64,000 bases of DNA, taken from Bacteroidia bacterium (lineage in GTDB: Bacteria; Bacteroidota; Ignavibacteria; SZUA-365). The notes below the pieces were generated by a model that saw nothing but the letters and a program-made list of their open reading frames with translations, was not told where the DNA came from and made no database searches. Below are positions 1 to 64,000 of the stretch, piece by piece; the first letter of the stretch is position 1, and each line of letters begins with the position of its first letter. Location of the stretch: the NCBI GenBank assembly GCA_027493955.1, contig JAOSJT010000001.1, positions 4,202,552 to 4,266,551 on the forward strand, given 5' to 3'. A program made the translations under genes and the position numbers.

Positions 1-1
1 G

Positions 2-220
2 GAGGGGCAACTGCGGCGTACCTTCACCGCGCCCAGCTTCCACCGCGCGATGGCGCTGGCGGTACAGGCCGGCATGCTGGCCGATGTGGCGGATCATCAT
101 CCGGATATCGACATCCGCTATAACAAGGTCACCTTCGCGCTGTCGACGCACAGCGAAGGCGGCATCACGCAGAAGGATTTCGATCTCGCCGCACGGATCG
201 ACGAGGCGTTTGCGCAATGA
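2..220 (+). CDS. 4a-hydroxytetrahydrobiopterin dehydratase, C-terminal part (pterin-4a-carbinolamine dehydratase)
   Basis: The first 72 codons visible in frame 2 are the end of a pterin-4a-carbinolamine dehydratase, the small enzyme that dehydrates 4a-hydroxy-tetrahydropterin and so recycles the cofactor of aromatic amino acid hydroxylases. The family signature is clear: a His-His-Pro pair in DHHPDIDIRYNKVTFAL followed by the THSEGGITQKDFDLAARID tail. The 5' end lies before the window, so the start and first third cannot be judged. The stop overlaps the next gene's start by four bases (ATGA), so the two are probably co-transcribed. Full-length members are about 95-115 residues. Confidence 0.9.
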   Translation, partial: EGQLRRTFTAPSFHRAMALAVQAGMLADVADHHPDIDIRYNKVTFALSTHSEGGITQKDFDLAARIDEAFAQ

Positions 221-537
221 GCGCGGGCAACAGGCTCGAAGCGCTGAAGGGCTTCCTGGAGCAGGATCCGGACGATTCCTTCACCCGATACGCGCTGGCC
301 CTGGAATACATCGGTCGCGGAGACGAGAGCACGGGTATCGCGTTGCTGCGCGAGACCATCGAGCGCGATCCCTCCTACGTCCCCGGCTGGCACATGCTCG
401 CGCAGCAGCTCGTAAAGACCGGAGACTTCATCTCAGCCAGGGCGATATTCGAGGAGGGCATACGCGTCGCGCGAAGCACGGGCGACACCCACGCCGCCTC
501 CGAAATGGAAATGGAGATGGAAGAAGCGGGAGTGTGA
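217..537 (+). CDS. Small tetratricopeptide-repeat protein
   Basis: A 106-residue protein with no signal peptide or membrane segment. Residues about 5-100 form two to three TPR-like helical hairpins, for example DSFTRYALALEYIGRGD and PGWHMLAQQLVKTGDFISA, with the usual Ala/Gly/Tyr pattern. TPRs mediate protein-protein contacts; the partner cannot be inferred. It overlaps the pterin dehydratase gene by ATGA, so translation is probably coupled. The C-terminus is acidic and Met/Glu-rich. The gene is followed directly by a dispersed repeat block. Confidence 0.75.
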   Translation: MSAGNRLEALKGFLEQDPDDSFTRYALALEYIGRGDESTGIALLRETIERDPSYVPGWHMLAQQLVKTGDFISARAIFEEGIRVARSTGDTHAASEMEMEMEEAGV

Positions 538-587
538 CGATGTACGACGTACGATTATTGATCGTTCGTCTGTGAAGCGAGATCCGG

Positions 588-735
588 CGTATCGTGAAAA
601 GGTGAAATGGTGAAATGGTGAAAAGGTAACAGCCTCTTACCTTTTCACCTCGCCGCGGCGAGTCTTCGGCCTGCGGCCTTCGACTTTTTTCCTTTTCACC
701 TTTTTTCCTTTTCACCTTTTTACGAGCGCCCGATT
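588..735. repeat. Dispersed intergenic repeat: GTGAAAAGG runs flanking a CGCCGCGGCG palindrome
   Basis: Between the TPR gene and pyrE lies a run of GTGAAAAGG/GTGAAATGG units, then a core holding CTCGCCGCGGCGAG (a perfect 14-bp palindrome) and GGCCTGCGGCC, then complementary CCTTTTCACC units. The outer runs are inverted relative to each other, so a transcript could fold into one long stem. The same family recurs at 1466-1600, 8315-8520 and 10318-10498, always between genes. No coding function is evident. Confidence 0.8.
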
Positions 736-851
736 GGACGCACGGAGTAAGCAGATTTCGTCAATCGTAAGTCGATTCCCCTTTTTTTGCTCTCCCGCGC
801 ATTGCGTATACTTGAAGCTTGAGCATGTTTCACCATTATCAGGGCGCCGCG

Positions 852-1430
852 ATGGCAAAGACGCACGAAGAATTCCTCGACATTTTCAAACAGGCCGGTG
901 CCTTTCTCGAAGGCCATTTCGTGCTGACCTCAGGCCTGCACAGCCCGCATTATGTGGAGAAATTCCGCGTGCTGGAACACCCGCTGCATACGGCGGAGCT
1001 TTGCGCGGAATTCGTCGCGGAGTGGGGAGAGCAGCATCCGACGGTGGTGCTGGGACCCGCGACGGGCGGCATCATCCTCGCGCATGAAACGGCGAAGCAG
1101 CTCGGCGTGCGGGCCATGTTCACCGAGCGTCTCGACGGCGCCATGGTGCTGCGCCGCGGCTTCGAGCTCACGCCCGAAGACCGCGTGCTCCTCGTCGAGG
1201 ATATCGTCACCACGGGTGGCAGCATTTTCGAAGTGATCGAAGCGGTCAAAGCTACAGGGGCGCAGATCCTCGGCCTCGCCTTCCTTGTGGACCGCAGCGG
1301 CGGCAAGGTGAACTTCGGCATTCCATCCAAAGCCCTCCTCACCCTCGATGTGGTGACCTATCAACCCGACGATTGTCCTCTCTGCCGCGACGGCGTACCG
1401 ATACGCAAGCCGGGAAGATCGGGAAAGTAA
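852..1430 (+). CDS. pyrE: Orotate phosphoribosyltransferase
   Basis: Transfers the phosphoribosyl group of PRPP to orotate, giving OMP in de novo pyrimidine synthesis; cytosolic. The 192-residue product begins MAKTHEEFLDIFKQAGAFLE, matches the family's usual N-terminus (LEGHFVLTSGLHSPHYVEKF), and carries the PRPP-binding motif VLLVEDIVTTGGS near residue 115. The ATG at 852 was chosen because family homology begins there; an upstream in-frame ATG at 825 and TTG at 819 would add 9-11 residues. None of the three has a strong ribosome binding site. The last residues (PGRSGK) look tail-like. Repeats lie on both sides, so it is probably its own transcription unit. Confidence 0.93.
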   Translation: MAKTHEEFLDIFKQAGAFLEGHFVLTSGLHSPHYVEKFRVLEHPLHTAELCAEFVAEWGEQHPTVVLGPATGGIILAHETAKQLGVRAMFTERLDGAMVLRRGFELTPEDRVLLVEDIVTTGGSIFEVIEAVKATGAQILGLAFLVDRSGGKVNFGIPSKALLTLDVVTYQPDDCPLCRDGVPIRKPGRSGK

Positions 1431-1465
1431 CGAATGTACGATGCAGGATATTCGGATATCCGGGT

Positions 1466-1600
1466 ATCGTGAAATGGTGAAATGGTGAAAAGGTAAAATG
1501 GTGAAAAGGTGAAAAGGTGAAATGGTGAAAAGGTGAAAAGTCGAATATTCGCCGCGGCGGGGTAACAGCCTCGTACCTTTCTCACCTTTTTTTCTCCCTT
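1466..1600. repeat. Dispersed intergenic repeat, GTGAAAAGG / CGCCGCGGCG family (second copy)
   Basis: Downstream of pyrE are about ten imperfect GTGAAATGG/GTGAAAAGG units, then AAGTCGAATATTCGCCGCGGCGGGG and a short complementary CTCACCTTTTT stretch. The core is shorter than in the other copies and has lost the GGCCGCAGGCC hairpin. Unit count differs from the other copies, suggesting slippage. Confidence 0.75.
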
Positions 1601-1634
1601 TCAACGTCGCGCGAGATTTTCCAGGATGGGCGTG

Positions 1635-1767
1635 TGCGGCCCCCGTATGCACGTGTGAGGGGAAAGAAGTGTCGTCAGTCTCAGGCTGAGCTTGCTCCAG
1701 GCTGTGCTGGGCTGAGAGGCCCCCAACTGCCGTTGGGGGGTACAGGAAGTATCACCCTTAGGGCTGA
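1635..1767 (+). repeat. Solitary REP-like hairpin element related to the RAYT-associated array
   Basis: This stretch upstream of the acyl-CoA synthetase gene repeats the layout of the array at 13588-14402: a degenerate CCCC...GGGG hairpin, an AAGTGTCGTC head followed by a Leu-like CAGTCTCAGGCTG hairpin, then CCCCCAACTGCCGTTGGGGG (the same 20-bp hairpin found at about 14207 and 14355) and a decayed GGAAGTATCACCCT head. It lies 11 kb from the RAYT gene, so the element is dispersed rather than local. Confidence 0.7.
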
Positions 1768-1969
1768 CTGCGCCTGAATAACGTTGACCGAATGTTAGAT
1801 TGCTGCAAATCGTAAGTCGTCCCGCCTGCGCTCTCATGTACCGACGATTGTGCCATTGTCCTATGATGCTTCGGCGGGCAGGCAATCGTTAGTCGTCAAT
1901 CACATTGCGCGATCACGATTCATGGCGTATTTTTCAGACTTCCCTTACGCCCAAAATGTCGAGGCGCCC

Positions 1970-3778
1970 ATGAGTCTTGCTGTGACCTTTTCCACCATTC
2001 CGGAACTGTTCCTCAATCTGACGGACCGCTTTGAGCATGAGCAGCGGCCGCTGATGCTGAGAAAGGTAGACGGAAAATTTGAAGCGCTGCGCTATCATGA
2101 GGTGCGCGAGCAGACAGCTCTGCTTTACCATGCTCTGCTACGGTTGGGGATACAGGCCGGCGACCGCATCGGACTGCTGTCGGAAAACCGTCCCGAATGG
2201 GTCATCGCCGATCAGGCGATTTTGCTGCACGGCGCACAGGACGTACCCATTTTCCCGTCGCAGACCGCGAAGCAGGTCGAATTCATTCTCCAGGATGCCG
2301 GCGCGACGGCCATTTTCGTTTCCAACCGTTTTCAGCTCGCGAAAATCCAGCGCATTCGCAGCGATGTGAAATCGCTGCGCCACGTCATCGTGATGAACGA
2401 TCTGGACGACATGCCCGACGATGTGCTCAGCTGGTCGGCTCTGATCGCCTCCGGCGCGGCGGATCATGCGCAGCATCCGCATGCGCTTCGGGAGGCCGCG
2501 CAACTCGTCAAGCCCGACGATCTGGCGACGATCATCTACACCTCCGGCACCACCGGCAATCCCAAGGGCGTGATGCTGTCGCACAGCAATTTCGTGGCCA
2601 ATATCACCGCCGCCACGCAAATCCTCCCGATCGGAGAAGACGACACACTGCTCTCTTTTCTGCCGCTCTGCCATGTGTTCGAGCGCATGGCCGGCTATTA
2701 CACCGCCATGTCCTGCGGCGCCACCATCGCCTACGCCGAGAGCATAGACACCGTGGCGGAAAACATGCTGGAAGTGACGCCCACCATTGTTGTCGCCGTA
2801 CCGCGTCTCTTCGAGCGCATCTACAACCGTGTCGCCCGCATGGTGGAAAAGGACAGCGCCGCGAAACGCAAGATCTTCTATAAAGCCGTCGAGGTCGGAC
2901 GTGAATACGTACAGGCCGCGAAGCAGGGCAAACCGGGAGCGATGCTTCGCGCGAAGCATGCCATAGCCGACAAGCTGGTGTTTAGCAAGCTCAAGCAGCG
3001 GACAGGCGGACGCATAAGGTATTTCGTTTCCGGCGGAGCCGCTCTGCCGCGCGAGCTCGGCGAATTTTTCGAGGCCGTGGGCCTGCTCATCATCGAGGGC
3101 TACGGACTGACGGAAAGCTCCCCGGTAATCGCCGCCAATCGCATCGGGTCGCATCGCTTCGGCTCCGTGGGAAACCCCCTGCCGGGAGTGGAGGTGCGCA
3201 TCGCCGAGGATGGAGAAATTCTCTCGCGTGGTCCGCATATCATGCGCGGCTACTACAACAACAGAAAGGCGACCGAAGAGGCAATCGACAAGGACGGCTG
3301 GCTGCACACCGGCGACATCGGCGTGCTGGACGAGAAGGGATATCTGTACATCACGGACCGGAAAAAGCATCTCTTCGTCAGCTCTGGCGGCAAGAACATC
3401 GCGCCGCAGCCCATCGAGAGTCTGTTCGCAGGGAGCGATTACATCGATCAATTCGTACTCATCGGCGACAAGCGCATGTATCTTACCGCACTGATCGTAC
3501 CCGATATGGATGCGCTGAAACAGTACGCGAAAACCCACGGCATCACCTACGGCGATTCGAAGGAATTGCTGAAGCATCCGGACATTCACCGCCTGATCGA
3601 GCAAACGATACAGACACGCCAGAAGGACCTCGCGAATTTCGAGAAGGTCCGCCGCTTCAGTCTGCTCGAAGAGCCCTTTACCATCGAGAATGGCGAAATG
3701 ACGCCCAGCATGAAAATCCGCCGCAAGGCCGTGGAGGAACGTTATCAGGAGCTGATCGAGTCCATGTATCGCACCTGA
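1970..3778 (+). CDS. Long-chain fatty-acid--CoA ligase (AMP-forming acyl-CoA synthetase)
   Basis: Activates fatty acids to acyl-CoA through an acyl-adenylate, for beta-oxidation or lipid synthesis; cytosolic or membrane-associated. The 602-residue product has the AMP-binding P-loop TIIYTSGTTGNPKGVMLSH, the adenylate motif EGYGLTESSPV, the hinge region GWLHTGDIG and the C-terminal DRKKHLFVSSGGKNIAPQPIE, all in the expected order. Of the possible starts, the ATG at 1970 has GAGG five bases upstream and begins just before the conserved TIPELF block; ATG at 1922 would add 16 residues without a visible ribosome binding site. The family (FAA1/FadD15-like) typically has about 600 residues. It stands alone, 71 bp upstream of nuoA. 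Confidence 0.93.
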   Translation: MSLAVTFSTIPELFLNLTDRFEHEQRPLMLRKVDGKFEALRYHEVREQTALLYHALLRLGIQAGDRIGLLSENRPEWVIADQAILLHGAQDVPIFPSQTAKQVEFILQDAGATAIFVSNRFQLAKIQRIRSDVKSLRHVIVMNDLDDMPDDVLSWSALIASGAADHAQHPHALREAAQLVKPDDLATIIYTSGTTGNPKGVMLSHSNFVANITAATQILPIGEDDTLLSFLPLCHVFERMAGYYTAMSCGATIAYAESIDTVAENMLEVTPTIVVAVPRLFERIYNRVARMVEKDSAAKRKIFYKAVEVGREYVQAAKQGKPGAMLRAKHAIADKLVFSKLKQRTGGRIRYFVSGGAALPRELGEFFEAVGLLIIEGYGLTESSPVIAANRIGSHRFGSVGNPLPGVEVRIAEDGEILSRGPHIMRGYYNNRKATEEAIDKDGWLHTGDIGVLDEKGYLYITDRKKHLFVSSGGKNIAPQPIESLFAGSDYIDQFVLIGDKRMYLTALIVPDMDALKQYAKTHGITYGDSKELLKHPDIHRLIEQTIQTRQKDLANFEKVRRFSLLEEPFTIENGEMTPSMKIRRKAVEERYQELIESMYRT

Positions 3779-3849
3779 ACGCGGTTTGGCGGCTGACGGG
3801 GATTTTCCTACATTATTCTTTTGACAGAAACAATAGTTTCATCACGCAC

Positions 3850-4206
3850 ATGATTGAATCCTACATCCCGATTTTCATGATCCTTGGCGCCGCCATGGTC
3901 TTCGGCGTCGTCTCCGTGAACATGTCATGGCTCCTGGGGCCGCAGCGGCCGTATCGCGAGAAAATGACCACGTACGAAAGCGGCATCGACCCTGTGACGA
4001 CCGCTCACACCCGTTTTTCCGTGAAATACTACATGGTGGCGCTCTCCTTCATCATCTTCGACATCGAAGTGGTGTTCATGTATCCCTGGGCGGTACGCTT
4101 CAAGGAACTCGGATGGCCGGGTTTTGTTGTTATTCTTGTATTCGTGGTCGTCCTTGTGGTCGGCTTCATTTACGAGTTGAAGAAAGGAGCATTACGATGG
4201 GATTAG
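3850..4206 (+). CDS. nuoA: NADH-quinone oxidoreductase subunit A
   Basis: Small membrane subunit of respiratory complex I at the junction of peripheral and membrane arms. The 118-residue product has three hydrophobic helices (about residues 5-28, 62-82, 90-112), the conserved loop [23 protein letters not shown] and the acidic helix [16 protein letters not shown], all diagnostic for NuoA/ND3. It opens the nuoA-F operon; a TTGACA hexamer at 3821-3826 lies shortly upstream but no convincing promoter partner was found. Its TAG stop lies inside nuoB, a 10-base overlap. Confidence 0.96.
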
Positions 4207-4703
4207 AATCAGCGATAGGCGAAGGATACATTACCACAAAGCTCGACGCCCTGATCGGCTGGGCGCGCAAAAGTTCGCTCTGGCCGATGCCGATGGGACT
4301 TTCCTGCTGTGCGATAGAACTGATGTCCGCCGGCGATCCGCGCCACGACATCTCGCGCTTCGGCATGGAAGTGATGCGTTTTTCACCGCGGCAGTCCGAT
4401 GTGATGATTGTCGCCGGTACGGTGACGTACAAAATGGCCAGCGTCGTCCGCAAGATTTACGATCAGATGGCCGAACCCCGCTGGGTGATCGCCATGGGTG
4501 CCTGTGCGTCGTCGGGCGGCATGTTCCGTTCCTATTCCGTGGTGCAGGGCATTGACCAGTTCATTCCCGTGGATGTGTTCACCGCCGGATGTCCCCCACG
4601 TCCCGAGAATCTCTTCCATGCGCTGATCGAGCTGCAGGACAAAGTCAGCAAATCCAGCGTGCTGGACTATCAGAACCGCAAAGATCCGATCATTGTCCAA
4701 TAA
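4197..4703 (+). CDS. nuoB: NADH-quinone oxidoreductase subunit B
   Basis: Carries iron-sulfur cluster N2, the last electron carrier before quinone in complex I. The 168-residue product holds all four expected cysteines: the adjacent pair in [10 protein letters not shown], one in GACASSGG and one in [10 protein letters not shown]. The start at 4197 has AAAGGAG about eight bases upstream and lies in the end of nuoA. The open frame continues further 5' through nuoA in another register, but that is not coding. It is followed after 36 bases by nuoC. Confidence 0.96.
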
Positions 4704-4739
4704 CGGCAGCCCACCGGGGCCCGGTCCAATCTTTACACC

Positions 4740-5240
4740 ATGAACGAAACCCTGGAAAAGCTCGTCGCCTCGATGAAAGATCGCTTCGGCGCGGGCATAA
4801 CGAACGTCACGGAATTCCGCGATGATGTGATCGTCACCGTCTCGCGCGATATCATCGTGGAGGCGACGACCTTTCTTCGCGACAATGCCGATTGCCCCTT
4901 TCCCCTGTGCGAGGACGTGTTCGGCGTCGACCAGTTCACGCGCAAGCAGCGTTTTGAGGTGAATTACCATTTTTTCTCCGTCGCAAAAAAGGAGAGAATT
5001 CATCTCAAGGTGCAGGTGGAGGAGCAGGATGCCTCCGTACCCTCCATCACCGGTGTGTTTCCCGGCGCGGGCTGGTACGAGCGTGAGACCTTCGACATGT
5101 ACGGCATCACCTTTCCCGGCAACAACGATTTACGCCGCATGTACATGCCGGAGAGCTACGAGTACTTTCCGCTGCGGAAGGATTTCCCGCTTATGGGCAT
5201 CCCCGGTTCCATTCCCCTTCCGAAGCGAGGTGGCGCATGA
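4740..5240 (+). CDS. nuoC: NADH-quinone oxidoreductase subunit C (30 kDa subunit)
   Basis: Peripheral-arm subunit that helps form the quinone site with NuoD. The 166-residue product contains the family pattern FEVNYHFFSVAKKERIHLKV, SITGVFPGAGWYERETFDMYGI and the C-terminal PLRKDFPLMG block. No fusion with nuoD is present; the two genes are separate but overlap by ATGA at 5237, so translation is coupled. Confidence 0.95.
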   Translation: MNETLEKLVASMKDRFGAGITNVTEFRDDVIVTVSRDIIVEATTFLRDNADCPFPLCEDVFGVDQFTRKQRFEVNYHFFSVAKKERIHLKVQVEEQDASVPSITGVFPGAGWYERETFDMYGITFPGNNDLRRMYMPESYEYFPLRKDFPLMGIPGSIPLPKRGGA

Positions 5241-6541
5241 GTACCGATCGTATCATCGCCGACGACATGTATCAGAGCCCCGTCGCGACATCCAGCATCC
5301 CACCCAAGGGACAGCGCACGCAGTTGCTGCAGGCGCTGCTGGACATGGATCCGGATCTCACCTACGACGATCCGCTGGAAAACGACATGATCCTGAGCAT
5401 GGGGCCTTCGCATCCCGCCACGCACGGTGTGTTGAGAATCCTTCTGCGTCTGGATGGTGAAACCATTGTCAGCGGTATTCCCGAGCTCGGCTATTTGCAC
5501 CGCGGCTACGAGAAAATCGCCGAGAACGAGACCTATCACGAATTCATCACACATACCGACCGTCTGGACTACCTCCAGCCGGTGCACAACAACGTCGGAT
5601 ATATTCTCGCGGTAGAGAAATTGCTGGGCATCGAAGCCCCGCCGCGCGCGCAGTACATCCGTACCATGCTCGCAGAGCTTGCGCGCATTTCCTCGCATCT
5701 CGTGGGTTTCGGTGTGATGGCCATGGACGTCGGGGCCATGACGCTGCTGCTATGGTGCTTCCGCGAGCGCGAGAAAATCCACGATATTTATGATCTGGTG
5801 ATCGGTGCGCGTTTCACGACCAGCTACACGCGTATCGGCGGATTGGCACAGGACATCACCCACGAAGGGCTGGCCGCCATCAGCGCGTTTCTGGATCAAT
5901 TCCCCGAACGCCTGGACGAAGGCGAGCGTCTGCTGAACCGCAACCGCATTTTCTTCGACCGCTGCCGCGGCACCGGGCTCATCACCGCGGAAGAAGCGCT
6001 GGCCTGGGGTTTTACCGGACCGAACCTCCGCGGATCCGGTGTGCCTCTGGACTTGCGCCGCGACAAACCCTATCTGGTGTACAACGACCTCGATTTCGAT
6101 GTCATCACCGAGACGGAAGGCGATTCGCTTGCGCGCTATTACGTCCGCCTCGCCGAGATGAAAGAGAGCGTGAAAATCGTTCGGCAGTGCATTGAAAAAC
6201 TTCCCTCCGGCAGCATACATGCGCATGAGCCGAAGAAGGTGCTGCCGAGGAAGGAACGCGTGTACACCCGCATGGAAGAATTGATCCACGATTTCATGAT
6301 CGTGAACTTCGGCGTCAATCCGCCCGCGGGTGAAGTGTATCAGGCGATCGAATCGTCGAAAGGACAGCTGGGCTTCCATATCGTGAGCCGCGGCGAAGGA
6401 CATCCATGGAGACTGAAAATCCGTTCTCCGTCATTCTGCAATCTTCAGGTCTTGCCCCATCTGCTGAAGGGACACATGATTTCCGACATCCTCGCGGTGC
6501 TCGGAAGCATCGATCCCGTGATGGGCGAAGCCGATAAATAA
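5237..6541 (+). CDS. nuoD: NADH-quinone oxidoreductase subunit D (49 kDa subunit)
   Basis: Forms most of the quinone-binding cavity of complex I and is descended from the NiFe-hydrogenase large subunit. The 434-residue product shows MGPSHPATHGVLRILLRLDGE, the GYLHRGYEK helix and the C-terminal RSPSFCNLQVLPHLLKG motif. The first 40 or so residues are an extra leader (STDRIIADDMYQSPVATSS) before homology begins; the ATGA overlap with nuoC supports the annotated start. Confidence 0.96.
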   Translation: MSTDRIIADDMYQSPVATSSIPPKGQRTQLLQALLDMDPDLTYDDPLENDMILSMGPSHPATHGVLRILLRLDGETIVSGIPELGYLHRGYEKIAENETYHEFITHTDRLDYLQPVHNNVGYILAVEKLLGIEAPPRAQYIRTMLAELARISSHLVGFGVMAMDVGAMTLLLWCFREREKIHDIYDLVIGARFTTSYTRIGGLAQDITHEGLAAISAFLDQFPERLDEGERLLNRNRIFFDRCRGTGLITAEEALAWGFTGPNLRGSGVPLDLRRDKPYLVYNDLDFDVITETEGDSLARYYVRLAEMKESVKIVRQCIEKLPSGSIHAHEPKKVLPRKERVYTRMEELIHDFMIVNFGVNPPAGEVYQAIESSKGQLGFHIVSRGEGHPWRLKIRSPSFCNLQVLPHLLKGHMISDILAVLGSIDPVMGEADK

Positions 6542-6559
6542 CCAGCGAAGCACAGACCG

Positions 6560-7033
6560 ATGTTCAGCGAAGAAGAACTTCAGAAAGTACAGGAAATCCG
6601 CTCCCATTATCCGACGAATCTCGGCGCGGTGATGGGCGTGCTGCACATGATGCAGGACAAGTACGGCATGATTTCCGACGAGGCCATCAGCTACATCGCG
6701 AAGTTGATCGACGTGCCCGAGGAGAATGTGCTCGGCGTCGTATCCTTCTACGAGATGTACCATCAGCATCCGACGGGCAAGTACAAGCTGCAGGTATGCA
6801 CGAATGTGTCCTGCCTGCTCTGCGGATCCGACATGGTGCAGAAGACGATAAAGGACAAGATCGGCATCGGCATCGGAGAAATGACGGAAGACGGTTTATT
6901 CTCCGTGCACGAAGCCGAATGTCTCGGTTCCTGCGGCACCGCGCCCATGATGTCCGTCAACAAGACGTATCATGAAAAACTGAATCCCGAGAAAATAAAC
7001 GCAATTATTGACGAGCTGAAGGCGAAGGGCTGA
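6560..7033 (+). CDS. nuoE: NADH-quinone oxidoreductase subunit E (24 kDa, 2Fe-2S)
   Basis: Binds the [2Fe-2S] cluster N1a next to the flavin subunit. The 157-residue thioredoxin-like protein has the four cluster cysteines in CTNVSCLLCGSD and ECLGSCGTAPMM. The N-terminal helical domain (EEELQKVQEIRSHYP, LGVVSFYEMYHQHPTGKY) is typical. It lies 18 bp after nuoD. Confidence 0.95.
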   Translation: MFSEEELQKVQEIRSHYPTNLGAVMGVLHMMQDKYGMISDEAISYIAKLIDVPEENVLGVVSFYEMYHQHPTGKYKLQVCTNVSCLLCGSDMVQKTIKDKIGIGIGEMTEDGLFSVHEAECLGSCGTAPMMSVNKTYHEKLNPEKINAIIDELKAKG

Positions 7034-7061
7034 GGCCCGAGCCCGGAGAGCACCAAGGATC

Positions 7062-8314
<1,253 letters not shown>

Positions 8315-8333
<19 letters not shown>

Positions 8334-8520
8334 AAAGGTAAAAAGGAAAAAAGTCGAAGGCTGCAGGCCGAAGACTCGCCGCGGCGAGGTGAAAAGGTAG
8401 GAGTGCTTATCAAATAGCGTCCTACCTTTTTACCTTTTTACCCTTTCACGATCCCTTCCTGCCTTTTCACCCCGCCGCGGCGAATCTTCGACTTTTCACC
8501 CTTTCACGATCCCTCCCCCG
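8315..8520. repeat. Dispersed GTGAAAAGG / CGCCGCGGCG repeat, with left copy of a 113-bp direct repeat
   Basis: This block overlaps the end of nuoF. Positions 8337-8449 match 10338-10450 at 112 of 113 bases; the single difference is T versus C in the GGCYGCAGG hairpin. The copy includes GTGAAAAGG units, the CTCGCCGCGGCGAG palindrome and a unique segment reading TTATCAAATAGCGTCC. A second, inverted CCGCCGCGGCG core follows at about 8472. Confidence 0.85.
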
Positions 8521-8608
8521 CTTCCCCGAGAATTATTGGAAGTGTGGCTTCAGGAGTGTAACTTCCATAGGCGAAGTACAGAGAACATCCCGATAGACCG
8601 AGGCCATC

Positions 8609-8836
8609 TTGCTGGAAAGTAACAGAACGAATACTTGCATTAATAATAAAAGTATTCTCGTCCTACTTTCTGTATTTATGTTTTCTCTTGTGTATGCCAA
8701 TACCGAAGTGAAGGCGCAGACGTGGCAACGGATGAAGATGGAATTGCCGTCAGGTTATGACCGAATCAATGCCCAAAATGCCAACTTCGCTTCCGCGACG
8801 AAAGATATTGGGGGGGTACACAAACTGTATAAGTAG
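8609..8836 (+). pseudogene. Truncated secreted-protein remnant (signal peptide plus start of a sialidase/BNR-like repeat)
   Basis: A short open frame of up to 75 codons starting at a TTG. It encodes a hydrophobic signal-peptide-like stretch (ILVLLSVFMFSLVYANTEVKAQ) followed by TWQRMKMELPSGYDRINAQNA, which resembles the mature N-terminus of the T9SS protein at 9002-10303 (SWERRDFRLPD). The frame ends soon after a G-run at about 8812. The 160 bp that follow contain another frame reading SSVLTHNNSGRTN, similar to a BNR repeat, so this may be the rest of a decayed gene. No intact product is expected. Confidence 0.5.
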
Positions 8837-9001
8837 AGCTTAACTGATTACATTCAGAAGTAGTACGGAGACTGTTTTGGCTCGAAAACGCTACACCCCG
8901 AGCAGATTCGGAAATTGCGGGAAGCTCGGTCCTAACCCACAATAATTCGGGAAGAACCAACTATATCACTTGTTACTGAATCATTTAGAGGGACAGGGCC
9001 T

Positions 9002-10303
9002 TTGACACGACAGATCAATTTCTCCATGCTGTTCTTTCTTACGTTACTCCTGATCTCGGGTAGCAACGCAGCTTCGCAATCGTGGGAGCGCCGGGATTTC
9101 CGTCTCCCAGATAACCATCTGCTGGGAAGCAGTAGCGAGATATTTTTCAGCTCTCCCGACACGGGTTGGCTGCACAGCCGCGGATATCTCAAGAGTGGCG
9201 ACTATGTCGGCGACGTGATGATAAGCACTGACGCCGGGGATTCCTGGCAGTTAAGGCTTGAAGGTGTCGAAGCATTCTTTGCCATGGACGCCTCATTTCT
9301 CTGGGCCAGCAGACGTGACAGCCTTTTTTTTAGCACGAACAGTGGCGCTACCTGGGATACAATCCCTTTCCCTGTGTTCGTCCAGCAGCTGCACTTCGCG
9401 GATCGTACCCATGGCATCGCCTTGACGCCTGTCGGCGAGGAATGCCGGCGCACAAGCGATGGAGGCCGACACTGGCAACTCGCGGACACCCTCGTTCGCC
9501 TGACGTACAGGCAAGGGATCAGTTTTCCTGTTCCAGAGATCGGCTGGATGGTTTCAGACGAAAGTCCTTTTGCTTCCGATAACGGTATGATAGCACGGAC
9601 CTCCGATGCCGGTAAAAGCTGGACATATCAGGAACTTCTCCCGGATCATCAAGTGCCGATACTGTACAGCGTTTTGTTCCTGGATACACTCCGCGGATTC
9701 GCCGCCGGACCGGGACATTTGCTAAGCACCCAGGATGGCGGGAAAATCTGGTCATATATATTTCTGCCTGTTAGCGGGCGTACGCTGGCACGTTCGGAGC
9801 GCGGGGTGCTCTATGCGTCTGGATGGAATGGGGCCATTCTCTACTCCATCGATACAGGTACTACCTGGTTGTCCATGTCAACCGGTGCGAGCGCTACTAT
9901 TACGTATCTCGCTGCTGAGGGTACCGGCGGCAGGATCATGGCGTTCGCACGCCTCTCCGAGACCGAGGGGCTGCTTCTTCGCGTGGACGAAGAGAAGGTC
10001 CTGTCCGTGGTTTCCTTTCCGGACGGGCATTTACCATTGGGACTCGAGATACACACCTACCCGGCTCCCTTCTCTGAAATCCTTACGGTCGAGTTTTCGG
10101 CATCCATCGGGGAACATGCGGTTGCATTCGTCTACGACTTGGCCGGCAAGCTGATACATCGCGATGATCTCGGTATCGTCGCGCAGGAAAGATCCATCTG
10201 GCATTGGCGGCCCAGGACAGGAAAGCTTGCGAAAGGTCCCTATCTCCTTGTCATACAGGCAGGCAGCACCGGCGACATTGCTGTACTGCAATACACTAAA
10301 TAA
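9002..10303 (+). CDS. Secreted sialidase/BNR-like beta-propeller protein with T9SS sorting domain
   Basis: A 433-residue secreted protein. Residues 1-25 are a signal peptide (NFSMLFFLTLLLISGSNAAS). The middle has repeated Asp-box/YCF48-like units, for example STDAGDSWQLR, STNSGATWDTI, TSDGGRHWQL, TSDAGKSWTY and SIDTGTTWLS, expected to fold as a beta-propeller. The last 80 residues (YPAPFSEILTVEFS ... VYDLAGKLIHRD ... GPYLLVIQAG) match a T9SS type A sorting domain, so it is probably exported and anchored on the cell surface. The TTG start has AGAGGGA eight bases upstream; an ATG at 9026 is the alternative. It lies in a cassette between 113-bp direct repeats. Function unknown. Confidence 0.85.
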   Translation: MTRQINFSMLFFLTLLLISGSNAASQSWERRDFRLPDNHLLGSSSEIFFSSPDTGWLHSRGYLKSGDYVGDVMISTDAGDSWQLRLEGVEAFFAMDASFLWASRRDSLFFSTNSGATWDTIPFPVFVQQLHFADRTHGIALTPVGEECRRTSDGGRHWQLADTLVRLTYRQGISFPVPEIGWMVSDESPFASDNGMIARTSDAGKSWTYQELLPDHQVPILYSVLFLDTLRGFAAGPGHLLSTQDGGKIWSYIFLPVSGRTLARSERGVLYASGWNGAILYSIDTGTTWLSMSTGASATITYLAAEGTGGRIMAFARLSETEGLLLRVDEEKVLSVVSFPDGHLPLGLEIHTYPAPFSEILTVEFSASIGEHAVAFVYDLAGKLIHRDDLGIVAQERSIWHWRPRTGKLAKGPYLLVIQAGSTGDIAVLQYTK

Positions 10304-10317
10304 CCGCATATACCTCC

Positions 10318-10498
10318 ATCTTACCTCGCCGCGGCGGGGTAAAAAGGAAAAAAGTCGAAGGCCGCAGGCCGAAGACTCGCCGCGGCGAGGTGAAAAGGTA
10401 GGAGTGCTTATCAAATAGCGTCCTACCTTTTTACCTTTTTACCCTTTCACCTTTTCGCCATCTCTTCCTGCCTTTTCACCCTTCACCCTTTCACGATC
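10318..10498. repeat. Dispersed GTGAAAAGG / CGCCGCGGCG repeat, with right copy of the 113-bp direct repeat
   Basis: Follows the T9SS gene directly. Positions 10338-10450 are the second copy of the 113-bp repeat. A further CTCGCCGCGGCGGGG core precedes it at about 10324, and CCTTTTCACC units follow. Short relics of the same family (TTACCTTTTTACCCTTTCGC) occur at about 11219-11250, after the toxin gene. Confidence 0.85.
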
Positions 10499-10588
10499 CG
10501 CGTCAGGTCCGAAAATCAAAAACTTGATTTATTAAATATGTTGGCCTATATTACGACCATAAAGTTAGTCAAGATAAGGAGCCATCTC

Positions 10589-10873
10589 ATGAAAAGCATT
10601 TCAATCACAAATGATATTGTCCCCATTGCCGAATTCAAGACAAATATTTCTAAGTGGTTCAAAAGCCTCCAGACTACAGGACATCCTGTGGTTATTACGC
10701 AGAATGGTAAACCGGCGGGGGTTCTATTGTCAACGAATGACTACGACGAATTGGTATATAGAAAAGATTTTCTTGATTCTGTTGGCAGAGGAATATCGGA
10801 TGCCGAGAGCGGAAGGACGTACCGGACTGAAGAGATCCGGGCGGCATTAGTCGCGAGAAGAGGCAAGGGTTAA
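10589..10873 (+). CDS. Type II antitoxin, Phd/YefM family
   Basis: A 94-residue protein that probably neutralises the adjoining RelE/ParE-type toxin and represses its own operon. The N-terminal two-thirds show the Phd/YefM fold: IVPIAEFKTNISKWF (DNA-binding helix region), HPVVITQNGKPAGVLLSTNDYDEL. The C-terminal tail is charged, as expected for the toxin-binding part. The ATG at 10589 has AAGGAG seven bases upstream, so the longer in-frame start at 10538 is unlikely. The toxin gene begins four bases after its stop. Confidence 0.9.
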   Translation: MKSISITNDIVPIAEFKTNISKWFKSLQTTGHPVVITQNGKPAGVLLSTNDYDELVYRKDFLDSVGRGISDAESGRTYRTEEIRAALVARRGKG

Positions 10874-10877
10874 TTTG

Positions 10878-11174
10878 ATGCAAATACTATGGACACATGA
10901 AGCTTTTCAACAATTAACCGCCATTGAAGACTATATTTCAAAAGACAGCCCCGAAAGAGCAGCCGACTTTATCAATATCATGGTCGAACGTGCAGAAGCA
11001 ATACCTGACAGTCCGCGCATGGGCAGAGTTGTACCTGAAATCGTCAATCCCGACATACGAGTGCTGATATTCAAAAAATATCGTATTGTCTACAGACTCA
11101 CCGAACAGCGTATTGAAATACTTACCCTTTTTGAAGGACACAGGTTGTTGCGGCTTGATGAAATTGACGTGTAA
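10878..11174 (+). CDS. Type II toxin, RelE/ParE family
   Basis: A 98-residue protein with the RelE/ParE layout: MQILWTHEAFQQLTAIEDYISKDSPERAADFI, then GRVVPEI, DIRVLIFKKYRIVYRL and a final strand ILTLFEGHRLL. ParE-type members poison gyrase and RelE-type members cleave mRNA; sequence alone does not decide which. An in-frame TTG at 10875 precedes the ATG. It forms an operon with the antitoxin, and the pair is flanked by repeats, which fits acquisition as a mobile module. Confidence 0.9.
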   Translation: MQILWTHEAFQQLTAIEDYISKDSPERAADFINIMVERAEAIPDSPRMGRVVPEIVNPDIRVLIFKKYRIVYRLTEQRIEILTLFEGHRLLRLDEIDV

Positions 11175-11244
11175 GTCAGACCATAAAACAGTGGCGCGAT
11201 ACTCACCCGGAGGCCGCGTGTTACCTTTTTACCCTTTCGCATTT

Positions 11245-12687
11245 TCACGAATCCCCACCCCTGAACATAGCAATGGCCTTCACCTTTTGCGTGGCGTGAT
11301 TCACGATAGGGTGCGGGTAATGTTCGCCGATAATGCATCCGGCTTTCTGCTGCATGAACATATCCGCGTCGTGCGGCCAGTGGATGAGCTTGTCTGAAAA
11401 GCCGCGCAGTTCGGGTAGCTGCTCGCGAATGAAGGTACCGTCGGGATCGAAGCGACGGGACTGGAGCACGGGATTGAATACGCGGAAGTACGGTGCGGCG
11501 TCCACACCGGTGGAAGCGGACCACTGCCAGCCGCCGTTGTTGGCCGCGAGATCGAAGTCCAGCAGATGCCGCGCAAAATACGCTTCGCCCCATCTCCAGT
11601 CCAGCAGCAAATCCTTTGTCAGGAACATCGCAACCACCATGCGCAGGCGGTTGTGCATCCAGCCCGTCGCGTTGAAATGCCGCATGGCCGCATCCACGAT
11701 GGGATAGCCGGTACGTCCCTCGCACCACGCCAGGAAATGATCCTCGCGTCCCGGCCAGAGCAGATGATCGTATTCGCGCCTGAATGGTCCATTGGCCACA
11801 TGCGGAAACTGATCGAGAATCATGTGATAGAATTCCCGCCAGATCAATTCATTCAGCCACACACGGGCGCCCTTTGAAGTGTCCCGCATGGCGCGTCGTA
11901 CCAGTTCGCGTATCGAAATCGTACCGAAGCGCAGGTGGACAGAGAGTCCGGACGTACCGCCGACGGAAGGGAAATCGCGATCATCCGCGTAGCAGGACAT
12001 TAGTGGGAGAAAGTCCTTGAGCCGCCGCTGCGCAGCCGACTCTCCGGCCTCCAGCCACAGAGGACTCTCGACGAAGCCGAGGTCTGACAGGGACGGAAGG
12101 TCCGAATCGGCAGGGAAGACAGCGGCGGGTGCCAGTCTGGAGAGGTCGGCGCGTTGTTCGGCGGCGGGGGAGGCAGAGCCTGTGGAGATTGCGTCGAAGC
12201 GGTTAAGCCAGGCCTTCGAGTAGGGGGTGAAAACGCGAAAAGCCGTCCCGCCGCCAGTGATTACCTCCAGACTCTCGAATATCACCTGATCTTTCACCGC
12301 ATGGAATATCCTTCCGTCACGCTCCAATGAACGGGCAACGTGAAGGTCTCGCTCTTTCGCGTAGGGTTCGTAATCCTTTCCGGCAAACACAGCGGCCGAA
12401 CCGATGCGGCCGGCAAATTCCGGAATCAGTGATTTCGGATCGCCGTGCAGTACCGCCAGATCAGAGCCCAACAAGCGCAGTGCGTTTTTCAGCTCCACGA
12501 GGGATGCATGAATGAAGCTGAGACGACGGTCGGACGGGTTGTCAAGTCTGTCGAGTATGTTCGTATCGAACACAAACACAGGAATGACACGATCCGACTT
12601 CGCGCACGCCTCCGCGAGCACGGCATGATCGTTGAGCCGCAGGTCGCGGCGGAGCCAGAGAATGGAAACAGGGTAGAGGTGAGACAT
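11245..12687 (-). CDS. phrB: Deoxyribodipyrimidine photolyase (class I CPD photolyase)
   Basis: Uses blue light to split cyclobutane pyrimidine dimers in DNA. The 480-residue product has an N-terminal antenna-binding Rossmann domain (ILWLRRDLRLNDHAVL) and a C-terminal FAD domain with WLNELIWREFYHMIL, GRTGYPIVDAAMR, WMHNRLRMVVAMFL and LDFDLAANNGGWQWSAST. The tryptophans needed for photoreduction of FAD appear to be present. The C-terminus ends with HPIVNHATQKVKAIAMF, typical of bacterial class I enzymes. It is a single-gene unit on the minus strand; no neighbour helps predict its antenna. Confidence 0.95.
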   Translation of the reverse strand: MSHLYPVSILWLRRDLRLNDHAVLAEACAKSDRVIPVFVFDTNILDRLDNPSDRRLSFIHASLVELKNALRLLGSDLAVLHGDPKSLIPEFAGRIGSAAVFAGKDYEPYAKERDLHVARSLERDGRIFHAVKDQVIFESLEVITGGGTAFRVFTPYSKAWLNRFDAISTGSASPAAEQRADLSRLAPAAVFPADSDLPSLSDLGFVESPLWLEAGESAAQRRLKDFLPLMSCYADDRDFPSVGGTSGLSVHLRFGTISIRELVRRAMRDTSKGARVWLNELIWREFYHMILDQFPHVANGPFRREYDHLLWPGREDHFLAWCEGRTGYPIVDAAMRHFNATGWMHNRLRMVVAMFLTKDLLLDWRWGEAYFARHLLDFDLAANNGGWQWSASTGVDAAPYFRVFNPVLQSRRFDPDGTFIREQLPELRGFSDKLIHWPHDADMFMQQKAGCIIGEHYPHPIVNHATQKVKAIAMFRGGDS

Positions 12688-12825
12688 GATGGTGAAGATG
12701 AGGTGCTGAGTCGACGTCCTGCGTTATATCCTTCCTCAACAGTGACGGACCGGTGAATGATTCCGGCATACCGCAAGGTGAAATGTGAAAAGAGTGAGCC
12801 TAAGGTAGAGTGCAAGGTGTACTGA

Positions 12826-12936
12826 GCCTGTCAGCCTCAGGCTGACGACACTTCCTCATCCCCATACGTGAGTGTGGGTTTGCGTGCACCACGACCGGTC
12901 CCGAGCTCAGCCTGAGGCTGACGACACTTCCTTAGC
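12826..12936 (-). repeat. REP-like hairpins upstream of the RAYT gene, inverted relative to the downstream array
   Basis: Read on the minus strand, two copies of the head AGGAAGTGTCGTC are each followed by CAGCCTGAGGCTG or CAGCCTCAGGCTG, a 5-bp stem with a three-base loop. Between them is a degenerate CCCCATACGTGAGTGTGGG hairpin. The downstream array has the same head on the plus strand, so the RAYT gene is framed by inverted elements. The remaining bases between phrB and the RAYT gene (12688-12825 and 12937-13086) show nothing further. Confidence 0.75.
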
Positions 12937-13086
12937 AGGCAGAAGTCTCACCGAAACGATAAACCTTGCCTTTATAAGCGGCACCTGAGAATTTGTACCA
13001 AAAATTATCCGGTATAAATATCCACCTTTAAAGAGAATCGTTGAGTCCTGATATTTCATTTTTGGTCACTGATTGGGAGTCATACC

Positions 13087-13569
13087 ATGTCCTTCGTCAT
13101 TCAATATCACCACATCGTGTTCGGAACATACAAGAACCAGCACACAATCACACCCTCACTCGAGACACCGCTGCATAATTATTTGTTCGGGATTGGCCGG
13201 AACAACAATATGAAGTGTCATGCCATCGGTGGGATTTCGAACCATGTTCATCTTCTGGTCTCATTGCAGGCAACACTTTCTGTATCAAAGGCCGCGCAGA
13301 TTCTTAAAAGCAACTCGTCAAAGTGGGTTAATGACGAGGAACGTACGTCCACGATTTTCAGGTGGCGTGAGGGCTATGCTGCCATTTCCGTGAGTCCGAA
13401 GCAAGTTGGTCGGGTAATGAACTATATCAGCAATCAGAAGGAGCATCACAGGTTAAAGAGCTTTACCGAGGAATGTGAAGCGATGCTGCGAGCATTTTCT
13501 GGATACAATCCTGACGAACGAGGCGAACACACTTCCTGGTTCATGGATGATGATAATGAGGAAGATTGA
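13087..13569 (+). CDS. REP-associated tyrosine transposase (RAYT, IS200/IS605 Y1-transposase family)
   Basis: A 160-residue single-strand DNA transposase of the HUH Y1 class. The metal-binding motif is seen as GGISNHVHLLVSL (His-x-His) near residue 55, and the catalytic tyrosine region is MNYISNQKEHHRLKSFTEE near residues 113-131. The N-terminus (YHHIVFGTYKN) matches TnpA. No tnpB accompanies it and no IS200 ends were recognised; instead hairpin repeats lie on both sides, the arrangement described for RAYT/REP loci. RAYTs are thought to mobilise or process REP elements. The acidic tail (DDDNEED) is an addition. Confidence 0.88.
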   Translation: MSFVIQYHHIVFGTYKNQHTITPSLETPLHNYLFGIGRNNNMKCHAIGGISNHVHLLVSLQATLSVSKAAQILKSNSSKWVNDEERTSTIFRWREGYAAISVSPKQVGRVMNYISNQKEHHRLKSFTEECEAMLRAFSGYNPDERGEHTSWFMDDDNEED

Positions 13570-13587
13570 AAGTGAAGATGAGTAGTG

Positions 13588-14402
13588 TGAGGAAGTGTCG
13601 TCCTGCGGACTCTTTTTCTTCTGGTGCTGTGCTTGCGTGCGTACCCCACACTCACGTGTGGGGATGAGGGAAGTGTCGTCCTGCGGAAGCCCCACACTTG
13701 CGTATGGGGTTAGAGGAAGTGTCGTCCTGCGGAAGCCCCACACTTACGTATGGGGTTAGAGGAAGTGTCGCCCTGCGGGCTTGTTTTTTTTGTGGTTGTG
13801 CGTGACCCCCACACTCACGTGTGGGGATGAGGGAAGTGTCGTCCTGCGGAAGCCCCACACTTACGTGTGGGGTTAGAGGAAGTGTCGCCCTGCGGAAGCC
13901 CCACACTTACGTATGGGGTTACAGGAAGTGTGGCCCTGCGTGAGCCCCACACTTACGTATGGGGTTAGAGGAAGTGTCGCCCTGCGGGCTTGATTTTTTG
14001 TCGTGCTCGTGCGTGAGCCCCACACTTACGTATGGGGTTAGAGGAAGTGTCGCCCTGCGGGCTTGTTTTTTTGTCGTGCTCGTGCGTGAGCCCCACACTT
14101 ACGTATGGGGTTAGAGGAAGTGTCGCCCTGCGGAAGCCCCACACTTACGTATGGGGTTCTAGGAAGTGTCGCCCTGCGGGCTAAGAGATCGGGTGGGTTG
14201 CGCATGCCCCCCAACTGCCGTTGGGGGTTTGAGTAAGTGTGGCCCTGCGGGCTCTTTTTCTTCTGGTGCTGTGCTTGCGTGTGACCCCCACACTCACGTG
14301 TGGGGTTTGAGGAAGTTTCGTCCTGCGGGCTAAGAGATCGGGTGGGTTGCGCATGCCCCCCAACTGCCGTTGGGGGTTTGAGGAAGTGTGGCCCTGCGGG
14401 CT
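13588..14402 (+). repeat. Tandem array of REP-like double-hairpin units downstream of the RAYT gene
   Basis: Fourteen copies of a GGAAGTGTCGYCCTGCGG head alternate with thirteen CCCC...GGGG hairpins. Head-to-head spacing is about 46 bp or about 72 bp. The long hairpin has two forms: CCCCACACTTACGTATGGGG and its TCAC-loop variants (11 copies), and CCCCCAACTGCCGTTGGGGG (2 copies). The short hairpin in the head occurs as GTCC-TGC-GGAC or GCCC-TGC-GGGC, a compensatory change. Some heads run into T-rich tracts, others directly into the next hairpin. Confidence 0.9.
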
Positions 14403-14930
14403 CTTCCCCTTAACTATTCACTCTTTACTCTTTACTCTTCACTTTTCATACTTCACTCTTCACCCTTTACCATTCTTACTTTTCACCTTTCACCGGCTAC
14501 AACGCAGGATATCGTCGCACCGCGGGAAAATAAACCGGATTTAGGAATCCGTAGAAAATGGCGAAGACGGATGAGTGGACGAAGGGCGGAACATCGAGTA
14601 ACGCAACCGATTATCAATGAAGATAATGCGCCCGTGCCGGAGGCCTTACAGCAGGATCTGCGCTATTATGGAAGTCAGCATGGTTGTGTTGCGCCGCGCT
14701 TCTGAAAGGTGGAATCGCTGATACTTCGGAGAAGCGGCTCTGTAAATCATTGCCAATAAATGAGTTATGAACCGGGTCGGAGTGGATGGACAAGCTTCCA
14801 TGGACGACAATGTAACCGGCATGTCCGAAAATCAAACAATTTTTTTAAAAACTTGACATATAGAAAAACATGTAGTAGCTTCAAGGAATGCAAATCACGG
14901 ATTGACGGACGAACCCGGACTCTTGCTGCA
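14403..14930. other. Intergenic region before the respiratory cluster
   Basis: The first 100 bases are a pyrimidine-rich imperfect repeat (CTCTTTACT/CTTCAC units) that resembles a decayed relative of the CCTTTTCACC family. The rest has no supported gene. A TTGACA hexamer at 14853-14858 in an AT-rich tract is a possible promoter for the cytochrome gene, but no clear second box was found, and Bacteroidota-type promoters differ from the E. coli consensus. An open frame does run into the cytochrome gene from 14760, but its first 57 codons are not protein-like. Confidence 0.5.
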
Positions 14931-15497
14931 ATGGAACACGAACACGTGTCGAACCGCACCTATCAATTTGGACTGAATCTCAATACGCGGAGTGTCATCC
15001 TCCTCCTCCTGCCGGCGATGCTGCTTGCGGGATGTTACGCGTTTGTGAACGACGAGACTCCTCCCGAGTGGACGGATCCCGCAGACGCGAAGGAACAGCT
15101 CGGCGCCATAGCCGCGGCGACGGGGGGACCCGGCGCGGCGGTGTTCAATGCCAAATGCGCGGTGTGCCATCAGATGACGGGGAAAGGTATCCCCGGAGTC
15201 TATCCCACGCTTGTCGGATCGGAGATCGCGACGGGCGATGAGCGCCTTTCCATACGCATCGTACTGCACGGTTTTCAGGGGCCCATCGAACGGAACGGCG
15301 CCAAGTACAATGGCGTCATGCAGCCCTGGAAAAACGATCTGACCGATCAGGAAATTGCGGATGTGCTCACATTCGTTCGTACAAGCTGGGGGAATGCAGG
15401 CACCCCCGTCACCGCCGAAAGCGTCAAGGCGCAACGCGATGCCACCAAGGGCAAAGTGGGCGCATGGACGGAAAGCGATCTGAAATCCTCCCTCTGA
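14931..15497 (+). CDS. Lipoprotein monoheme cytochrome c
   Basis: A 188-residue electron carrier, probably tethered to the membrane facing the periplasm. After a short cytosolic segment comes a lipoprotein signal (VILLLLPAMLLAGC, lipobox LAGC near residue 34), then a class I cytochrome domain with CAVCH as heme-binding site and NGVMQPWKNDLTDQEIADVLTFVR, where the Met is the likely sixth ligand. It is the first gene of the oxidase operon, 34 bp before coxB, and probably feeds electrons to the oxidase. The ATG at 14931 was chosen because coding character begins there; there is no clear ribosome binding site. Confidence 0.88.
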   Translation: MEHEHVSNRTYQFGLNLNTRSVILLLLPAMLLAGCYAFVNDETPPEWTDPADAKEQLGAIAAATGGPGAAVFNAKCAVCHQMTGKGIPGVYPTLVGSEIATGDERLSIRIVLHGFQGPIERNGAKYNGVMQPWKNDLTDQEIADVLTFVRTSWGNAGTPVTAESVKAQRDATKGKVGAWTESDLKSSL

Positions 15498-15531
15498 CCC
15501 CATCAATCGATGCACCCGAGGTAGACAAGAC

Positions 15532-16299
15532 ATGCTCGACTGGCTCCCCGAAAACGTATCCGCGTTCGGTGATGGAGTGGATCATCTGTTCCACATCATC
15601 TACTACATCTCCCTCGCGATTTTCATCCTTGTCAACGTGATTTACGTCGCGTTCATCATCCGCTATCGCAGAAAGCGTAAAGGAGAGAAGGCGTATCACT
15701 ATCACGGAAACAACATGCTGGAGCTGACCTGGACGGCGCTGCCGTTCGGGCTTTTCCTTTTCCTCGCCTTTTACAGCGATGGCATCTGGCAGGATATCAA
15801 GTACAGTGAGAAAATGCCGAACCCGGATCTGGTCGTCGAAGTGATGGGACAGACCTATCTCTGGCATTTCCGTTATCCCGGTTCCGACGGCGTATTCGGC
15901 CGCAGGGAACAGGCCCTGATCAGCACGACGAATCCCTTCGGCATCGATCCCGACGATCCGAACGGCAAGGACGACTTTGTGACCATCAACACCATGCACG
16001 TTCCCGTGAACAAGAACATCCTCGTGCGGTTGTCGTCGGTGGACGTATTGCACAGCTTCTTCCTGCCGAACATGCGCGTCAAGCAGGACGCCGTGCCTGG
16101 CCAGTGGGTGGATGTCTGGTTCAACAGCAGAAAAACCGGTGAGTACGAGATAGCCTGCGCGGAGCTCTGCGGTTCGGGTCACTACCTCATGCGCGCAGTG
16201 CTCCGCGTCGATGCGCAAGCCAACTATGACACCTGGATAGACGAGCAGTACAGCAATGTGCTCGCCTCGTTGACCGCTCCGACCACTACGAATGAATAA
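15532..16299 (+). CDS. coxB: Cytochrome c oxidase subunit II (CuA subunit)
   Basis: Accepts electrons from cytochrome c through the binuclear CuA centre. The 255-residue product has two transmembrane helices (about residues 20-43 and 62-84) and a periplasmic cupredoxin domain. The expected CuA ligands are visible: His174, Cys209, Glu211, Cys213, His217 and Met220 (CAELCGSGHYLM). There is no C-terminal cytochrome c domain as in many caa3 oxidases; the separate lipoprotein cytochrome upstream may fill that role. SIStart at 15532 follows an AGGTAGACAAG region. Confidence 0.95.
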   Translation: MLDWLPENVSAFGDGVDHLFHIIYYISLAIFILVNVIYVAFIIRYRRKRKGEKAYHYHGNNMLELTWTALPFGLFLFLAFYSDGIWQDIKYSEKMPNPDLVVEVMGQTYLWHFRYPGSDGVFGRREQALISTTNPFGIDPDDPNGKDDFVTINTMHVPVNKNILVRLSSVDVLHSFFLPNMRVKQDAVPGQWVDVWFNSRKTGEYEIACAELCGSGHYLMRAVLRVDAQANYDTWIDEQYSNVLASLTAPTTTNE

Positions 16300-16315
16300 C
16301 ATGCGTTGAGATCCT

Positions 16316-18136
16316 ATGGAAGCCGTTGCTCATACCGCACCTCATGCCCACGCCGGAGCGCATCACGCGTCCTTCCTGCGTACCTACATTTTCTCCACCG
16401 ATCACAAAATGATCGCGAAGCAGTTTCTGATTGTCGCGATTCTGTTCCTCTTCATCGGCGGAGCGTTTGCACTGTTCATCCGCTGGCAATTGGCCTATCC
16501 CGGCGAGCCGATTCCTGTGATCGGCACCATGCTGCCTTCGAGCTGGGTGAATCCCGATGGTGCGATCACGGCGGAGTTTTACGCACAGTTGCTCACGATG
16601 CACGGGACGATCATGATTTTCGCTGTGATCATTCCGTTGCTGGTCGGTGTGTTCGGAAACTTTGCCATTCCGCTGATGATCGGCGCGGACGACATGGCGT
16701 TTCCCTTTCTCAACATGGTGTCGTTCTGGCTGTATCCACTTGCCGGTGTCGTGATGATGAGCGGTTTTTTCATGGAAGGAGGGATGGCGGCCTCGGGCTG
16801 GACGGCCTATCCGCCGCTCAGCGCGGTTGCCTCGTCGGGACAGACGCTATGGATCGTGGGGCTCTTCCTCGCGGGCTTTTCCTCGATTCTCGGCGCGGTG
16901 AATTATATCACGACGGTGATGAACATGCGCGCACCGGGTCTGAAGATGTTCCAGTTGCCGATGACCGTGTGGGCGGTGTTCATCACGGCCATTATCGTGA
17001 TCATCGGTACGCCCGTGCTTGCCGCAGCGCTGTCCATGCTCTTCATGGATAATTTTCTGCACACGAGCTTCTTTACCCCATCGAACCTCATCGTGCCGGC
17101 GCGTGACATGTCGCGCACGGCGGGCGGGGGGCAGCCCTTGTTGTGGCAGCATCTTTTCTGGTTCTATTCTCATCCCGCGGTGTATATCATGATTTTGCCG
17201 GGTATGGGCGTGGTCTCCGATGTGCTGAGCACTTTTTCCCGCAAGCCGCTGTACGGCTACAAGGCGATGATTTTCGCCATCGTCGCGATCGCGTTTCTCG
17301 GCATTATCGTCTGGGGACATCACATGTTCCAGTCCGGCATGAATCCGCTGCTCGGCACGACCTTCATGGTCAGCACGATGGTGATCGCGGTACCTTCGGC
17401 GATCAAGACCTTCAACTGGCTCGGCACCATGTGGCGCGGGAAAATGGAATTCACCACGCCGATGCTGAACGCCGTCGCCTTTGTGTCCATGTTCGTGATC
17501 GGCGGTCTGAGCGGCATTTTCATGGCCTCGACGCCTGTGGACGTGTTCATTCACGACACGTATTTCATCGTCGGACACATTCACTATGTGCTGTTTGGCG
17601 GCAGTCTCTTCGCGGTCTTTGCCGGGCTGCATTACTGGTTCCCGAAAATGACCGGACGCATGTACAGCGAGCGTCTGGGGAAGTGGCATTTCTGGACGAC
17701 GTTCATCACCTTCAACGGCACCTTCTTTCCCATGCATATCCTCGGTGTGGGTGGAATGATGCGCCGCATTTACGATCCCACCGTGTATGACTTTCTCAAG
17801 CCGTTTCAGCCGATGAACGAGTTCATCACGATCAATGCCATATTGCTCGGGTTCGCACAATTCATTCTTGTGGCGAATCTCTTCTACAGTTGGTTCTATG
17901 GCCGCAAGGCGAAGCGCAATCCCTGGCGCGCCAACACCCTCGAATGGCAGGCGCCGTCACCACCGCCGCATGGCAATTTCGATACGGAGCTTCGCGTGTA
18001 TCGTGGTCCGTACGAATACAGTTCGCCCGAGAGCGTACAGGATTATCTGCCGCAGACGGTTTCGCCCGACGACGTCGCAGCGCAGTGGGAGCATCACCGC
18101 GCACGTCAGGCGCAGCACAGCGAAACGACAGCGTGA
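16316..18136 (+). CDS. coxA: Cytochrome c oxidase subunit I, A2-type heme-copper oxidase
   Basis: Catalytic subunit that reduces oxygen to water and pumps protons. The 606-residue product has about 12 transmembrane helices. Ligands: His96 and His423 for the low-spin heme, His421 for the high-spin heme, His286, His335 and His336 for CuB; Tyr290 in HPAVY is the crosslinking tyrosine. Helix VI reads YSHPAVY: the usual D-channel glutamate (GHPEVY) is replaced by Ala288 and a Tyr284-Ser285 pair is present. That is the mark of A2-type oxidases such as Rhodothermus marinus caa3. It is followed by ctaA after eight bases. Confidence 0.96.
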   Translation: MEAVAHTAPHAHAGAHHASFLRTYIFSTDHKMIAKQFLIVAILFLFIGGAFALFIRWQLAYPGEPIPVIGTMLPSSWVNPDGAITAEFYAQLLTMHGTIMIFAVIIPLLVGVFGNFAIPLMIGADDMAFPFLNMVSFWLYPLAGVVMMSGFFMEGGMAASGWTAYPPLSAVASSGQTLWIVGLFLAGFSSILGAVNYITTVMNMRAPGLKMFQLPMTVWAVFITAIIVIIGTPVLAAALSMLFMDNFLHTSFFTPSNLIVPARDMSRTAGGGQPLLWQHLFWFYSHPAVYIMILPGMGVVSDVLSTFSRKPLYGYKAMIFAIVAIAFLGIIVWGHHMFQSGMNPLLGTTFMVSTMVIAVPSAIKTFNWLGTMWRGKMEFTTPMLNAVAFVSMFVIGGLSGIFMASTPVDVFIHDTYFIVGHIHYVLFGGSLFAVFAGLHYWFPKMTGRMYSERLGKWHFWTTFITFNGTFFPMHILGVGGMMRRIYDPTVYDFLKPFQPMNEFITINAILLGFAQFILVANLFYSWFYGRKAKRNPWRANTLEWQAPSPPPHGNFDTELRVYRGPYEYSSPESVQDYLPQTVSPDDVAAQWEHHRARQAQHSETTA

Positions 18137-18144
18137 GGACAGAG

Positions 18145-19131
18145 ATGACGACGACGAGCACCTATTGGAATTTTCCGCAGCGCCTGCTGCATCGTCTCGC
18201 GGTGATATTGGCCGTGGGCACGGTTCTGCTCATCGCGAAGGGCGGACTTGTGCACAGCGCCGGCGCGGGATTATCGGTACCTGACTGGCCGACAACCTAC
18301 GGCGAGAACATGTTCACCTATCCCATAGACAAGTGGTACGGCGGCATCGTGTACGAGCACGGACACCGGCTCATCGCTTCGGGTATCGGCGTGATCATGA
18401 TCGCCGTGGCCGTGATGATCTGGGCGTACGATACGCGCCGCTGGTTGAAGTGGCTCGCCGGCGCGGCGTTATTTGCGGTGATCGTACAGGGCGTGCTCGG
18501 TGGATTGACGGTGCTCATGCGCTTGCCGACAGCGGTGTCCACCGGACACGCCATGCTTGCGCAGGCCTTCATGATAATGACCATGCTCATGGCGGCGGCC
18601 ACGTCGCGCGGGTGGACGAATTCCGCGCCCGCATTGCAGGTGGACGCCGACGCGGGGCTGCAGAAACTGCTGCTCGCGACGGTGCTGTTCACGTTCGTAC
18701 AGATTTTTCTTGGTGCGCTGACGCGACACACGTACAGCGGCATGGCGATTTCCGATTTCCCGTTGAACAACGGACGCATCATACCCGAATTCGTCAGTTT
18801 CGGTGTGCTCATTCAGTTCCTGCACCGAGTGGGTGCCGTGGTGCTGACGACACTAATCATTGTGCAGAGCGTGAAGATTTTCCGTCGTCCCGAGCTTCGT
18901 CGGCTCCGGCGTCCGGCTATGGCGGGTCTGGCGATGATCGCCGTACAGTTCATGCTGGGCGCGACGGTGATATGGACGCGCGAAGCGATTATTCCCAACA
19001 CGCTGCATGTGGCGGGAGGCGCCATCACCTTCGCGACGGTGTTCCTGACCTACGCGTGGGCGCGGCGCTACTATGCATTCCGCGAGGCGGATACGAATGA
19101 ACAGCTACAGGTTTCGGAGGCACGGGCATGA
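18145..19131 (+). CDS. ctaA: Heme A synthase (COX15/CtaA family)
   Basis: Oxidises the C8 methyl of heme O to the formyl group of heme A, the cofactor of the oxidase. The 328-residue membrane protein begins FPQRLLHRLAVILAVGTVLLIAKGGLVHSAGAGLSVPDWP and contains the heme-ligating histidines in YEHGHRLIAS, TRHTYSGMAI, LHRVGAVV and NTLHVAGGA. The ATG at 18145 follows GAGGACAGAG and lies eight bases after coxA; the open frame upstream overlaps coxA in another register and is not coding. It overlaps ctaB by ATGA. Confidence 0.94.
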   Translation: MTTTSTYWNFPQRLLHRLAVILAVGTVLLIAKGGLVHSAGAGLSVPDWPTTYGENMFTYPIDKWYGGIVYEHGHRLIASGIGVIMIAVAVMIWAYDTRRWLKWLAGAALFAVIVQGVLGGLTVLMRLPTAVSTGHAMLAQAFMIMTMLMAAATSRGWTNSAPALQVDADAGLQKLLLATVLFTFVQIFLGALTRHTYSGMAISDFPLNNGRIIPEFVSFGVLIQFLHRVGAVVLTTLIIVQSVKIFRRPELRRLRRPAMAGLAMIAVQFMLGATVIWTREAIIPNTLHVAGGAITFATVFLTYAWARRYYAFREADTNEQLQVSEARA

Positions 19132-20042
19132 GCGATCTCAACTATTCAGCGACAACCGCCGCAGTGGAACTCACGCGCCGTGAAAGCGCATCCGCGTATT
19201 ACGAGTTGACGAAGCCGGGCATCACGCTGATGGTGGTCGTGAGTACCGCCGCAGGATTCTGGCTTGCGCTGCCGAAGCATTTCGCACTGCTGGATTACCT
19301 GCTTCTGTTCATCGCGACGGTGGTGGGGACCGCGCTGGTTTCCGCCGGCAGTTGCGTCCTGAACCATGTGATGGAGCATCGCTACGATCTTGAGATGAAA
19401 CGCACGATGTTTCGTCCCATTCCATCGGGAAAAATCACCGCTGCGCAGGCGACGTGGTTCGGCATTGCGCTCGCCGCCGCGGGTCTCGCGCTGCTTGTCA
19501 TTGCGCAGCCGCTGACCGCCGGACTTGCCGCGCTGACGCTGTTCCTGTATCTCGCAGTGTACACGCCGCTCAAGCGCGTGACCCCGCTGTCGACGCTGGT
19601 TGGCGGCATACCCGGCGCGCTGCCGCCGCTGGGCGGATACGCGACGGTGACGGGGAGCATTACGCTCGAGGCCGGTGTGCTGTTCATGATACTGTTTCTC
19701 TGGCAGATGCCGCACTTCTTTTCGCTCGCATGGATGTACCGCAAGGATTACGAGCGTGGCGGATTTCGCATGCTGACCGCGCTGGATGAAAGCGGTATAG
19801 TGGTGGCGAAGCATATCGTATCGTACACCATTCTGTTGCTGCTCTTCAGCCTGTTGCCGACGGTGTACGGCGACACCGGACTGCTCTATTTCGGCGCGGC
19901 ACTGCTGCTCGGGGGCGCCTTCCTCGCCATGGGATTGCGTTTCATGCATACGCGCAGCAACACACGCGCGCGCGCAGTGCTGCTGACCTCGTATCTCTAC
20001 CTTCTCGCGCTGCTCACATTGATGTTCATCGACAAGGCCTGA
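19128..20042 (+). CDS. ctaB: Protoheme IX farnesyltransferase (heme O synthase)
   Basis: Adds a farnesyl group to heme B to make heme O, the substrate of CtaA. The 304-residue UbiA-family membrane protein has ELTKPGITLMVVVSTAAGF, the allylic diphosphate motif NHVMEHRYDLEMKRTMFRP and the second loop YTPLKRVTPLSTLVGGIPG, with about eight to nine membrane helices. It is coupled to ctaA by the ATGA overlap and lies six bases before coxC. Confidence 0.95.
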   Translation: MSDLNYSATTAAVELTRRESASAYYELTKPGITLMVVVSTAAGFWLALPKHFALLDYLLLFIATVVGTALVSAGSCVLNHVMEHRYDLEMKRTMFRPIPSGKITAAQATWFGIALAAAGLALLVIAQPLTAGLAALTLFLYLAVYTPLKRVTPLSTLVGGIPGALPPLGGYATVTGSITLEAGVLFMILFLWQMPHFFSLAWMYRKDYERGGFRMLTALDESGIVVAKHIVSYTILLLLFSLLPTVYGDTGLLYFGAALLLGGAFLAMGLRFMHTRSNTRARAVLLTSYLYLLALLTLMFIDKA

Positions 20043-20048
20043 CGCATT

Positions 20049-20636
20049 ATGACCACACTCGCCGCTCATTCGCGTTTCAATACGGGCATCTATCACGGAA
20101 AGCTCGGAATGTGGATATTTCTCGCATCCGAAATCATGTTTTTCTCGGGTTTTCTGGGTGCGTTTATCGTGCTGCGCAATCTGAACATCGAACTGTTCAC
20201 CGCAAGCGCTCATCAGCTAGACAAAGTCGTGGCCACGATAAACACCGCCGTGCTGATTACGAGCAGTCTCACTATGGCGCTGTCGCATCTGGCGCTGGAA
20301 CGCGGTGAGGAAGCGAAGTTCCGCCTCTTCCTCACCATCACGATTGTTTGCGCGTTCGGTTTTCTCGGCATCAAATCCTTCGAGTACGCCACGAAGTTTT
20401 CGCATGACATTTATCCCTGGACGAACACCTTTTTCGCCAGTTACTTCACCATGACGGGCTTTCACGCGCTGCACGTGATCGGCGGACTCATCCCGATGAT
20501 CTGGATGCTCGGCAAGTCGCTGACGAAAGGCTATCCGCAGAGCATGCATCATCGCGTGGAGACACTGGGCTTGTACTGGCACTTCGTCGATCTCGTGTGG
20601 ATTTTCCTCTTCCCGACATTGTATCTGATTTTCTAG
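20049..20636 (+). CDS. coxC: Cytochrome c oxidase subunit III
   Basis: Membrane subunit that stabilises subunit I. The 195-residue product has five hydrophobic helices and family features KLGMWIFLASEIMFFSGFLGAF, FFASYFTMTGFHALHVIGG and the C-terminal GLYWHFVDLVWIFLFPTLYL. Its length suits the short five-helix class of subunit III. It ends with TAG 13 bases before coxD. Confidence 0.95.
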   Translation: MTTLAAHSRFNTGIYHGKLGMWIFLASEIMFFSGFLGAFIVLRNLNIELFTASAHQLDKVVATINTAVLITSSLTMALSHLALERGEEAKFRLFLTITIVCAFGFLGIKSFEYATKFSHDIYPWTNTFFASYFTMTGFHALHVIGGLIPMIWMLGKSLTKGYPQSMHHRVETLGLYWHFVDLVWIFLFPTLYLIF

Positions 20637-20649
20637 AAAGGAGACAGGC

Positions 20650-20931
20650 ATGGCTCACGGCGTCAGTTTCAAGGAAATCCAGAAAAGCTATCTCAAGGTA
20701 TTCATCGCCCTGATGGTGCTCACGGCACTGACGGTGGCGGTGACGACCATTCACTTCGGTGACACGCTCAACATCGTGGTGGGCATTCTCATAGCCCTGC
20801 TCAAGGCCGGACTGGTGGCATACATTTTCATGCATCTGAAATTCGATCATCGTCGGCTGCGGCTGTTCGTGTACATTCCGCTCGCGTTTTTTGTCATCAT
20901 GGTATACGCACTGACGGTGCTCGGCCTCTGA
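20650..20931 (+). CDS. Cytochrome c oxidase subunit IV (CyoD/prokaryotic cox4-like)
   Basis: A 93-residue protein with three membrane helices (about residues 17-36, 43-64, 72-92) and the pattern YLKVFIALMVLTALTVAVT ... KAGLVAYIFMHLKFD, typical of the small subunit IV in oxidase operons. AAAGGAG lies eight bases before the start. Its role is assembly or stability of the oxidase. Confidence 0.88.
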   Translation: MAHGVSFKEIQKSYLKVFIALMVLTALTVAVTTIHFGDTLNIVVGILIALLKAGLVAYIFMHLKFDHRRLRLFVYIPLAFFVIMVYALTVLGL

Positions 20932-20939
20932 TCCATCGC

Positions 20940-21860
20940 ATGCTCGTCGTCGACTCCATATCGCACAGCTATACGCAGAAGAAACACGAGGCGGTACGCG
21001 CGCTCGACGCTGTGGGCTTTACCGCTACGTCCGGCGAGATCACCGCGGTGGTGGGCCCCAACGGCAGCGGGAAGTCCACGCTGTTCCGCGTGATCGCGAG
21101 TCTGTTGCAAGCAACCGCGGGGAGTGTGCGCTTTGACGGCCGGCCTTTGAATAAAGCGGACATGAGTGTGGTTTTTCAATCGCCCGCCCTTGACGGCCTG
21201 CTGACCGTGTTCGAGAATTTTTCGCATCACATGATGCTGCACGGGAGACGCCTTGAACGCGCCGCGCTTCCGCGGGATGTGCTGGACGCGCTGGACCTCG
21301 ACGAGGTGCTGGACCGCCGTGTGGATACCTTGTCGGGCGGCTATCAACGGCGAGTGGAGGTTGCGAAAGCGCTGCTGACCGGACCGCGTTTGCTGGTGCT
21401 CGATGAACCATTCTCCGGGCTGGATGTGCGTGCGAGGATGCAGTTTTTCGCACATCTGCGCGATATCGCGCAGCAGCGCGCCTTGACCGTGGTGTTGATA
21501 ACGCATGAACTGGACCTTGCCGCACTATGCGGCCATGTCGTCATGCTGCACAAGGGAAGCGTGATGGCCGACGCAGCTCCCGCAAAACTGCTTGTGGAAT
21601 TCGGAGAAACAGTCGCGGAAGTTCGCAGCGCGGACAGCGTCGCCGTAGAGCGTCGCCTGAAGACGGCCGGATACACGGTGTTCGGTTGGAGCGATGACAC
21701 ACTGTTCGTGCCGCATGCCAGTCTCCGGGGAATCGTGGATGCACTGGGAGACGATGCGGAGCGCTGCAGTATCGAATCGCGCAGGCCCTCGCTCGACGAT
21801 TACTTTCTCACCCGCACCGGAGCTCATATTGTGGAGAGAACGGAGGCCATTGCCGCATGA
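20940..21860 (+). CDS. ABC transporter ATP-binding protein (in the oxidase operon)
   Basis: A 306-residue ATPase with Walker A GPNGSGKST near residue 40, Q-loop VFQSPALDG, signature LSGGYQRR, Walker B LLVLDEPFSGLD and H-loop THELD. The C-terminal 90 residues form an accessory domain ending in PSLDDYFLTRTG, as in DrrA/CcmA-like exporters of the ABC-2 class. It overlaps the permease gene by ATGA. Position between coxD and SCO1 suggests a role in cytochrome oxidase or copper/heme maturation, but the substrate is not shown by sequence. Confidence 0.9.
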   Translation: MLVVDSISHSYTQKKHEAVRALDAVGFTATSGEITAVVGPNGSGKSTLFRVIASLLQATAGSVRFDGRPLNKADMSVVFQSPALDGLLTVFENFSHHMMLHGRRLERAALPRDVLDALDLDEVLDRRVDTLSGGYQRRVEVAKALLTGPRLLVLDEPFSGLDVRARMQFFAHLRDIAQQRALTVVLITHELDLAALCGHVVMLHKGSVMADAAPAKLLVEFGETVAEVRSADSVAVERRLKTAGYTVFGWSDDTLFVPHASLRGIVDALGDDAERCSIESRRPSLDDYFLTRTGAHIVERTEAIAA

Positions 21861-22630
21861 ACGCTTTCGTCCTCCCCGTATACAGTCTCTGGCTGCGCGA
21901 CATGCGGCATTTCGTCCGCAGGCGCAGCCGTATCTATGGCGCCATCGGACAGCCGGTGGTGATCTGGGCGTTACTCGCGGCGGGATTTGCCGGCAGCGTG
22001 GATGGCAGTCACACAGGTGGTGTAGCGTACGGCGCGTTTTTCTTTCCCGGCGTGCTGCTGCTGATCACCGTCTTTACGTCGATGTTTTCCACGATGTCCG
22101 TGATAGAGGACAAAAAGAGCGGCTTTATGCAGGGCGTCCTTGCCTCGCCGGCGTCGCGCGGCTCCTTGCTGTGGGGCAAGATGCTTGCTGGCTCAACGCT
22201 TTCTCTGATTCAAGCCGCGGTGCTGTTCGCATTGCTGCCGGTCGCGGGAATTCCGGTGAGCCTTGAAGCAGCCGGAGCCAGCGCACTGCTCGTCGCGGCA
22301 GCCGGGCTGATATTGACCAGTTTGGGTTTGCTGATCGCCTGGCACATGCAGAGCACGCAGGGATTTCACGCGATCATGAATCTGCTGCTCATGCCCATGT
22401 GGGTGCTGTCCGGAGCGCTGTTCCCGGTAGCGGGTGCAAGCGATTGGCTCGCGGCCCTTATTCGACTGAATCCCATGTACTATGTCACGTCACTGTTCCA
22501 AACGGCGTTTTTTCTGGGCAGCGGCACGACGGTAGCCGGTAGTCCGGATATCATCATGGCCTCGATCGTCGCTCTCCTGAGCGGCGCTGCCGTGTACGCC
22601 GCAACATTGCGCACACTATCAAAACGATGA
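21857..22630 (+). CDS. ABC-2 type transporter permease
   Basis: A 257-residue membrane partner of the preceding ATPase with six predicted helices. The family features are SVIEDKKSGFMQGVLASPASRGSLL... beginning near residue 75 and LLMPMWVLSGALFPV near residue 178, typical of ABC-2 exporters (NodJ/DrrB type). It overlaps both neighbours by ATGA (21857 and 22627), so it is firmly in the operon. Substrate unknown; export of a maturation factor for the oxidase is an inference from context only. Confidence 0.88.
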   Translation: MNAFVLPVYSLWLRDMRHFVRRRSRIYGAIGQPVVIWALLAAGFAGSVDGSHTGGVAYGAFFFPGVLLLITVFTSMFSTMSVIEDKKSGFMQGVLASPASRGSLLWGKMLAGSTLSLIQAAVLFALLPVAGIPVSLEAAGASALLVAAAGLILTSLGLLIAWHMQSTQGFHAIMNLLLMPMWVLSGALFPVAGASDWLAALIRLNPMYYVTSLFQTAFFLGSGTTVAGSPDIIMASIVALLSGAAVYAATLRTLSKR

Positions 22631-23211
22631 GACGCACCTTTCTCCATATTACCTTCGCTATCCTTGCCGCCGCTGGCGTTTCAGCCTGCGGAGACGGAAG
22701 CGCCACGACGGTGACAGCGCTGCCGGAACTGGGTAAAGCCCCCGCGTTCACCGGCAGTAACTTTACCGGCGCCGAGGTGAGCAGCGACGAGCTGCGCGGT
22801 ACCGTGTACATCGCGTATTTCTTTTTCACGAGCTGTTCCGGTCCCTGTCCCGTGATGAATTCCAAGGCCAACGTCTTGCAGGCCGCGTACGCCAAGGCCA
22901 ATGATTTTCGCATCGTCGGTTTCAGCGTGGATCCGGAGACGGACACCGTGCTGCGGCTGGCGCGCTATGCGGACCGCTACTCGGCGAAGCCGGGCCGTTG
23001 GTACATGCTGCACAGCAGTATCGAACAGGTGTCCGAGGTCGCATCCGCGGGTTTCAAGGTCGGTGACGCGTCCGAACCGGATTTGCACAGCACACGCTTC
23101 ATTCTTGTCGATCGCAGCGGGACCATCCGGGGATATTACGACGGCATGGACGATACGAAAATGAGCGAGCTTCGCGGCGCCATTGACTTTTTGCTCGGGA
23201 GGGACGCATGA
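22627..23211 (+). CDS. SCO1/SenC-type copper chaperone lipoprotein
   Basis: Delivers copper to, or reduces, the CuA site of CoxB in the periplasm. The 194-residue product has a lipoprotein signal (ILAAAGVSACGDGS, lipobox VSAC), the copper-binding FFTSCSGPCPVMN (CxxxC) near residue 75 and the distal His in LHSTRFILVDRSG. It overlaps the ABC permease and the DUF420 gene by four bases each. Confidence 0.93.
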   Translation: MRRTFLHITFAILAAAGVSACGDGSATTVTALPELGKAPAFTGSNFTGAEVSSDELRGTVYIAYFFFTSCSGPCPVMNSKANVLQAAYAKANDFRIVGFSVDPETDTVLRLARYADRYSAKPGRWYMLHSSIEQVSEVASAGFKVGDASEPDLHSTRFILVDRSGTIRGYYDGMDDTKMSELRGAIDFLLGRDA

Positions 23212-23630
23212 GCATCAGTGATCTCCCGACGGTGAATGCGCTGCTGAATTCGCTTGCGACCGCGTTTCTGCTCGTCGGATTCTATTTCATCAGGCGCAAG
23301 GACGTACGCAGGCACCGCGCGATGATGTTGGCGGCTTTCGCGACTTCGACGCTTTTCCTGGCCACCTACCTGACCTATCACTTCAGCGCGCATCTCGTGA
23401 CGAGGTTCCAGGGTGAGGGGATTGCGCGAACGGTGTATTTCATCATTCTGATATCGCATTCCATCCTTGCGGTCGCCGTACCGCCCATGGCGATACTCAC
23501 ATTGTTTCGCGGACTGAAAATGTCTGTGGAGCGTCACCGCGCCATCGCGCGGTGGACGCTGCCGCTGTGGCTGTACGTATCCGTCACCGGTGTGGCCGTG
23601 TATCTGATGCTGTACCACTTCTATGCGTGA
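23208..23630 (+). CDS. DUF420 family membrane protein
   Basis: A 140-residue protein with four membrane helices. The family motif is visible: LPTVNALLNSLATAFLLVGF, RRKDVRRHRAMMLAAF, YLTYHF and ERHRAIARWTLPLWLYVSVTGV. DUF420 proteins are commonly encoded with cytochrome oxidase genes, and conserved histidines suggest heme or metal contact, but the function is not established. It overlaps SCO1 by ATGA. Confidence 0.88.
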   Translation: MSISDLPTVNALLNSLATAFLLVGFYFIRRKDVRRHRAMMLAAFATSTLFLATYLTYHFSAHLVTRFQGEGIARTVYFIILISHSILAVAVPPMAILTLFRGLKMSVERHRAIARWTLPLWLYVSVTGVAVYLMLYHFYA

Positions 23631-23637
23631 GTTGGAG

Positions 23638-23880
23638 ATGAAGAGCACAATCGCATTGACACTGATTCTGCTAACGGCGGCATTCCTGTTTCCGGATGTT
23701 GCCCAGGCGTGTCCGAATTGCAAGGAAGCATACGCGTCGGATGGCGCAACGCCCGTGGCATCCGGTTACGGAGCGAGCATACTGTTCATGATGGCCATGC
23801 CGTTTGTCGTGATCGGCGGTTTTGTGCTGCGCTTGTGGCTGGCCCGCAGGAATACCGATCAATCCGCGTTGCGGTCCTGA
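23638..23880 (+). CDS. Small membrane protein with CPNCKEAY motif
   Basis: An 80-residue protein with a signal-like N-terminus (STIALTLILLTAAFLFPDVAQA), then CPNCKEAY, and one further membrane helix (ILFMMAMPFVVIGGFVLRLWL). The CxxC directly after the signal suggests metal binding or a redox role on the periplasmic side. An in-frame ATG at 23623, overlapping the DUF420 gene, would add five residues. Position between DUF420 and actA suggests oxidase or complex III assembly; function unknown. Confidence 0.75.
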   Translation: MKSTIALTLILLTAAFLFPDVAQACPNCKEAYASDGATPVASGYGASILFMMAMPFVVIGGFVLRLWLARRNTDQSALRS

Positions 23881-23915
23881 CTCCGAGAATACGAAATCCA
23901 TTTTTTCAGGCAGCT

Positions 23916-24527
23916 ATGTTTACAGCCTCCATAGACAAGCAGATTAAACGCGCAATACTCGGCGGACTCACCGTGGTCGCCGTCGGCGCCCTCGCATTCT
24001 ATTTTTTGCGCCACCCCGATGTTATGGATGTCGGATACCGGCCGCAGCAACCCGTGCCGTTTGACCACCGGCTCCATGCCGGAGATCTCGGCATCAGTTG
24101 CGTCTATTGCCACAGCAGCGTCGAAACTTCCGCGCATTCCACCGTGCCGCCGACGAGCACCTGCATGAATTGCCACAACGCCGTCAAGCGCGACAGTCCC
24201 AAGCTCGAGGCCGTACGCGCGAGCTATGAGAACAATACCCCGATTGAGTGGGTGCGCATTCACCGGCTTCCCGACTACGCGTTTTTCAATCACAGCCGGC
24301 ATGTGAACGCTGGTATCGATTGTGCGTCCTGTCACGGCGAGGTGGAAAAGCAGGGGGTGGTGGTTCAGAAAAAACCGCTGACCATGGGTTGGTGCCTGGA
24401 TTGTCACCGCGCGCCGGAGGAACACGTCATCCGGACTCGTGACATTTCCGGCGTGGACGTGCGCCCTTCGGTGCTCAACAGCGCATTGAAAAAAGGACCC
24501 GAGAACTGTTCCGCCTGCCATCATTGA
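23916..24527 (+). CDS. actA: Alternative complex III subunit ActA, pentaheme cytochrome c
   Basis: Periplasmic electron-exit subunit of alternative complex III, a quinol:cytochrome c (or oxidase) oxidoreductase. The 203-residue product has one N-terminal membrane helix (ILGGLTVVAVGALAFYFL) and five CxxCH heme sites: CVYCH, CMNCH, CASCH, CLDCH and CSACH, the number expected for ActA. The ATG at 23916 is the first sensible start; the open frame extends upstream across the preceding gene without coding character. Confidence 0.93.
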   Translation: MFTASIDKQIKRAILGGLTVVAVGALAFYFLRHPDVMDVGYRPQQPVPFDHRLHAGDLGISCVYCHSSVETSAHSTVPPTSTCMNCHNAVKRDSPKLEAVRASYENNTPIEWVRIHRLPDYAFFNHSRHVNAGIDCASCHGEVEKQGVVVQKKPLTMGWCLDCHRAPEEHVIRTRDISGVDVRPSVLNSALKKGPENCSACHH

Positions 24528-24584
24528 CCGGGCATCGCGGCACGTTTCTCACCGAGACTAACGATTCACTACGACACATACAGC

Positions 24585-27500
24585 ATGGCTGATACAACGA
24601 CACAGAACAAGACCTACTGGAAAAGCTTCCGCGAGCTGTCGGGCGATCCGGAGGTCATGGAGCAACTCAAGCACGAGTTCCCGCCGGATTACGACGAGCC
24701 CACAGCGGGCGCGTCGTTCATGACACGGCGCACCTTCATCGGTCTGCTTGCCGCGTCCACTGCCTTTGCGGCGACCGGTTGCCGGCGTCCCGAACAGACG
24801 ATCGTGCCCTATGTAAAAAAACCGGAATATCTCGTGCCCGGTTTGGCCAACCATTTCGCCACCGCGTGGACGCATCAGAATTTCGCTGCCGGCTTGCTCG
24901 TGAAATCCCGCGAGGGACGCCCGATCAAAATCGAGGGGAACGATCTCGATCCGGTGAGCGGCGGGAAATCGTCGCATCTCGCGCAGGCCTCGCTGCTGTC
25001 GCTGTACGATCCCGACCGCGTCCTGCGGCCCACGGTAAACGACAGCGACTCCACGCCGCTCAACGCCATGCGCCGCATCGCCGACGCGATCCGCGAAGTG
25101 ACGGCCAAGGGGAAGAGCGTCCGCATCGTCGTGGACGAGCACGCGTCGCCCTCGCTTGCGAAGCTGTATGCGCAGCTCGAGACACTGCTGCCCAATACCA
25201 AAGTGGTGACCTGGCCCGCTATCACCGCCACAGGCGCGGCGGAAGCCAACCGGCAACTGCTCGGCTTCGACGGCATCATGGTGCCCGATCTCTCCCGCGC
25301 GGATGTGCTCCTCGGTGTGGAAGCGGATTTCCTCGGTACCGATCCCGACGCGCTGTATCACATCCGCCGCTTCTCGTCCCGCCGCAAACCCTCGCGCAGC
25401 GATCTTTCCATGAGCCGCTTCTACGCGGTGGAAGCGGCCATGACGCTCACTGGCATGAATGCCGACACGCGCGTGAGCATCAAGCCCGGCGAGATGAATG
25501 AGTTTCTGCTGGCACTGCTGCATGAGCTGTGCGTCAAGCGCGGTCTGCCCGGTCTCGACGCGTCGCTCGTCGCCATGTTGGCCGGGGCGGCCAACGAGCG
25601 CTTCCCCCTGATCGCCCGGATCGCCGACGACATGGCCGGGAAACAATCCGCGGTACTGATCGGCAGGCATCTGCCCGTCGAGACGCATGCGCTGGGTGTG
25701 CTGCTCAACCGCGTTCTTGGCGCGTATGGCGAGGGAAAAGTGTTCGATCCCGCACAGGCGCTTCCTTACAGCGCGTCGAAGAAAGCCGGTATCGAAACGC
25801 TGCGCGGAGAGCTGAACAAGGGTTCCGTCGGCGCGCTGATCTTCGCCGATGTGAATCCCGCCTACTCTCTGCCTGGAGCGGGTTTCCGGACCCTTGTGTC
25901 CAAAGTTCCCTACCGCTTCTCGCTTTCGCAATACGCCGACGAGACATCGAAATTCTGTTCCATTTTCATTCCGGTCAACCACTATCTCGAAGCGTGGGGA
26001 GACGCCCGGATGATGGACGGTTCACAGGCCGTCGTGCAGCCGCTGATCGCGCCTCTGAACGAAGGCCAGCTCTCATTGGGTGACGCTCTCATGGGCATCG
26101 CCAAGGCGCTGGACGCGAACAGCTTCGCCGACACCGCAAATTGGTACGAGTATGTGCGCAAGCGCTGGCGCGACGAAGTGTTCGCCGCGAGCGGACGCCC
26201 GTATTTCGATGCCTTCTGGACGGACGCATTGCGGAACGGATCCATTCCCGGCAGCACACAGCGTCCGGCGATGGGCTTCGACACCACATCTGCTTCGCGC
26301 CTGCTTCGCAGCGCCGCCGCGCAGAAGCAACAGGGACTGATGCTCGGCGTGCTGCCGTCGCACTCGCTGTACGACGGACGCCTGGCCAATCTGGGCTGGC
26401 TCATGGAGTTGCCCGATCCCGTCACCAAGGTGACCTGGGACAACGTCGCGATGATGAGCAAATCCCTGGCGCAGCGGCTGGGGGTAAAACAGCAGGATGT
26501 GGTGCGCATCACAACGGCATCGGGCAGTATCGAGCTGCCGGTGTTCATTCAGCCGGGGATTTCCGGGGACGCGGTGTTCACAAGCACCGGCTTCGGACGC
26601 ACCGAAGGCGGACGCGTGCTTGCGGAGAAAGGCGCCAACGCCTTTGCCGTGATGTCCTCCGTTTCCGAATCCATCGGCTATGTGCGCGCAAAAATTGAAA
26701 AAACCGGCGCGACCATGACTATCGCGACCACGCAGGATCATCACTCGCTATCCGGCGATGAGCATTTCGATATCGACCGCAGCGACATCGTGAAGACGGC
26801 CACGCTCGCGGCCTACGCCAAGGATGCCTCGGTGATTTACGAGAAGGACCTGCCGGTGTATGGCGCAGAGCGCAACACCGACCGTCCGATCAGCATGACC
26901 AAGCCCTTCGACTACAGCAGCGGCCACCGCTGGGGAATGACCATTGACACCTCGTCCTGCGTCGGCTGCAACGCCTGTGTGATCGCCTGCGTGTCGGAGA
27001 ACAACATTCCGGCCGTCGGCAAGGAACAGGTGGCACGCGGTCGCGAAATGCACTGGATACGCATCGACCGCTATTACAGCGGCGACGACGACAATCCCGA
27101 CACACTGTTGCAGCCCATGCTGTGCCAGCACTGCGAAAAGGCCCCGTGCGAAAACGTGTGTCCCGTGGCCGCGACGACGCACAGCCCCGAAGGTCTCAAT
27201 GAAATGACCTACAACCGCTGTGTGGGGACGCGGTACTGCTCGAACAACTGTCCCTACAAAGTCCGCCGCTTCAACTATCTCGACAATCACACGGAGGACC
27301 GCGATCCGCTGTCGCTGGTGTTCAATCCCGACGTCACTGTGCGTATGCGCGGCGTGATGGAGAAGTGCACGTTCTGCGTGCAGCGCATCAACGGTGCGAA
27401 GCATCACGCGAAGAACGAAGGCCGCGACCGCCTGAACGACGGCGAAGTGCATACCGCCTGTCAGCAGGCCTGTCCTGCCGACGCCATCGTGTTCGGCGAC

Positions 27501-27635
27501 GTGAACAATCCCGACAGCGCCGTGTCGAAGAGCATGACGAGCGACCGCGGCTATCACGTGCTGCGCGAATTGAACGTGCGGCCGTCCATCACCTACCTCG
27601 CCAAGATCAGGAATACCGACGGAGGCCGCGCATGA
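24585..27635 (+). CDS. actB: Alternative complex III subunit ActB, molybdopterin-like plus iron-sulfur protein
   Basis: A 1016-residue periplasmic subunit. Residues 48-66 hold a twin-arginine signal ([20 protein letters not shown]) that also ends in a lipobox-like cysteine. The N-terminal 700 residues resemble a molybdopterin oxidoreductase, which in this family has lost its cofactor. The C-terminal 250 residues are a ferredoxin domain with [42 protein letters not shown] and CTFC ... CQQACP, matching the three [4Fe-4S] plus one [3Fe-4S] clusters known for ActB. Overlaps actC by ATGA. Confidence 0.95.
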
Positions 27636-29062
27636 CCCCTGTTACTGAAAAGCATCGCCACGATCATTGGGACGTGGAGCGGGCCGGCACCCTGGCCGTG
27701 GATCCGCACGAATTGCGCGAGCCGCTGTTCGAGGGGAAACCCACGCTCACCGACGTGACGGAGAAAGTCTCCGCCGTCGTCGAAGGCAAACCCACGAAGG
27801 GGTGGTATGCCGCCGTGACCCTCACCAGTGCGCTTGCCGGCTGGGGCATACTCACCATTCTCTACACGGTGTTCACGGGTATTGGCGTCTGGGGCAACAA
27901 TCAGCCGGTGGGCTGGGCCTGGGACATCACCAACTTCGTGTTCTGGATCGGTATCGGTCACGCGGGAACGCTGATCTCGGCCATTTTATTCCTTTTCCGC
28001 CAGAAATGGAGGACGGCCATCAATCGCGCCGCCGAAGCGATGACAATATTTGCCGTCATCTGCGCATTGATTTTCCCGATCATTCACACCGGTCGTCCAT
28101 GGCTGGCGGTGTACTGGCTGCTGCCGCTGCCGAATCAGATGCAGATGTGGGTGAATTTCCGCTCGCCGCTGTTGTGGGACGTGTTCGCCGTGTCCACGTA
28201 TTTCGCGGTATCGCTGATGTTCTGGTACGTCGGCCTCGTGCCGGATTTCGCGACACTGCGGAATCGCGCGAAGAACTGGATTTCGAAGTATGTGTTCACC
28301 TTCCTGAGCCTTGGATGGACAGGCGCGAACCGTCATTGGCACCGCTACGAAAAGGCCTACCTGATTCTCGCGGGCATTTCCACACCGCTGGTACTGTCGG
28401 TGCACACCATCGTGAGTTTCGACTTTGCGGTGTCGGTGATACCAGGCTGGCACACGACGATCTTCCCGCCGTATTTCGTGGCGGGCGCCATTTTCTCCGG
28501 CTTCGCCATGGTGCTGACGTTGATGATCATCGCGCGCACCCTGCTGAACCTGCAGCAGTTCATCACGCTCAAGCACATCGAGAATATGAACAAGATTCTG
28601 ATGGCGACGGGCCTTATGGTGGGCTATGCCTACGGCGTCGAGTTTTTCATCGCCTGGTACAGCGGCAATCCGTACGAGAAATTCATTTTCATCAACCGCG
28701 CCTTCGGGCCGTACAGTTGGGCGTATTGGACGATGGTGACCTGCAACGTCTTTATCCCGCAGCTCTTCTGGTTCCGGAATATCCGTCGCAATCTGCTGAT
28801 CACCTGGGTGGTGTCGATTTTCGTAAACATCGGCATGTGGTTCGAGCGCTTCGTGATCATCGCCACCTCGCTGCACCGGGATTTTCTGCCGTCGAGTTGG
28901 GGCTATTTCACACCGACATGGGTGGACGTCTCCATTTTCGCGGGCACGATCGGGTTGTTTCTCACGCTCTTCCTGCTCTTCGCCAAGTACATCCCCGTGC
29001 TGGCGATTTCGGAGGTGAAGGGCATACTTCCCGGTGCGCAACCGTCTCATGACCATCACTGA
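27632..29062 (+). CDS. actC: Alternative complex III subunit ActC, NrfD-like quinol-binding membrane protein
   Basis: A 476-residue integral membrane protein of the NrfD/PsrC family with about ten helices; this is the main quinol-oxidising subunit. After a 60-residue hydrophilic leader (with [12 protein letters not shown]), typical segments are [55 protein letters not shown] and [22 protein letters not shown]; each is listed only to show its core. The start at 27632 sits in the ATGA overlap with actB; an open frame upstream of it is not coding. ends 15 bp before actD. Confidence 0.9.
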
Positions 29063-29077
29063 CGAGGAACGCGACGC

Positions 29078-29617
29078 ATGAGCAAGAACGCAGGCATGAT
29101 CGGTGTATTCACGAATCCCGACGCCGTACTGAAGGCGGCGGCGGAAATTCGCCGCGCCGGCTACAGCAAATTCGATTTTCACACGCCCTATCCCTTGCAC
29201 GGGCTGGACGACGCCATGGGCATCAAGCGTACGATATTGCCATGGATATCCCTCGGCGCCGGTGTGGCCGGCCTCGGCATCGCGCTGCATTTGCAGTGGT
29301 GGACGGGCGCGGTGGATTATCCCCTGGTGATCGGCGGCAAGCCGCTGTTCGCCTTCGAGCCCTCCATTCCCATTGCCTTCGAGCTGACCATTCTTCTCTG
29401 CGCCATCGCGACCGTCGTGGGTATGTTCGCCCTCAACGGCTTGCCGCGCTGGTTCTCGAAATGGCAGAACGACCCGCATTTCCTTCGCAGCACCGACGAC
29501 GCCTTCGTGGTCACCATTGATGCGGAGGACGCGAGTTATCATCCCGAACGCACCCGCTCGCTGCTTGACGCACTGGGTGCCGAACAGATCCGTACGGTGG
29601 ACTATGTTGAAGAATAA
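29078..29617 (+). CDS. actD: Alternative complex III subunit ActD (DUF3341)
   Basis: A 179-residue membrane subunit. The N-terminal domain (MIGVFTNPDAVLKAAAEIRRAGY, YPLHGLDDAMG) is the DUF3341 signature; two helices follow at about residues 52-72 and 100-122, then a cytosolic tail with RWFSKWQNDPHFLRSTDDAF. ActD has no cofactor and is thought to stabilise the complex. Its end overlaps actE by 14 bases. Confidence 0.93.
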   Translation: MSKNAGMIGVFTNPDAVLKAAAEIRRAGYSKFDFHTPYPLHGLDDAMGIKRTILPWISLGAGVAGLGIALHLQWWTGAVDYPLVIGGKPLFAFEPSIPIAFELTILLCAIATVVGMFALNGLPRWFSKWQNDPHFLRSTDDAFVVTIDAEDASYHPERTRSLLDALGAEQIRTVDYVEE

Positions 29618-30266
29618 ACGGAACCTCATCATTGCGGCATTGGTTGTGGCCGCGGCTGCCGTCTCTTTTCTGGTGCTGTGGGCAGGCAACGATTTCCAGG
29701 CCTTCCGCTCGACGGAGCCGCCGATTCAGATACGCTACGACATGTACTATCAAAGCAAGGTCGGCGCACAGCAGGGCAGCGAATTTTTTGCCGACCGTCT
29801 GGCGATGCGCGGACACGTGCCCGGCACCGTGCCGCGCGACGGAGACATCTACCCGTACGCGACATTTGAGGAAGCGGAGGCGGAACTCCGTAATCCGCTG
29901 GCCGGACGCACGGATCTGCTGGAGCGCGGGAAGAACCGTTTCAACGTGTTCTGCGCTACCTGTCATTCGCCGTCGGGGCAGGATACCACCGAGGTCGTGC
30001 GCAAGGGCATGCCCAAGCCGCCGAGTCTCGCCGCTCCCAATGCAAAGAATTATTCCGATGCGCGTCTGTTCCATGTGATCAGCGCGGGACAGAACATCAT
30101 GCCCGGCTATGCCGACAAGCTGAAGCCCGAGGATCGCTGGGCCATCGTCAACTATGTGCGCGAGCTGCAAAAAGCTCCGCTGAAATACGCGGAAGCGCCG
30201 AAGCCCGCCGCCGCGGACTCCGCCAAAGCCACACCAACGACTGCGAACACGGGACAGGCACAATGA
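29604..30266 (+). CDS. actE: Alternative complex III subunit ActE, monoheme cytochrome c
   Basis: A 220-residue protein with one N-terminal membrane helix (LIIAALVVAAAAVSFLVLWA) and a periplasmic class I cytochrome c domain with CATCH near residue 115 and the Met ligand in QNIMPGYADKLKPEDRW. ActE carries a single heme and works with ActA. The low-complexity tail (PKPAAADSAKATPTT) is a linker-like extension. The ATG at 29604 lies inside the end of actD; the stop overlaps actF by ATGA. Confidence 0.92.
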   Translation: MLKNKRNLIIAALVVAAAAVSFLVLWAGNDFQAFRSTEPPIQIRYDMYYQSKVGAQQGSEFFADRLAMRGHVPGTVPRDGDIYPYATFEEAEAELRNPLAGRTDLLERGKNRFNVFCATCHSPSGQDTTEVVRKGMPKPPSLAAPNAKNYSDARLFHVISAGQNIMPGYADKLKPEDRWAIVNYVRELQKAPLKYAEAPKPAAADSAKATPTTANTGQAQ

Positions 30267-31432
30267 ACAGAGCACCGGTACTTCTCGGGGATACGAAATT
30301 CGTCAAAACCATGACCATGGTCGGCGGTGCCGCCGCCGTGCTCGGTGTCGCATTGTCGCTGGCGTCGGCGTTTGCGGATTATGACCGCTTCCTTTTCGGC
30401 TATCTCACCGCCTTCGTGTTTTTTGCCGGCATTGCGGTGACGGGCGTGTTCTTCAGCATGCTGCAGTTTCTCGTGCGCGCGGGGTGGAGCGTCTCCATCC
30501 GCCGCATTCCTGAACTCATAGGTGGATTCACACCGCTGCTGCTGATTTTCGTATTACCCATCGTTTTCGGTGTCGGCGTGCTGTATCATCACTGGGTGCA
30601 TCCCGAGCCGGGAGACGTGGTGCTGCAGGGCAAGGCGGCGTGGCTCAACGTGCCCTTTTTTACGACGAGACTGTTCGTGTACATCGCCATCTGGATCGGG
30701 ATGTACTTCCTCATCGTCGGCAATTCCTTCCGTCAGGACAAGCGAGCGGACATCGGCCCCACGCGTATGAACTGGAAGCTCAGCGCGCCGGTGACCATTT
30801 TCTTCGGGGTGACAATCACCTTCGCCGCCTTCGACATGCTGATGTCGCTGTATCCGCACTGGTTCAGCACCATTTTCGGAGTGTATTACTTTGCGGGCTC
30901 GCTGGTCGGGACGCTTGCGGTGATCACCATCATCGCCGTGCTTCTGAAAAAAGCGGGCCTGATGACGGAGTGGCTCACGCCGGAGCGCTTCCATGATCTC
31001 GGCAAATTCCTGTTCGCCTTCAATGTGTTCTGGGCCTACATTGCGTTTTCACAGTATCTCCTCATCTGGTATGCCGATCTTCCGGAAGAGATCGTGTTCT
31101 TCAAGTATCGCACCAATCACGGCTGGGAGTACGTCTCGATTCTGCTGCTTGTGTTTCACTTCATCGTTCCCTTCATCCTCTTGCTCTCGCAGGATGCCAA
31201 GCGCAATCTGAACGTGCTGCTCAGCGGTGCGGTGTTGCTGCTGGCCGCGCATTTTCTCGACATGTACTGGTTGGTCATGCCCAACTACAATCACGACGCC
31301 GTGGTACTGGGATGGAATGAATTCGCACCGCTGCTCGGACTCGGCGGCTTTTTCATTCTCGTCACCGCATGGCAGTTCCGCAAGCGCAGCGCTGTGGCGG
31401 TGAATGATCCGTATCTGGCGGAGAGTGTGTGA
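30263..31432 (+). CDS. actF: Alternative complex III subunit ActF, membrane protein
   Basis: A 389-residue membrane protein with ten predicted helices, related in fold to ActC/NrfD. Segments such as FNVFWAYIAFSQYLLIWYAD and DMYWLVMPNYNHD are typical of ActF. Together with ActC it forms the membrane part of the complex. It is the last gene of a 16.5-kb same-strand cluster starting at 14931; the next 45 bp run into a palindrome that could mark the transcript end. Confidence 0.92.
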   Translation: MNRAPVLLGDTKFVKTMTMVGGAAAVLGVALSLASAFADYDRFLFGYLTAFVFFAGIAVTGVFFSMLQFLVRAGWSVSIRRIPELIGGFTPLLLIFVLPIVFGVGVLYHHWVHPEPGDVVLQGKAAWLNVPFFTTRLFVYIAIWIGMYFLIVGNSFRQDKRADIGPTRMNWKLSAPVTIFFGVTITFAAFDMLMSLYPHWFSTIFGVYYFAGSLVGTLAVITIIAVLLKKAGLMTEWLTPERFHDLGKFLFAFNVFWAYIAFSQYLLIWYADLPEEIVFFKYRTNHGWEYVSILLLVFHFIVPFILLLSQDAKRNLNVLLSGAVLLLAAHFLDMYWLVMPNYNHDAVVLGWNEFAPLLGLGGFFILVTAWQFRKRSAVAVNDPYLAESV

Positions 31433-31476
31433 GGGGAGAGGTAAAGGGTGAAGGGTGAAGGGGTGGGAAATCCGGA

Positions 31477-31504
31477 GTAGAGACGTTGCATGCAACGTCT
31501 CTAC
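31477..31504. repeat. 28-bp perfect palindrome bounded by GTAGAGACG
   Basis: The two halves GTAGAGACGTTGCA and TGCAACGTCTCTAC are exact complements, giving a 14-bp stem without loop. It lies 45 bp after actF and has no T-run, so it is at best a weak terminator. A related element with the same ends but a different centre lies at about 46420-46448. The remaining bases up to the AbgT gene (31505-31745) show no gene. Confidence 0.8.
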
Positions 31505-31745
31505 ATGATGGGGGTGGGCCTCGGATTCGCTTCCGGGCCTTGGCCGAAGCTCCGTGTGACGATATTTGATTGATTTTTCATCGGCGGCGCCCGGCGTGAA
31601 GGCGCGCTGATCCTATAATCCGATTCTTCGTTCCCCAGGGAGCTTTTTTGCTCTGGTCGTTGTTGTCATTATTTCCCCGAAGTATTGGAATGGGTAATGA
31701 CGCACCGTTCAGGTGCGATGTGTGTGCTACAGTTATGGAGTGCCG

Positions 31746-33278
31746 ATGACCGCGAAAAAATTTTCGAAAGGGATAATGAATCGTTTGCTCGGCTGGATAG
31801 AGCGTGTGGGCAATGCCCTGCCGCATCCCGCCACGCTGTTCGCGATACTTGCCGGAGTGGTCATCCTCCTGTCATGGGTGTTCAGTCAGTTCGGCATAGC
31901 GGTGCAGCATCCGGGGACCGGGGAAACGGTGCGGCCGGTGAATCTGCTTTCCATCGAGGGTTTACATCGCATCCTTCTGACCATGGTTACGAATTTCACC
32001 AGCTTCGCGCCGCTGGGCACGGTATTCGTCTCCATGCTCGGCATCGGCATTGCGGAGAGCAGTGGGCTCATCGGTTCGTCGCTGCGTATGCTGGTGCTTT
32101 CCGCGCCGCGCAAGCTGCTGACCTTTGTGATAGTCTTCGCGGGCATCATGTCCAACACGGCGAGCGAGGTGGGCTACGTACTGCTTGTGCCGCTGGCCGG
32201 TGTGATTTTCGTCGCGGTGGGACGCCATCCCGTCGCGGGCATGGCCGCCGCGTTCGCGGGCGTGTCGGGTGGTTACAGCGCAAACCTGCTGCTCGGCACC
32301 ATCGATCCGCTGCTCGCGGGCTTGTCGCAGGAAGCCGCGCACATCATCGACAAGAACTACGAGGTCAACGCCGCGGCCAATTACTACTTCCTCGCCGTCT
32401 CCACCTTTTTCATTTCCATCGCCGGTACCTGGGTAACGGAGAAGCTGGTGGAGCCGCGGCTGGGCAAATACTCCGGTGATGCAGCGGATGAGGATGCGCT
32501 GCGTCCTCTCAACAGCGACGAACGCAGAGGACTGCGCTATGCCCTCATCGCAGGCCTCCTCTTTGTGACCGTGATTGTGCTGGGTCTTCTTCCCGGTGTG
32601 GGCTTTCTGCTCGATCCCAAAACCGGAGACGTGCTGACCTCACCTTTTCTCAAAGGCGTGGTGGCTTTCATTTTTCTCGGCGCGGTGGTGCTGGCCGTGG
32701 CCTATGGCATCGGAGCACGCACGGTGCGCAACGACGCGGATGTGATGAAGGGCATGGGCAAAGCCATCGAAACCCTGGGTGTGTACACCGTGCTCGTATT
32801 TTTCGCCGCGCAATTCGTCGCGTATTTCAACTGGACCCATATCGGGCTTATTGTCGCGATCGAGGGGGCGCAGGTGCTCAAATCCTCCGGTCTGGGACCC
32901 ATACCGCTGCTTATCGCCTTTATCATCATTACCGCGATCATCAATCTGGTTATGGGAAGCGCGTCCGCGAAATGGGCCATCATGGCGCCGGTGTTCATCC
33001 CCATGTTCATGCTCCTCGGCTACTCGCCCGAACTCGTGCAGGGCGCCTATCGCGTGGGCGACAGCATCACCAATATCATTTCCCCGATGATGTCGTATTT
33101 CGCGCTCATCGTGGCCTTTGTCGCGAAGTATGACGCGAAGGCCGGCATAGGCACCATCATAGCGACTATGCTGCCGTACACCGTGGTATTCGGCATCATC
33201 TGGACCATTCTCTTTATCGTATGGTTTCTCCTCGGGTTGCCGGTCGGGCCTGGTGCGGGGCTGTATTACAACGGATAA
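31746..33278 (+). CDS. AbgT family transporter
   Basis: A 510-residue membrane protein with about 12-13 helices, of the family that includes the p-aminobenzoyl-glutamate importer AbgT and the sulfonamide exporter MtrF. Features include [15 protein letters not shown]-like [59 protein letters not shown] and the C-terminal [20 protein letters not shown]. The ATG at 31746 has ATGGAG shortly upstream, so the 11-residue longer reading from 31713 is not favoured. Substrate and direction are not decided by sequence. No functional neighbours. Confidence 0.9.
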
Positions 33279-33401
33279 TATTGCGGGATCTGGGCATATC
33301 GATGCCTGTCTGATCCAAAGCCGTAGAGGTGTATTTTGCCGCCGATCACCACTCCGCTGTCCGTGCCCGCGTCGCTGCGGCTCGACGATGTGTACTGAGC
33401 A

Positions 33402-36140
33402 CTACTTCACAACCGTCATCGTCCTGCTCATCGTCACACCACCCGCCACCATGCGACAATGATAGACTCCGGAAGACAGATGAGCGGCGTCGAAGGTAAC
33501 GGCATGCCGACCCGCGGTGCGTTGCTCGTCCAGCAGTACAAGAAGTTCAACACCTCTGCTGTCATGGACGGACAGGCGCACGCGCCCGGCATCCTTCATC
33601 GAAAACGAAATGCTCGTCGTAGGGTTGAATGGGTTCGGATAAATATCGTCGATCGCGTACTCGTGCTCGGCAATCTCCGCCGTCCGTGCCTTTTCGTTTG
33701 ATGGTCCGGGAAGCGTGCGTATCGTGACCGAATCGGCCTCTGTCAGGGGAAGACCGAGATCGATTTTGGCGTGAACCTCCTCATGCGATCCGGGATACAG
33801 GTCCGCGATATCTTCATAGATGGCGTAGGCGCCATTCCAATCCTTCAAACCCCTGTGCGTGAGTATCACCAGCGCCAGATGCGAGCGGCGCGCGATCAAC
33901 GGTTCGGTCGTGCTGATTGCCGCGAGATTGTTGTAGAGCGCAACCGCTTCGGGATAGTGACGGTTCGCGGCATGATAATCGGCCAGATACTCCGTTGCGG
34001 TGTTGCGCAGCCACGGCGGTTGCGCGGTCGAGCTTCGAATGGCGCTCAGGGTGTTGACATACTGTGCCTTGGCGGATGCCGGATTGACGCATATCGCATC
34101 GTTGGAGGGTTTGTTGAGCGTTGCGTCCATGAAGGATTGTTGCCATTGCGTCAGGCATTGCTCGGCCTCCCAGCGTCGTTGTGCGTACCCCAACGCTTCA
34201 CCATATTTCGCAACCGCCGTTGTGTACGCTCGCAGCCGCTTGCTTGCCGCACCCTGGTTGAACGCAAGCGTGTACCTCGGATCAATGGCCTGGCGCTGCA
34301 CGACGGGCGTCTGCGTGGAGTTCGATTTGTGGAGCACTGTCTCCGAACCCGCCGGGTTGGACCAACTGAATACCGACAGCGCGTCCACATCCACATTCAT
34401 GGAAACATCATCGGGATAGTTGCCGTCGCCGATGACGGTGGAGGTGTCGCGCAGGATGAAATCATACGCGATATTGGAATGCACGCTGTTGTCGCATTCG
34501 AAGGTGGGCGCCGATTTGTGCTGTATATGTACGCCGGCGTTGTTCCAGCGCATGCTGTTGCCCTGCGTCGTGTCGCAACTCCCGCCATCGTACCGATTGA
34601 ACGGCAGATACAGATCGTTGCCGAAGACTCCATAGGTTCCGTTCGAATCCACCCGATTGTCCGTCCACAGATTGCCGCAATGATACAGCAGCGCGCCGTA
34701 ATTCGTGTTGTTGTTGAAGCGGTTGTCGTGTACGACGGTGCTCATGTAATAGCCGAGCAGGCCGGCGTTCTTGTTTCGCTCTATACGGTTACTGCTCAGG
34801 AAGGGCGAATCGCTGAACACGGTGATGCCGATATCATTGTCGGACAGTTCGCAATTCGTGATGGTCGGTTGCGCGTGATCGGTGGTGATGCCGCTTTTCG
34901 CGCCGTGGACAAAGAGATTCGAGAGCGTGGATTGCTCCGAGAGGGCAATGTCGATGCTGTCGAAGACGATGCCGGTCCATGAGGTGACGCTGGAGAGTTT
35001 ATCAAAACGGGCCCAGTTACTGCCATTGAGCCCCGCATCCATCACGCCGCGTATTTTTATCACGCCATCTCGCTGCATCTCCACGATACTCTGCGTTTTC
35101 ACCTCCAGTACGCCGCCGCTGTCGATGATCATGGTATGCAGGCCGGTCACATGTGCCTCCGGACAGATCACGATTTTGCCGCCATCCCGACAGACAATGC
35201 GGCTGTTCGCGCCGAACGTGTTGGTATTGAGCCAAAGTTCGCCGTCCACATACAGCGTTCTGCCAGCATCGAAGAGAAGGGTGGAATTGTTGTTGACATT
35301 GACAAGCGTCCCTGCGGTGATATAGGTGTCGCCCGTAATGGTGAAGCTACCGTCGAGATTCACGCGCTTGATCGAGTATATCGTATCAGCGATGGTTTCG
35401 TGATAGTGCTTGAAAATGGACAGGCCGTCCGTCCCACCGCCCGCGTAGCAGATCTTCTGTCGGTAGGCATCGGGGAACACACCATAGATGCCCTGGCCCC
35501 AGTTTCCTGAGTCAGAATAATTCCCGGTCGTGAGCGTATCGTAGACATTGTAATACGCCACCTCGATGAGATTCTCCGGATCGCTGATATCGAGTACGCG
35601 AAAGCCCTGCGTGTAGTGAGCCACATACGCATATCCGTCGCGCGTGTGCAATTGGTGGATGGAATTGGGCGGACGCGTCGTATCAAACATCGATGTATTG
35701 ATCAATCCCGCCGCCTCCCCGTTCTGTACGAAGTAATTGCCCTTGAGTGAAGTCGTCGAGGCGGAATCGAGGTCGCTCGTTTTCCACACCTTGAGTATCG
35801 GTGCCTGAAGGGAATCGCCATAGGCAAAGCCCGAACTTCCGGGTGATATTTCATCCGTTGTAAACACATAGTTCCGATCATCCGTAGGCCAGGCGCTGTG
35901 GCAGGTGCGCCAGTCGAAGCGCGGAGTAAGTGTCGAAAACACGTTCATAGCACCACTTTTATCGCTGTCGTACATTTGTCGCTTCACGATGCTACTGTTC
36001 GCCGCATTCGCGGTGTCCATATCGAGGATGAACAGTCCGCCGCGCGTGTACGCGACATACGCGCGATGCCCATTAGGATCGACATACATCTCATGCACGC
36101 TCTCGGTAATATGGGATGTAGAGCCGAAGCCGCCGGGCAA
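33402..36140 (-). CDS. Large T9SS surface protein, part after an in-frame stop (choice-of-anchor-B end, beta-helix, T9SS tail)
   Basis: This 912-codon frame is continuous with the gene part at 36147-36776, interrupted only by a TAA at 36147-36149. It starts in the middle of a choice-of-anchor-B propeller (HEMYVDPNGHRAYVAYTRGG, HQLHTRDGYAYVAHYTQGFR), then has a right-handed beta-helix-like region around residues 310-600 (TITNCELSDNDIGITVF, TVVHDNRFNNNTNYGALL), a helical region with weak TPR character, and a T9SS sorting domain (IYPNPFNPTTSISFSMKDAG ... GVYHCRMVAGG). The apparent TTG start is probably not used; without the signal peptide from the upstream part this product could not be exported. 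Confidence 0.7.
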   Translation of the reverse strand: MPGGFGSTSHITESVHEMYVDPNGHRAYVAYTRGGLFILDMDTANAANSSIVKRQMYDSDKSGAMNVFSTLTPRFDWRTCHSAWPTDDRNYVFTTDEISPGSSGFAYGDSLQAPILKVWKTSDLDSASTTSLKGNYFVQNGEAAGLINTSMFDTTRPPNSIHQLHTRDGYAYVAHYTQGFRVLDISDPENLIEVAYYNVYDTLTTGNYSDSGNWGQGIYGVFPDAYRQKICYAGGGTDGLSIFKHYHETIADTIYSIKRVNLDGSFTITGDTYITAGTLVNVNNNSTLLFDAGRTLYVDGELWLNTNTFGANSRIVCRDGGKIVICPEAHVTGLHTMIIDSGGVLEVKTQSIVEMQRDGVIKIRGVMDAGLNGSNWARFDKLSSVTSWTGIVFDSIDIALSEQSTLSNLFVHGAKSGITTDHAQPTITNCELSDNDIGITVFSDSPFLSSNRIERNKNAGLLGYYMSTVVHDNRFNNNTNYGALLYHCGNLWTDNRVDSNGTYGVFGNDLYLPFNRYDGGSCDTTQGNSMRWNNAGVHIQHKSAPTFECDNSVHSNIAYDFILRDTSTVIGDGNYPDDVSMNVDVDALSVFSWSNPAGSETVLHKSNSTQTPVVQRQAIDPRYTLAFNQGAASKRLRAYTTAVAKYGEALGYAQRRWEAEQCLTQWQQSFMDATLNKPSNDAICVNPASAKAQYVNTLSAIRSSTAQPPWLRNTATEYLADYHAANRHYPEAVALYNNLAAISTTEPLIARRSHLALVILTHRGLKDWNGAYAIYEDIADLYPGSHEEVHAKIDLGLPLTEADSVTIRTLPGPSNEKARTAEIAEHEYAIDDIYPNPFNPTTSISFSMKDAGRVRLSVHDSRGVELLVLLDEQRTAGRHAVTFDAAHLSSGVYHCRMVAGGVTMSRTMTVVK

Positions 36141-36146
36141 GCTGTA

Positions 36147-36776
36147 TTAACCCTTGTGTATCGGTGCGGTAGGATTCCACAGCGACCAGACATCGATATC
36201 GTGGGTCTGAGTGGCGATGTAGAGTATATTATCTGCGATGGTGATTGTGTGTGCTTGCGCTGTACCGAGGTCAAGGTTTGGAATAGTTGCAGTCTGCACT
36301 GAACTGACCGGTACGAAATGATCCTGCGCTGTTTGCCCAAGGGCTATCGCGGAATCGACATTTACAATGTAGACGACGGGGTTAGCATTCTTGTTCGCAA
36401 TCGCCAAAGCCGCGTATGTTGTATTGTTCACCTCGAAGGTTTCCACGTCGGCCACGCCAATATTCACTGGATTGAACGGGTCATAATAGTCATCATCGTT
36501 GACGTACGCCACCTCATTGTAGTATGCGGGTGACGTGCCATTGACCAATGCGATGCTCAAGCCGCCTCCCAATGTCGAGAGCGCGTAGTGCCGATTGGGA
36601 GTGCCAGCTATCCTAATACCCCAGACATCGCTGCTACCTCCTTTCGAGAAATTATCCTCAGCGATCACCGCGACGTTTTTGGATTGAAACGTGTAGTTTG
36701 ACTGCGCCAAGGTGAGTTGTGCGAACAGGAGGGCTATTGAGATAGCAAGTATGCGGGTTCTGTATCGATGTATCAT
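36147..36776 (-). CDS. N-terminal part of the interrupted choice-of-anchor-B surface protein
   Basis: A 209-residue product with a signal peptide (ILAISIALLFAQLTLAQ) and a choice-of-anchor-B/LVIVD-type propeller start: SSDVWGIRIAGTPNRHYALS, GGGLSIALVNGTSP, AHTITIADNILYIATQTHD. GGAG lies six bases before the ATG. Translation stops at TAA after HKG; the paralog at 38210-39205 has a serine (TCG) there, and the frame continues without other breaks for 900 codons. Either the gene is a pseudogene, or the stop is read through, or it is a sequencing error. The intact gene would span 33402-36776 and encode about 1123 residues. Confidence 0.75.
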   Translation of the reverse strand: MIHRYRTRILAISIALLFAQLTLAQSNYTFQSKNVAVIAEDNFSKGGSSDVWGIRIAGTPNRHYALSTLGGGLSIALVNGTSPAYYNEVAYVNDDDYYDPFNPVNIGVADVETFEVNNTTYAALAIANKNANPVVYIVNVDSAIALGQTAQDHFVPVSSVQTATIPNLDLGTAQAHTITIADNILYIATQTHDIDVWSLWNPTAPIHKG

Positions 36777-36820
36777 GATTTGCTCCGAATGAATGTTGAG
36801 AAAATGGACGTTGGTCAGAT

Positions 36821-38143
36821 TTATCGTTGGATCACGATTCTCTGCGTCACTACTTCTTTTCCGGCGAACGCGGTTAGAATATATATGCCGTTTGGCACAT
36901 TCTGGTTGTAGCGGTCACGGAGATCCCAATGCAAGCTGCCGGGGCCGAGCATTTGCCACTCTCGAAGCAACTTGCCGAGGGTATCGTACACTCCGAACAT
37001 AACGCTTGCATCTGTCGGCAACTCTGTTTTCACCGTAAGGCTTTCGCTTGCCGGCTGTGGCCAGGTTTGCATGCTGAAATCTGATAGTTGAGGCGTAGTC
37101 TTTACGTCTGTAAGAGCATTCTCCCGGACGTATATGCCCTTAGCCGTTTGTAGATACAAGCGATCCCGACCCGCATCGTACGAGAGCCATTCGTACGGCC
37201 CACCAAAAGTTGGCTTATAAGGCAGCAGTGCGGAAAGCGTGTCATAGACCCATGTTGCACCCCGATCTGTAGAATGATACACTCCCGGCGAGTCACCCAG
37301 TGCGAGGAAGAAGAGATGATCGGGATTATTTGCAGACATGACGCCGTGAACAACGCCGATCCCCCTCCAACCCTGAAATATAGGACTCCAGGACAATCCG
37401 CCATCTGTCGATCGTACAAAATCGCTCTGGAACGGGGCATAGATCAATAAAGGATCGTCAGGATCGATGATCATCATTGAAAGCAGTCCTTGACCCCAAC
37501 CAACAATCTCCCATGTCACTCCATCATCGGAGCTATGAAAAAAATACGCGCCTCCGATGTCCGTGTCCACGTTCACATACACATCCGGTGTTGTCGGACT
37601 CATGCCGATACCGATTCGCGATCCATCGCTTGAGGCCGGAAAGGGGTATGGCCATGACCAGGTCCTACCGTAATCTGACGAACGATATAAGCGGTCCAAT
37701 GGGCCATAGGAAGTAATTCCGAAAAGTACTCCGGTATGATTGCCCTCCTTGAAGTAAAACCGGCTGATATCGGTTGTAAGTTGACCCATTTCATGATTTT
37801 CCCAAGTTCGTCCGGAGTCTGCGCTGATGAAAAAATGCCTTGTCCTTGAAGGATCGAATGTATAGTAGGCGGCGAGCACTTTGATCGAATCTCCCGGAAA
37901 AATCCATGTCGCGGCCCCGACAGGAAGCGTGGTTGTATCGACTCTTTCCCAGTTCTCTCCGGCATCAAGTGAGCGGTAGAGTCGTCCCGAACCTGGTACC
38001 CGTACAGATGCGAATATCAGATCACCCAAGAGAGACATTGATACAATTTCTTTTTCCTCCGGCCCGATATACCGCCAACCGCTTTGCGCGGAAGCAAGTG
38101 TGGGAAACAGTATAAACACCAATGAGGCGAGTAGCAGCTTCAT
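36821..38143 (-). CDS. Secreted BNR/Asp-box beta-propeller protein with T9SS sorting domain (copy A)
   Basis: A 440-residue secreted protein. Signal peptide at residues 1-20 (KLLLASLVFILFPTLASA), then SGWRYIGPEEKEIVSMSLLG and several Asp-box units: SLDAGENWERV, SADSGRTWENH, SSDYGRTWSWP, SSDDGVTWEIV, STDGGLSWSP and STDRGATWVYD. The C-terminus is a T9SS sorting domain (QTWPQPASESLTVKTEL, GVYDTLGKLLREW, PNGIYILTAFAGKE). The ATG at 38143 follows AAAGGA by eight bases. It is a paralog of 39249-40565; both follow a truncated choice-of-anchor-B gene, so the pair arose by tandem duplication. Function unknown; probably a surface binding protein. Confidence 0.87.
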   Translation of the reverse strand: MKLLLASLVFILFPTLASAQSGWRYIGPEEKEIVSMSLLGDLIFASVRVPGSGRLYRSLDAGENWERVDTTTLPVGAATWIFPGDSIKVLAAYYTFDPSRTRHFFISADSGRTWENHEMGQLTTDISRFYFKEGNHTGVLFGITSYGPLDRLYRSSDYGRTWSWPYPFPASSDGSRIGIGMSPTTPDVYVNVDTDIGGAYFFHSSDDGVTWEIVGWGQGLLSMMIIDPDDPLLIYAPFQSDFVRSTDGGLSWSPIFQGWRGIGVVHGVMSANNPDHLFFLALGDSPGVYHSTDRGATWVYDTLSALLPYKPTFGGPYEWLSYDAGRDRLYLQTAKGIYVRENALTDVKTTPQLSDFSMQTWPQPASESLTVKTELPTDASVMFGVYDTLGKLLREWQMLGPGSLHWDLRDRYNQNVPNGIYILTAFAGKEVVTQRIVIQR

Positions 38144-38209
38144 GATGGAAGTCCTTTCCGGAGAGTGCAGTGTATGTCGCTGATTGCTTATGTGGTTGAG
38201 CATACGTAA

Positions 38210-38611
38210 TCATGTGCTCAGAATCAAGTCATAAAATGTTGAATTCACTGAATTACACGGAGGCTCTACATCCGTTGTAAACACATAGTTCCGATCATCT
38301 GTAGGCCAGGCGCTGTGGCAGGTGCGCCAGTCGAAGCGCGGAGTAAGTGTCGAAAACACGTTCATAGCACCACTTTTATCGCTGTCGTACATTTGTCGCT
38401 TCACGATGCTACTGTTCGCCGCATCGGACGCGTTGATATCGATGATGAACAGCCCTCCGCGTGTGTACGCGACATAAGCGCGATGGCCATTCGGCCCATT
38501 GGGATCGACGAACATTTCATGCACGCTTTCGCTGGTATGCGATGTGGACCCGAAACCCCCGGGAAGTGTGTACGAACCCTTGTGCTGAGGCGAGGAGGGA
38601 TTCGAGACATC
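38210..38611 (-). pseudogene. Rear part of a truncated choice-of-anchor-B gene (copy 2), after an in-frame TAG
   Basis: In frame with 38612-39205 after the stop, it reads DVSNPSSPQHKGSYTLPGG, then HEMFVDPNGPNGHRAYVAYT and IVKRQMYDSDKSGAMNVFST, nearly identical to the full-length copy. It then diverges at about TTDVEPPCNSVN and ends after YDLILST, whereas copy 1 runs on for another 800 residues. Copy 3 (40632-41018) ends in the same way (YDLILNT), so truncation preceded duplication. No beta-helix or sorting domain remains. Confidence 0.65.
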
Positions 38612-39205
38612 CTATACATCGATCTCATGCTTCTGCGTGGCGACGTACAGACGGTTGTCCGCGATGGTGATGGTGTGGGCTTGGGTAGAGCCTGAGTCGA
38701 GGCTTGGAATAGTGGCTGTCTGGACCGAACTGATGGGCACAAAGTTATCTTGTGCCGTTTGACCGAGGGCTATCGCGGAATCCACATTGACGATGTATAC
38801 GACTGGATTAGCACTGCTCCTGGCTATTGCCAAGGTAGCGAACGTGATACCGCTCACCACGAAGGTTTCAATGTCGGCGAAACCATAAGAAATTGGAGTT
38901 TGAGCTTGGATATCGTAGTCGACGTGATTAACGTACGCCATCTCATTGTAGTACACAGGTGATGTTGCGTTGACCAATGCAATACTTAATCCACCACCCA
39001 GCGTTGAAAGCGCGTAGTGTTTGTCAGGAGTACCGGCGATCTTTATTCCCCACACGTCACTGCTACCTGCACGTGAGAATTTATCATATCCGATCACAGC
39101 AACATTTTTCGAATGAAAGGTGTAGTTGGATTGTGCATCGGCAATGTGTACGTGAATACAAATTGCGGATAGTACGAGCACAAGGTGTATGTAGCGCTGC
39201 TTCAT
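38612..39205 (-). CDS. N-terminal part of choice-of-anchor-B protein (copy 2), ending at an in-frame TAG
   Basis: A 197-residue product with signal peptide (IHLVLVLSAICIHVHIADAQ) and the propeller start SSDVWGIKIAGTPDKHYALS, GGGLSIALVNATSP, AHTITIADNRLYVATQKHE. GAGGG lies five bases before the ATG at 39205. The stop after EIDV falls where copy 1 has a tryptophan (DIDVW), a single G-to-A change from TGG to TAG. It lacks a T9SS tail in either reading. Probably a decaying duplicate. Confidence 0.7.
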   Translation of the reverse strand: MKQRYIHLVLVLSAICIHVHIADAQSNYTFHSKNVAVIGYDKFSRAGSSDVWGIKIAGTPDKHYALSTLGGGLSIALVNATSPVYYNEMAYVNHVDYDIQAQTPISYGFADIETFVVSGITFATLAIARSSANPVVYIVNVDSAIALGQTAQDNFVPISSVQTATIPSLDSGSTQAHTITIADNRLYVATQKHEIDV

Positions 39206-39248
39206 TGTTGCCCTCATAAAGTGGTGTTCAAAATGTGGATTTCGAGGT

Positions 39249-40565
39249 TTATCGTTGAATCAAGATTAGACGTGTTAGTCTCTCCTGTCCAGCAAACATT
39301 GTCAGAAGGTATATTCCGCTCGGTAATTCCCTGTTGTTACTGTCACGAAGATCCCACTGAAAACTGCCGGGTGCAGACACGCGTTGTTCACGCACCATGG
39401 TTCCCAGGGTGTTGTACAAGCGGAGCGTGGTACTCGAGGCCGCCGGCATTTCGATGTTCACGGTCATGCTCTCGCGTGCCGGCTGAGGATACACCTGAAT
39501 CAAAGGGGCTGGAGGTATTTCGGTAGCCGTGAGGTTCGTGCTCAAATTATCACGGATGTAGATTCCTTTCCTGGTCTCGAAATACAATCGATTACGGCTT
39601 GCGTCGTGTTGAAGCCATCTATTCGCGTCTCTTGAATTCCAGTAGGATTTGTACGGAAGGTCAAGCGAGCTTGAATCAACAGTCCATGTGAAACCTCTCG
39701 ACTGAGAGTGAGAGATTGCGCCCGTATTGCTATTGAACCGAAACAGTTCGTTCGCATTCTTTAAGTTTCGGGTCAATGAGCGAAAGCCTCTATTGTCATT
39801 ATCTGTATAAATGATTGTCCAGGATGAGCCGCGGTCTTCTGAAAGGAGGAGCTGATTTCCTTGGGTAGCGAGTATTTGGTTGGTCAAATCCGGATCAACC
39901 GATAGTGAACCAATGTTCAGTGGACTTTCGGCGACGAACTGCCACGTCTCCCCGTCATCCGCACTGTGGAAGAAATACGCTCCTCCGATATCGGTATCAA
40001 CATTGACATAGACATCCCGAGACGTTTCACTGACGGCTAGTGCGATGATGGAACCGTCGCTGGAATATGGGAATGGGTACGGCCACTGCCAGGTTCTACC
40101 GAAATCCGTCGAGCGATACAGGCGTTCAAATCGATGATTGATGGAACGAAAACCGAATACCAGACCGGGAACGTTTTTCTTCTGAATCAGTCCGCCGATA
40201 GAGGGATCCTGCTGATCCGTGGAATCCCAAGAGACCCCCAAATCGTTGCTGAAGTATATTTTCGACGCAGTCGCCCCCCACAATCGTGTGGGTTCGCCCT
40301 CGAGAATTGTAACAACGGTGCTAGGGTGTATGAGATTTGTGTCGAGGAGAGACCAGGAATCTCCAGCATCGGTTGAGCGATATATGCGTCTTGCGTTGTA
40401 CCCACCTTCCGGGCGTGGGATTGAAACAGAGGTAAAGATCAGATCGCCCAAGATGGACATATGAGTAACGCTATGTTCCTCCGGTCCGATATACCGCCAA
40501 CCGCTTTGCGCAGTTACGAGGGTGGAATAAAGAACGAGAGCGAATGCGAAAATAATCACTTTCAT
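39249..40565 (-). CDS. Secreted BNR/Asp-box beta-propeller protein with T9SS sorting domain (copy B)
   Basis: A 438-residue paralog of the 36821-38143 product. Signal peptide at residues 1-20 (KVIIFAFALVLYSTLVTA), then SGWRYIGPEEHSVTHMSILG and Asp-box units STDAGDSWSLL, SNDLGVSWDST, STDFGRTWQWP, SADDGETWQFV and SEDRGSSWTII. The C-terminus is a T9SS sorting domain (QVYPQPARESMTVNIEM, LYNTLGTMVREQ, PSGIYLLTMFAGQE). The N-terminal third and the central DVYVNVDTDIGGAYFFHS block are highly similar between copies; the rest has diverged. AAAGGA precedes the ATG. Function unknown. Confidence 0.87.
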   Translation of the reverse strand: MKVIIFAFALVLYSTLVTAQSGWRYIGPEEHSVTHMSILGDLIFTSVSIPRPEGGYNARRIYRSTDAGDSWSLLDTNLIHPSTVVTILEGEPTRLWGATASKIYFSNDLGVSWDSTDQQDPSIGGLIQKKNVPGLVFGFRSINHRFERLYRSTDFGRTWQWPYPFPYSSDGSIIALAVSETSRDVYVNVDTDIGGAYFFHSADDGETWQFVAESPLNIGSLSVDPDLTNQILATQGNQLLLSEDRGSSWTIIYTDNDNRGFRSLTRNLKNANELFRFNSNTGAISHSQSRGFTWTVDSSSLDLPYKSYWNSRDANRWLQHDASRNRLYFETRKGIYIRDNLSTNLTATEIPPAPLIQVYPQPARESMTVNIEMPAASSTTLRLYNTLGTMVREQRVSAPGSFQWDLRDSNNRELPSGIYLLTMFAGQERLTRLILIQR

Positions 40566-40631
40566 GATGGAAGTCCTTTTCGAAGAGTGCAGTGTATGTC
40601 GCGGATTGCTGATGTAGTTGAGCATACGTAA

Positions 40632-41018
40632 TCATGTGTTCAGAATCAAGTCATATAATGCCGCATCTCCCGAATTGCCCGCAGGGATTTTATCCGTCGC
40701 CCGCACAGACTCCCGATCCTCCGTCGGCCAGGCGCTGTGACAGAGCCGCCAGTCAAAAGCCGTGTCAGCGGAGAAAACCGAAAGAGCGCTCAGTTTGTCG
40801 CTGTCATACATCTGTCGCTTCACGATGTTGCTGTTGAGGACATCGGCGGTATCGATATCGACAATGAACAGCCCGCCGCGCGTGTACGCCACGTAGGCGC
40901 GATGGCCGTTCGGTCCGTCGGGATCGACGTACATTTCATGCACTGTCGCTCCCGGCATGTTTGTCCCCGGCACTGGATTCGGCAGAGCGTAAGCGCCTTT
41001 GTGTATGGGCGAGTACAT
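40632..41018 (-). pseudogene. Fragment of a choice-of-anchor-B gene (copy 3), lacking its 5' end
   Basis: Encodes only SPIHKGAYALPNP, HEMYVDPDGPNGHRAYVAYT and IVKRQMYDSDKLSALSVFS, ending in YDLILNT like copy 2. The region upstream of this (signal peptide and first propeller part) is missing: the homology begins within ten bases of the terminator of the M1 peptidase gene. An apparent ATG at 41018 is probably chance. It is the remains of the 5' gene of the older duplication unit. Confidence 0.7.
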
Positions 41019-41020
41019 CG

Positions 41021-41054
41021 AAAAAAAAGGAGCAGAGAAATTCTTCTCTGCTCC
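41021..41054 (-). terminator. Intrinsic terminator of the M1 peptidase gene
   Basis: On the minus strand GGAGCAGAG and CTCTGCTCC form a 9-bp stem (extendable through the A/T-rich loop) followed directly by eight T residues. It lies about 75 bp after the stop of the aminopeptidase gene and is the clearest rho-independent terminator in the window. Confidence 0.85.
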
Positions 41055-41129
41055 AATATCCTCGTCGAAGTGATGTAGTATCGAATCAGCGCTCGTGTTG
41101 CACGCGCTACTCGCGATGATATAGTCTAT

Positions 41130-43814
41130 TTACTCGGCAACAACCAGCGTCCGAGCGCTTGTGGCGTTCCCACTCCGCAGCACCAACGTATACACACCGG
41201 CGGGGAGGCCGTGTAATTCCACCTTTATACTGTACTCGCCCTGCGACAGCGTGCCGTTATATACTTCCCGAACCATGCGTCCGAGCACGTCGTGCACACG
41301 CAGGGTGATGTCGGACGTCCCGCGAACGGACAGTGGTGCAGTGCGCAGGACGGCGGCGGATGCCGGATTCGGATACACGGCGTGTAACTCCATCGCGGCG
41401 GGTGATGCGGGTTCGCGCGTGCTCAGCACCGGTTCGCAGGGCATCTCGTCAAGCATCGCCGCGATATTCGTTTTCAGTTGTGCGGGCTCGATGCGATACG
41501 GCCGCAGGGACAGGAACATCATGTGTCCGGTTTCCATCTCGCCCGTTTTGACGGGCTTGCCCCACACGCCGATGCCGGAGGTGGTGTTGTTCCTTGTTTC
41601 GGTAAAGAGGATAAGATTCTCCGGACGAGCGAGCGTGAGACTGAACGGATTCACCAGATTCTGGTCGCCGGTGAATTCCATGTCCGTCAGCGAGGGCAGC
41701 GTCGCTTTGCACTCGCGTACCGTCGCCAACTGACCGGTCCAGGTGATGCCGAGGAACTGGCGCATCTCCGCGGAGAGGAATTGCTGGCCATAGCGCGTCA
41801 TCAACAGGAGATTGCCCCCGACGCGCACGTACTCCATGGCCGAAGTGTTGAACCAATGCGCTTCATCGCCGTTGTAGGCGTTGCCCAGCCAGATCACGGT
41901 GCAGTATTGACCCAGCACGTTCGCAGGAATCGCCCCGCTGCCGATGGGTGCGGGTACGCCTTCGGGATAGCCGCCCGAGGGGTTCGGGAAGAGATCCCAC
42001 AAGGTATAGGGCTGGCCGCCGGTGAAGGTCGAATCCGCGAAGGCGGCGTCCATGGCGCTCCGGTACGCGCTTTCATTCCAGTCCACGCCGTTGACCAGCA
42101 GTATGCCCTTGTCGAAGGTGGGATTGACGATTTTTTCGATCACCCGCTTGAGAATCCAGTTGTCGCGGTCGAGTTGCACCAGCTCCGGCTTTTTCGGAAG
42201 CATGAAGCTCCATTCCTGCGCCGCCTGATCATTGAACACCACAAGCGTCGTATCACTGCCGTCGTCGTAACGCACGTACAGATCGATGGGCATGGTGAAG
42301 AGCTGCCGCGTCGAAAGATAGAGCTGCTCGATGCTCACATCCAGCTGGTGCTCGCCGCCGACATTCGTGACGCCCCATTCGTACTGATAGGTGGGATAAT
42401 ACTCTCCGTAAATCCATTGCTGGAAGAACCAGTCGAGATCCATGCCGCTTTCGTCTTCCATGACCTGCTGGAATTCGCTCGTGACGGCGGTCCGGTAATA
42501 CTGCATCATCTCATCACCCAGATATTTGCGCGTGGCGGCGAAAAACGCTTCATCACCCATGACATGCCGCAGCATGTGTACCACCCAGGAGGCCTTGTTG
42601 TAGCTCAGGTTGCCGCTGAAGATGCGGGAGAAATCCGTCGGATCACTGACGTATATCGTACCCGGACCATAGTAGGCCTTGCCCGCCATATCGGCCTTGA
42701 GCGCGTCCAGACCCCAGCGCGCCTCGTAAAACAGCGCTTCGCCGTAGGTCGCCCAGCCCTCGTTGAGCCAGATGTGATGGAAGGAATTGCAGGTCACCTT
42801 GTCGCCGAACCACTGATGCATCAGTTCGTGTACCACTACACCGGTACTGTAAAAGCCCATGGAGGATACCGTCTGATGCTCCATTGCGCCTCCCCATTCA
42901 TACTCGGCCATGCCGTACTTCTCGTTGATGAACGGGTAGGTGATGAAGAGATCCGAATACACCTGCAAGCCTTCGAGCATGTCCTGCTCGAATGCGGCCA
43001 TGTCCTGCGCGGACATGCCGTACCACCAGCTTCCCACGGGCATGGTCCTGCCGCCGTGCGTGAATTGAAACTCGCGGTAATTGTACTTCGCCGCCGCGAC
43101 GCTGACAAGGTAGGTGACGATGGGATATTTGCTTTTCCAGTGCACTGTCCGCGTGCCATCTCCGCCTACGACATCAGAAACGACGAGCCCGTTGGATACC
43201 GGATACAGGTCATCGGGAACAGTGACGATGATGTCAATCGAGTCCGCTTTATCCGACGGATCATCCTTGCAGGGCCACCACGTGCGCGCGTCATACGGTT
43301 CTGACTGCGTGGCGATAGATGTCACCTGCTCGTTGAGTTCCACGTTGTTGACGCTGCGGATGCTGATGCCGCTCTGCGCGTACGATGCAGTGTAATACAT
43401 GCGTACGTCATCGCTCCTCTGCGTACGCAGAGTGTATGGCAGGGGAATGGTCACCACATCGCCATTGATCGTGAGCTGGCTTTTCGGAATGCGCTGGCCA
43501 CGAGTCACAACACTATCTATGGACGCATTCGGCGCCATGTGGACGTCAAGAGTGTTCATGTCACCGTTGATCGCTCTGAAGTGCATGAGCACGTTGCCGC
43601 TGAACGGGAGTGTCGCGTCTTTTCCCAGGGAAATGGTGAGGCGATAATACGTCACGTCGTAGGAGGCCATGGAAGCCGGAACAAAAGCGCTGCGCTTTGC
43701 GAGCAGTTCGTACCGCCGCATTTCTTTCTCGCGGTGGACGCACATATCGCTCTGTTGTGCGAAAGCGGTACCGCCGACAAGAAGCAGCAGCAAGAGGTGG
43801 TAAAGCAATTTCAT
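41130..43814 (-). CDS. Secreted M1 family aminopeptidase with C-terminal glutamine-amidotransferase-like region and T9SS tail
   Basis: An 894-residue zinc metallopeptidase. Signal peptide at residues 1-20; the gluzincin motif is exact, H329-E330-x-x-H333 with Glu352 (HELMHQWFGD ... NEGWATYGE), and GGAMEHQ matches the M1 exopeptidase loop (usually GAMEN, here His). After the peptidase domain, residues about 585-800 (GILLVNGVDWNESAYR, TVIWLGNAYNGDE, YVRVGGNLLLMTRYG) resemble a class I amidotransferase-like fold; the tail (LHAVYPNPASAAVLRTAPLS ... GVYTLVLRSGN) is a T9SS sorting domain. The ATG at 43814 has GGAG five bases upstream. Likely role: surface or extracellular peptide breakdown. Confidence 0.92.
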   Translation of the reverse strand: MKLLYHLLLLLLVGGTAFAQQSDMCVHREKEMRRYELLAKRSAFVPASMASYDVTYYRLTISLGKDATLPFSGNVLMHFRAINGDMNTLDVHMAPNASIDSVVTRGQRIPKSQLTINGDVVTIPLPYTLRTQRSDDVRMYYTASYAQSGISIRSVNNVELNEQVTSIATQSEPYDARTWWPCKDDPSDKADSIDIIVTVPDDLYPVSNGLVVSDVVGGDGTRTVHWKSKYPIVTYLVSVAAAKYNYREFQFTHGGRTMPVGSWWYGMSAQDMAAFEQDMLEGLQVYSDLFITYPFINEKYGMAEYEWGGAMEHQTVSSMGFYSTGVVVHELMHQWFGDKVTCNSFHHIWLNEGWATYGEALFYEARWGLDALKADMAGKAYYGPGTIYVSDPTDFSRIFSGNLSYNKASWVVHMLRHVMGDEAFFAATRKYLGDEMMQYYRTAVTSEFQQVMEDESGMDLDWFFQQWIYGEYYPTYQYEWGVTNVGGEHQLDVSIEQLYLSTRQLFTMPIDLYVRYDDGSDTTLVVFNDQAAQEWSFMLPKKPELVQLDRDNWILKRVIEKIVNPTFDKGILLVNGVDWNESAYRSAMDAAFADSTFTGGQPYTLWDLFPNPSGGYPEGVPAPIGSGAIPANVLGQYCTVIWLGNAYNGDEAHWFNTSAMEYVRVGGNLLLMTRYGQQFLSAEMRQFLGITWTGQLATVRECKATLPSLTDMEFTGDQNLVNPFSLTLARPENLILFTETRNNTTSGIGVWGKPVKTGEMETGHMMFLSLRPYRIEPAQLKTNIAAMLDEMPCEPVLSTREPASPAAMELHAVYPNPASAAVLRTAPLSVRGTSDITLRVHDVLGRMVREVYNGTLSQGEYSIKVELHGLPAGVYTLVLRSGNATSARTLVVAE

Positions 43815-44156
43815 AGGTTCTCCAGGTGGAAGGGATGTACTGCACCCTGATGCAATCTTCAATAATAGTACGTACGCTCATGTCGAACAATGCACAAATC
43901 CGTGGTCTGTATGTGAGGGGGCCGCGGAATACCCGTGCGTGCGGATGGATGCGGATCGGCGGGTATATGTGTAGAGGAATCTTTCGGGGGAATGTCGCAA
44001 GCGGCTTGCGGGAAGGGAGTGGGTAACAGGATTTACGTGCATTCATGTTCCTCTGGCGCCTCGGTGTACGTATCGCGTATGCGCGATGAGGGACATTGCT
44101 CCGGTGCAGCCGAAGTGGTATCATTGAAAGAACAAGATCACGCAGGAAATCTCGAA
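43815..44156. other. Divergent intergenic region
   Basis: Separates the minus-strand M1 peptidase gene from a plus-strand gene and should hold promoters for both. No operator-like repeat, riboswitch or RNA gene was recognised. A plus-strand open frame crosses it from 43935 but its composition is not protein-like before the ATG at 44157. Confidence 0.4.
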
Positions 44157-44471
44157 ATGATACGACAGACATGGCTGTTTGCCGCCTCGGAAAGCGATGG
44201 CCCCCCGGTTTCAAAAAGCATCCACCAGCTCTTCGAAGCACTGCCCGGAGTGCTGCGCCTCGAGTATGGAGCGATATCCTCGCGCTCGACAGGCCAGATC
44301 CGGGCTGCGGCGATTCTGGACGTTTATTTCTCCGACGAGGATGCGATGAATGCTGCCTATGCCTGCGCGGAAGGCAGGCGCATCTCGCGCGAAGTCATGA
44401 ACAACGCCGCCGCCGTGCTGGACGTCCTCATCATCGACAATCCCGACTCCATGTCCGATGGGAGCCACTGA
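44157..44471 (+). CDS. Hypothetical protein, possible EthD/dimeric alpha-beta barrel fold
   Basis: A 104-residue soluble protein not clearly assigned to a family. The order of strands and helices, and the segment DVYFSDEDAMNAAYACAEGR followed by SREVMNNAAAVLDVLIID, resembles EthD-like or other dimeric alpha-beta barrel proteins. AGGAAAT lies about eight bases before the ATG, which was chosen over the longer open frame from 43935. It is 120 bp upstream of rdgB. Function unknown. Confidence 0.6.
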   Translation: MIRQTWLFAASESDGPPVSKSIHQLFEALPGVLRLEYGAISSRSTGQIRAAAILDVYFSDEDAMNAAYACAEGRRISREVMNNAAAVLDVLIIDNPDSMSDGSH

Positions 44472-44591
44472 GAGCTCGGGACCGGACACGGATTCTCTGC
44501 ATGGCGGCACTGGCATTCCAGAGTCGGATTCTGTATTGTTACATACGGAACAGTAGCTGAAACAGAACATTCTCAGATACGCACACTGCGC

Positions 44592-45182
44592 ATGAAACCC
44601 GACACCATCGTCCTTGCCACACGCAACCCGCATAAAGCCGCGGAAATGAAGGCCCTCCTCGCCGGCCTGCCCGTCACCGTTCGTGATCTGTCGGAATTTC
44701 CCGGCTGTCCCGACGTGGAGGAAGACGGCGACACGCTCGAGGATAACGCATATAAGAAAGCCGAGGCGGCGTACCGCTGCACGGGTCTCCCCGCCGTGGC
44801 GGACGACACCGGCCTTGAGGTGTACTATCTTCTCGGTCAACCCGGCGTGTACTCCGCCCGCTATGCCGGCGAGAATGCGACATACGAGGAGAACTGCAAG
44901 AAGCTGTTGCAGGAGTTGACGCAGGTGCCCGCACGCAAGCGCGATGCGCGCTTCCGCTGTGTGATCGCGCTGGTCGGTCCCGGCACGGAAGAGTACTTCG
45001 AGGGCCGGGTGGAGGGACGCATTTTACTCACGCCGCGCGGAAGCGGTGGTTTCGGGTATGACCCGGTATTCCAGGCGGAGGGTTTCACCCGCAGCTTCGC
45101 GGAACTGACGGCGGAGGAGAAAAACGCCGTCAGCCACCGAGGCAACGCGCTGCGGGCATTGAAGGAATTTCTGGCGAAATAA
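44592..45182 (+). CDS. rdgB: dITP/XTP pyrophosphatase (RdgB/HAM1 family)
   Basis: Hydrolyses non-canonical purine triphosphates such as dITP and XTP to monophosphates, keeping them out of DNA. The 196-residue product has the substrate loop LATRNPHKAAEMK, the catalytic VADDTGLEVYYLLGQPGVYSARYAG region (core ADDTGLEV) and the C-terminal GSGGFGYDPVF and VSHRGNALRALK motifs. Length is typical. It lies 11 bp before a lipoprotein gene with which it may be co-transcribed. Confidence 0.95.
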   Translation: MKPDTIVLATRNPHKAAEMKALLAGLPVTVRDLSEFPGCPDVEEDGDTLEDNAYKKAEAAYRCTGLPAVADDTGLEVYYLLGQPGVYSARYAGENATYEENCKKLLQELTQVPARKRDARFRCVIALVGPGTEEYFEGRVEGRILLTPRGSGGFGYDPVFQAEGFTRSFAELTAEEKNAVSHRGNALRALKEFLAK

Positions 45183-45193
45183 CGGAGGTTTGT

Positions 45194-45997
45194 ATGCGAT
45201 ATTTCATGTTCCTGTTGACTCTCGTGCTCGTCCTGCCCGCATGTACCGATGATCCGGCTCCCGTCACAACGTCCGGGACGGAGTTGTTTGCCGATCAGCA
45301 GTATTATCCCGACCGGGAGGGGTTCTGGTGGGAGTACCAGCTGGATTCGGCAAGCGTCAAGGATGTTGCCCGGGTGCGTTCCCGCATCATCGGCAGCCGC
45401 GTGGTGGATTCCCTGACCTATTCGGTGCAGGTGAACGAGGACAGGCGCGGGGGTCAGGTCACGACGGACACGCAATACATTCGAAAAACGGGTGTCGGCA
45501 TCATGATGAGCAGTCCGGGTTTGAGGGATCTGGGTGCTTTCCCTGTGATTCCCGGTGGACCGGGTGTGGAAATCCCCAAAGAGTTTCTCATCATTCCCTT
45601 CAATCCGGGCTTTCAAGCCACCTGGGATATTGTGACCATCGAGTTCAATCAAATTCCGATTTTTCCCATATACTTCCGGGTAAAGGGGCGCTACATCGGA
45701 ACCGGAGACGTCGCAACGCAGCGTGGCACGCTGAAAAATGTCGCGCGCATCACGGTCAGCATTGAAGCGCGCCTGCCCAATCTCCAAAATCCGACAGATT
45801 TTCTCAATCCGCTCATCCTCAACGAGAAGGCGGATTTTTACTTCACACGGCCTTACGGATTGGCATTGATCGACGGCTCGGAGGCGGTGTTCACGTTGCT
45901 GCGCGGCGGTCTCCCTCTGGCATCCAGCTTCCCGAAGCTGCGCCAGGAACTCGTGGACATGAATATCGTCCAGCCGCAGCCTGTCTGCTCCTGGTGA
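45194..45997 (+). CDS. Hypothetical lipoprotein
   Basis: A 267-residue protein with a lipoprotein signal (YFMFLLTLVLVLPACTDD, lipobox LPAC). The mature part is rich in beta strands (FWWEYQLDSASVKDVARVRS, KNVARITVSIEARLPN) with no recognised catalytic motif. Such proteins in Bacteroidota-like genomes are often outer-membrane or periplasmic lipoproteins of unknown role. GGAGG lies five bases before the start. Its stop is followed directly by a repeat region. Confidence 0.75.
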   Translation: MRYFMFLLTLVLVLPACTDDPAPVTTSGTELFADQQYYPDREGFWWEYQLDSASVKDVARVRSRIIGSRVVDSLTYSVQVNEDRRGGQVTTDTQYIRKTGVGIMMSSPGLRDLGAFPVIPGGPGVEIPKEFLIIPFNPGFQATWDIVTIEFNQIPIFPIYFRVKGRYIGTGDVATQRGTLKNVARITVSIEARLPNLQNPTDFLNPLILNEKADFYFTRPYGLALIDGSEAVFTLLRGGLPLASSFPKLRQELVDMNIVQPQPVCSW

Positions 45998-46017
45998 GCA
46001 GGGCGCAAGGCGCAGAA

Positions 46018-46046
46018 CGCGCCTGCCCCCCGAAGCCATTGCACAG
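46018..46046 (+). repeat. 29-bp direct repeat, left copy
   Basis: Identical over 29 bases to 55543-55571 (it contains CCTGCCCCCCGAAGCCATTG). The two copies have the same orientation and bracket the two giant T9SS genes. No target-site duplication was identified next to them. Confidence 0.75.
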
Positions 46047-46097
46047 CGCTGCTGGATTCCGATAATTTGAGTTTGCGCAGGCGGGGAGAGCGAAGAG

Positions 46098-46290
46098 CAG
46101 AGAGCACGGGCGTGCAAGATTGCTCGCATCGTACAAGCGCCCCACGTCGGGAGGAGGCAGAGAGCAAAGGGCAGAGAGCATGGCCGTGCAAGATTGCTTG
46201 CACCGTACAAGTGCCTCAGTTCGGGAGGAGGCAGAGAGCAAAGGGCAGAGAGCACGGCCGGGCAAGATTGCTTGCACCGTACAAGCACAT
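46098..46290. repeat. 74-bp tandem repeat, about 2.6 copies
   Basis: Units start at 46098, 46172 and 46246 with CAGAGAGCAYGG, and include GCAAGATTGCTYGCACCGTAC and GGGAGGAGGCAGAGAGCAAA. Copies differ at a few positions. The region from 46047 to 46424 holds no supported gene. CAGAGAGCA-type words also occur near 46380 in inverted form. Confidence 0.8.
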
Positions 46291-46424
46291 TAGTTTCGCA
46301 AGTGGGAGGCGGCGGATACACTCAGGAGCATTGTAACGGATATAGATCGCTTTTCGGACATCCGTAACGCACGACCGTGCTCTCTGCTATCGGCTCTCTG
46401 CTCCGGCCGCACCACCGCCCGTAC

Positions 46425-46443
46425 AGACGCCCGCCGGGCGTCT
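46425..46443 (-). terminator. Hairpin directly after the 1663-residue protein gene (possible terminator or palindromic repeat)
   Basis: AGACGCCCGCCGGGCGTCT forms an 8-bp stem with a three-base loop immediately after the stop codon. There is no T-run. Its outer ends (GTAGAGACG on the minus strand) match the 28-bp palindrome at 31477-31504, and the gene's TAG stop lies inside this outer arm, so it may be a mobile palindrome that also ends transcription. Confidence 0.45.
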
Positions 46444-49400
46444 CTACCGCACCACCACCGCCCGCACCGCCTGCCCTCCCGCGCCGATCATGCGAATGAA
46501 ATACATCCCGGGCTGCAAACGCAATGCCGACGGCACGATGAGCAATACACCATCCGCTTCCTGCATCATACCATCCCGCAGCAGCACCACCTCGCGGCCG
46601 AGGGCATCGTACAGCACGATGCGCACATACTCGCCCACCGGGACATTCACCGAGATGCGCGCTTCGCCGTTGAGCGGCACGGGTTGCGGCCAGACGGGGC
46701 CGAGGCCGTAGGTGGTAGGGGACGTGCCCGTTTCCACTCCCACGAGTCCCTTGATGCGATACGTCACCGCCACATCCCTCGGGAGATTCGGGGCTTGCCC
46801 TCCAATTGTGAGAGCGGTGGCGTGCAGGCCGAAGGGCAGCGCGGTGCTGTTGGGCTGCACGGCGATGCGGGCGGCGTGATCGCCCGAGACGGGATCTGCG
46901 TTGAGCCACCACTGGCCGCCTTGCGCCGTCCACGGCATGGAGAGGCCGCCGCCGGTCCAGAGTTGTATGTATTGCGCGGCGGGGAGGGGATCGTTTTGTT
47001 CGGCTTCGAAATGCAAATGCAGCGGAGTAAAGACAATTCCCGTCGGCGCATCCGGCAGAACGTGCACGGTGTGGTCGCAGTCGGTGATGCTGCCCTGCTC
47101 GTCGCTGCGCCAGGTGAAGTTGACCTGAAACGCGCCGTAACCCGCGAGGGCGCTGGTGGTTTTGAGCGTCCACCAGCGCGTGTTGCCGTCGCCGGGACGC
47201 AACTCGCCGAAGCTGAGCGTGGCGCTGTCGCTCACGAGTTCGAATTCCGGCGGCAGCATGATGGTAGCGGAGCAATTGTGCAGCGCCACGGTGCCTGTGT
47301 TGGTGGCGGTGTAGGAGATTTCGAAGGGTTCGGGGATGAGGATTTCGTAGGCTGCGTCGGCGTGGAGCGAGTCATGCCCCGAGACAACGCAGTGTGTTGT
47401 CTGTACTTGGGGCCATGATTCGATAATGATCTCGGCGCTGCAATCCTTCCAGTCGCCCTGTTCGGTGGAGCGGTAGCGGACGGTGATATGCTGCGCTTCG
47501 GTGAGTGTGTCGGCGAGGGGATGCAGGAGCCATCGCAGTTGCGCGGCGCTGTTGCTGTCGATGGAGGCGAGAGTTTTCATTGCTGTCTCGCCGTTCGCGG
47601 GTTCGAAGCGCGGGGCGTTAGTGAGATCGATCTCTGCCTCGAGGCTCGTCTCCGGTGTGTCGAGTATGTTGCGCAGGTCCAACGTTACCGGTACGGGATC
47701 GGGGTCGTAGCCCAGCGGATCGCGCAAAAAGCGCACGGTGTCCAACGTAATGATGTCGCAGAGCAGCCCGTCGATGCCGGGGATGTACATGTCGTGCGTG
47801 CAGATTGCGAGGAGCGAGTCGCCCGTGCCGTCGCGTTTCGTTCCCCAGGTGAAGGCCTCCAGCGTGACATTGCGCGAGGCGCGCAGGGCGAGCATACGCA
47901 GCTTCCATTGCTCCGCGAGACTGTCGCCGGGAGACAGCGACGAGAGAGTACGGGACAGCGGATCCAATGCGAGCAGCCCGGCGTCGCCGAGGATAGACAG
48001 ATCGACTCTACGAGCGTCCAGCGCGACTGTGCCGGTGTTGCGCAAACTATAATCGATGGCGACGGGAGTCCGCTGTATGACCAGTGACTCCGGTACTGAC
48101 GGAGGGCCATACAGCGCGCATTCGGCGCCGCCGAGCAGCATGGTGATGCGCACCGGCAGCATACAGAACGTGCTCCAGCGACCGCCGCCGCCCGTAATGC
48201 GGAAGTACAGCGTGTCGGTGGCCGTGCCGACGGGATTGCTCGCCAGACCAAGCTGCCAGCGCAACGTATCGACATCGTTCTGTATCATGCGCAGGGGACC
48301 GCGGCCGTAGTCCGCCGCGGGCAGCGAGAGGTGGCGACAGGCGCTCAGGTCCAGCCACACGTTGATATCGAGCAACGCGCTGTCGATCACGCTCCGGAGT
48401 TCGAGCAGGACCTCGGCGGGATTTGGTGTGATTGCGCCGCTTTCCGGATTGATGGTGATGTTTTGCGTACCAAACGCCATGCACTGCACGGGCATTGCGG
48501 GTACGTGCACCGTGGCGTCGCAGAGAGAGAGTGGATTGCCGACGGGGTCCTCGCCTATGCAGAAGATGCGCACATCGCGTGCCACCGGACGACGCAGCGC
48601 GCGCGCCTGCCAGTTGACGGTATGACTGCCGCCCGGAGGCACGGTTGCGCCGGGAGCATATTTCCCGCCGGCGGGGACGGGAAAGAGATACATGCCATCG
48701 CCGAAGTTCATGGAGAAGCGCGCGAAGGTGATAGGGCCGCTGCCGGTGTTGTTGACGGTGAGCGATACGGGAAAGGGAGTCGGATCGTAATTGTCGCCGA
48801 GCACCAAGAGCGAGTCCGGCGCGGTGACGGCGCAGGGCACCTCAGGTACGAAGCGATCCCGCCGCGCGAAGTTGATATACGCATCGCAGGTGATAACCGA
48901 GGGCGTGCCGCGCATACGATCCGCATCGAAGTAGTAGGTGACCACGTCGATCCAGGCGCCCGAGGTATCGAAGGCCGCGTCGTCCACACGCACGCGCCAG
49001 CGCACGGTGTGCCTGTCTCCCGGCCGCAGACGCAAATCGCCCAACGCTATGCGCGCGCGTTGCGTGTCGGGATCGAGCACCAGACCCTTTGGCAGAGATA
49101 TCTGGCATTCGATACCTCCCGCGTCTATGGCCGGATCGATGTTGAGCAACTCCGTGCTCACATCCAGATAACGCGGATGAATAAGCGCCGGATCGTTGTA
49201 TTTAAATACCGTGTCGGCTACGTTCAATCCACAGGATAGCAACTCGCAGCCGGGTACTCGTGTGCGGAAGAGGAAGCCCTCCGCATCATTTCCATACAGA
49301 GGTTGTATAGCGCTGAACATTGTCACGCTATCCTTGTGTATGGATTTCAATTCACTGAACACGGTAAGATTGTTGCCCGCATCGATATGGGAGTAATTAT

Positions 49401-51435
49401 GGTAGGCGCCCCATTTTACATGTCCTCGTTTAATATACTTCTCGTCGGGATGCCAGTAGCCGGAATGACGGATTTCCGTGCCGTCATAGTCCAGAACAAG
49501 CAGATACTCAGATTCATACTGATTTACCGTGTCGAGCGGATTGACGAATGGGTAATTCGTGGTGCGTGTGCGACCAAAAACAAGAATTTCATTACACGGT
49601 GTGATCCGCACTTGCGGAGCAAAGCTTAACGGTATAGGATTGTATGTAACGAATGCTGGCTCGCCACCGGTTGGCGGATAGCGCATGATAATGTTAGCTG
49701 TATTCTCCGTTTCGAGTGGTCTTACAAGGGTAGCAGAGTTACTCATCCCGACCAGGACAACTGAACCATCAGCCCCTACCGCTATAACCGGAAGATCAAC
49801 GTATGATATCGGAGTGGCGTAGATAAAACTCGTGAGGTCACCGCTTATCTTACACAGGAATGTGGCGTTGTGCGCCTCACCAACAAGCCAGTTCCGGATC
49901 CTGGGGAGGGGTTTCAATGGGTATTCACCATGATCCTCTATGCACAGAATAATATTACTTGCTCTATCGGTTGCTAAAATAACCCGCAAATGGGACAAAG
50001 CTAGGAATTCCCCTTCGCCGTCGAAGATGTAGGTACCGGCAACAACCGAGTCATGCATGTTATTAATTTTTACGAGGATGGCGCTCCGTGGCCACCACCT
50101 GCGGCCGTGCGGATCGTAGATTGGAATGGTGTCGATAGTGTCCTGAATCGTTCCCGGAGTGACGCACCATTGCACGCCATCGGTCTCCGCGAGCAGTATG
50201 GTGTTGCCTTGCGCATCTACTGTCAACTCTGCAGCCATAAGTGCTCCGGGGCCGCCGAGCCATGTGGAGGAAATGAGAAGGCCCGCACTATCTAGCTTGA
50301 GCAAGACAGGTACTGAAAAATGTTGCCATTGTGAGGTACGAGACCAATGCCACGATGGTTGTGCAGGTCGTACCGGCTGCAGTGCATTCGCCGTGATGGG
50401 AAAATCCAGGGATTGCGCGTTGCACATCATATGCGCATTGTTGTCGTTGTCACAGCTCATCATCGATTTGCTCAACCTCGTCCCACCAGAAAGAAGGCCG
50501 CGAAGTTCGTTCAGGCTCCCTCCAATGTACGTCGCAAAATGTATCGTCTGAGCGTCCGCCTTCAGGCAGGCGTGAAACATATCGTAGTCTCCACTCAAAT
50601 TTGCCTGATGCGCTGCGAGTACGGGGAGATCCGAGGAGGCGGTCTGCATATACAGATGTATATACCCACGTTGATCAATGTCGAATCCGACTATCTCATC
50701 CACCCCATTTCCCCCAAAAAACGTATTGAACTCGGTGGCAATTTCTCTGCGTCGGTCATAAAAATTTCGGTATGGACGGTACCGTATGCCACTTCCCATG
50801 GTCGCGTTACTGCGTTCAACATAGATATCCCCATCTTCTCTTATCCCCGTTATCATATCATCCAGTATGACATCCGCTCCCTCGAAGCGTATGTCGGCCG
50901 GATTCGCGCCAGGGTGCAGCACAATACATTGTTGAAACCGATCACCATTCTCGCTGTATTCGATATCAACGCCGGGCCATACGTTTGCATATCGAATTCC
51001 CGTAAAACTGGGAATATTCGTCCGCCACATCGAGCTGTCATTGCCTCTGTATATCTGCGTGGCTTCGTACCGCTCGCCCAGTCCTTCGATGTACATATCC
51101 TTCGATGGATTGACAAAGCGGAGATCGAGTCGCGCCAGCAATCCGTCACCAGGGATAGGCGCGGTATTCGCGGTCACTTCCAATGTCGGCAGAACAGTCG
51201 ACCGACGTAACGGCCTCCATAGGACTATTCCTTCGTTGGTAAACGCCGCCTTCTCCATGCCTCGGATAACACCATACCTCACCTCCGCATCCCATTGTCC
51301 TGCGTTTTGAATGAAGTGCAGGGGTATACGAAAACGCTCCGCCGTGACGGGAGGATCTTTGGCAAACATTGTTACGGTGATCGACTGAAACACTATCAGC
51401 ATCGAGATGGCAAAGATTCCGGGATTGTATCGCAT
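46444..51435 (-). CDS. Very large T9SS-exported protein with N-terminal DUF7948/SBBP-type domain
   Basis: A 1663-residue secreted protein. Signal peptide at residues 1-26 (NPGIFAISMLIVFQSITVTMFA), then RIPLHFIQNAGQWDAEVRYG, the start typical of SBBP-repeat/DUF7948 proteins, and propeller-like units (GGNGVDEIVGFDIDQRGYIH). The middle and rear consist of repeated Ig-like or DUF-type beta domains with recurring phrases such as SLTVNNTGSGPITFA, DYSLRNTGTVALDAR and SYTATNTGTVALHNC. The end is a T9SS sorting domain (GPVWPQPVPLNGEARISV ... GMYFIRMIGAGG). The ATG at 51435 follows AGGAG by six bases; the open frame continues 690 bp further upstream only as antisense to the next gene. Likely adhesin or surface structural protein. 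Confidence 0.85.
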   Translation of the reverse strand: MRYNPGIFAISMLIVFQSITVTMFAKDPPVTAERFRIPLHFIQNAGQWDAEVRYGVIRGMEKAAFTNEGIVLWRPLRRSTVLPTLEVTANTAPIPGDGLLARLDLRFVNPSKDMYIEGLGERYEATQIYRGNDSSMWRTNIPSFTGIRYANVWPGVDIEYSENGDRFQQCIVLHPGANPADIRFEGADVILDDMITGIREDGDIYVERSNATMGSGIRYRPYRNFYDRRREIATEFNTFFGGNGVDEIVGFDIDQRGYIHLYMQTASSDLPVLAAHQANLSGDYDMFHACLKADAQTIHFATYIGGSLNELRGLLSGGTRLSKSMMSCDNDNNAHMMCNAQSLDFPITANALQPVRPAQPSWHWSRTSQWQHFSVPVLLKLDSAGLLISSTWLGGPGALMAAELTVDAQGNTILLAETDGVQWCVTPGTIQDTIDTIPIYDPHGRRWWPRSAILVKINNMHDSVVAGTYIFDGEGEFLALSHLRVILATDRASNIILCIEDHGEYPLKPLPRIRNWLVGEAHNATFLCKISGDLTSFIYATPISYVDLPVIAVGADGSVVLVGMSNSATLVRPLETENTANIIMRYPPTGGEPAFVTYNPIPLSFAPQVRITPCNEILVFGRTRTTNYPFVNPLDTVNQYESEYLLVLDYDGTEIRHSGYWHPDEKYIKRGHVKWGAYHNYSHIDAGNNLTVFSELKSIHKDSVTMFSAIQPLYGNDAEGFLFRTRVPGCELLSCGLNVADTVFKYNDPALIHPRYLDVSTELLNIDPAIDAGGIECQISLPKGLVLDPDTQRARIALGDLRLRPGDRHTVRWRVRVDDAAFDTSGAWIDVVTYYFDADRMRGTPSVITCDAYINFARRDRFVPEVPCAVTAPDSLLVLGDNYDPTPFPVSLTVNNTGSGPITFARFSMNFGDGMYLFPVPAGGKYAPGATVPPGGSHTVNWQARALRRPVARDVRIFCIGEDPVGNPLSLCDATVHVPAMPVQCMAFGTQNITINPESGAITPNPAEVLLELRSVIDSALLDINVWLDLSACRHLSLPAADYGRGPLRMIQNDVDTLRWQLGLASNPVGTATDTLYFRITGGGGRWSTFCMLPVRITMLLGGAECALYGPPSVPESLVIQRTPVAIDYSLRNTGTVALDARRVDLSILGDAGLLALDPLSRTLSSLSPGDSLAEQWKLRMLALRASRNVTLEAFTWGTKRDGTGDSLLAICTHDMYIPGIDGLLCDIITLDTVRFLRDPLGYDPDPVPVTLDLRNILDTPETSLEAEIDLTNAPRFEPANGETAMKTLASIDSNSAAQLRWLLHPLADTLTEAQHITVRYRSTEQGDWKDCSAEIIIESWPQVQTTHCVVSGHDSLHADAAYEILIPEPFEISYTATNTGTVALHNCSATIMLPPEFELVSDSATLSFGELRPGDGNTRWWTLKTTSALAGYGAFQVNFTWRSDEQGSITDCDHTVHVLPDAPTGIVFTPLHLHFEAEQNDPLPAAQYIQLWTGGGLSMPWTAQGGQWWLNADPVSGDHAARIAVQPNSTALPFGLHATALTIGGQAPNLPRDVAVTYRIKGLVGVETGTSPTTYGLGPVWPQPVPLNGEARISVNVPVGEYVRIVLYDALGREVVLLRDGMMQEADGVLLIVPSALRLQPGMYFIRMIGAGGQAVRAVVVR

Positions 51436-51557
51436 GGTGGACTCCTGAAGCGTGCAATGTATACTACGGAAAGAAATGCCCGGAGGGGCGGATTGCCCCT
51501 CCGGGTGGATTGCGCGGATTCCGTTGCAAAGTGAAGTGGAAATCCGCTTCGGAAATA

Positions 51558-54536
51558 TCAACGGAGAATGACGAAGGAGCGGGTAACCTGGCTGGCACCG
51601 CTGCTCATGCGGACGATGTAGCTTCCCGCCTGCAAGCCGAGTTTGATCGGATCGAAGCGCAGCAACAGTCCACTTTCGCGCATGGTACCCGAGAACAGCG
51701 TTTGTAGGCGTCGACCGAGCATATCGTATATCTCGAGAGATACGCCTGCATCGACTGGTCCCGTGCAGGAAATGTTCACACCATCGGCATTGGCGTATTG
51801 CGGTTGCGGCCAGATGGAAGAGATGGCTATGCTTGGTTGAGGCGTCTGTGCCACTTCCGCATCGGAACGTTTCACCCATCGTATGGTCGTGCCGAGGTTG
51901 GTCAGCATGGTACCCATGAGGCCGTTGTTGCCGTTCTGACTGTCGTACCAGTACACCGCCATTTCGCCCGCGTAGGCCGCTTTGACCATAGGTGTGCGTT
52001 GATGGTAATTGCCGGGTCCGGGTCCAATCATTGCCGGCTGCGGCCACTGCGGTCCACCGGAAGGAAGAGAGGAATCGAAGAGTATGTGCTGTCCGTAGAT
52101 CTCGGTCGGACGCGCGGGACTGCACGGACTCATCTCACCGCCACCTTCCCACACAGCCACGCCGCGAGGACCGTCGAGACCGGGTGCGAAATTGATCATG
52201 CGAGCGATGTCCGGGGACGAAGGCGCGGTGAGGCCTATATCGAGAAGCAGGTTCTGGCCATATTCCGGAACGCCAGGGGCGGGCCAAGCGTTCGGGAAGG
52301 TCACACGGTTCGACTCGACTCGATGGTATGTGCCACCTGGGATGGTGAATGCGGTATTCCAGACCATCAGCGCCCCTTCCTCGCTCGAACCCGCATTGCG
52401 GAGACTGTCCACATCGATCGCCGGGTGGCTCGAGAATTCTGAAGGGCTGTTATTCGTCAGCATCAGAGCAGTATTGAGAGCTCCAAACTGATAGGTGTTC
52501 ACAAACACATCAGAGGTTTGTCCGCCCGGAGGGACAATTGCGTACGCGAGTATGGCCGAGCCGCTCATTATACCACCGGTGGTGCCGGCGGCAAGGTCGT
52601 AACCTTGGAAAGAGCTGTATGGAATGGGAGTAGTCGGAGTAGCTTGCGGCATTGCTAAGTCGAGATTAGCAAGGTCAATGTTCCCCGAAGTGGGTTCATT
52701 GCTCACACCATACAGGTAATCCGCTCCGTCCCAGGCGATGATGAGGGATTCATGATGGCCAGGACTACCCGGTATCATGTCAAACAGGCCAACTCCTGGG
52801 ACCGTAGTCCAGAATCCGAGCTTCATCTGTCTGAATCCTGAAAGATTATCATTGCTCAGACAGCCAATAAGAGCATTGATGGCTGGCGAGTTCACAGGGA
52901 GAATGCGTGGTTCGCGATAATCGAACCCAGTGCCAGCTCCGCCCCACAAAATCGGCACTAGGGTCGCTACTCCTGACGCTGAAACATTTGCTGTCCAGCA
53001 ATTGAATCTTGAAGGTGCGCTTCCAGTGACCTCCTGCTCCCAGACCACTCTTGCGCCACCCTGTCCGTCGATGCACACATCCGGCAGTCGGGCATTGAGG
53101 CTTGCGGCGTTGCCGCCGATGTATGGATTCACAACGACGCCGTTGGTGGACCAGCGGGGAACGCCGTAGCGGTCCAGCTTTTGTATGAACACCATGCGGT
53201 ATTCCGTACCCGGCTGCCCATAGGGGTAGCGGATCTCGTCCCACACGATGTAGGTGGAGCCGTCGAATTTGTCGCTCACGAAGCGGAAATTCTCCGCATC
53301 CTCGCCGAAGGTCCAGTAGGCGAATTCGTCGCGCCAGGCCATGCCGGTTGCACCGGTGCATTCGCCGGGGGTCTGGCAGTAGATATTCTCGTCGTCCTGA
53401 TTGTCGTTGGGTATGGGCTTGCGGCGCCCGTCCTGCCAGGTGAATACCCGGCGGCTTGCCTGTGGCAGCACCTGATCACCGCGCGCCTCCGTCACCGGCC
53501 AGCCGTTGAGTTGCTGCTGATACGTCCACGACGGGAGGTTGACTTCCTGATACCAGATGTCCATTTCCGTGCCCGTATGATGCTTCCACGCGAACACGGT
53601 GTTTTCGTTTATCACGCTGCTCGCAAGAAGATTGTCCATGGCGAGCTGCGTCTGGTCGTAGGGCAGTTGGCAAATCGGATCGCCGTTCGTGCCCAGGGGA
53701 TTCACCATCACCCCGGGTCCTCTCGCATCCAGCAAGCCCGCGTAAATGTCGACGCCGGTGGCTTGCTGGTCTCGACTGTCCTCCCAACCCACGGTCACCA
53801 GCGGTATGAAGGTTTGCGGATCGGGGAAATGCTCCCACAAGGTGATTTGCGGGAATTGTTGAGCGTCCTGCGCATCGCAGACTATGGCACCCTGCGTCGG
53901 AAATAGCAGATTGGCACCCGAATCCAGTGCCTGCGCCATGATGTCGGGGGTGAAGGAGCCCGGGTTTGTTCCATCGTCCTGCCAGACGATGATGGCCCGG
54001 CGGTCCTGAACGGCGGGATTCCTGCCTGTGTTCACAATCTGCGGGAATTCCTGATTGCCTGGCGCGTTGAGCGTGACGGGCCTATCGCCGTTGAGATACA
54101 GCTGATTGGTGTTCGCGCCGATATGATTGACCATCACGCGCCACATCGCTCCGCCGAGAGCATAGTCGCGCGCGTCCTGATACGTCACCACCACGCCCTG
54201 CCCGTCGGGCGTCGGTATATTGTCAACGTCGAGTTCCGGATTGATCTGGTCGGGATCGCTCATGGTCGAGACCGGGATGCCGTTCTGCGCCCAACCCGGA
54301 GCCGGATTGGCCGTCGCGCTCTGCATGTATTGCAGATACACGTCGCGGTTGCGCGGCTGCACGCCCGGATCGTTGCGATAGTCTATCCAGGTGATGAATG
54401 CGCCGTCGTCGGTGCCCACGATGCGTGGACGCTCGTTGTGCGTTCCCGTTTGGCACACCGGCACACCGTTCACCGGCCATCCCGGGTCGCGCCTGCCCGT
54501 GCTCAGCTCGAAGCGCTGACAGTAGATATCCGCCAC
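51558..54536 (-). CDS. Large T9SS surface protein, part after an in-frame TAG
   Basis: A 992-codon frame continuous with 54567-54926 after one TAG. It is made of repeated propeller-like units with W-x-D-x-R-(N/D) signatures: AFITWIDYRNDP, VVVTYQDARDY, AIIVWQDDGTNP, VTVGWEDSRDQ and RVFTWQDGRRK. The end is a T9SS sorting domain (SSIWPQPQYANADGVNIS, LEIYDMLGRRLQTLF, LQAGSYIVRMSSGA). The apparent GTG start at 54536 is probably an artefact of the interruption. The full gene would run from the ATG at 55080 through a variable repeat, signal peptide and TAG. Confidence 0.75.
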   Translation of the reverse strand: MADIYCQRFELSTGRRDPGWPVNGVPVCQTGTHNERPRIVGTDDGAFITWIDYRNDPGVQPRNRDVYLQYMQSATANPAPGWAQNGIPVSTMSDPDQINPELDVDNIPTPDGQGVVVTYQDARDYALGGAMWRVMVNHIGANTNQLYLNGDRPVTLNAPGNQEFPQIVNTGRNPAVQDRRAIIVWQDDGTNPGSFTPDIMAQALDSGANLLFPTQGAIVCDAQDAQQFPQITLWEHFPDPQTFIPLVTVGWEDSRDQQATGVDIYAGLLDARGPGVMVNPLGTNGDPICQLPYDQTQLAMDNLLASSVINENTVFAWKHHTGTEMDIWYQEVNLPSWTYQQQLNGWPVTEARGDQVLPQASRRVFTWQDGRRKPIPNDNQDDENIYCQTPGECTGATGMAWRDEFAYWTFGEDAENFRFVSDKFDGSTYIVWDEIRYPYGQPGTEYRMVFIQKLDRYGVPRWSTNGVVVNPYIGGNAASLNARLPDVCIDGQGGARVVWEQEVTGSAPSRFNCWTANVSASGVATLVPILWGGAGTGFDYREPRILPVNSPAINALIGCLSNDNLSGFRQMKLGFWTTVPGVGLFDMIPGSPGHHESLIIAWDGADYLYGVSNEPTSGNIDLANLDLAMPQATPTTPIPYSSFQGYDLAAGTTGGIMSGSAILAYAIVPPGGQTSDVFVNTYQFGALNTALMLTNNSPSEFSSHPAIDVDSLRNAGSSEEGALMVWNTAFTIPGGTYHRVESNRVTFPNAWPAPGVPEYGQNLLLDIGLTAPSSPDIARMINFAPGLDGPRGVAVWEGGGEMSPCSPARPTEIYGQHILFDSSLPSGGPQWPQPAMIGPGPGNYHQRTPMVKAAYAGEMAVYWYDSQNGNNGLMGTMLTNLGTTIRWVKRSDAEVAQTPQPSIAISSIWPQPQYANADGVNISCTGPVDAGVSLEIYDMLGRRLQTLFSGTMRESGLLLRFDPIKLGLQAGSYIVRMSSGASQVTRSFVILR

Positions 54537-54566
54537 CAGCTCGTCGGGATCATTCCTGTAGTCTTC

Positions 54567-54926
54567 CTAGGTAATGATCACTCCGCCCATGTTGTCGTAT
54601 GCCGCGCGCGGATTGCGCTGGGCATTGTCCGCAGTGCATACCTCGATGCCGTCGAAGCGGTTTTTTACAACGTCGAGAGTGCCAAGGCCAAAATAGTCGG
54701 TACGCGGCCCTATCCACTGTGGTATGCCCAGATTGGCATCCACAAGCTGGATGTAAATGTCGGCGCCCGTGGCCGCGGTTTGCTCGCTTTCCCAAACCAC
54801 GGCAAACTCGGTCACTCGGCTGGGCCTGGCGATGGAGGGCTTTAATTGATCGAGCACCGCCATGGAGAGGGAGCGATCTTTGTCCTGCGTTTGCGCAACA
54901 GTGGTTTGCGGGGGCTGGGCCGCCAT
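54567..54926 (-). CDS. N-terminal part of the phase-variable T9SS surface protein, ending at an in-frame TAG
   Basis: In this frame a signal peptide is encoded from about 54975 (RRIRLVGSILCAVFLLMAAQ), but no ATG, GTG or TTG precedes its hydrophobic core; the first ATG (54926) lies within it. The mature part has PSRVTEFAVVWESEQTAATG, GADIYIQLVDANLG and ends at VIIT before TAG. The parallel repeat in the rear part reads AFITW, so the TAG stands where tryptophan is expected. The start that would drive it is the ATG at 55080 (GAGG five bases upstream), which is out of frame at the present repeat number. Confidence 0.65.
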   Translation of the reverse strand: MAAQPPQTTVAQTQDKDRSLSMAVLDQLKPSIARPSRVTEFAVVWESEQTAATGADIYIQLVDANLGIPQWIGPRTDYFGLGTLDVVKNRFDGIEVCTADNAQRNPRAAYDNMGGVIIT

Positions 54927-54991
54927 CAGGAGGAAGACGGCACAGAGAATCGAGCCGACGAGCCGTATCCGACGGCATGCGGGACAATCAA

Positions 54992-55045
54992 ACGAATCGA
55001 CGAATCGACGAATCGACGAATCGACGAATCGACGAATCGACGAAT
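54992..55045 (-). repeat. 8-bp variable-number repeat (ACGAATCG)x6 at the 5' end of a surface protein gene
   Basis: Six perfect copies of ACGAATCG plus six further matching bases. It lies between the ATG at 55080 and the signal-peptide sequence of the minus-strand gene. Because 8 is not a multiple of 3, each gain or loss of a unit shifts the frame. From the ATG the present frame reads 30 codons and hits TGA right after the repeat; one more unit (7) or two fewer (4) opens the frame into the signal peptide. Confidence 0.9.
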
Positions 55046-55080
55046 GTCACCGTTGATTGTCCGGGGATTAGGTGTTTCAT

Positions 55081-55746
55081 TCCTGCCTCGTAATAAAAGT
55101 ACGACAACTGTGAGTGTATGTCAAAACCGCTTGCGCGGTCCGAATCACCGCAGTGTGTTTTCAGGCAACAGAAACGGGGGTTTCGTCATCGTGAGACTTC
55201 GGAAAATCCAGGCACAAAATTCTGTTGTCGCTCCTCTGTCCGTCACGCGACTCTGAAGACAAAGCGCATTATCTCCGTGCCGCCCACGACACTTTTGCCT
55301 CCAACGCCGGACAGGCACGGCCCGTCGTGGGGAGCATGTCGCCTTTTCGCCATCGAAGTCCGCTTCGCGACCGTTTACTCCACGCGGCGAACGTTGATGA
55401 CTTTCTATCCTATAAATAGAACCAATCGGTCCCCTTGCTGAAAATATCTTAAAAAAAAACAGGTCACTTTTTCGCCCCCATCGAAAATGGGCCGGGATGG
55501 GCGGTTTGTTGATTTTTTAAGCAAGTTGGGATGAAAAAAAAGCGCGCCTGCCCCCCGAAGCCATTGCACAGAATTAGCACATATCGATGATCAGTGTGGC
55601 TTAGGAGGGGGAGGGCGGGCGTCTCGAACGATAAAGCTCGGGGTTGTCGAGAAGCACTCGCTACGCGCTACGCTCCTCTGGCAGCGGATATAGTTTGCTA
55701 TGCGGACGTTCGGAGCGTGCGAACGTGCTCTCCGCTCTCCGCTGCC
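55081..55746. other. Intergenic region upstream of the phase-variable gene
   Basis: A 666-bp stretch between two minus-strand genes. It should hold the promoter of the 55080 gene near its left end. The middle has A/T-rich tracts and a 9-A run at about 55452; the right part holds the 29-bp direct repeat and GC-rich words. Small open frames on both strands look like chance. No RNA gene was recognised. Confidence 0.4.
55543..55571 (+). repeat. 29-bp direct repeat, right copy
   Basis: Exact match to 46018-46046, same orientation, 9.5 kb apart. The bases beyond the repeat differ, so the shared unit is short. Confidence 0.75.
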
Positions 55747-56370
55747 TTACCGTGTACTCCGGGTGTTACGGCTTTCCCACTCGCGGAACACCTCCGCAAG
55801 AATGACGCGATAGGCAGGATGGTAATTGGCGGCGTACTCGCGACTGTGGTGAATGACGTCCAATCCACTCGGACTGAGGGTTTCGTCGAAGTTTTCCATC
55901 TCGGTGGATGTCCAGGGGAATTGTCCCTGCGATGCGAGTGCGCGGGCTCTGTCCCATTGCGCGAGAAACGCCACCGTATCGGGCCGGAGACGCTCCATCG
56001 TCCGTTGCATAAGGCCGATGATGGTCTCTGTGGTAATTCCCATTCGCACCGCCGGACGCAGGTTGAGCCGCAGCATGTTGCCCGAAGGGCCGCAGGGCTC
56101 TGTGAGACGGGTTTCTTCGAATTCCGGGAGATGCGCAATTTCGCTCTCCAGCCGATTCCGTGCAAAATCCCAGTTCGTGATGATATGTCCCGGACCGAAC
56201 GCGTCCTGATACAGGGATTTGTACAGATCCTGAGCCTGGCTGAACGGATAGTCCTGCCTGAATGATTTCGCGAAGCTCCTCAAGGGATCAGCTTCCTGCT
56301 CCCTCGCATCGGAACAGGCAAGGAGGGGGAGTATGAGCATGAGAAGGATGAGGGTTGATATCGTGTTCAT
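55747..56370 (-). CDS. Conserved hypothetical lipoprotein
   Basis: A 207-residue lipoprotein (signal STLILLMLILPLLAC, lipobox PLLAC). The mature part carries LYKSLYQDAFGPGHIITNWDFARNRLE and GNMLRLNLRPAVRMG; a similar pattern (YKLLYQ...GPGHA...EPI...LVRVNLRP) occurs in a conserved family of unknown function. ATGs at 56382 and 56421 are alternatives; 56370 was chosen because the signal peptide begins there. It stands alone, opposite in orientation to the chaperone operon. Function unknown. Confidence 0.7.
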   Translation of the reverse strand: MNTISTLILLMLILPLLACSDAREQEADPLRSFAKSFRQDYPFSQAQDLYKSLYQDAFGPGHIITNWDFARNRLESEIAHLPEFEETRLTEPCGPSGNMLRLNLRPAVRMGITTETIIGLMQRTMERLRPDTVAFLAQWDRARALASQGQFPWTSTEMENFDETLSPSGLDVIHHSREYAANYHPAYRVILAEVFREWESRNTRSTR

Positions 56371-56585
56371 GGCAGAGTGCATTTCCTGTGAAGATAATAT
56401 AGCAGGGGATGAGAAGACCACCGCACGCTATTCTCCGCCGGCGTTGCGGAAACATCGTGTTGCGGCACAGTACCTGCCTGTTGTCCGGCGGCGTGGAACC
56501 GCCGGTTTACCTTGCTTTTATGCGCGAAAACGTGGTAATATAGAATCTGACTCTTTTTGTCAATCAAATATGGAATCAGCGACTC

Positions 56586-58652
56586 ATGAAGCGTATCATG
56601 TCAGCGAAACCTGAAACATGCACCCGTATCGCCGCAATGGCCCTGCTGGGAATGCTCCTGTTCACGCCGGCGCTGCATGCGCAGCAGGGAAAGGCGCCGA
56701 AGGGTTCTTCGAAACCGACCGTCCTCGCCAAAATCGGGAAGTACGACCTTTCTCTCGAGGAATTTGAACGTCAGTACATCCGCAACAACGGCGGTGAAGC
56801 CGCGGCGGCCCGATCCACGAACGCAGAGCGGCAGGAGTTTCTTGAACTGCTCATCAAGTACCGGCTGAAAGTACACGAAGCACGCGCGAAAGGCTACGAC
56901 AAGGATGCGGAAATCGTGAAAGAGCTTCAGGAGTATCGCAACAGTCTCGCTCTTCCGTATTTCACCGAACGGGCGCTGATAGATCCGAAAATCCGCGAAC
57001 TGCATGAGTTGCAGAAAGAAGAGATCCGCGCTGCCCACGTCCTCGTACGTGTCGTGAATGATTCCGAGGGCAACCCCGACACCACCGCTGCACTGAACAA
57101 AGCTCTCGATATTCTGCGCCAGGCGCGCGAAGGCGTGCCCTTCGACACGCTGGCAGCACGGCATTCGGATGATCGCGGTACCTCCGAGAAGGGCGGCGAC
57201 CTGTTGTACTTCACGGCCGGCATGACGCTGCCGGCATTCGACAGAGCCGTGTATTCTCTGACCAAACCGGGCGAACTGTATCCCACTCCCGTGCGGACCA
57301 TGTTCGGCTACCACGTCGTCAAGCTGATCGAACGCCGTCCCTCCCGCGGGGAGCTGCAGGTCAGTCATATCCTCGTGCGTACCAATCCGGACGAGCCCGG
57401 CGACACCACCACCGCGCTGCAGAAGCTCAATACCATTATCGACAGCATCAAACAGGGACACAGCTTCGCTGAACTCGCCACGCGCAATTCCGAGGATCCC
57501 GGTTCCGCCGCGAAAGGCGGTGATCTGGGCTGGGTCACGAGACGCAAGTTCGTACCCGAATTCGAACTCGTGGCCTTCGATCTGAAGGAGGGCGAACTCA
57601 GCCGTCCGGTGCGTACGCAATTCGGCTGGCATGTCATTACCATTACCGGCGAGCGTCCCCCGAAGTCTTTCGAAGACGCGAAGCAGGAGCTCAAAGAGCT
57701 GTACCGCCGCTACAGCTATGAAGAAGACAACAAGGCCTTCCTCCAGCAGATCTACGACGGTTACGGCATTACACTGAAAGATGACGTGCTGACGCAGTTG
57801 AAGTCGTCTGTGGACAGCACCGCCACGACCTCCGCGCCCGGCTGGTACAACAACATTGACGAGAAACTCAGGAAAGCGAAAGTCGCCACGTTCAAAGGCG
57901 GCGGTCTGACGATTGACGAGGCGATCCGTATCATCGAAAAGAATCAGGATTTGCAATCCAAGCCCCTGAATACACGTTCCCTTCGTGAAGTCATGGAACT
58001 CGCGGCGCAGAAGGAAGTGCTGCGTATCGAAACCGAGAACCTGGAGACGCGCTATCCTGAATTCGGCAGTCTCATGCAGGAATACCAGGAAGGCGTATTG
58101 CTCTTCAAAGCGGAACAGGATGCCGTGTGGAATCAGGTGAAAGTGGAAGAGGAACGCCTGAAAGCGTTTTGGGAACAGCACCGTAGCGAATACACCTGGC
58201 CGGATCGCGTGCGCTTCAGCGAAATCTTCGTCACCAGTGACAGTGTGTCCAAAGTGTTGCGCGACAGTCTCGACAAGGGCGTCCCCTTCGAGGAACTGGC
58301 CGAACGCCATACGCAGCGTGCCGGCTACAACAGCAAGCAAGGCGACTGGGGCTTGCAGCCCGTGGACGCCAACGAGCTGACCCGCCGTGTGCAGGGTATG
58401 CAGGACGGTTGGGTGGAAGGTCCGCACAAATTCCAGTACGGCTATTCCATCGTGAAGAAGACGGGCAAGGACCAGGCCCGCGAGAAAACGTTCGAAGAGG
58501 CGCAGTCGGAAGTTTCCAGCAAATTCCAGGAATTCGAAAGCAAGCGTCTCGAGAGCGAGTGGATCGAAGGACTTCGCAAAAAATACGGCGTCACCGTCAA
58601 CAACGCCGTGCTTGAAAAAGCCTTCGGCACGCTGACACAGGGGCGTTCGTAA
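56586..58652 (+). CDS. Periplasmic parvulin-type peptidyl-prolyl isomerase/chaperone (first of three)
   Basis: A 688-residue chaperone expected to help fold or escort outer-membrane and secreted proteins. Signal peptide about residues 12-33 (IAAMALLGMLLFTPALHAQ). N-terminal SurA/PpiD-like helical domain, then two good rotamase domains (IRAAHVLVRVVNDSEG with KGGDLLYFTAGMTLPAFD; LQVSHILVRTNPDEPG with AKGGDLGWVTRRKFVPEF), a helical insert of about 170 residues, and a third, divergent rotamase near the end (VRFSEIFVTSDSVSK, GDWGLQPVDANEL). It lies 56 bp before the second chaperone gene. Confidence 0.9.
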   Translation: MKRIMSAKPETCTRIAAMALLGMLLFTPALHAQQGKAPKGSSKPTVLAKIGKYDLSLEEFERQYIRNNGGEAAAARSTNAERQEFLELLIKYRLKVHEARAKGYDKDAEIVKELQEYRNSLALPYFTERALIDPKIRELHELQKEEIRAAHVLVRVVNDSEGNPDTTAALNKALDILRQAREGVPFDTLAARHSDDRGTSEKGGDLLYFTAGMTLPAFDRAVYSLTKPGELYPTPVRTMFGYHVVKLIERRPSRGELQVSHILVRTNPDEPGDTTTALQKLNTIIDSIKQGHSFAELATRNSEDPGSAAKGGDLGWVTRRKFVPEFELVAFDLKEGELSRPVRTQFGWHVITITGERPPKSFEDAKQELKELYRRYSYEEDNKAFLQQIYDGYGITLKDDVLTQLKSSVDSTATTSAPGWYNNIDEKLRKAKVATFKGGGLTIDEAIRIIEKNQDLQSKPLNTRSLREVMELAAQKEVLRIETENLETRYPEFGSLMQEYQEGVLLFKAEQDAVWNQVKVEEERLKAFWEQHRSEYTWPDRVRFSEIFVTSDSVSKVLRDSLDKGVPFEELAERHTQRAGYNSKQGDWGLQPVDANELTRRVQGMQDGWVEGPHKFQYGYSIVKKTGKDQAREKTFEEAQSEVSSKFQEFESKRLESEWIEGLRKKYGVTVNNAVLEKAFGTLTQGRS

Positions 58653-58708
58653 CAGAACGTCCCACTGCCGTGTCCTTGATGCATTCCGTCACACAACACA
58701 GGGAACGC

Positions 58709-60709
58709 ATGTCGTTCAGTAAATGCATTTTCGTTCTTGTATTTGTTTCCATCGTCTTCTCCGGCTGTTCGTCCGTACCGCGCGACGTGCTTGCCACCAT
58801 CGATGGTACGCCGCTGTCGGTATCCGACTATGAGGAGATGTTCCTTCGTACCCGACTGAACCGTCCGCATAACGACGAGGAGAAACGGGAATTCCTCACC
58901 ACTCTGACGGATTTTCGCGTGAAAGTGGCCGAGGCCGAGCGCCTCGGTCTGCAGAACGATCCGGACTTCATCCAGGAGGTCAAGGAATACCGCGATAATC
59001 TCGCGTTATCCTTTTTGTACGAACAGCGTCTCGCCGAGCCCGCGTTGCGCACACTGTACGACCGTCGTCTCGAGGAAATAAAGATTCAGCAGCTCGTCGT
59101 CAAATGGGCACCGGGCGAAGGCCCCGATGCCGACACGAGCATGACTTGGGAAAAAGCGCGGGTTGTCGAGAGCATCATCAAGGCCAGCGGACTTCCGTTC
59201 GATTCGCTGGTCACACTGTACAGCGACGACGGCGGTAAGGCGCGGACACGCGGCGTCATCGGTTGGATTATCGCCGGAACGACTTTCCCCTGGCTGGATG
59301 ATATGATCTACGACCTCCAGCCCGGCCAGGTCACACCGCACCCTTTGCGCACCGTGTTCGGCTATCACTTCTTCAAAGTACTGGACCGGAAGCCCGCGCG
59401 GCAGCGTCTTCGTCCCGCACAGATTCTCTACCGCCTCGACCTCGAGCAGCGCAACGACACCACCGCCGGCGTCGCATTTCTCGGCGCGCTGCGGGATTCC
59501 ATTCAGCAGGGGCTTGCGACCTTCGAGGAACTCGCCATGCGGCATTCGCAGGATACCGTGTCGGGTCCCATCGGCGGTGATCTCGGCTGGATGACGCGCG
59601 GTACCAATATCGAGGCCAATTTCGAGGACGCTCTTTTGAACCTGCAGGTGGGTGAAGTATCGCGCGTTGTGCGCACGCCCTTTGGTCTCCATCTGATAAA
59701 AATGCTCGCCGAAGAAGCACCCGAACCTCTGGAAAAACAGAAGGACCATTTGCGACGCATCTACCGCAACGAGCGCTTCGCCACAGATTTCCTGCATTTC
59801 ACGACGCAGCTCCGGCGACAGTACAACTACGCCATCAACGCGAATGTGGTCGAACGCCTGCTTGGGAGGATAGACTCGTCGCACAGCACATCCACGCCAG
59901 GCTGGGACAAGGCACTCACCCGTGAGGACCGCGCCGCGTATCTGCTCCGCACCGATATCGGTCCCGTAACGGTGGACGAAGCAGTGGCTTTCATCAAAAG
60001 TGAGCCCACCGTACAGATGCGCCGTTTCACAGCGGCAGTGCTCGACACCGTCGCGCTGATGCTGGCGGATCGCCGTCTCGCGCTGCATGAGTCGAGAGAT
60101 TTCGAGAACAGCATCCCCGAGTTCCGCCGCTTGCTTCAGGAGTATCGGTCCACCGCGCTCATCACGCGGCTTGAAGAGCGGGAGGTCTGGAATGCCATAC
60201 AGCCGGGCGAGGAGGAAATGCAGGCGTGGTGGCGCGAACGGAAGTCCGAGTTTACGCTGCCTCCGCGTGTGAAGATCGCGGAGATATTCACCCACACCGA
60301 GAAAATGTCCATGATTTTCAGGGACAGTCTCTACGCCGGCTACGACTTCGGTTATCTTGCCTCGCGCTATACGCAGCGACCCGGGTATTTCCGCAATAAT
60401 GGCGAGTGGGATTTCATGGATTACAATCAGAATGAACTTGCGCGCACCGCGGCCGGCATGGCTGTCGGGCAGATCGCCGGTCCCATTCCCTTCGAAGGCG
60501 GTTTTTCTCTCATCAAGGTGCTCGACAAGCATGATGCGCGTGAGCAGACGTGGGAGGAGGCCCGGTCCTCCGTGATCGGTATGTACAAGAGCGAACGGGC
60601 CGCCGCGCGTCGGGCCGAATGGGTGCGTGAACTTCGGGCCCGGCATCAGGTTGTGGAGTATCCCGGCAATCTGGACGCGGCCTTTCCGCCGGTGAAAATG
60701 GAGAACTGA
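58709..60709 (+). CDS. Parvulin-type peptidyl-prolyl isomerase lipoprotein (second of three)
   Basis: A 666-residue relative of the preceding protein, anchored by a lipoprotein signal (FVLVFVSIVFSGCSS, lipobox FSGC). The layout is the same: SurA-like helical N-domain (LATIDGTPLSVSDYEEMFL), a degenerate first rotamase (IQQLVVKWAPGEGPD), a canonical second one (LRPAQILYRLDLEQ with IGGDLGWMTRGTNIEANFED), a helical insert and a third (VKIAEIFTHTEKMS). The ATG at 58709 has AGGGA five bases upstream; ATG 58679 and GTG 58670 are alternatives that would place the lipobox further inside. Probably works with its neighbours. Confidence 0.88.
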   Translation: MSFSKCIFVLVFVSIVFSGCSSVPRDVLATIDGTPLSVSDYEEMFLRTRLNRPHNDEEKREFLTTLTDFRVKVAEAERLGLQNDPDFIQEVKEYRDNLALSFLYEQRLAEPALRTLYDRRLEEIKIQQLVVKWAPGEGPDADTSMTWEKARVVESIIKASGLPFDSLVTLYSDDGGKARTRGVIGWIIAGTTFPWLDDMIYDLQPGQVTPHPLRTVFGYHFFKVLDRKPARQRLRPAQILYRLDLEQRNDTTAGVAFLGALRDSIQQGLATFEELAMRHSQDTVSGPIGGDLGWMTRGTNIEANFEDALLNLQVGEVSRVVRTPFGLHLIKMLAEEAPEPLEKQKDHLRRIYRNERFATDFLHFTTQLRRQYNYAINANVVERLLGRIDSSHSTSTPGWDKALTREDRAAYLLRTDIGPVTVDEAVAFIKSEPTVQMRRFTAAVLDTVALMLADRRLALHESRDFENSIPEFRRLLQEYRSTALITRLEEREVWNAIQPGEEEMQAWWRERKSEFTLPPRVKIAEIFTHTEKMSMIFRDSLYAGYDFGYLASRYTQRPGYFRNNGEWDFMDYNQNELARTAAGMAVGQIAGPIPFEGGFSLIKVLDKHDAREQTWEEARSSVIGMYKSERAAARRAEWVRELRARHQVVEYPGNLDAAFPPVKMEN

Positions 60710-60768
60710 TTTTCGCCTTGTTCCGTGACGCAACGCTTCCGTATTCTATAGTTATTTGGAAAAAATTC

Positions 60769-62040
60769 ATGCGCTACATCCTTGCTCTTTCGTTTCTCTT
60801 CCTCGCCTCCGTTGTGCAGGCGCAGGAGACGCGCGTGCTGGATCGCATCGTTGCAGTGATCGGAGACGAAATCATCACCGAATCCGAACTACAGCTGCAG
60901 TTGCTGCAGCGGGGCATATCACCCGCCGGCGACAAGAAGGATGAGGAGCGGCGTATGCAGCTGCTGCAGGCAATGATGAATGACAAGCTCATTCTCGCGC
61001 AGGCGGTGCTTGACAGCGTGAACATCCCGCAGGAGGAGGTCACGCGTCGCCTGGAGGAACAGTTGCGCCGTCTCATCCAGCAGTTCGGCTCCGAAAGCAG
61101 ACTCGAGCAGGTGGCGGGCATGAGCCTCGCCCAGATGAAGCGCGAGTTCCGCGAGGATATTCGGAAGCGCTTGATGATTGAATCCATTCAGCAGCAGAAA
61201 TTCGGTGTCACGGAAATCACGCATCGCGAGGTGCTGGATTTTTTCGCGGTGTATGCCGACACGCTGCCGCCCGTTCCGGAGCAGGTGGAGTTGCGGCAAA
61301 TCGCCCTGTTCCCCAAAGTCACCGAGCAGTTTCGCGAAGCCGCACGCGCGAAAGCGCTTGCGCTGCTGGATTCTCTCCGTGCGGGCGCGCTGTTCGAGGA
61401 TCTGGCGCGGCGCTACAGCGACGATGCCGGAAGCGCCCGCAACGGCGGCAATCTCGGGCTCGCACGGCGCGGGGTGTTCGTGAAGGAATTCGAAGAAGCG
61501 GCGTTCGCTCTCGAACCCGATCAACTCTCCTCTGTGGTAGAAACCCAATTCGGCTTTCACATCATCAAGCTGCTCGAAAAGAAGGGCGAGGCCATTCGTC
61601 CCAGCCATATCCTGATCAAGGTGGAGAAAACCGGAGAGAGCGATCAGTATGTGATAGATTCACTGAAGGCGCTGCGGCAGCGCATTCTTGACGGCGCGTC
61701 GTTCGAGGAAATGGCCCGTCGTTACTCCGAAGACGAGGAGACGCGCAAGCGCGGCGGCAATCTCGGGATTATCGATGTGGCCGAATTGACGGACGAGATG
61801 AAGGCCGTGCAGCAGAATCTTTCGGCAGGCAGCATCTCGGAACCGGTGAAAATCACCCTCGACAAGGATTACGCCTACGCCATCATTGAGCTGGTGCAGC
61901 GCATACCGCAGCATGCCGCCACGCTGGAACGCGATTATCAGCGTATCGCGAATTATGCCAAGATCATCAAGCAGAACCGGCAGTATGCCGAGTGGATCGA
62001 GAAGATCAAGGATAACGTGTACTGGAAAATCAATATGTGA
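60769..62040 (+). CDS. SurA-like periplasmic chaperone (third of three)
   Basis: A 423-residue chaperone with a normal SurA layout: signal peptide (YILALSFLFLASVVQAQ), SurA N-domain (DRIVAVIGDEIITESELQLQ), two rotamase domains (EQVELRQIALFPKVTEQF with ARNGGNLGLARRGVFVKEFE; IRPSHILIKVEKTGES with KRGGNLGIIDVAELTDEM) and a C-terminal helix. It escorts unfolded outer-membrane proteins across the periplasm. The ATG at 60769 was chosen because the signal peptide starts there. It is 60 bp after the second chaperone gene, so the three form an operon. Confidence 0.92.
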   Translation: MRYILALSFLFLASVVQAQETRVLDRIVAVIGDEIITESELQLQLLQRGISPAGDKKDEERRMQLLQAMMNDKLILAQAVLDSVNIPQEEVTRRLEEQLRRLIQQFGSESRLEQVAGMSLAQMKREFREDIRKRLMIESIQQQKFGVTEITHREVLDFFAVYADTLPPVPEQVELRQIALFPKVTEQFREAARAKALALLDSLRAGALFEDLARRYSDDAGSARNGGNLGLARRGVFVKEFEEAAFALEPDQLSSVVETQFGFHIIKLLEKKGEAIRPSHILIKVEKTGESDQYVIDSLKALRQRILDGASFEEMARRYSEDEETRKRGGNLGIIDVAELTDEMKAVQQNLSAGSISEPVKITLDKDYAYAIIELVQRIPQHAATLERDYQRIANYAKIIKQNRQYAEWIEKIKDNVYWKINM

Positions 62041-62193
62041 GTGATGGATCGTCCGCTTCGACGCAAGGCCGCGTCGGCGCCGGCGTGACGGATCTTTGTA
62101 TTCTCATGAACGGGTCGCCACGTGTACAGCACTCTTCGCGGAAGGCGGTTGGCGGACCGACGTACGAAACGTATTTGTGTAGCGCGGAGCAAA

Positions 62194-63477
62194 GTGAGTA
62201 CTCTGAACATCGCATTTGAAGAACATGACCTGCCGAACGGCCTGCACGTCATACTGCACCGTGACGCCACATTGCCCATTGTCGCCGTCAACCTCTGGTA
62301 TCATGTCGGATCGAAGAACGAACACGAGGGCGAGACCGGTTTCGCGCATCTGTTCGAGCACATGATGTTTCAGGGCTCGGAGAACGTGCCGGCCAACATG
62401 CATTTTCATCACGTGCAAAGCGCAGGCGGCACACTCAACGCCTCCACGTCCTTCGATCGGACCAACTACTACAACACACTCCCGGCGCATCAGCTCGAGC
62501 TGGGGCTGTGGCTGGAGGCGGATCGCATGCGCAGCCTCGCCGTGAACGAGGAAAACCTCGAAACACAGCGCAACGTCGTGATCGAAGAGCGGCGGTCGCG
62601 CTACGACAATCAGCCCTACGGCACGATGATGATGGAGCTGTTCGCCCGTGCGTACAAGATGCAGGCCTACCGCTGGCCGACCATCGGGTCCATTACCGAC
62701 ATACGGGCCGCCACGCTGGAGCAGGTGCGGGCGTTTCATTCTATGTATTACCGTCCGGGTAACGCGTCGCTGTGCATTGCCGGCGACATTGATATGGACG
62801 CGGCCCTGGGCCTGGTGGAGAAATATTTCGGCGACATCGAGGATCATGACGGGGCGATATACCGTCCGTTCATGCACGAACCGCCGCAGACCACACAGGT
62901 GCGCGACTACGTGTACGACAGCATACCCCTGCCGGGATTGCTGGTCGGCATGCACATTCCGGATATGAATTCAAAGGACTTCCTTCCCCTCGATATCCTG
63001 TCCAATATTCTCACGTCCGGGGAAAGCTCGCGCATGTACCGCAGTTTCGTGCACGAAGCGCGTATCGCGCAGTCCGTTGTCTCCTATGCGTACGATCTGG
63101 AACTGCCCGGCTTGTTCCTGTTCCGCATCATCGCACAGCAGGGAAAAACCTCCGAGATGCTGGAAACCATGCTCTGGCGCGAACTCGACGACGTACGCAG
63201 AAACGGTGTGACCGAGCGTGAACTCGAGAAAGCGCGCAACCGCATCGAGGCCGGCTATGTGCATTCCGCCGTGTCGCTGCAATCACGCGCCGACATGCTC
63301 AACAGCTTCCGCGTACTTTCGCGGGACGCAGGGCTCATCAACACGCATTTGGACAGCATCCGGGCCGTGACGCGCGAGGACATACAGCGCGTTGCCGCTT
63401 GCTATCTGACGGAGCTGAACGCGACTTGTCTGCATTATCTCCCCTATCCGAAGCAATCCCCGGAGGCGGCACAATGA
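62194..63477 (+). CDS. M16 family zinc peptidase, catalytic subunit
   Basis: A 427-residue insulinase/pitrilysin-family protein with the inverted zinc motif H52-x-x-E55-H56 (GFAHLFEHMMFQGSENV) and the downstream glutamate region NVVIEERRSRYDNQPYG. No signal peptide is visible, although bacterial members of this class are often periplasmic. The GTG at 62194 has GGAG five bases upstream, so the 24-residue longer reading from 62122 is not favoured. It overlaps the next gene by ATGA, and the two probably form a heterodimer. Confidence 0.92.
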   Translation: MSTLNIAFEEHDLPNGLHVILHRDATLPIVAVNLWYHVGSKNEHEGETGFAHLFEHMMFQGSENVPANMHFHHVQSAGGTLNASTSFDRTNYYNTLPAHQLELGLWLEADRMRSLAVNEENLETQRNVVIEERRSRYDNQPYGTMMMELFARAYKMQAYRWPTIGSITDIRAATLEQVRAFHSMYYRPGNASLCIAGDIDMDAALGLVEKYFGDIEDHDGAIYRPFMHEPPQTTQVRDYVYDSIPLPGLLVGMHIPDMNSKDFLPLDILSNILTSGESSRMYRSFVHEARIAQSVVSYAYDLELPGLFLFRIIAQQGKTSEMLETMLWRELDDVRRNGVTERELEKARNRIEAGYVHSAVSLQSRADMLNSFRVLSRDAGLINTHLDSIRAVTREDIQRVAACYLTELNATCLHYLPYPKQSPEAAQ

Positions 63478-64000
63478 CACCATTGCATCCCGCATTCGAC
63501 AGAAGCCGTCCTCCGTTGTGCGGTACGCCGAAGGATGTTCTGTTCCCGGACTATTTCGAGCATGCGCTCAGCAACGGTCTGCGCGTTTTGGTGTACGAGC
63601 AGCCGGGATTTCCTCTCGCGACCATGCAGCTCGTAGCCCGTGGCGGCGCCTCGCGCGACGGTGATGTACCCGGTCTGGCGGCAATCACGTCCGAACTGCT
63701 GATCAAAGGGACGAGGCGACGCAGCTCGCATGATATCGCCGAAGAGATCGAATCGCGCGGCGGCTCGATATGGAGCGGTGCGGGCTGGGACAGCTGCGTC
63801 GTCGGCATTGGTATCCTGAGTCGTCATATCCCGCATGCCTTCGATGTGCTTGCGGATACAGTGCGCAATCCGGCGTTCGCCGAGGAGGAGATCGAACGCC
63901 TGAAAGAGCAGCGACTCGCGGATATTCTGCAGGACAAATCCAATCCGACCGTGCTCGCCTGGCATCGCTTCTGCGGTGCGGTGTACGGCGAACACCCGTA
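63474..64000 (+). CDS. M16 family peptidase, non-catalytic partner subunit (cut by window end)
   Basis: The first 175 codons of a second M16 protein. It has the family layout (NGLRVLVYEQPGFPLATMQLV, ARGGASRDGDVPGLAAITSE, LLIKGTRRRSSHDIAEEIES, GGSIWSGAGWDSCVVGI) but where the catalytic subunit has HxxEH it reads AAITSELLIKGT, so the zinc site is absent. Such inactive partners pair with the active subunit encoded just before. The gene continues beyond the window. Confidence 0.9.
   Translation, partial: MTPLHPAFDRSRPPLCGTPKDVLFPDYFEHALSNGLRVLVYEQPGFPLATMQLVARGGASRDGDVPGLAAITSELLIKGTRRRSSHDIAEEIESRGGSIWSGAGWDSCVVGIGILSRHIPHAFDVLADTVRNPAFAEEEIERLKEQRLADILQDKSNPTVLAWHRFCGAVYGEHP

Follow-up and report, generated by a model that had tools for sequence, protein, structure and literature searches.

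A single in-frame TAG in a truncated tandem copy of a choice-of-anchor-B-like gene is likely a recent nonsense mutation

The in-frame TAG at codon 202 of the second copy of a choice-of-anchor-B-like gene likely arose by a recent nonsense mutation, in a tandem duplicate that is decaying. The copy lies in an array of secreted-protein genes within the 64,000-nucleotide stretch that we analysed (the window; G000:C1:4202552-4266551 of a 5.24-Mb genome), and besides the stop it has lost the 3' part of its reading frame. In-frame stops of this kind have already been described as widespread in bacteria: they are found in genes with dN/dS below 1 and are short-lived (Belinky et al. 2021, PMC7918605).

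Results

In the order of transcription, the array consists of the copy 3 remnant, BNR2, copy 2, BNR1 and copy 1. Its features, with window coordinates, are the following.

41029..41054, minus strand: terminator-like hairpin 3' of an M1 peptidase gene, immediately before the copy 3 remnant
40632..41018, minus strand: choice-of-anchor-B copy 3, a 5'-deleted remnant of ~120 codons
40561..40660, minus strand: leader before BNR2
39249..40625, minus strand: BNR2, intact paralogue of BNR1 (45% identical)
38210..39217, minus strand: choice-of-anchor-B copy 2, with a signal peptide followed by ~310 residues of the LVIVD beta-propeller
38612-38614, minus strand: in-frame TAG at a Trp position, codon 202 of copy 2
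38139..38238, minus strand: leader before BNR1, 93% identical to the BNR2 leader
36821..38203, minus strand: BNR1, intact, of the BNR/Asp-box type and carrying a T9SS sorting tail; probable start codon ATG near 38143
33402..36776, minus strand: choice-of-anchor-B copy 1, full-length, with LVIVD propeller, NosD-like helix region and T9SS sorting tail
36147-36149, minus strand: in-frame TAA, codon 210 of copy 1

Copy 2 read CATGAGATCGATGTA up to the TAG and GATGTCTCGAATCCC after it (codons GAT GTA TAG GAT GTC). At the matching site copy 1 has Trp (GAT GTC TGG TCG CTG TGG AAT), as does the homologue from an Ignavibacteriales MAG (G032; PNISVWNLNN), the only good homologue in the 100 related genomes searched. 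The Trp in both indicates that TGG was most likely the ancestral state at codon 202 and TAG the derived one. The change amounts to a single G-to-A transition, the commonest class of mutation in bacteria (PMC2936535), so that the presence of two TGG-to-TAG changes among three stops in the window, described below, needs no special cause.

The claim of an earlier note on this DNA that a TAG has replaced Trp in copy 2 was thus borne out by the position and by the Trp in copy 1 and the homologue. That note had also described the TAG as the single in-frame stop of the gene. There is indeed one internal stop, but copy 2 has a larger second defect: similarity to copy 1, a gene of 1,124 codons, stops at ~codon 318. 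Copy 2 lacks the ~800 residues with which copy 1 ends, the T9SS sorting tail among them, and its own terminal residues, YDLILST, come from translation of leader DNA that belongs to the next gene. The C-terminal sorting domain of type A T9SS cargo was found in copy 1, BNR1 and BNR2 and was absent from copy 2. Compared with its homologues, copy 2 therefore carries disabling lesions in the form of both the TAG and the 3' truncation, and the original observation is correct at the level of the base and incomplete at the level of the gene. Copy 3, a smaller remnant that had escaped the earlier note, has the same 3' truncation junction as copy 2. Copy 1 is the only full-length choice-of-anchor-B copy of the array, yet it is interrupted by the TAA.

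Copy 1 matched both the choice-of-anchor B family model (TIGR04312, NCBIfam) and LVIVD repeats (PF08309). Its TIGR04312 score of 28.4-30.3 bits was far under 100 bits, the curated cut-off, and copy 2 by itself gave LVIVD matches and none to TIGR04312. By these profile scores, copy 1 is a distant relative of the choice-of-anchor B family. A literature search found no paper on choice-of-anchor B.

The array was not found in close relatives, either among the 100 related genomes or in GTDB contigs; the only outside matches were the Ignavibacteriales MAG homologue (42%) and a weak hit in KSB1. At the Ignavibacteriales MAG locus a BNR-type gene is followed by a choice-of-anchor-B gene, as here, and the pair is therefore probably the ancestral unit. 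The 100-nt leader has two copies genome-wide, those of BNR1 and BNR2 only. Both contain TTGATT-N17-TATGCT, of which the BNR1 instance did not reach the promoter-scan threshold. The 93% identity of the leaders compares with ~76% in the flanking coding DNA, and the signal peptides have strongly diverged. A second conversion tract could account for this similarity, as could conservation of a promoter together with the 5' leader.

Copies 1 and 2 differ at ~30% of positions except in one short segment.

38267..38425, minus strand: copy 2 side of the converted tract, 156 bp aligned
35850..36008, minus strand: matching tract in copy 1, placed by means of the alignment

Over these 156 bp (codons 265-317 of copy 2) there was one difference from copy 1, a degree of identity reached in 0/5000 permutations, and dS was 0.03 inside the tract compared to 1-1.8 elsewhere. 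Judged from this near-identity and low dS, the tract is the product of a recent gene conversion. The tract ends at the truncation point of copy 2.

An exchanged tract next to truncated copies that adjoin one full-length copy could also be what a silent-cassette system would leave, in which truncated copies supply sequence by recombination to the full-length copy and so vary a surface protein. We give this reading hardly any credence: one tract only was seen and is explained by ordinary recombination between tandem repeats, the full-length copy 1 is itself broken by the TAA, and copy 2 sits behind its own intact BNR gene.

We interpret the stop in copy 2 as a recent mutation in part from the pattern of substitutions. 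Outside the converted tract, dN/dS between copies 1 and 2 was 0.13 for the segment before the TAG and 0.17 for the one that follows, with a highly significant excess of synonymous changes in both segments (Fisher p = 2e-26 before, 1e-7 after). Relative to the outgroup, changes were balanced between the two copies (12:9 before the TAG, 3:5 after). The low dN/dS on either side of the TAG and the balanced changes indicate that both copies were constrained until recently. No second stop was found across the 1,124 codons of copy 1, which corresponds to neutral decay of ~0.9% (upper bound ~4%). Past purifying selection, the conversion tract and the lack of another stop in copy 1 together indicate that the stops are recent relative to the duplication.

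The dN/dS of 0.13-0.17 shows no relaxed selection along copy 2. Either the relaxation is too recent to show or copy 2 is still constrained, and the strict label for copy 2 is accordingly a recently disabled copy, not an old pseudogene. Between the truncated copies 2 and 3, dN/dS was also low (0.17-0.27); the truncated product may long have been useful, or the truncation junction may have been spread late by recombination.

Equal constraint before and after the stop would also fit low-level readthrough that maintains the full-length product, with the stop as an attenuator, and bacterial in-frame stops in genes with dN/dS below 1 are widespread (PMC7918605). However, a recent mutation predicts the identical dN/dS pattern, and such stops persist only briefly (PMC7918605). 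Readthrough of copy 2 would in any case yield a truncated protein without the sorting tail, RF1 is present, and neither a suppressor tRNA nor PylS was found in the genome (see below). We therefore regard readthrough as very unlikely. That the stops of the array are kept on purpose, be it in a copy that donates sequence to the full-length surface gene by recombination or in one for which slight readthrough sets a low dose, appears very improbable too.

The third gene with a single stop in the window lies outside the array.

54567-54569, minus strand: in-frame TAG in the third T9SS gene (~54926-51558), where aligned homologues have Trp

This TAG is the only stop of the gene. Upstream, at 54960-55046 on the minus strand, short repeats give SSIRRFVDSSIRRFVDS on translation and are probably non-coding repeat DNA.

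The three stops had been presented as belonging to three independent genes, one in each. This description did not hold, as the 156-bp tract has been exchanged between copies 1 and 2, which are tandem paralogues, and copy 2 is truncated as well. That two of the three are TAG in place of Trp was confirmed (copy 2 and the third gene); the stop of copy 1 is TAA. We compared the window with forty 20-kb stretches (800 kb) chosen for T9SS genes, 864 kb in all with the window included, by means of a coding-potential scan that recovers 89% of stops planted at Trp codons. Outside the window, the 800 kb contained one clear case of a single in-frame stop (L110) and one doubtful case (L122). The clear case is a BNR gene with a T9SS tail and a single in-frame TAG (L110:12786-12788, G000:C1:3032785-3032787; GTLPSLP*VLLATG). 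Among tail-bearing genes, 2/6 in the window had a single stop compared to 1/88 outside (Fisher p = 0.01), a post hoc value for a window that was chosen for its cluster. The three stops span 18.5 kb and are denser than in the sampled background, and two of the three sit in one duplicated, recombining array. The suspected excess of single stops in T9SS genes thus stands as a local cluster above background, and in the sampled 800 kb, with one other clear case, it did not extend further.

A cluster of three isolated single-base stops in otherwise undamaged reading frames, two of them in a TGGGA-to-TAGGA context, is what base errors could produce, or minority alleles, the assembly consensus having TAG where the strain or population has TGG. 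Several results weigh against this. In the sampled ORFs, 377 in-frame TGG-GA sites were read normally, which makes a miscall driven by the TGG-GA motif unlikely and disfavours the systematic base error that had been proposed as an explanation. The stops are of mixed type (two TGG to TAG, one TAA), the 800 kb contained a single other clear stop, and the genome, a single contig, has a completeness rating of 100%. Copy 2 is, moreover, truncated whatever the base at codon 202. We consider a base error or minority allele unlikely. A frameshift scan, run as a measure of assembly quality, gave output dominated by gene boundaries and shadow frames.

An in-frame TAG at a Trp position resembles TAG recoding or pyrrolysine decoding, and the genome was searched for the machinery of either. 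RF1 is intact (510.7 bits), and TAG terminates 76/325 long ORFs. There was no CUA, UUA or UCA anticodon among the 47 tRNA matches, 46 of which could be called. The best PylS match scored 26.6 against a cut-off of 178 and is unsupported. TAG recoding and pyrrolysine decoding were rejected, as RF1 is present, a CUA tRNA was not found, PylS is below cut-off and TAG is a genuine stop; judged from gene content, recoding is excluded for practical purposes. The view that genome-wide recoding is unlikely agrees with these findings. Stop suppression, another of the proposed explanations, found no supporting machinery in the genome, and the search for a suppressor tRNA with a CUA anticodon that the earlier note had suggested returned none among the 47 matches. 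Relaxed selection on a redundant gene is the best-fitting of its three options, since copy 2 is a tandem duplicate that has been truncated.

Discussion

The following course of events would account for the array. An ancestral pair, made up of a leader with a promoter-like site, a gene for a secreted BNR-repeat protein and a gene for a choice-of-anchor-B beta-propeller protein, with type IX export, would have been duplicated in tandem. The choice-of-anchor-B genes that became copies 2 and 3 would then have been cut at codon ~318 and fused to the leader of the next unit, and copy 3 would have lost its 5' part as well. Later, a G-to-A change would have turned TGG into TAG at codon 202 of copy 2, and codon 210 of the full-length copy 1 would have become TAA. 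In copy 2, translation is expected to end with residue 201, and the product would have neither a complete propeller nor type IX sorting even if the stop were not there. We infer the order of these events, the loss of function and the standing of the stops as true mutations.

The stop in copy 2 resembles those of Belinky et al. (2021, PMC7918605) in being the sole in-frame stop of a gene whose dN/dS is below 1 and whose frame has not decayed further. It differs from them in that copy 2 is also truncated and part of a tandem array, and is known here from one genome. The array also has duplicate units, truncated remnants, a conversion tract and nonsense mutations in common with birth-and-death evolution with gene conversion in tandem repeats, from which it shows no essential difference. 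For annotation, it illustrates that a striking pattern of Trp-to-TAG changes in neighbouring genes requires no recoding. Readthrough, if shown, would be a further case of natural UAG suppression for the Bacteroidota/Ignavibacteria group; nothing here points to it.

The one tRNA match that could not be called is degenerate (L072, G000:C1:36113-36179). It was rejected as a suppressor, as its loop is of the CAC type and not CUA. The match keeps an intact 3' half and lies ~4 kb from an intact tRNA-Val(CAC) at G000:C1:40277-40351. It may be the attachment-site remnant of an integrated element.
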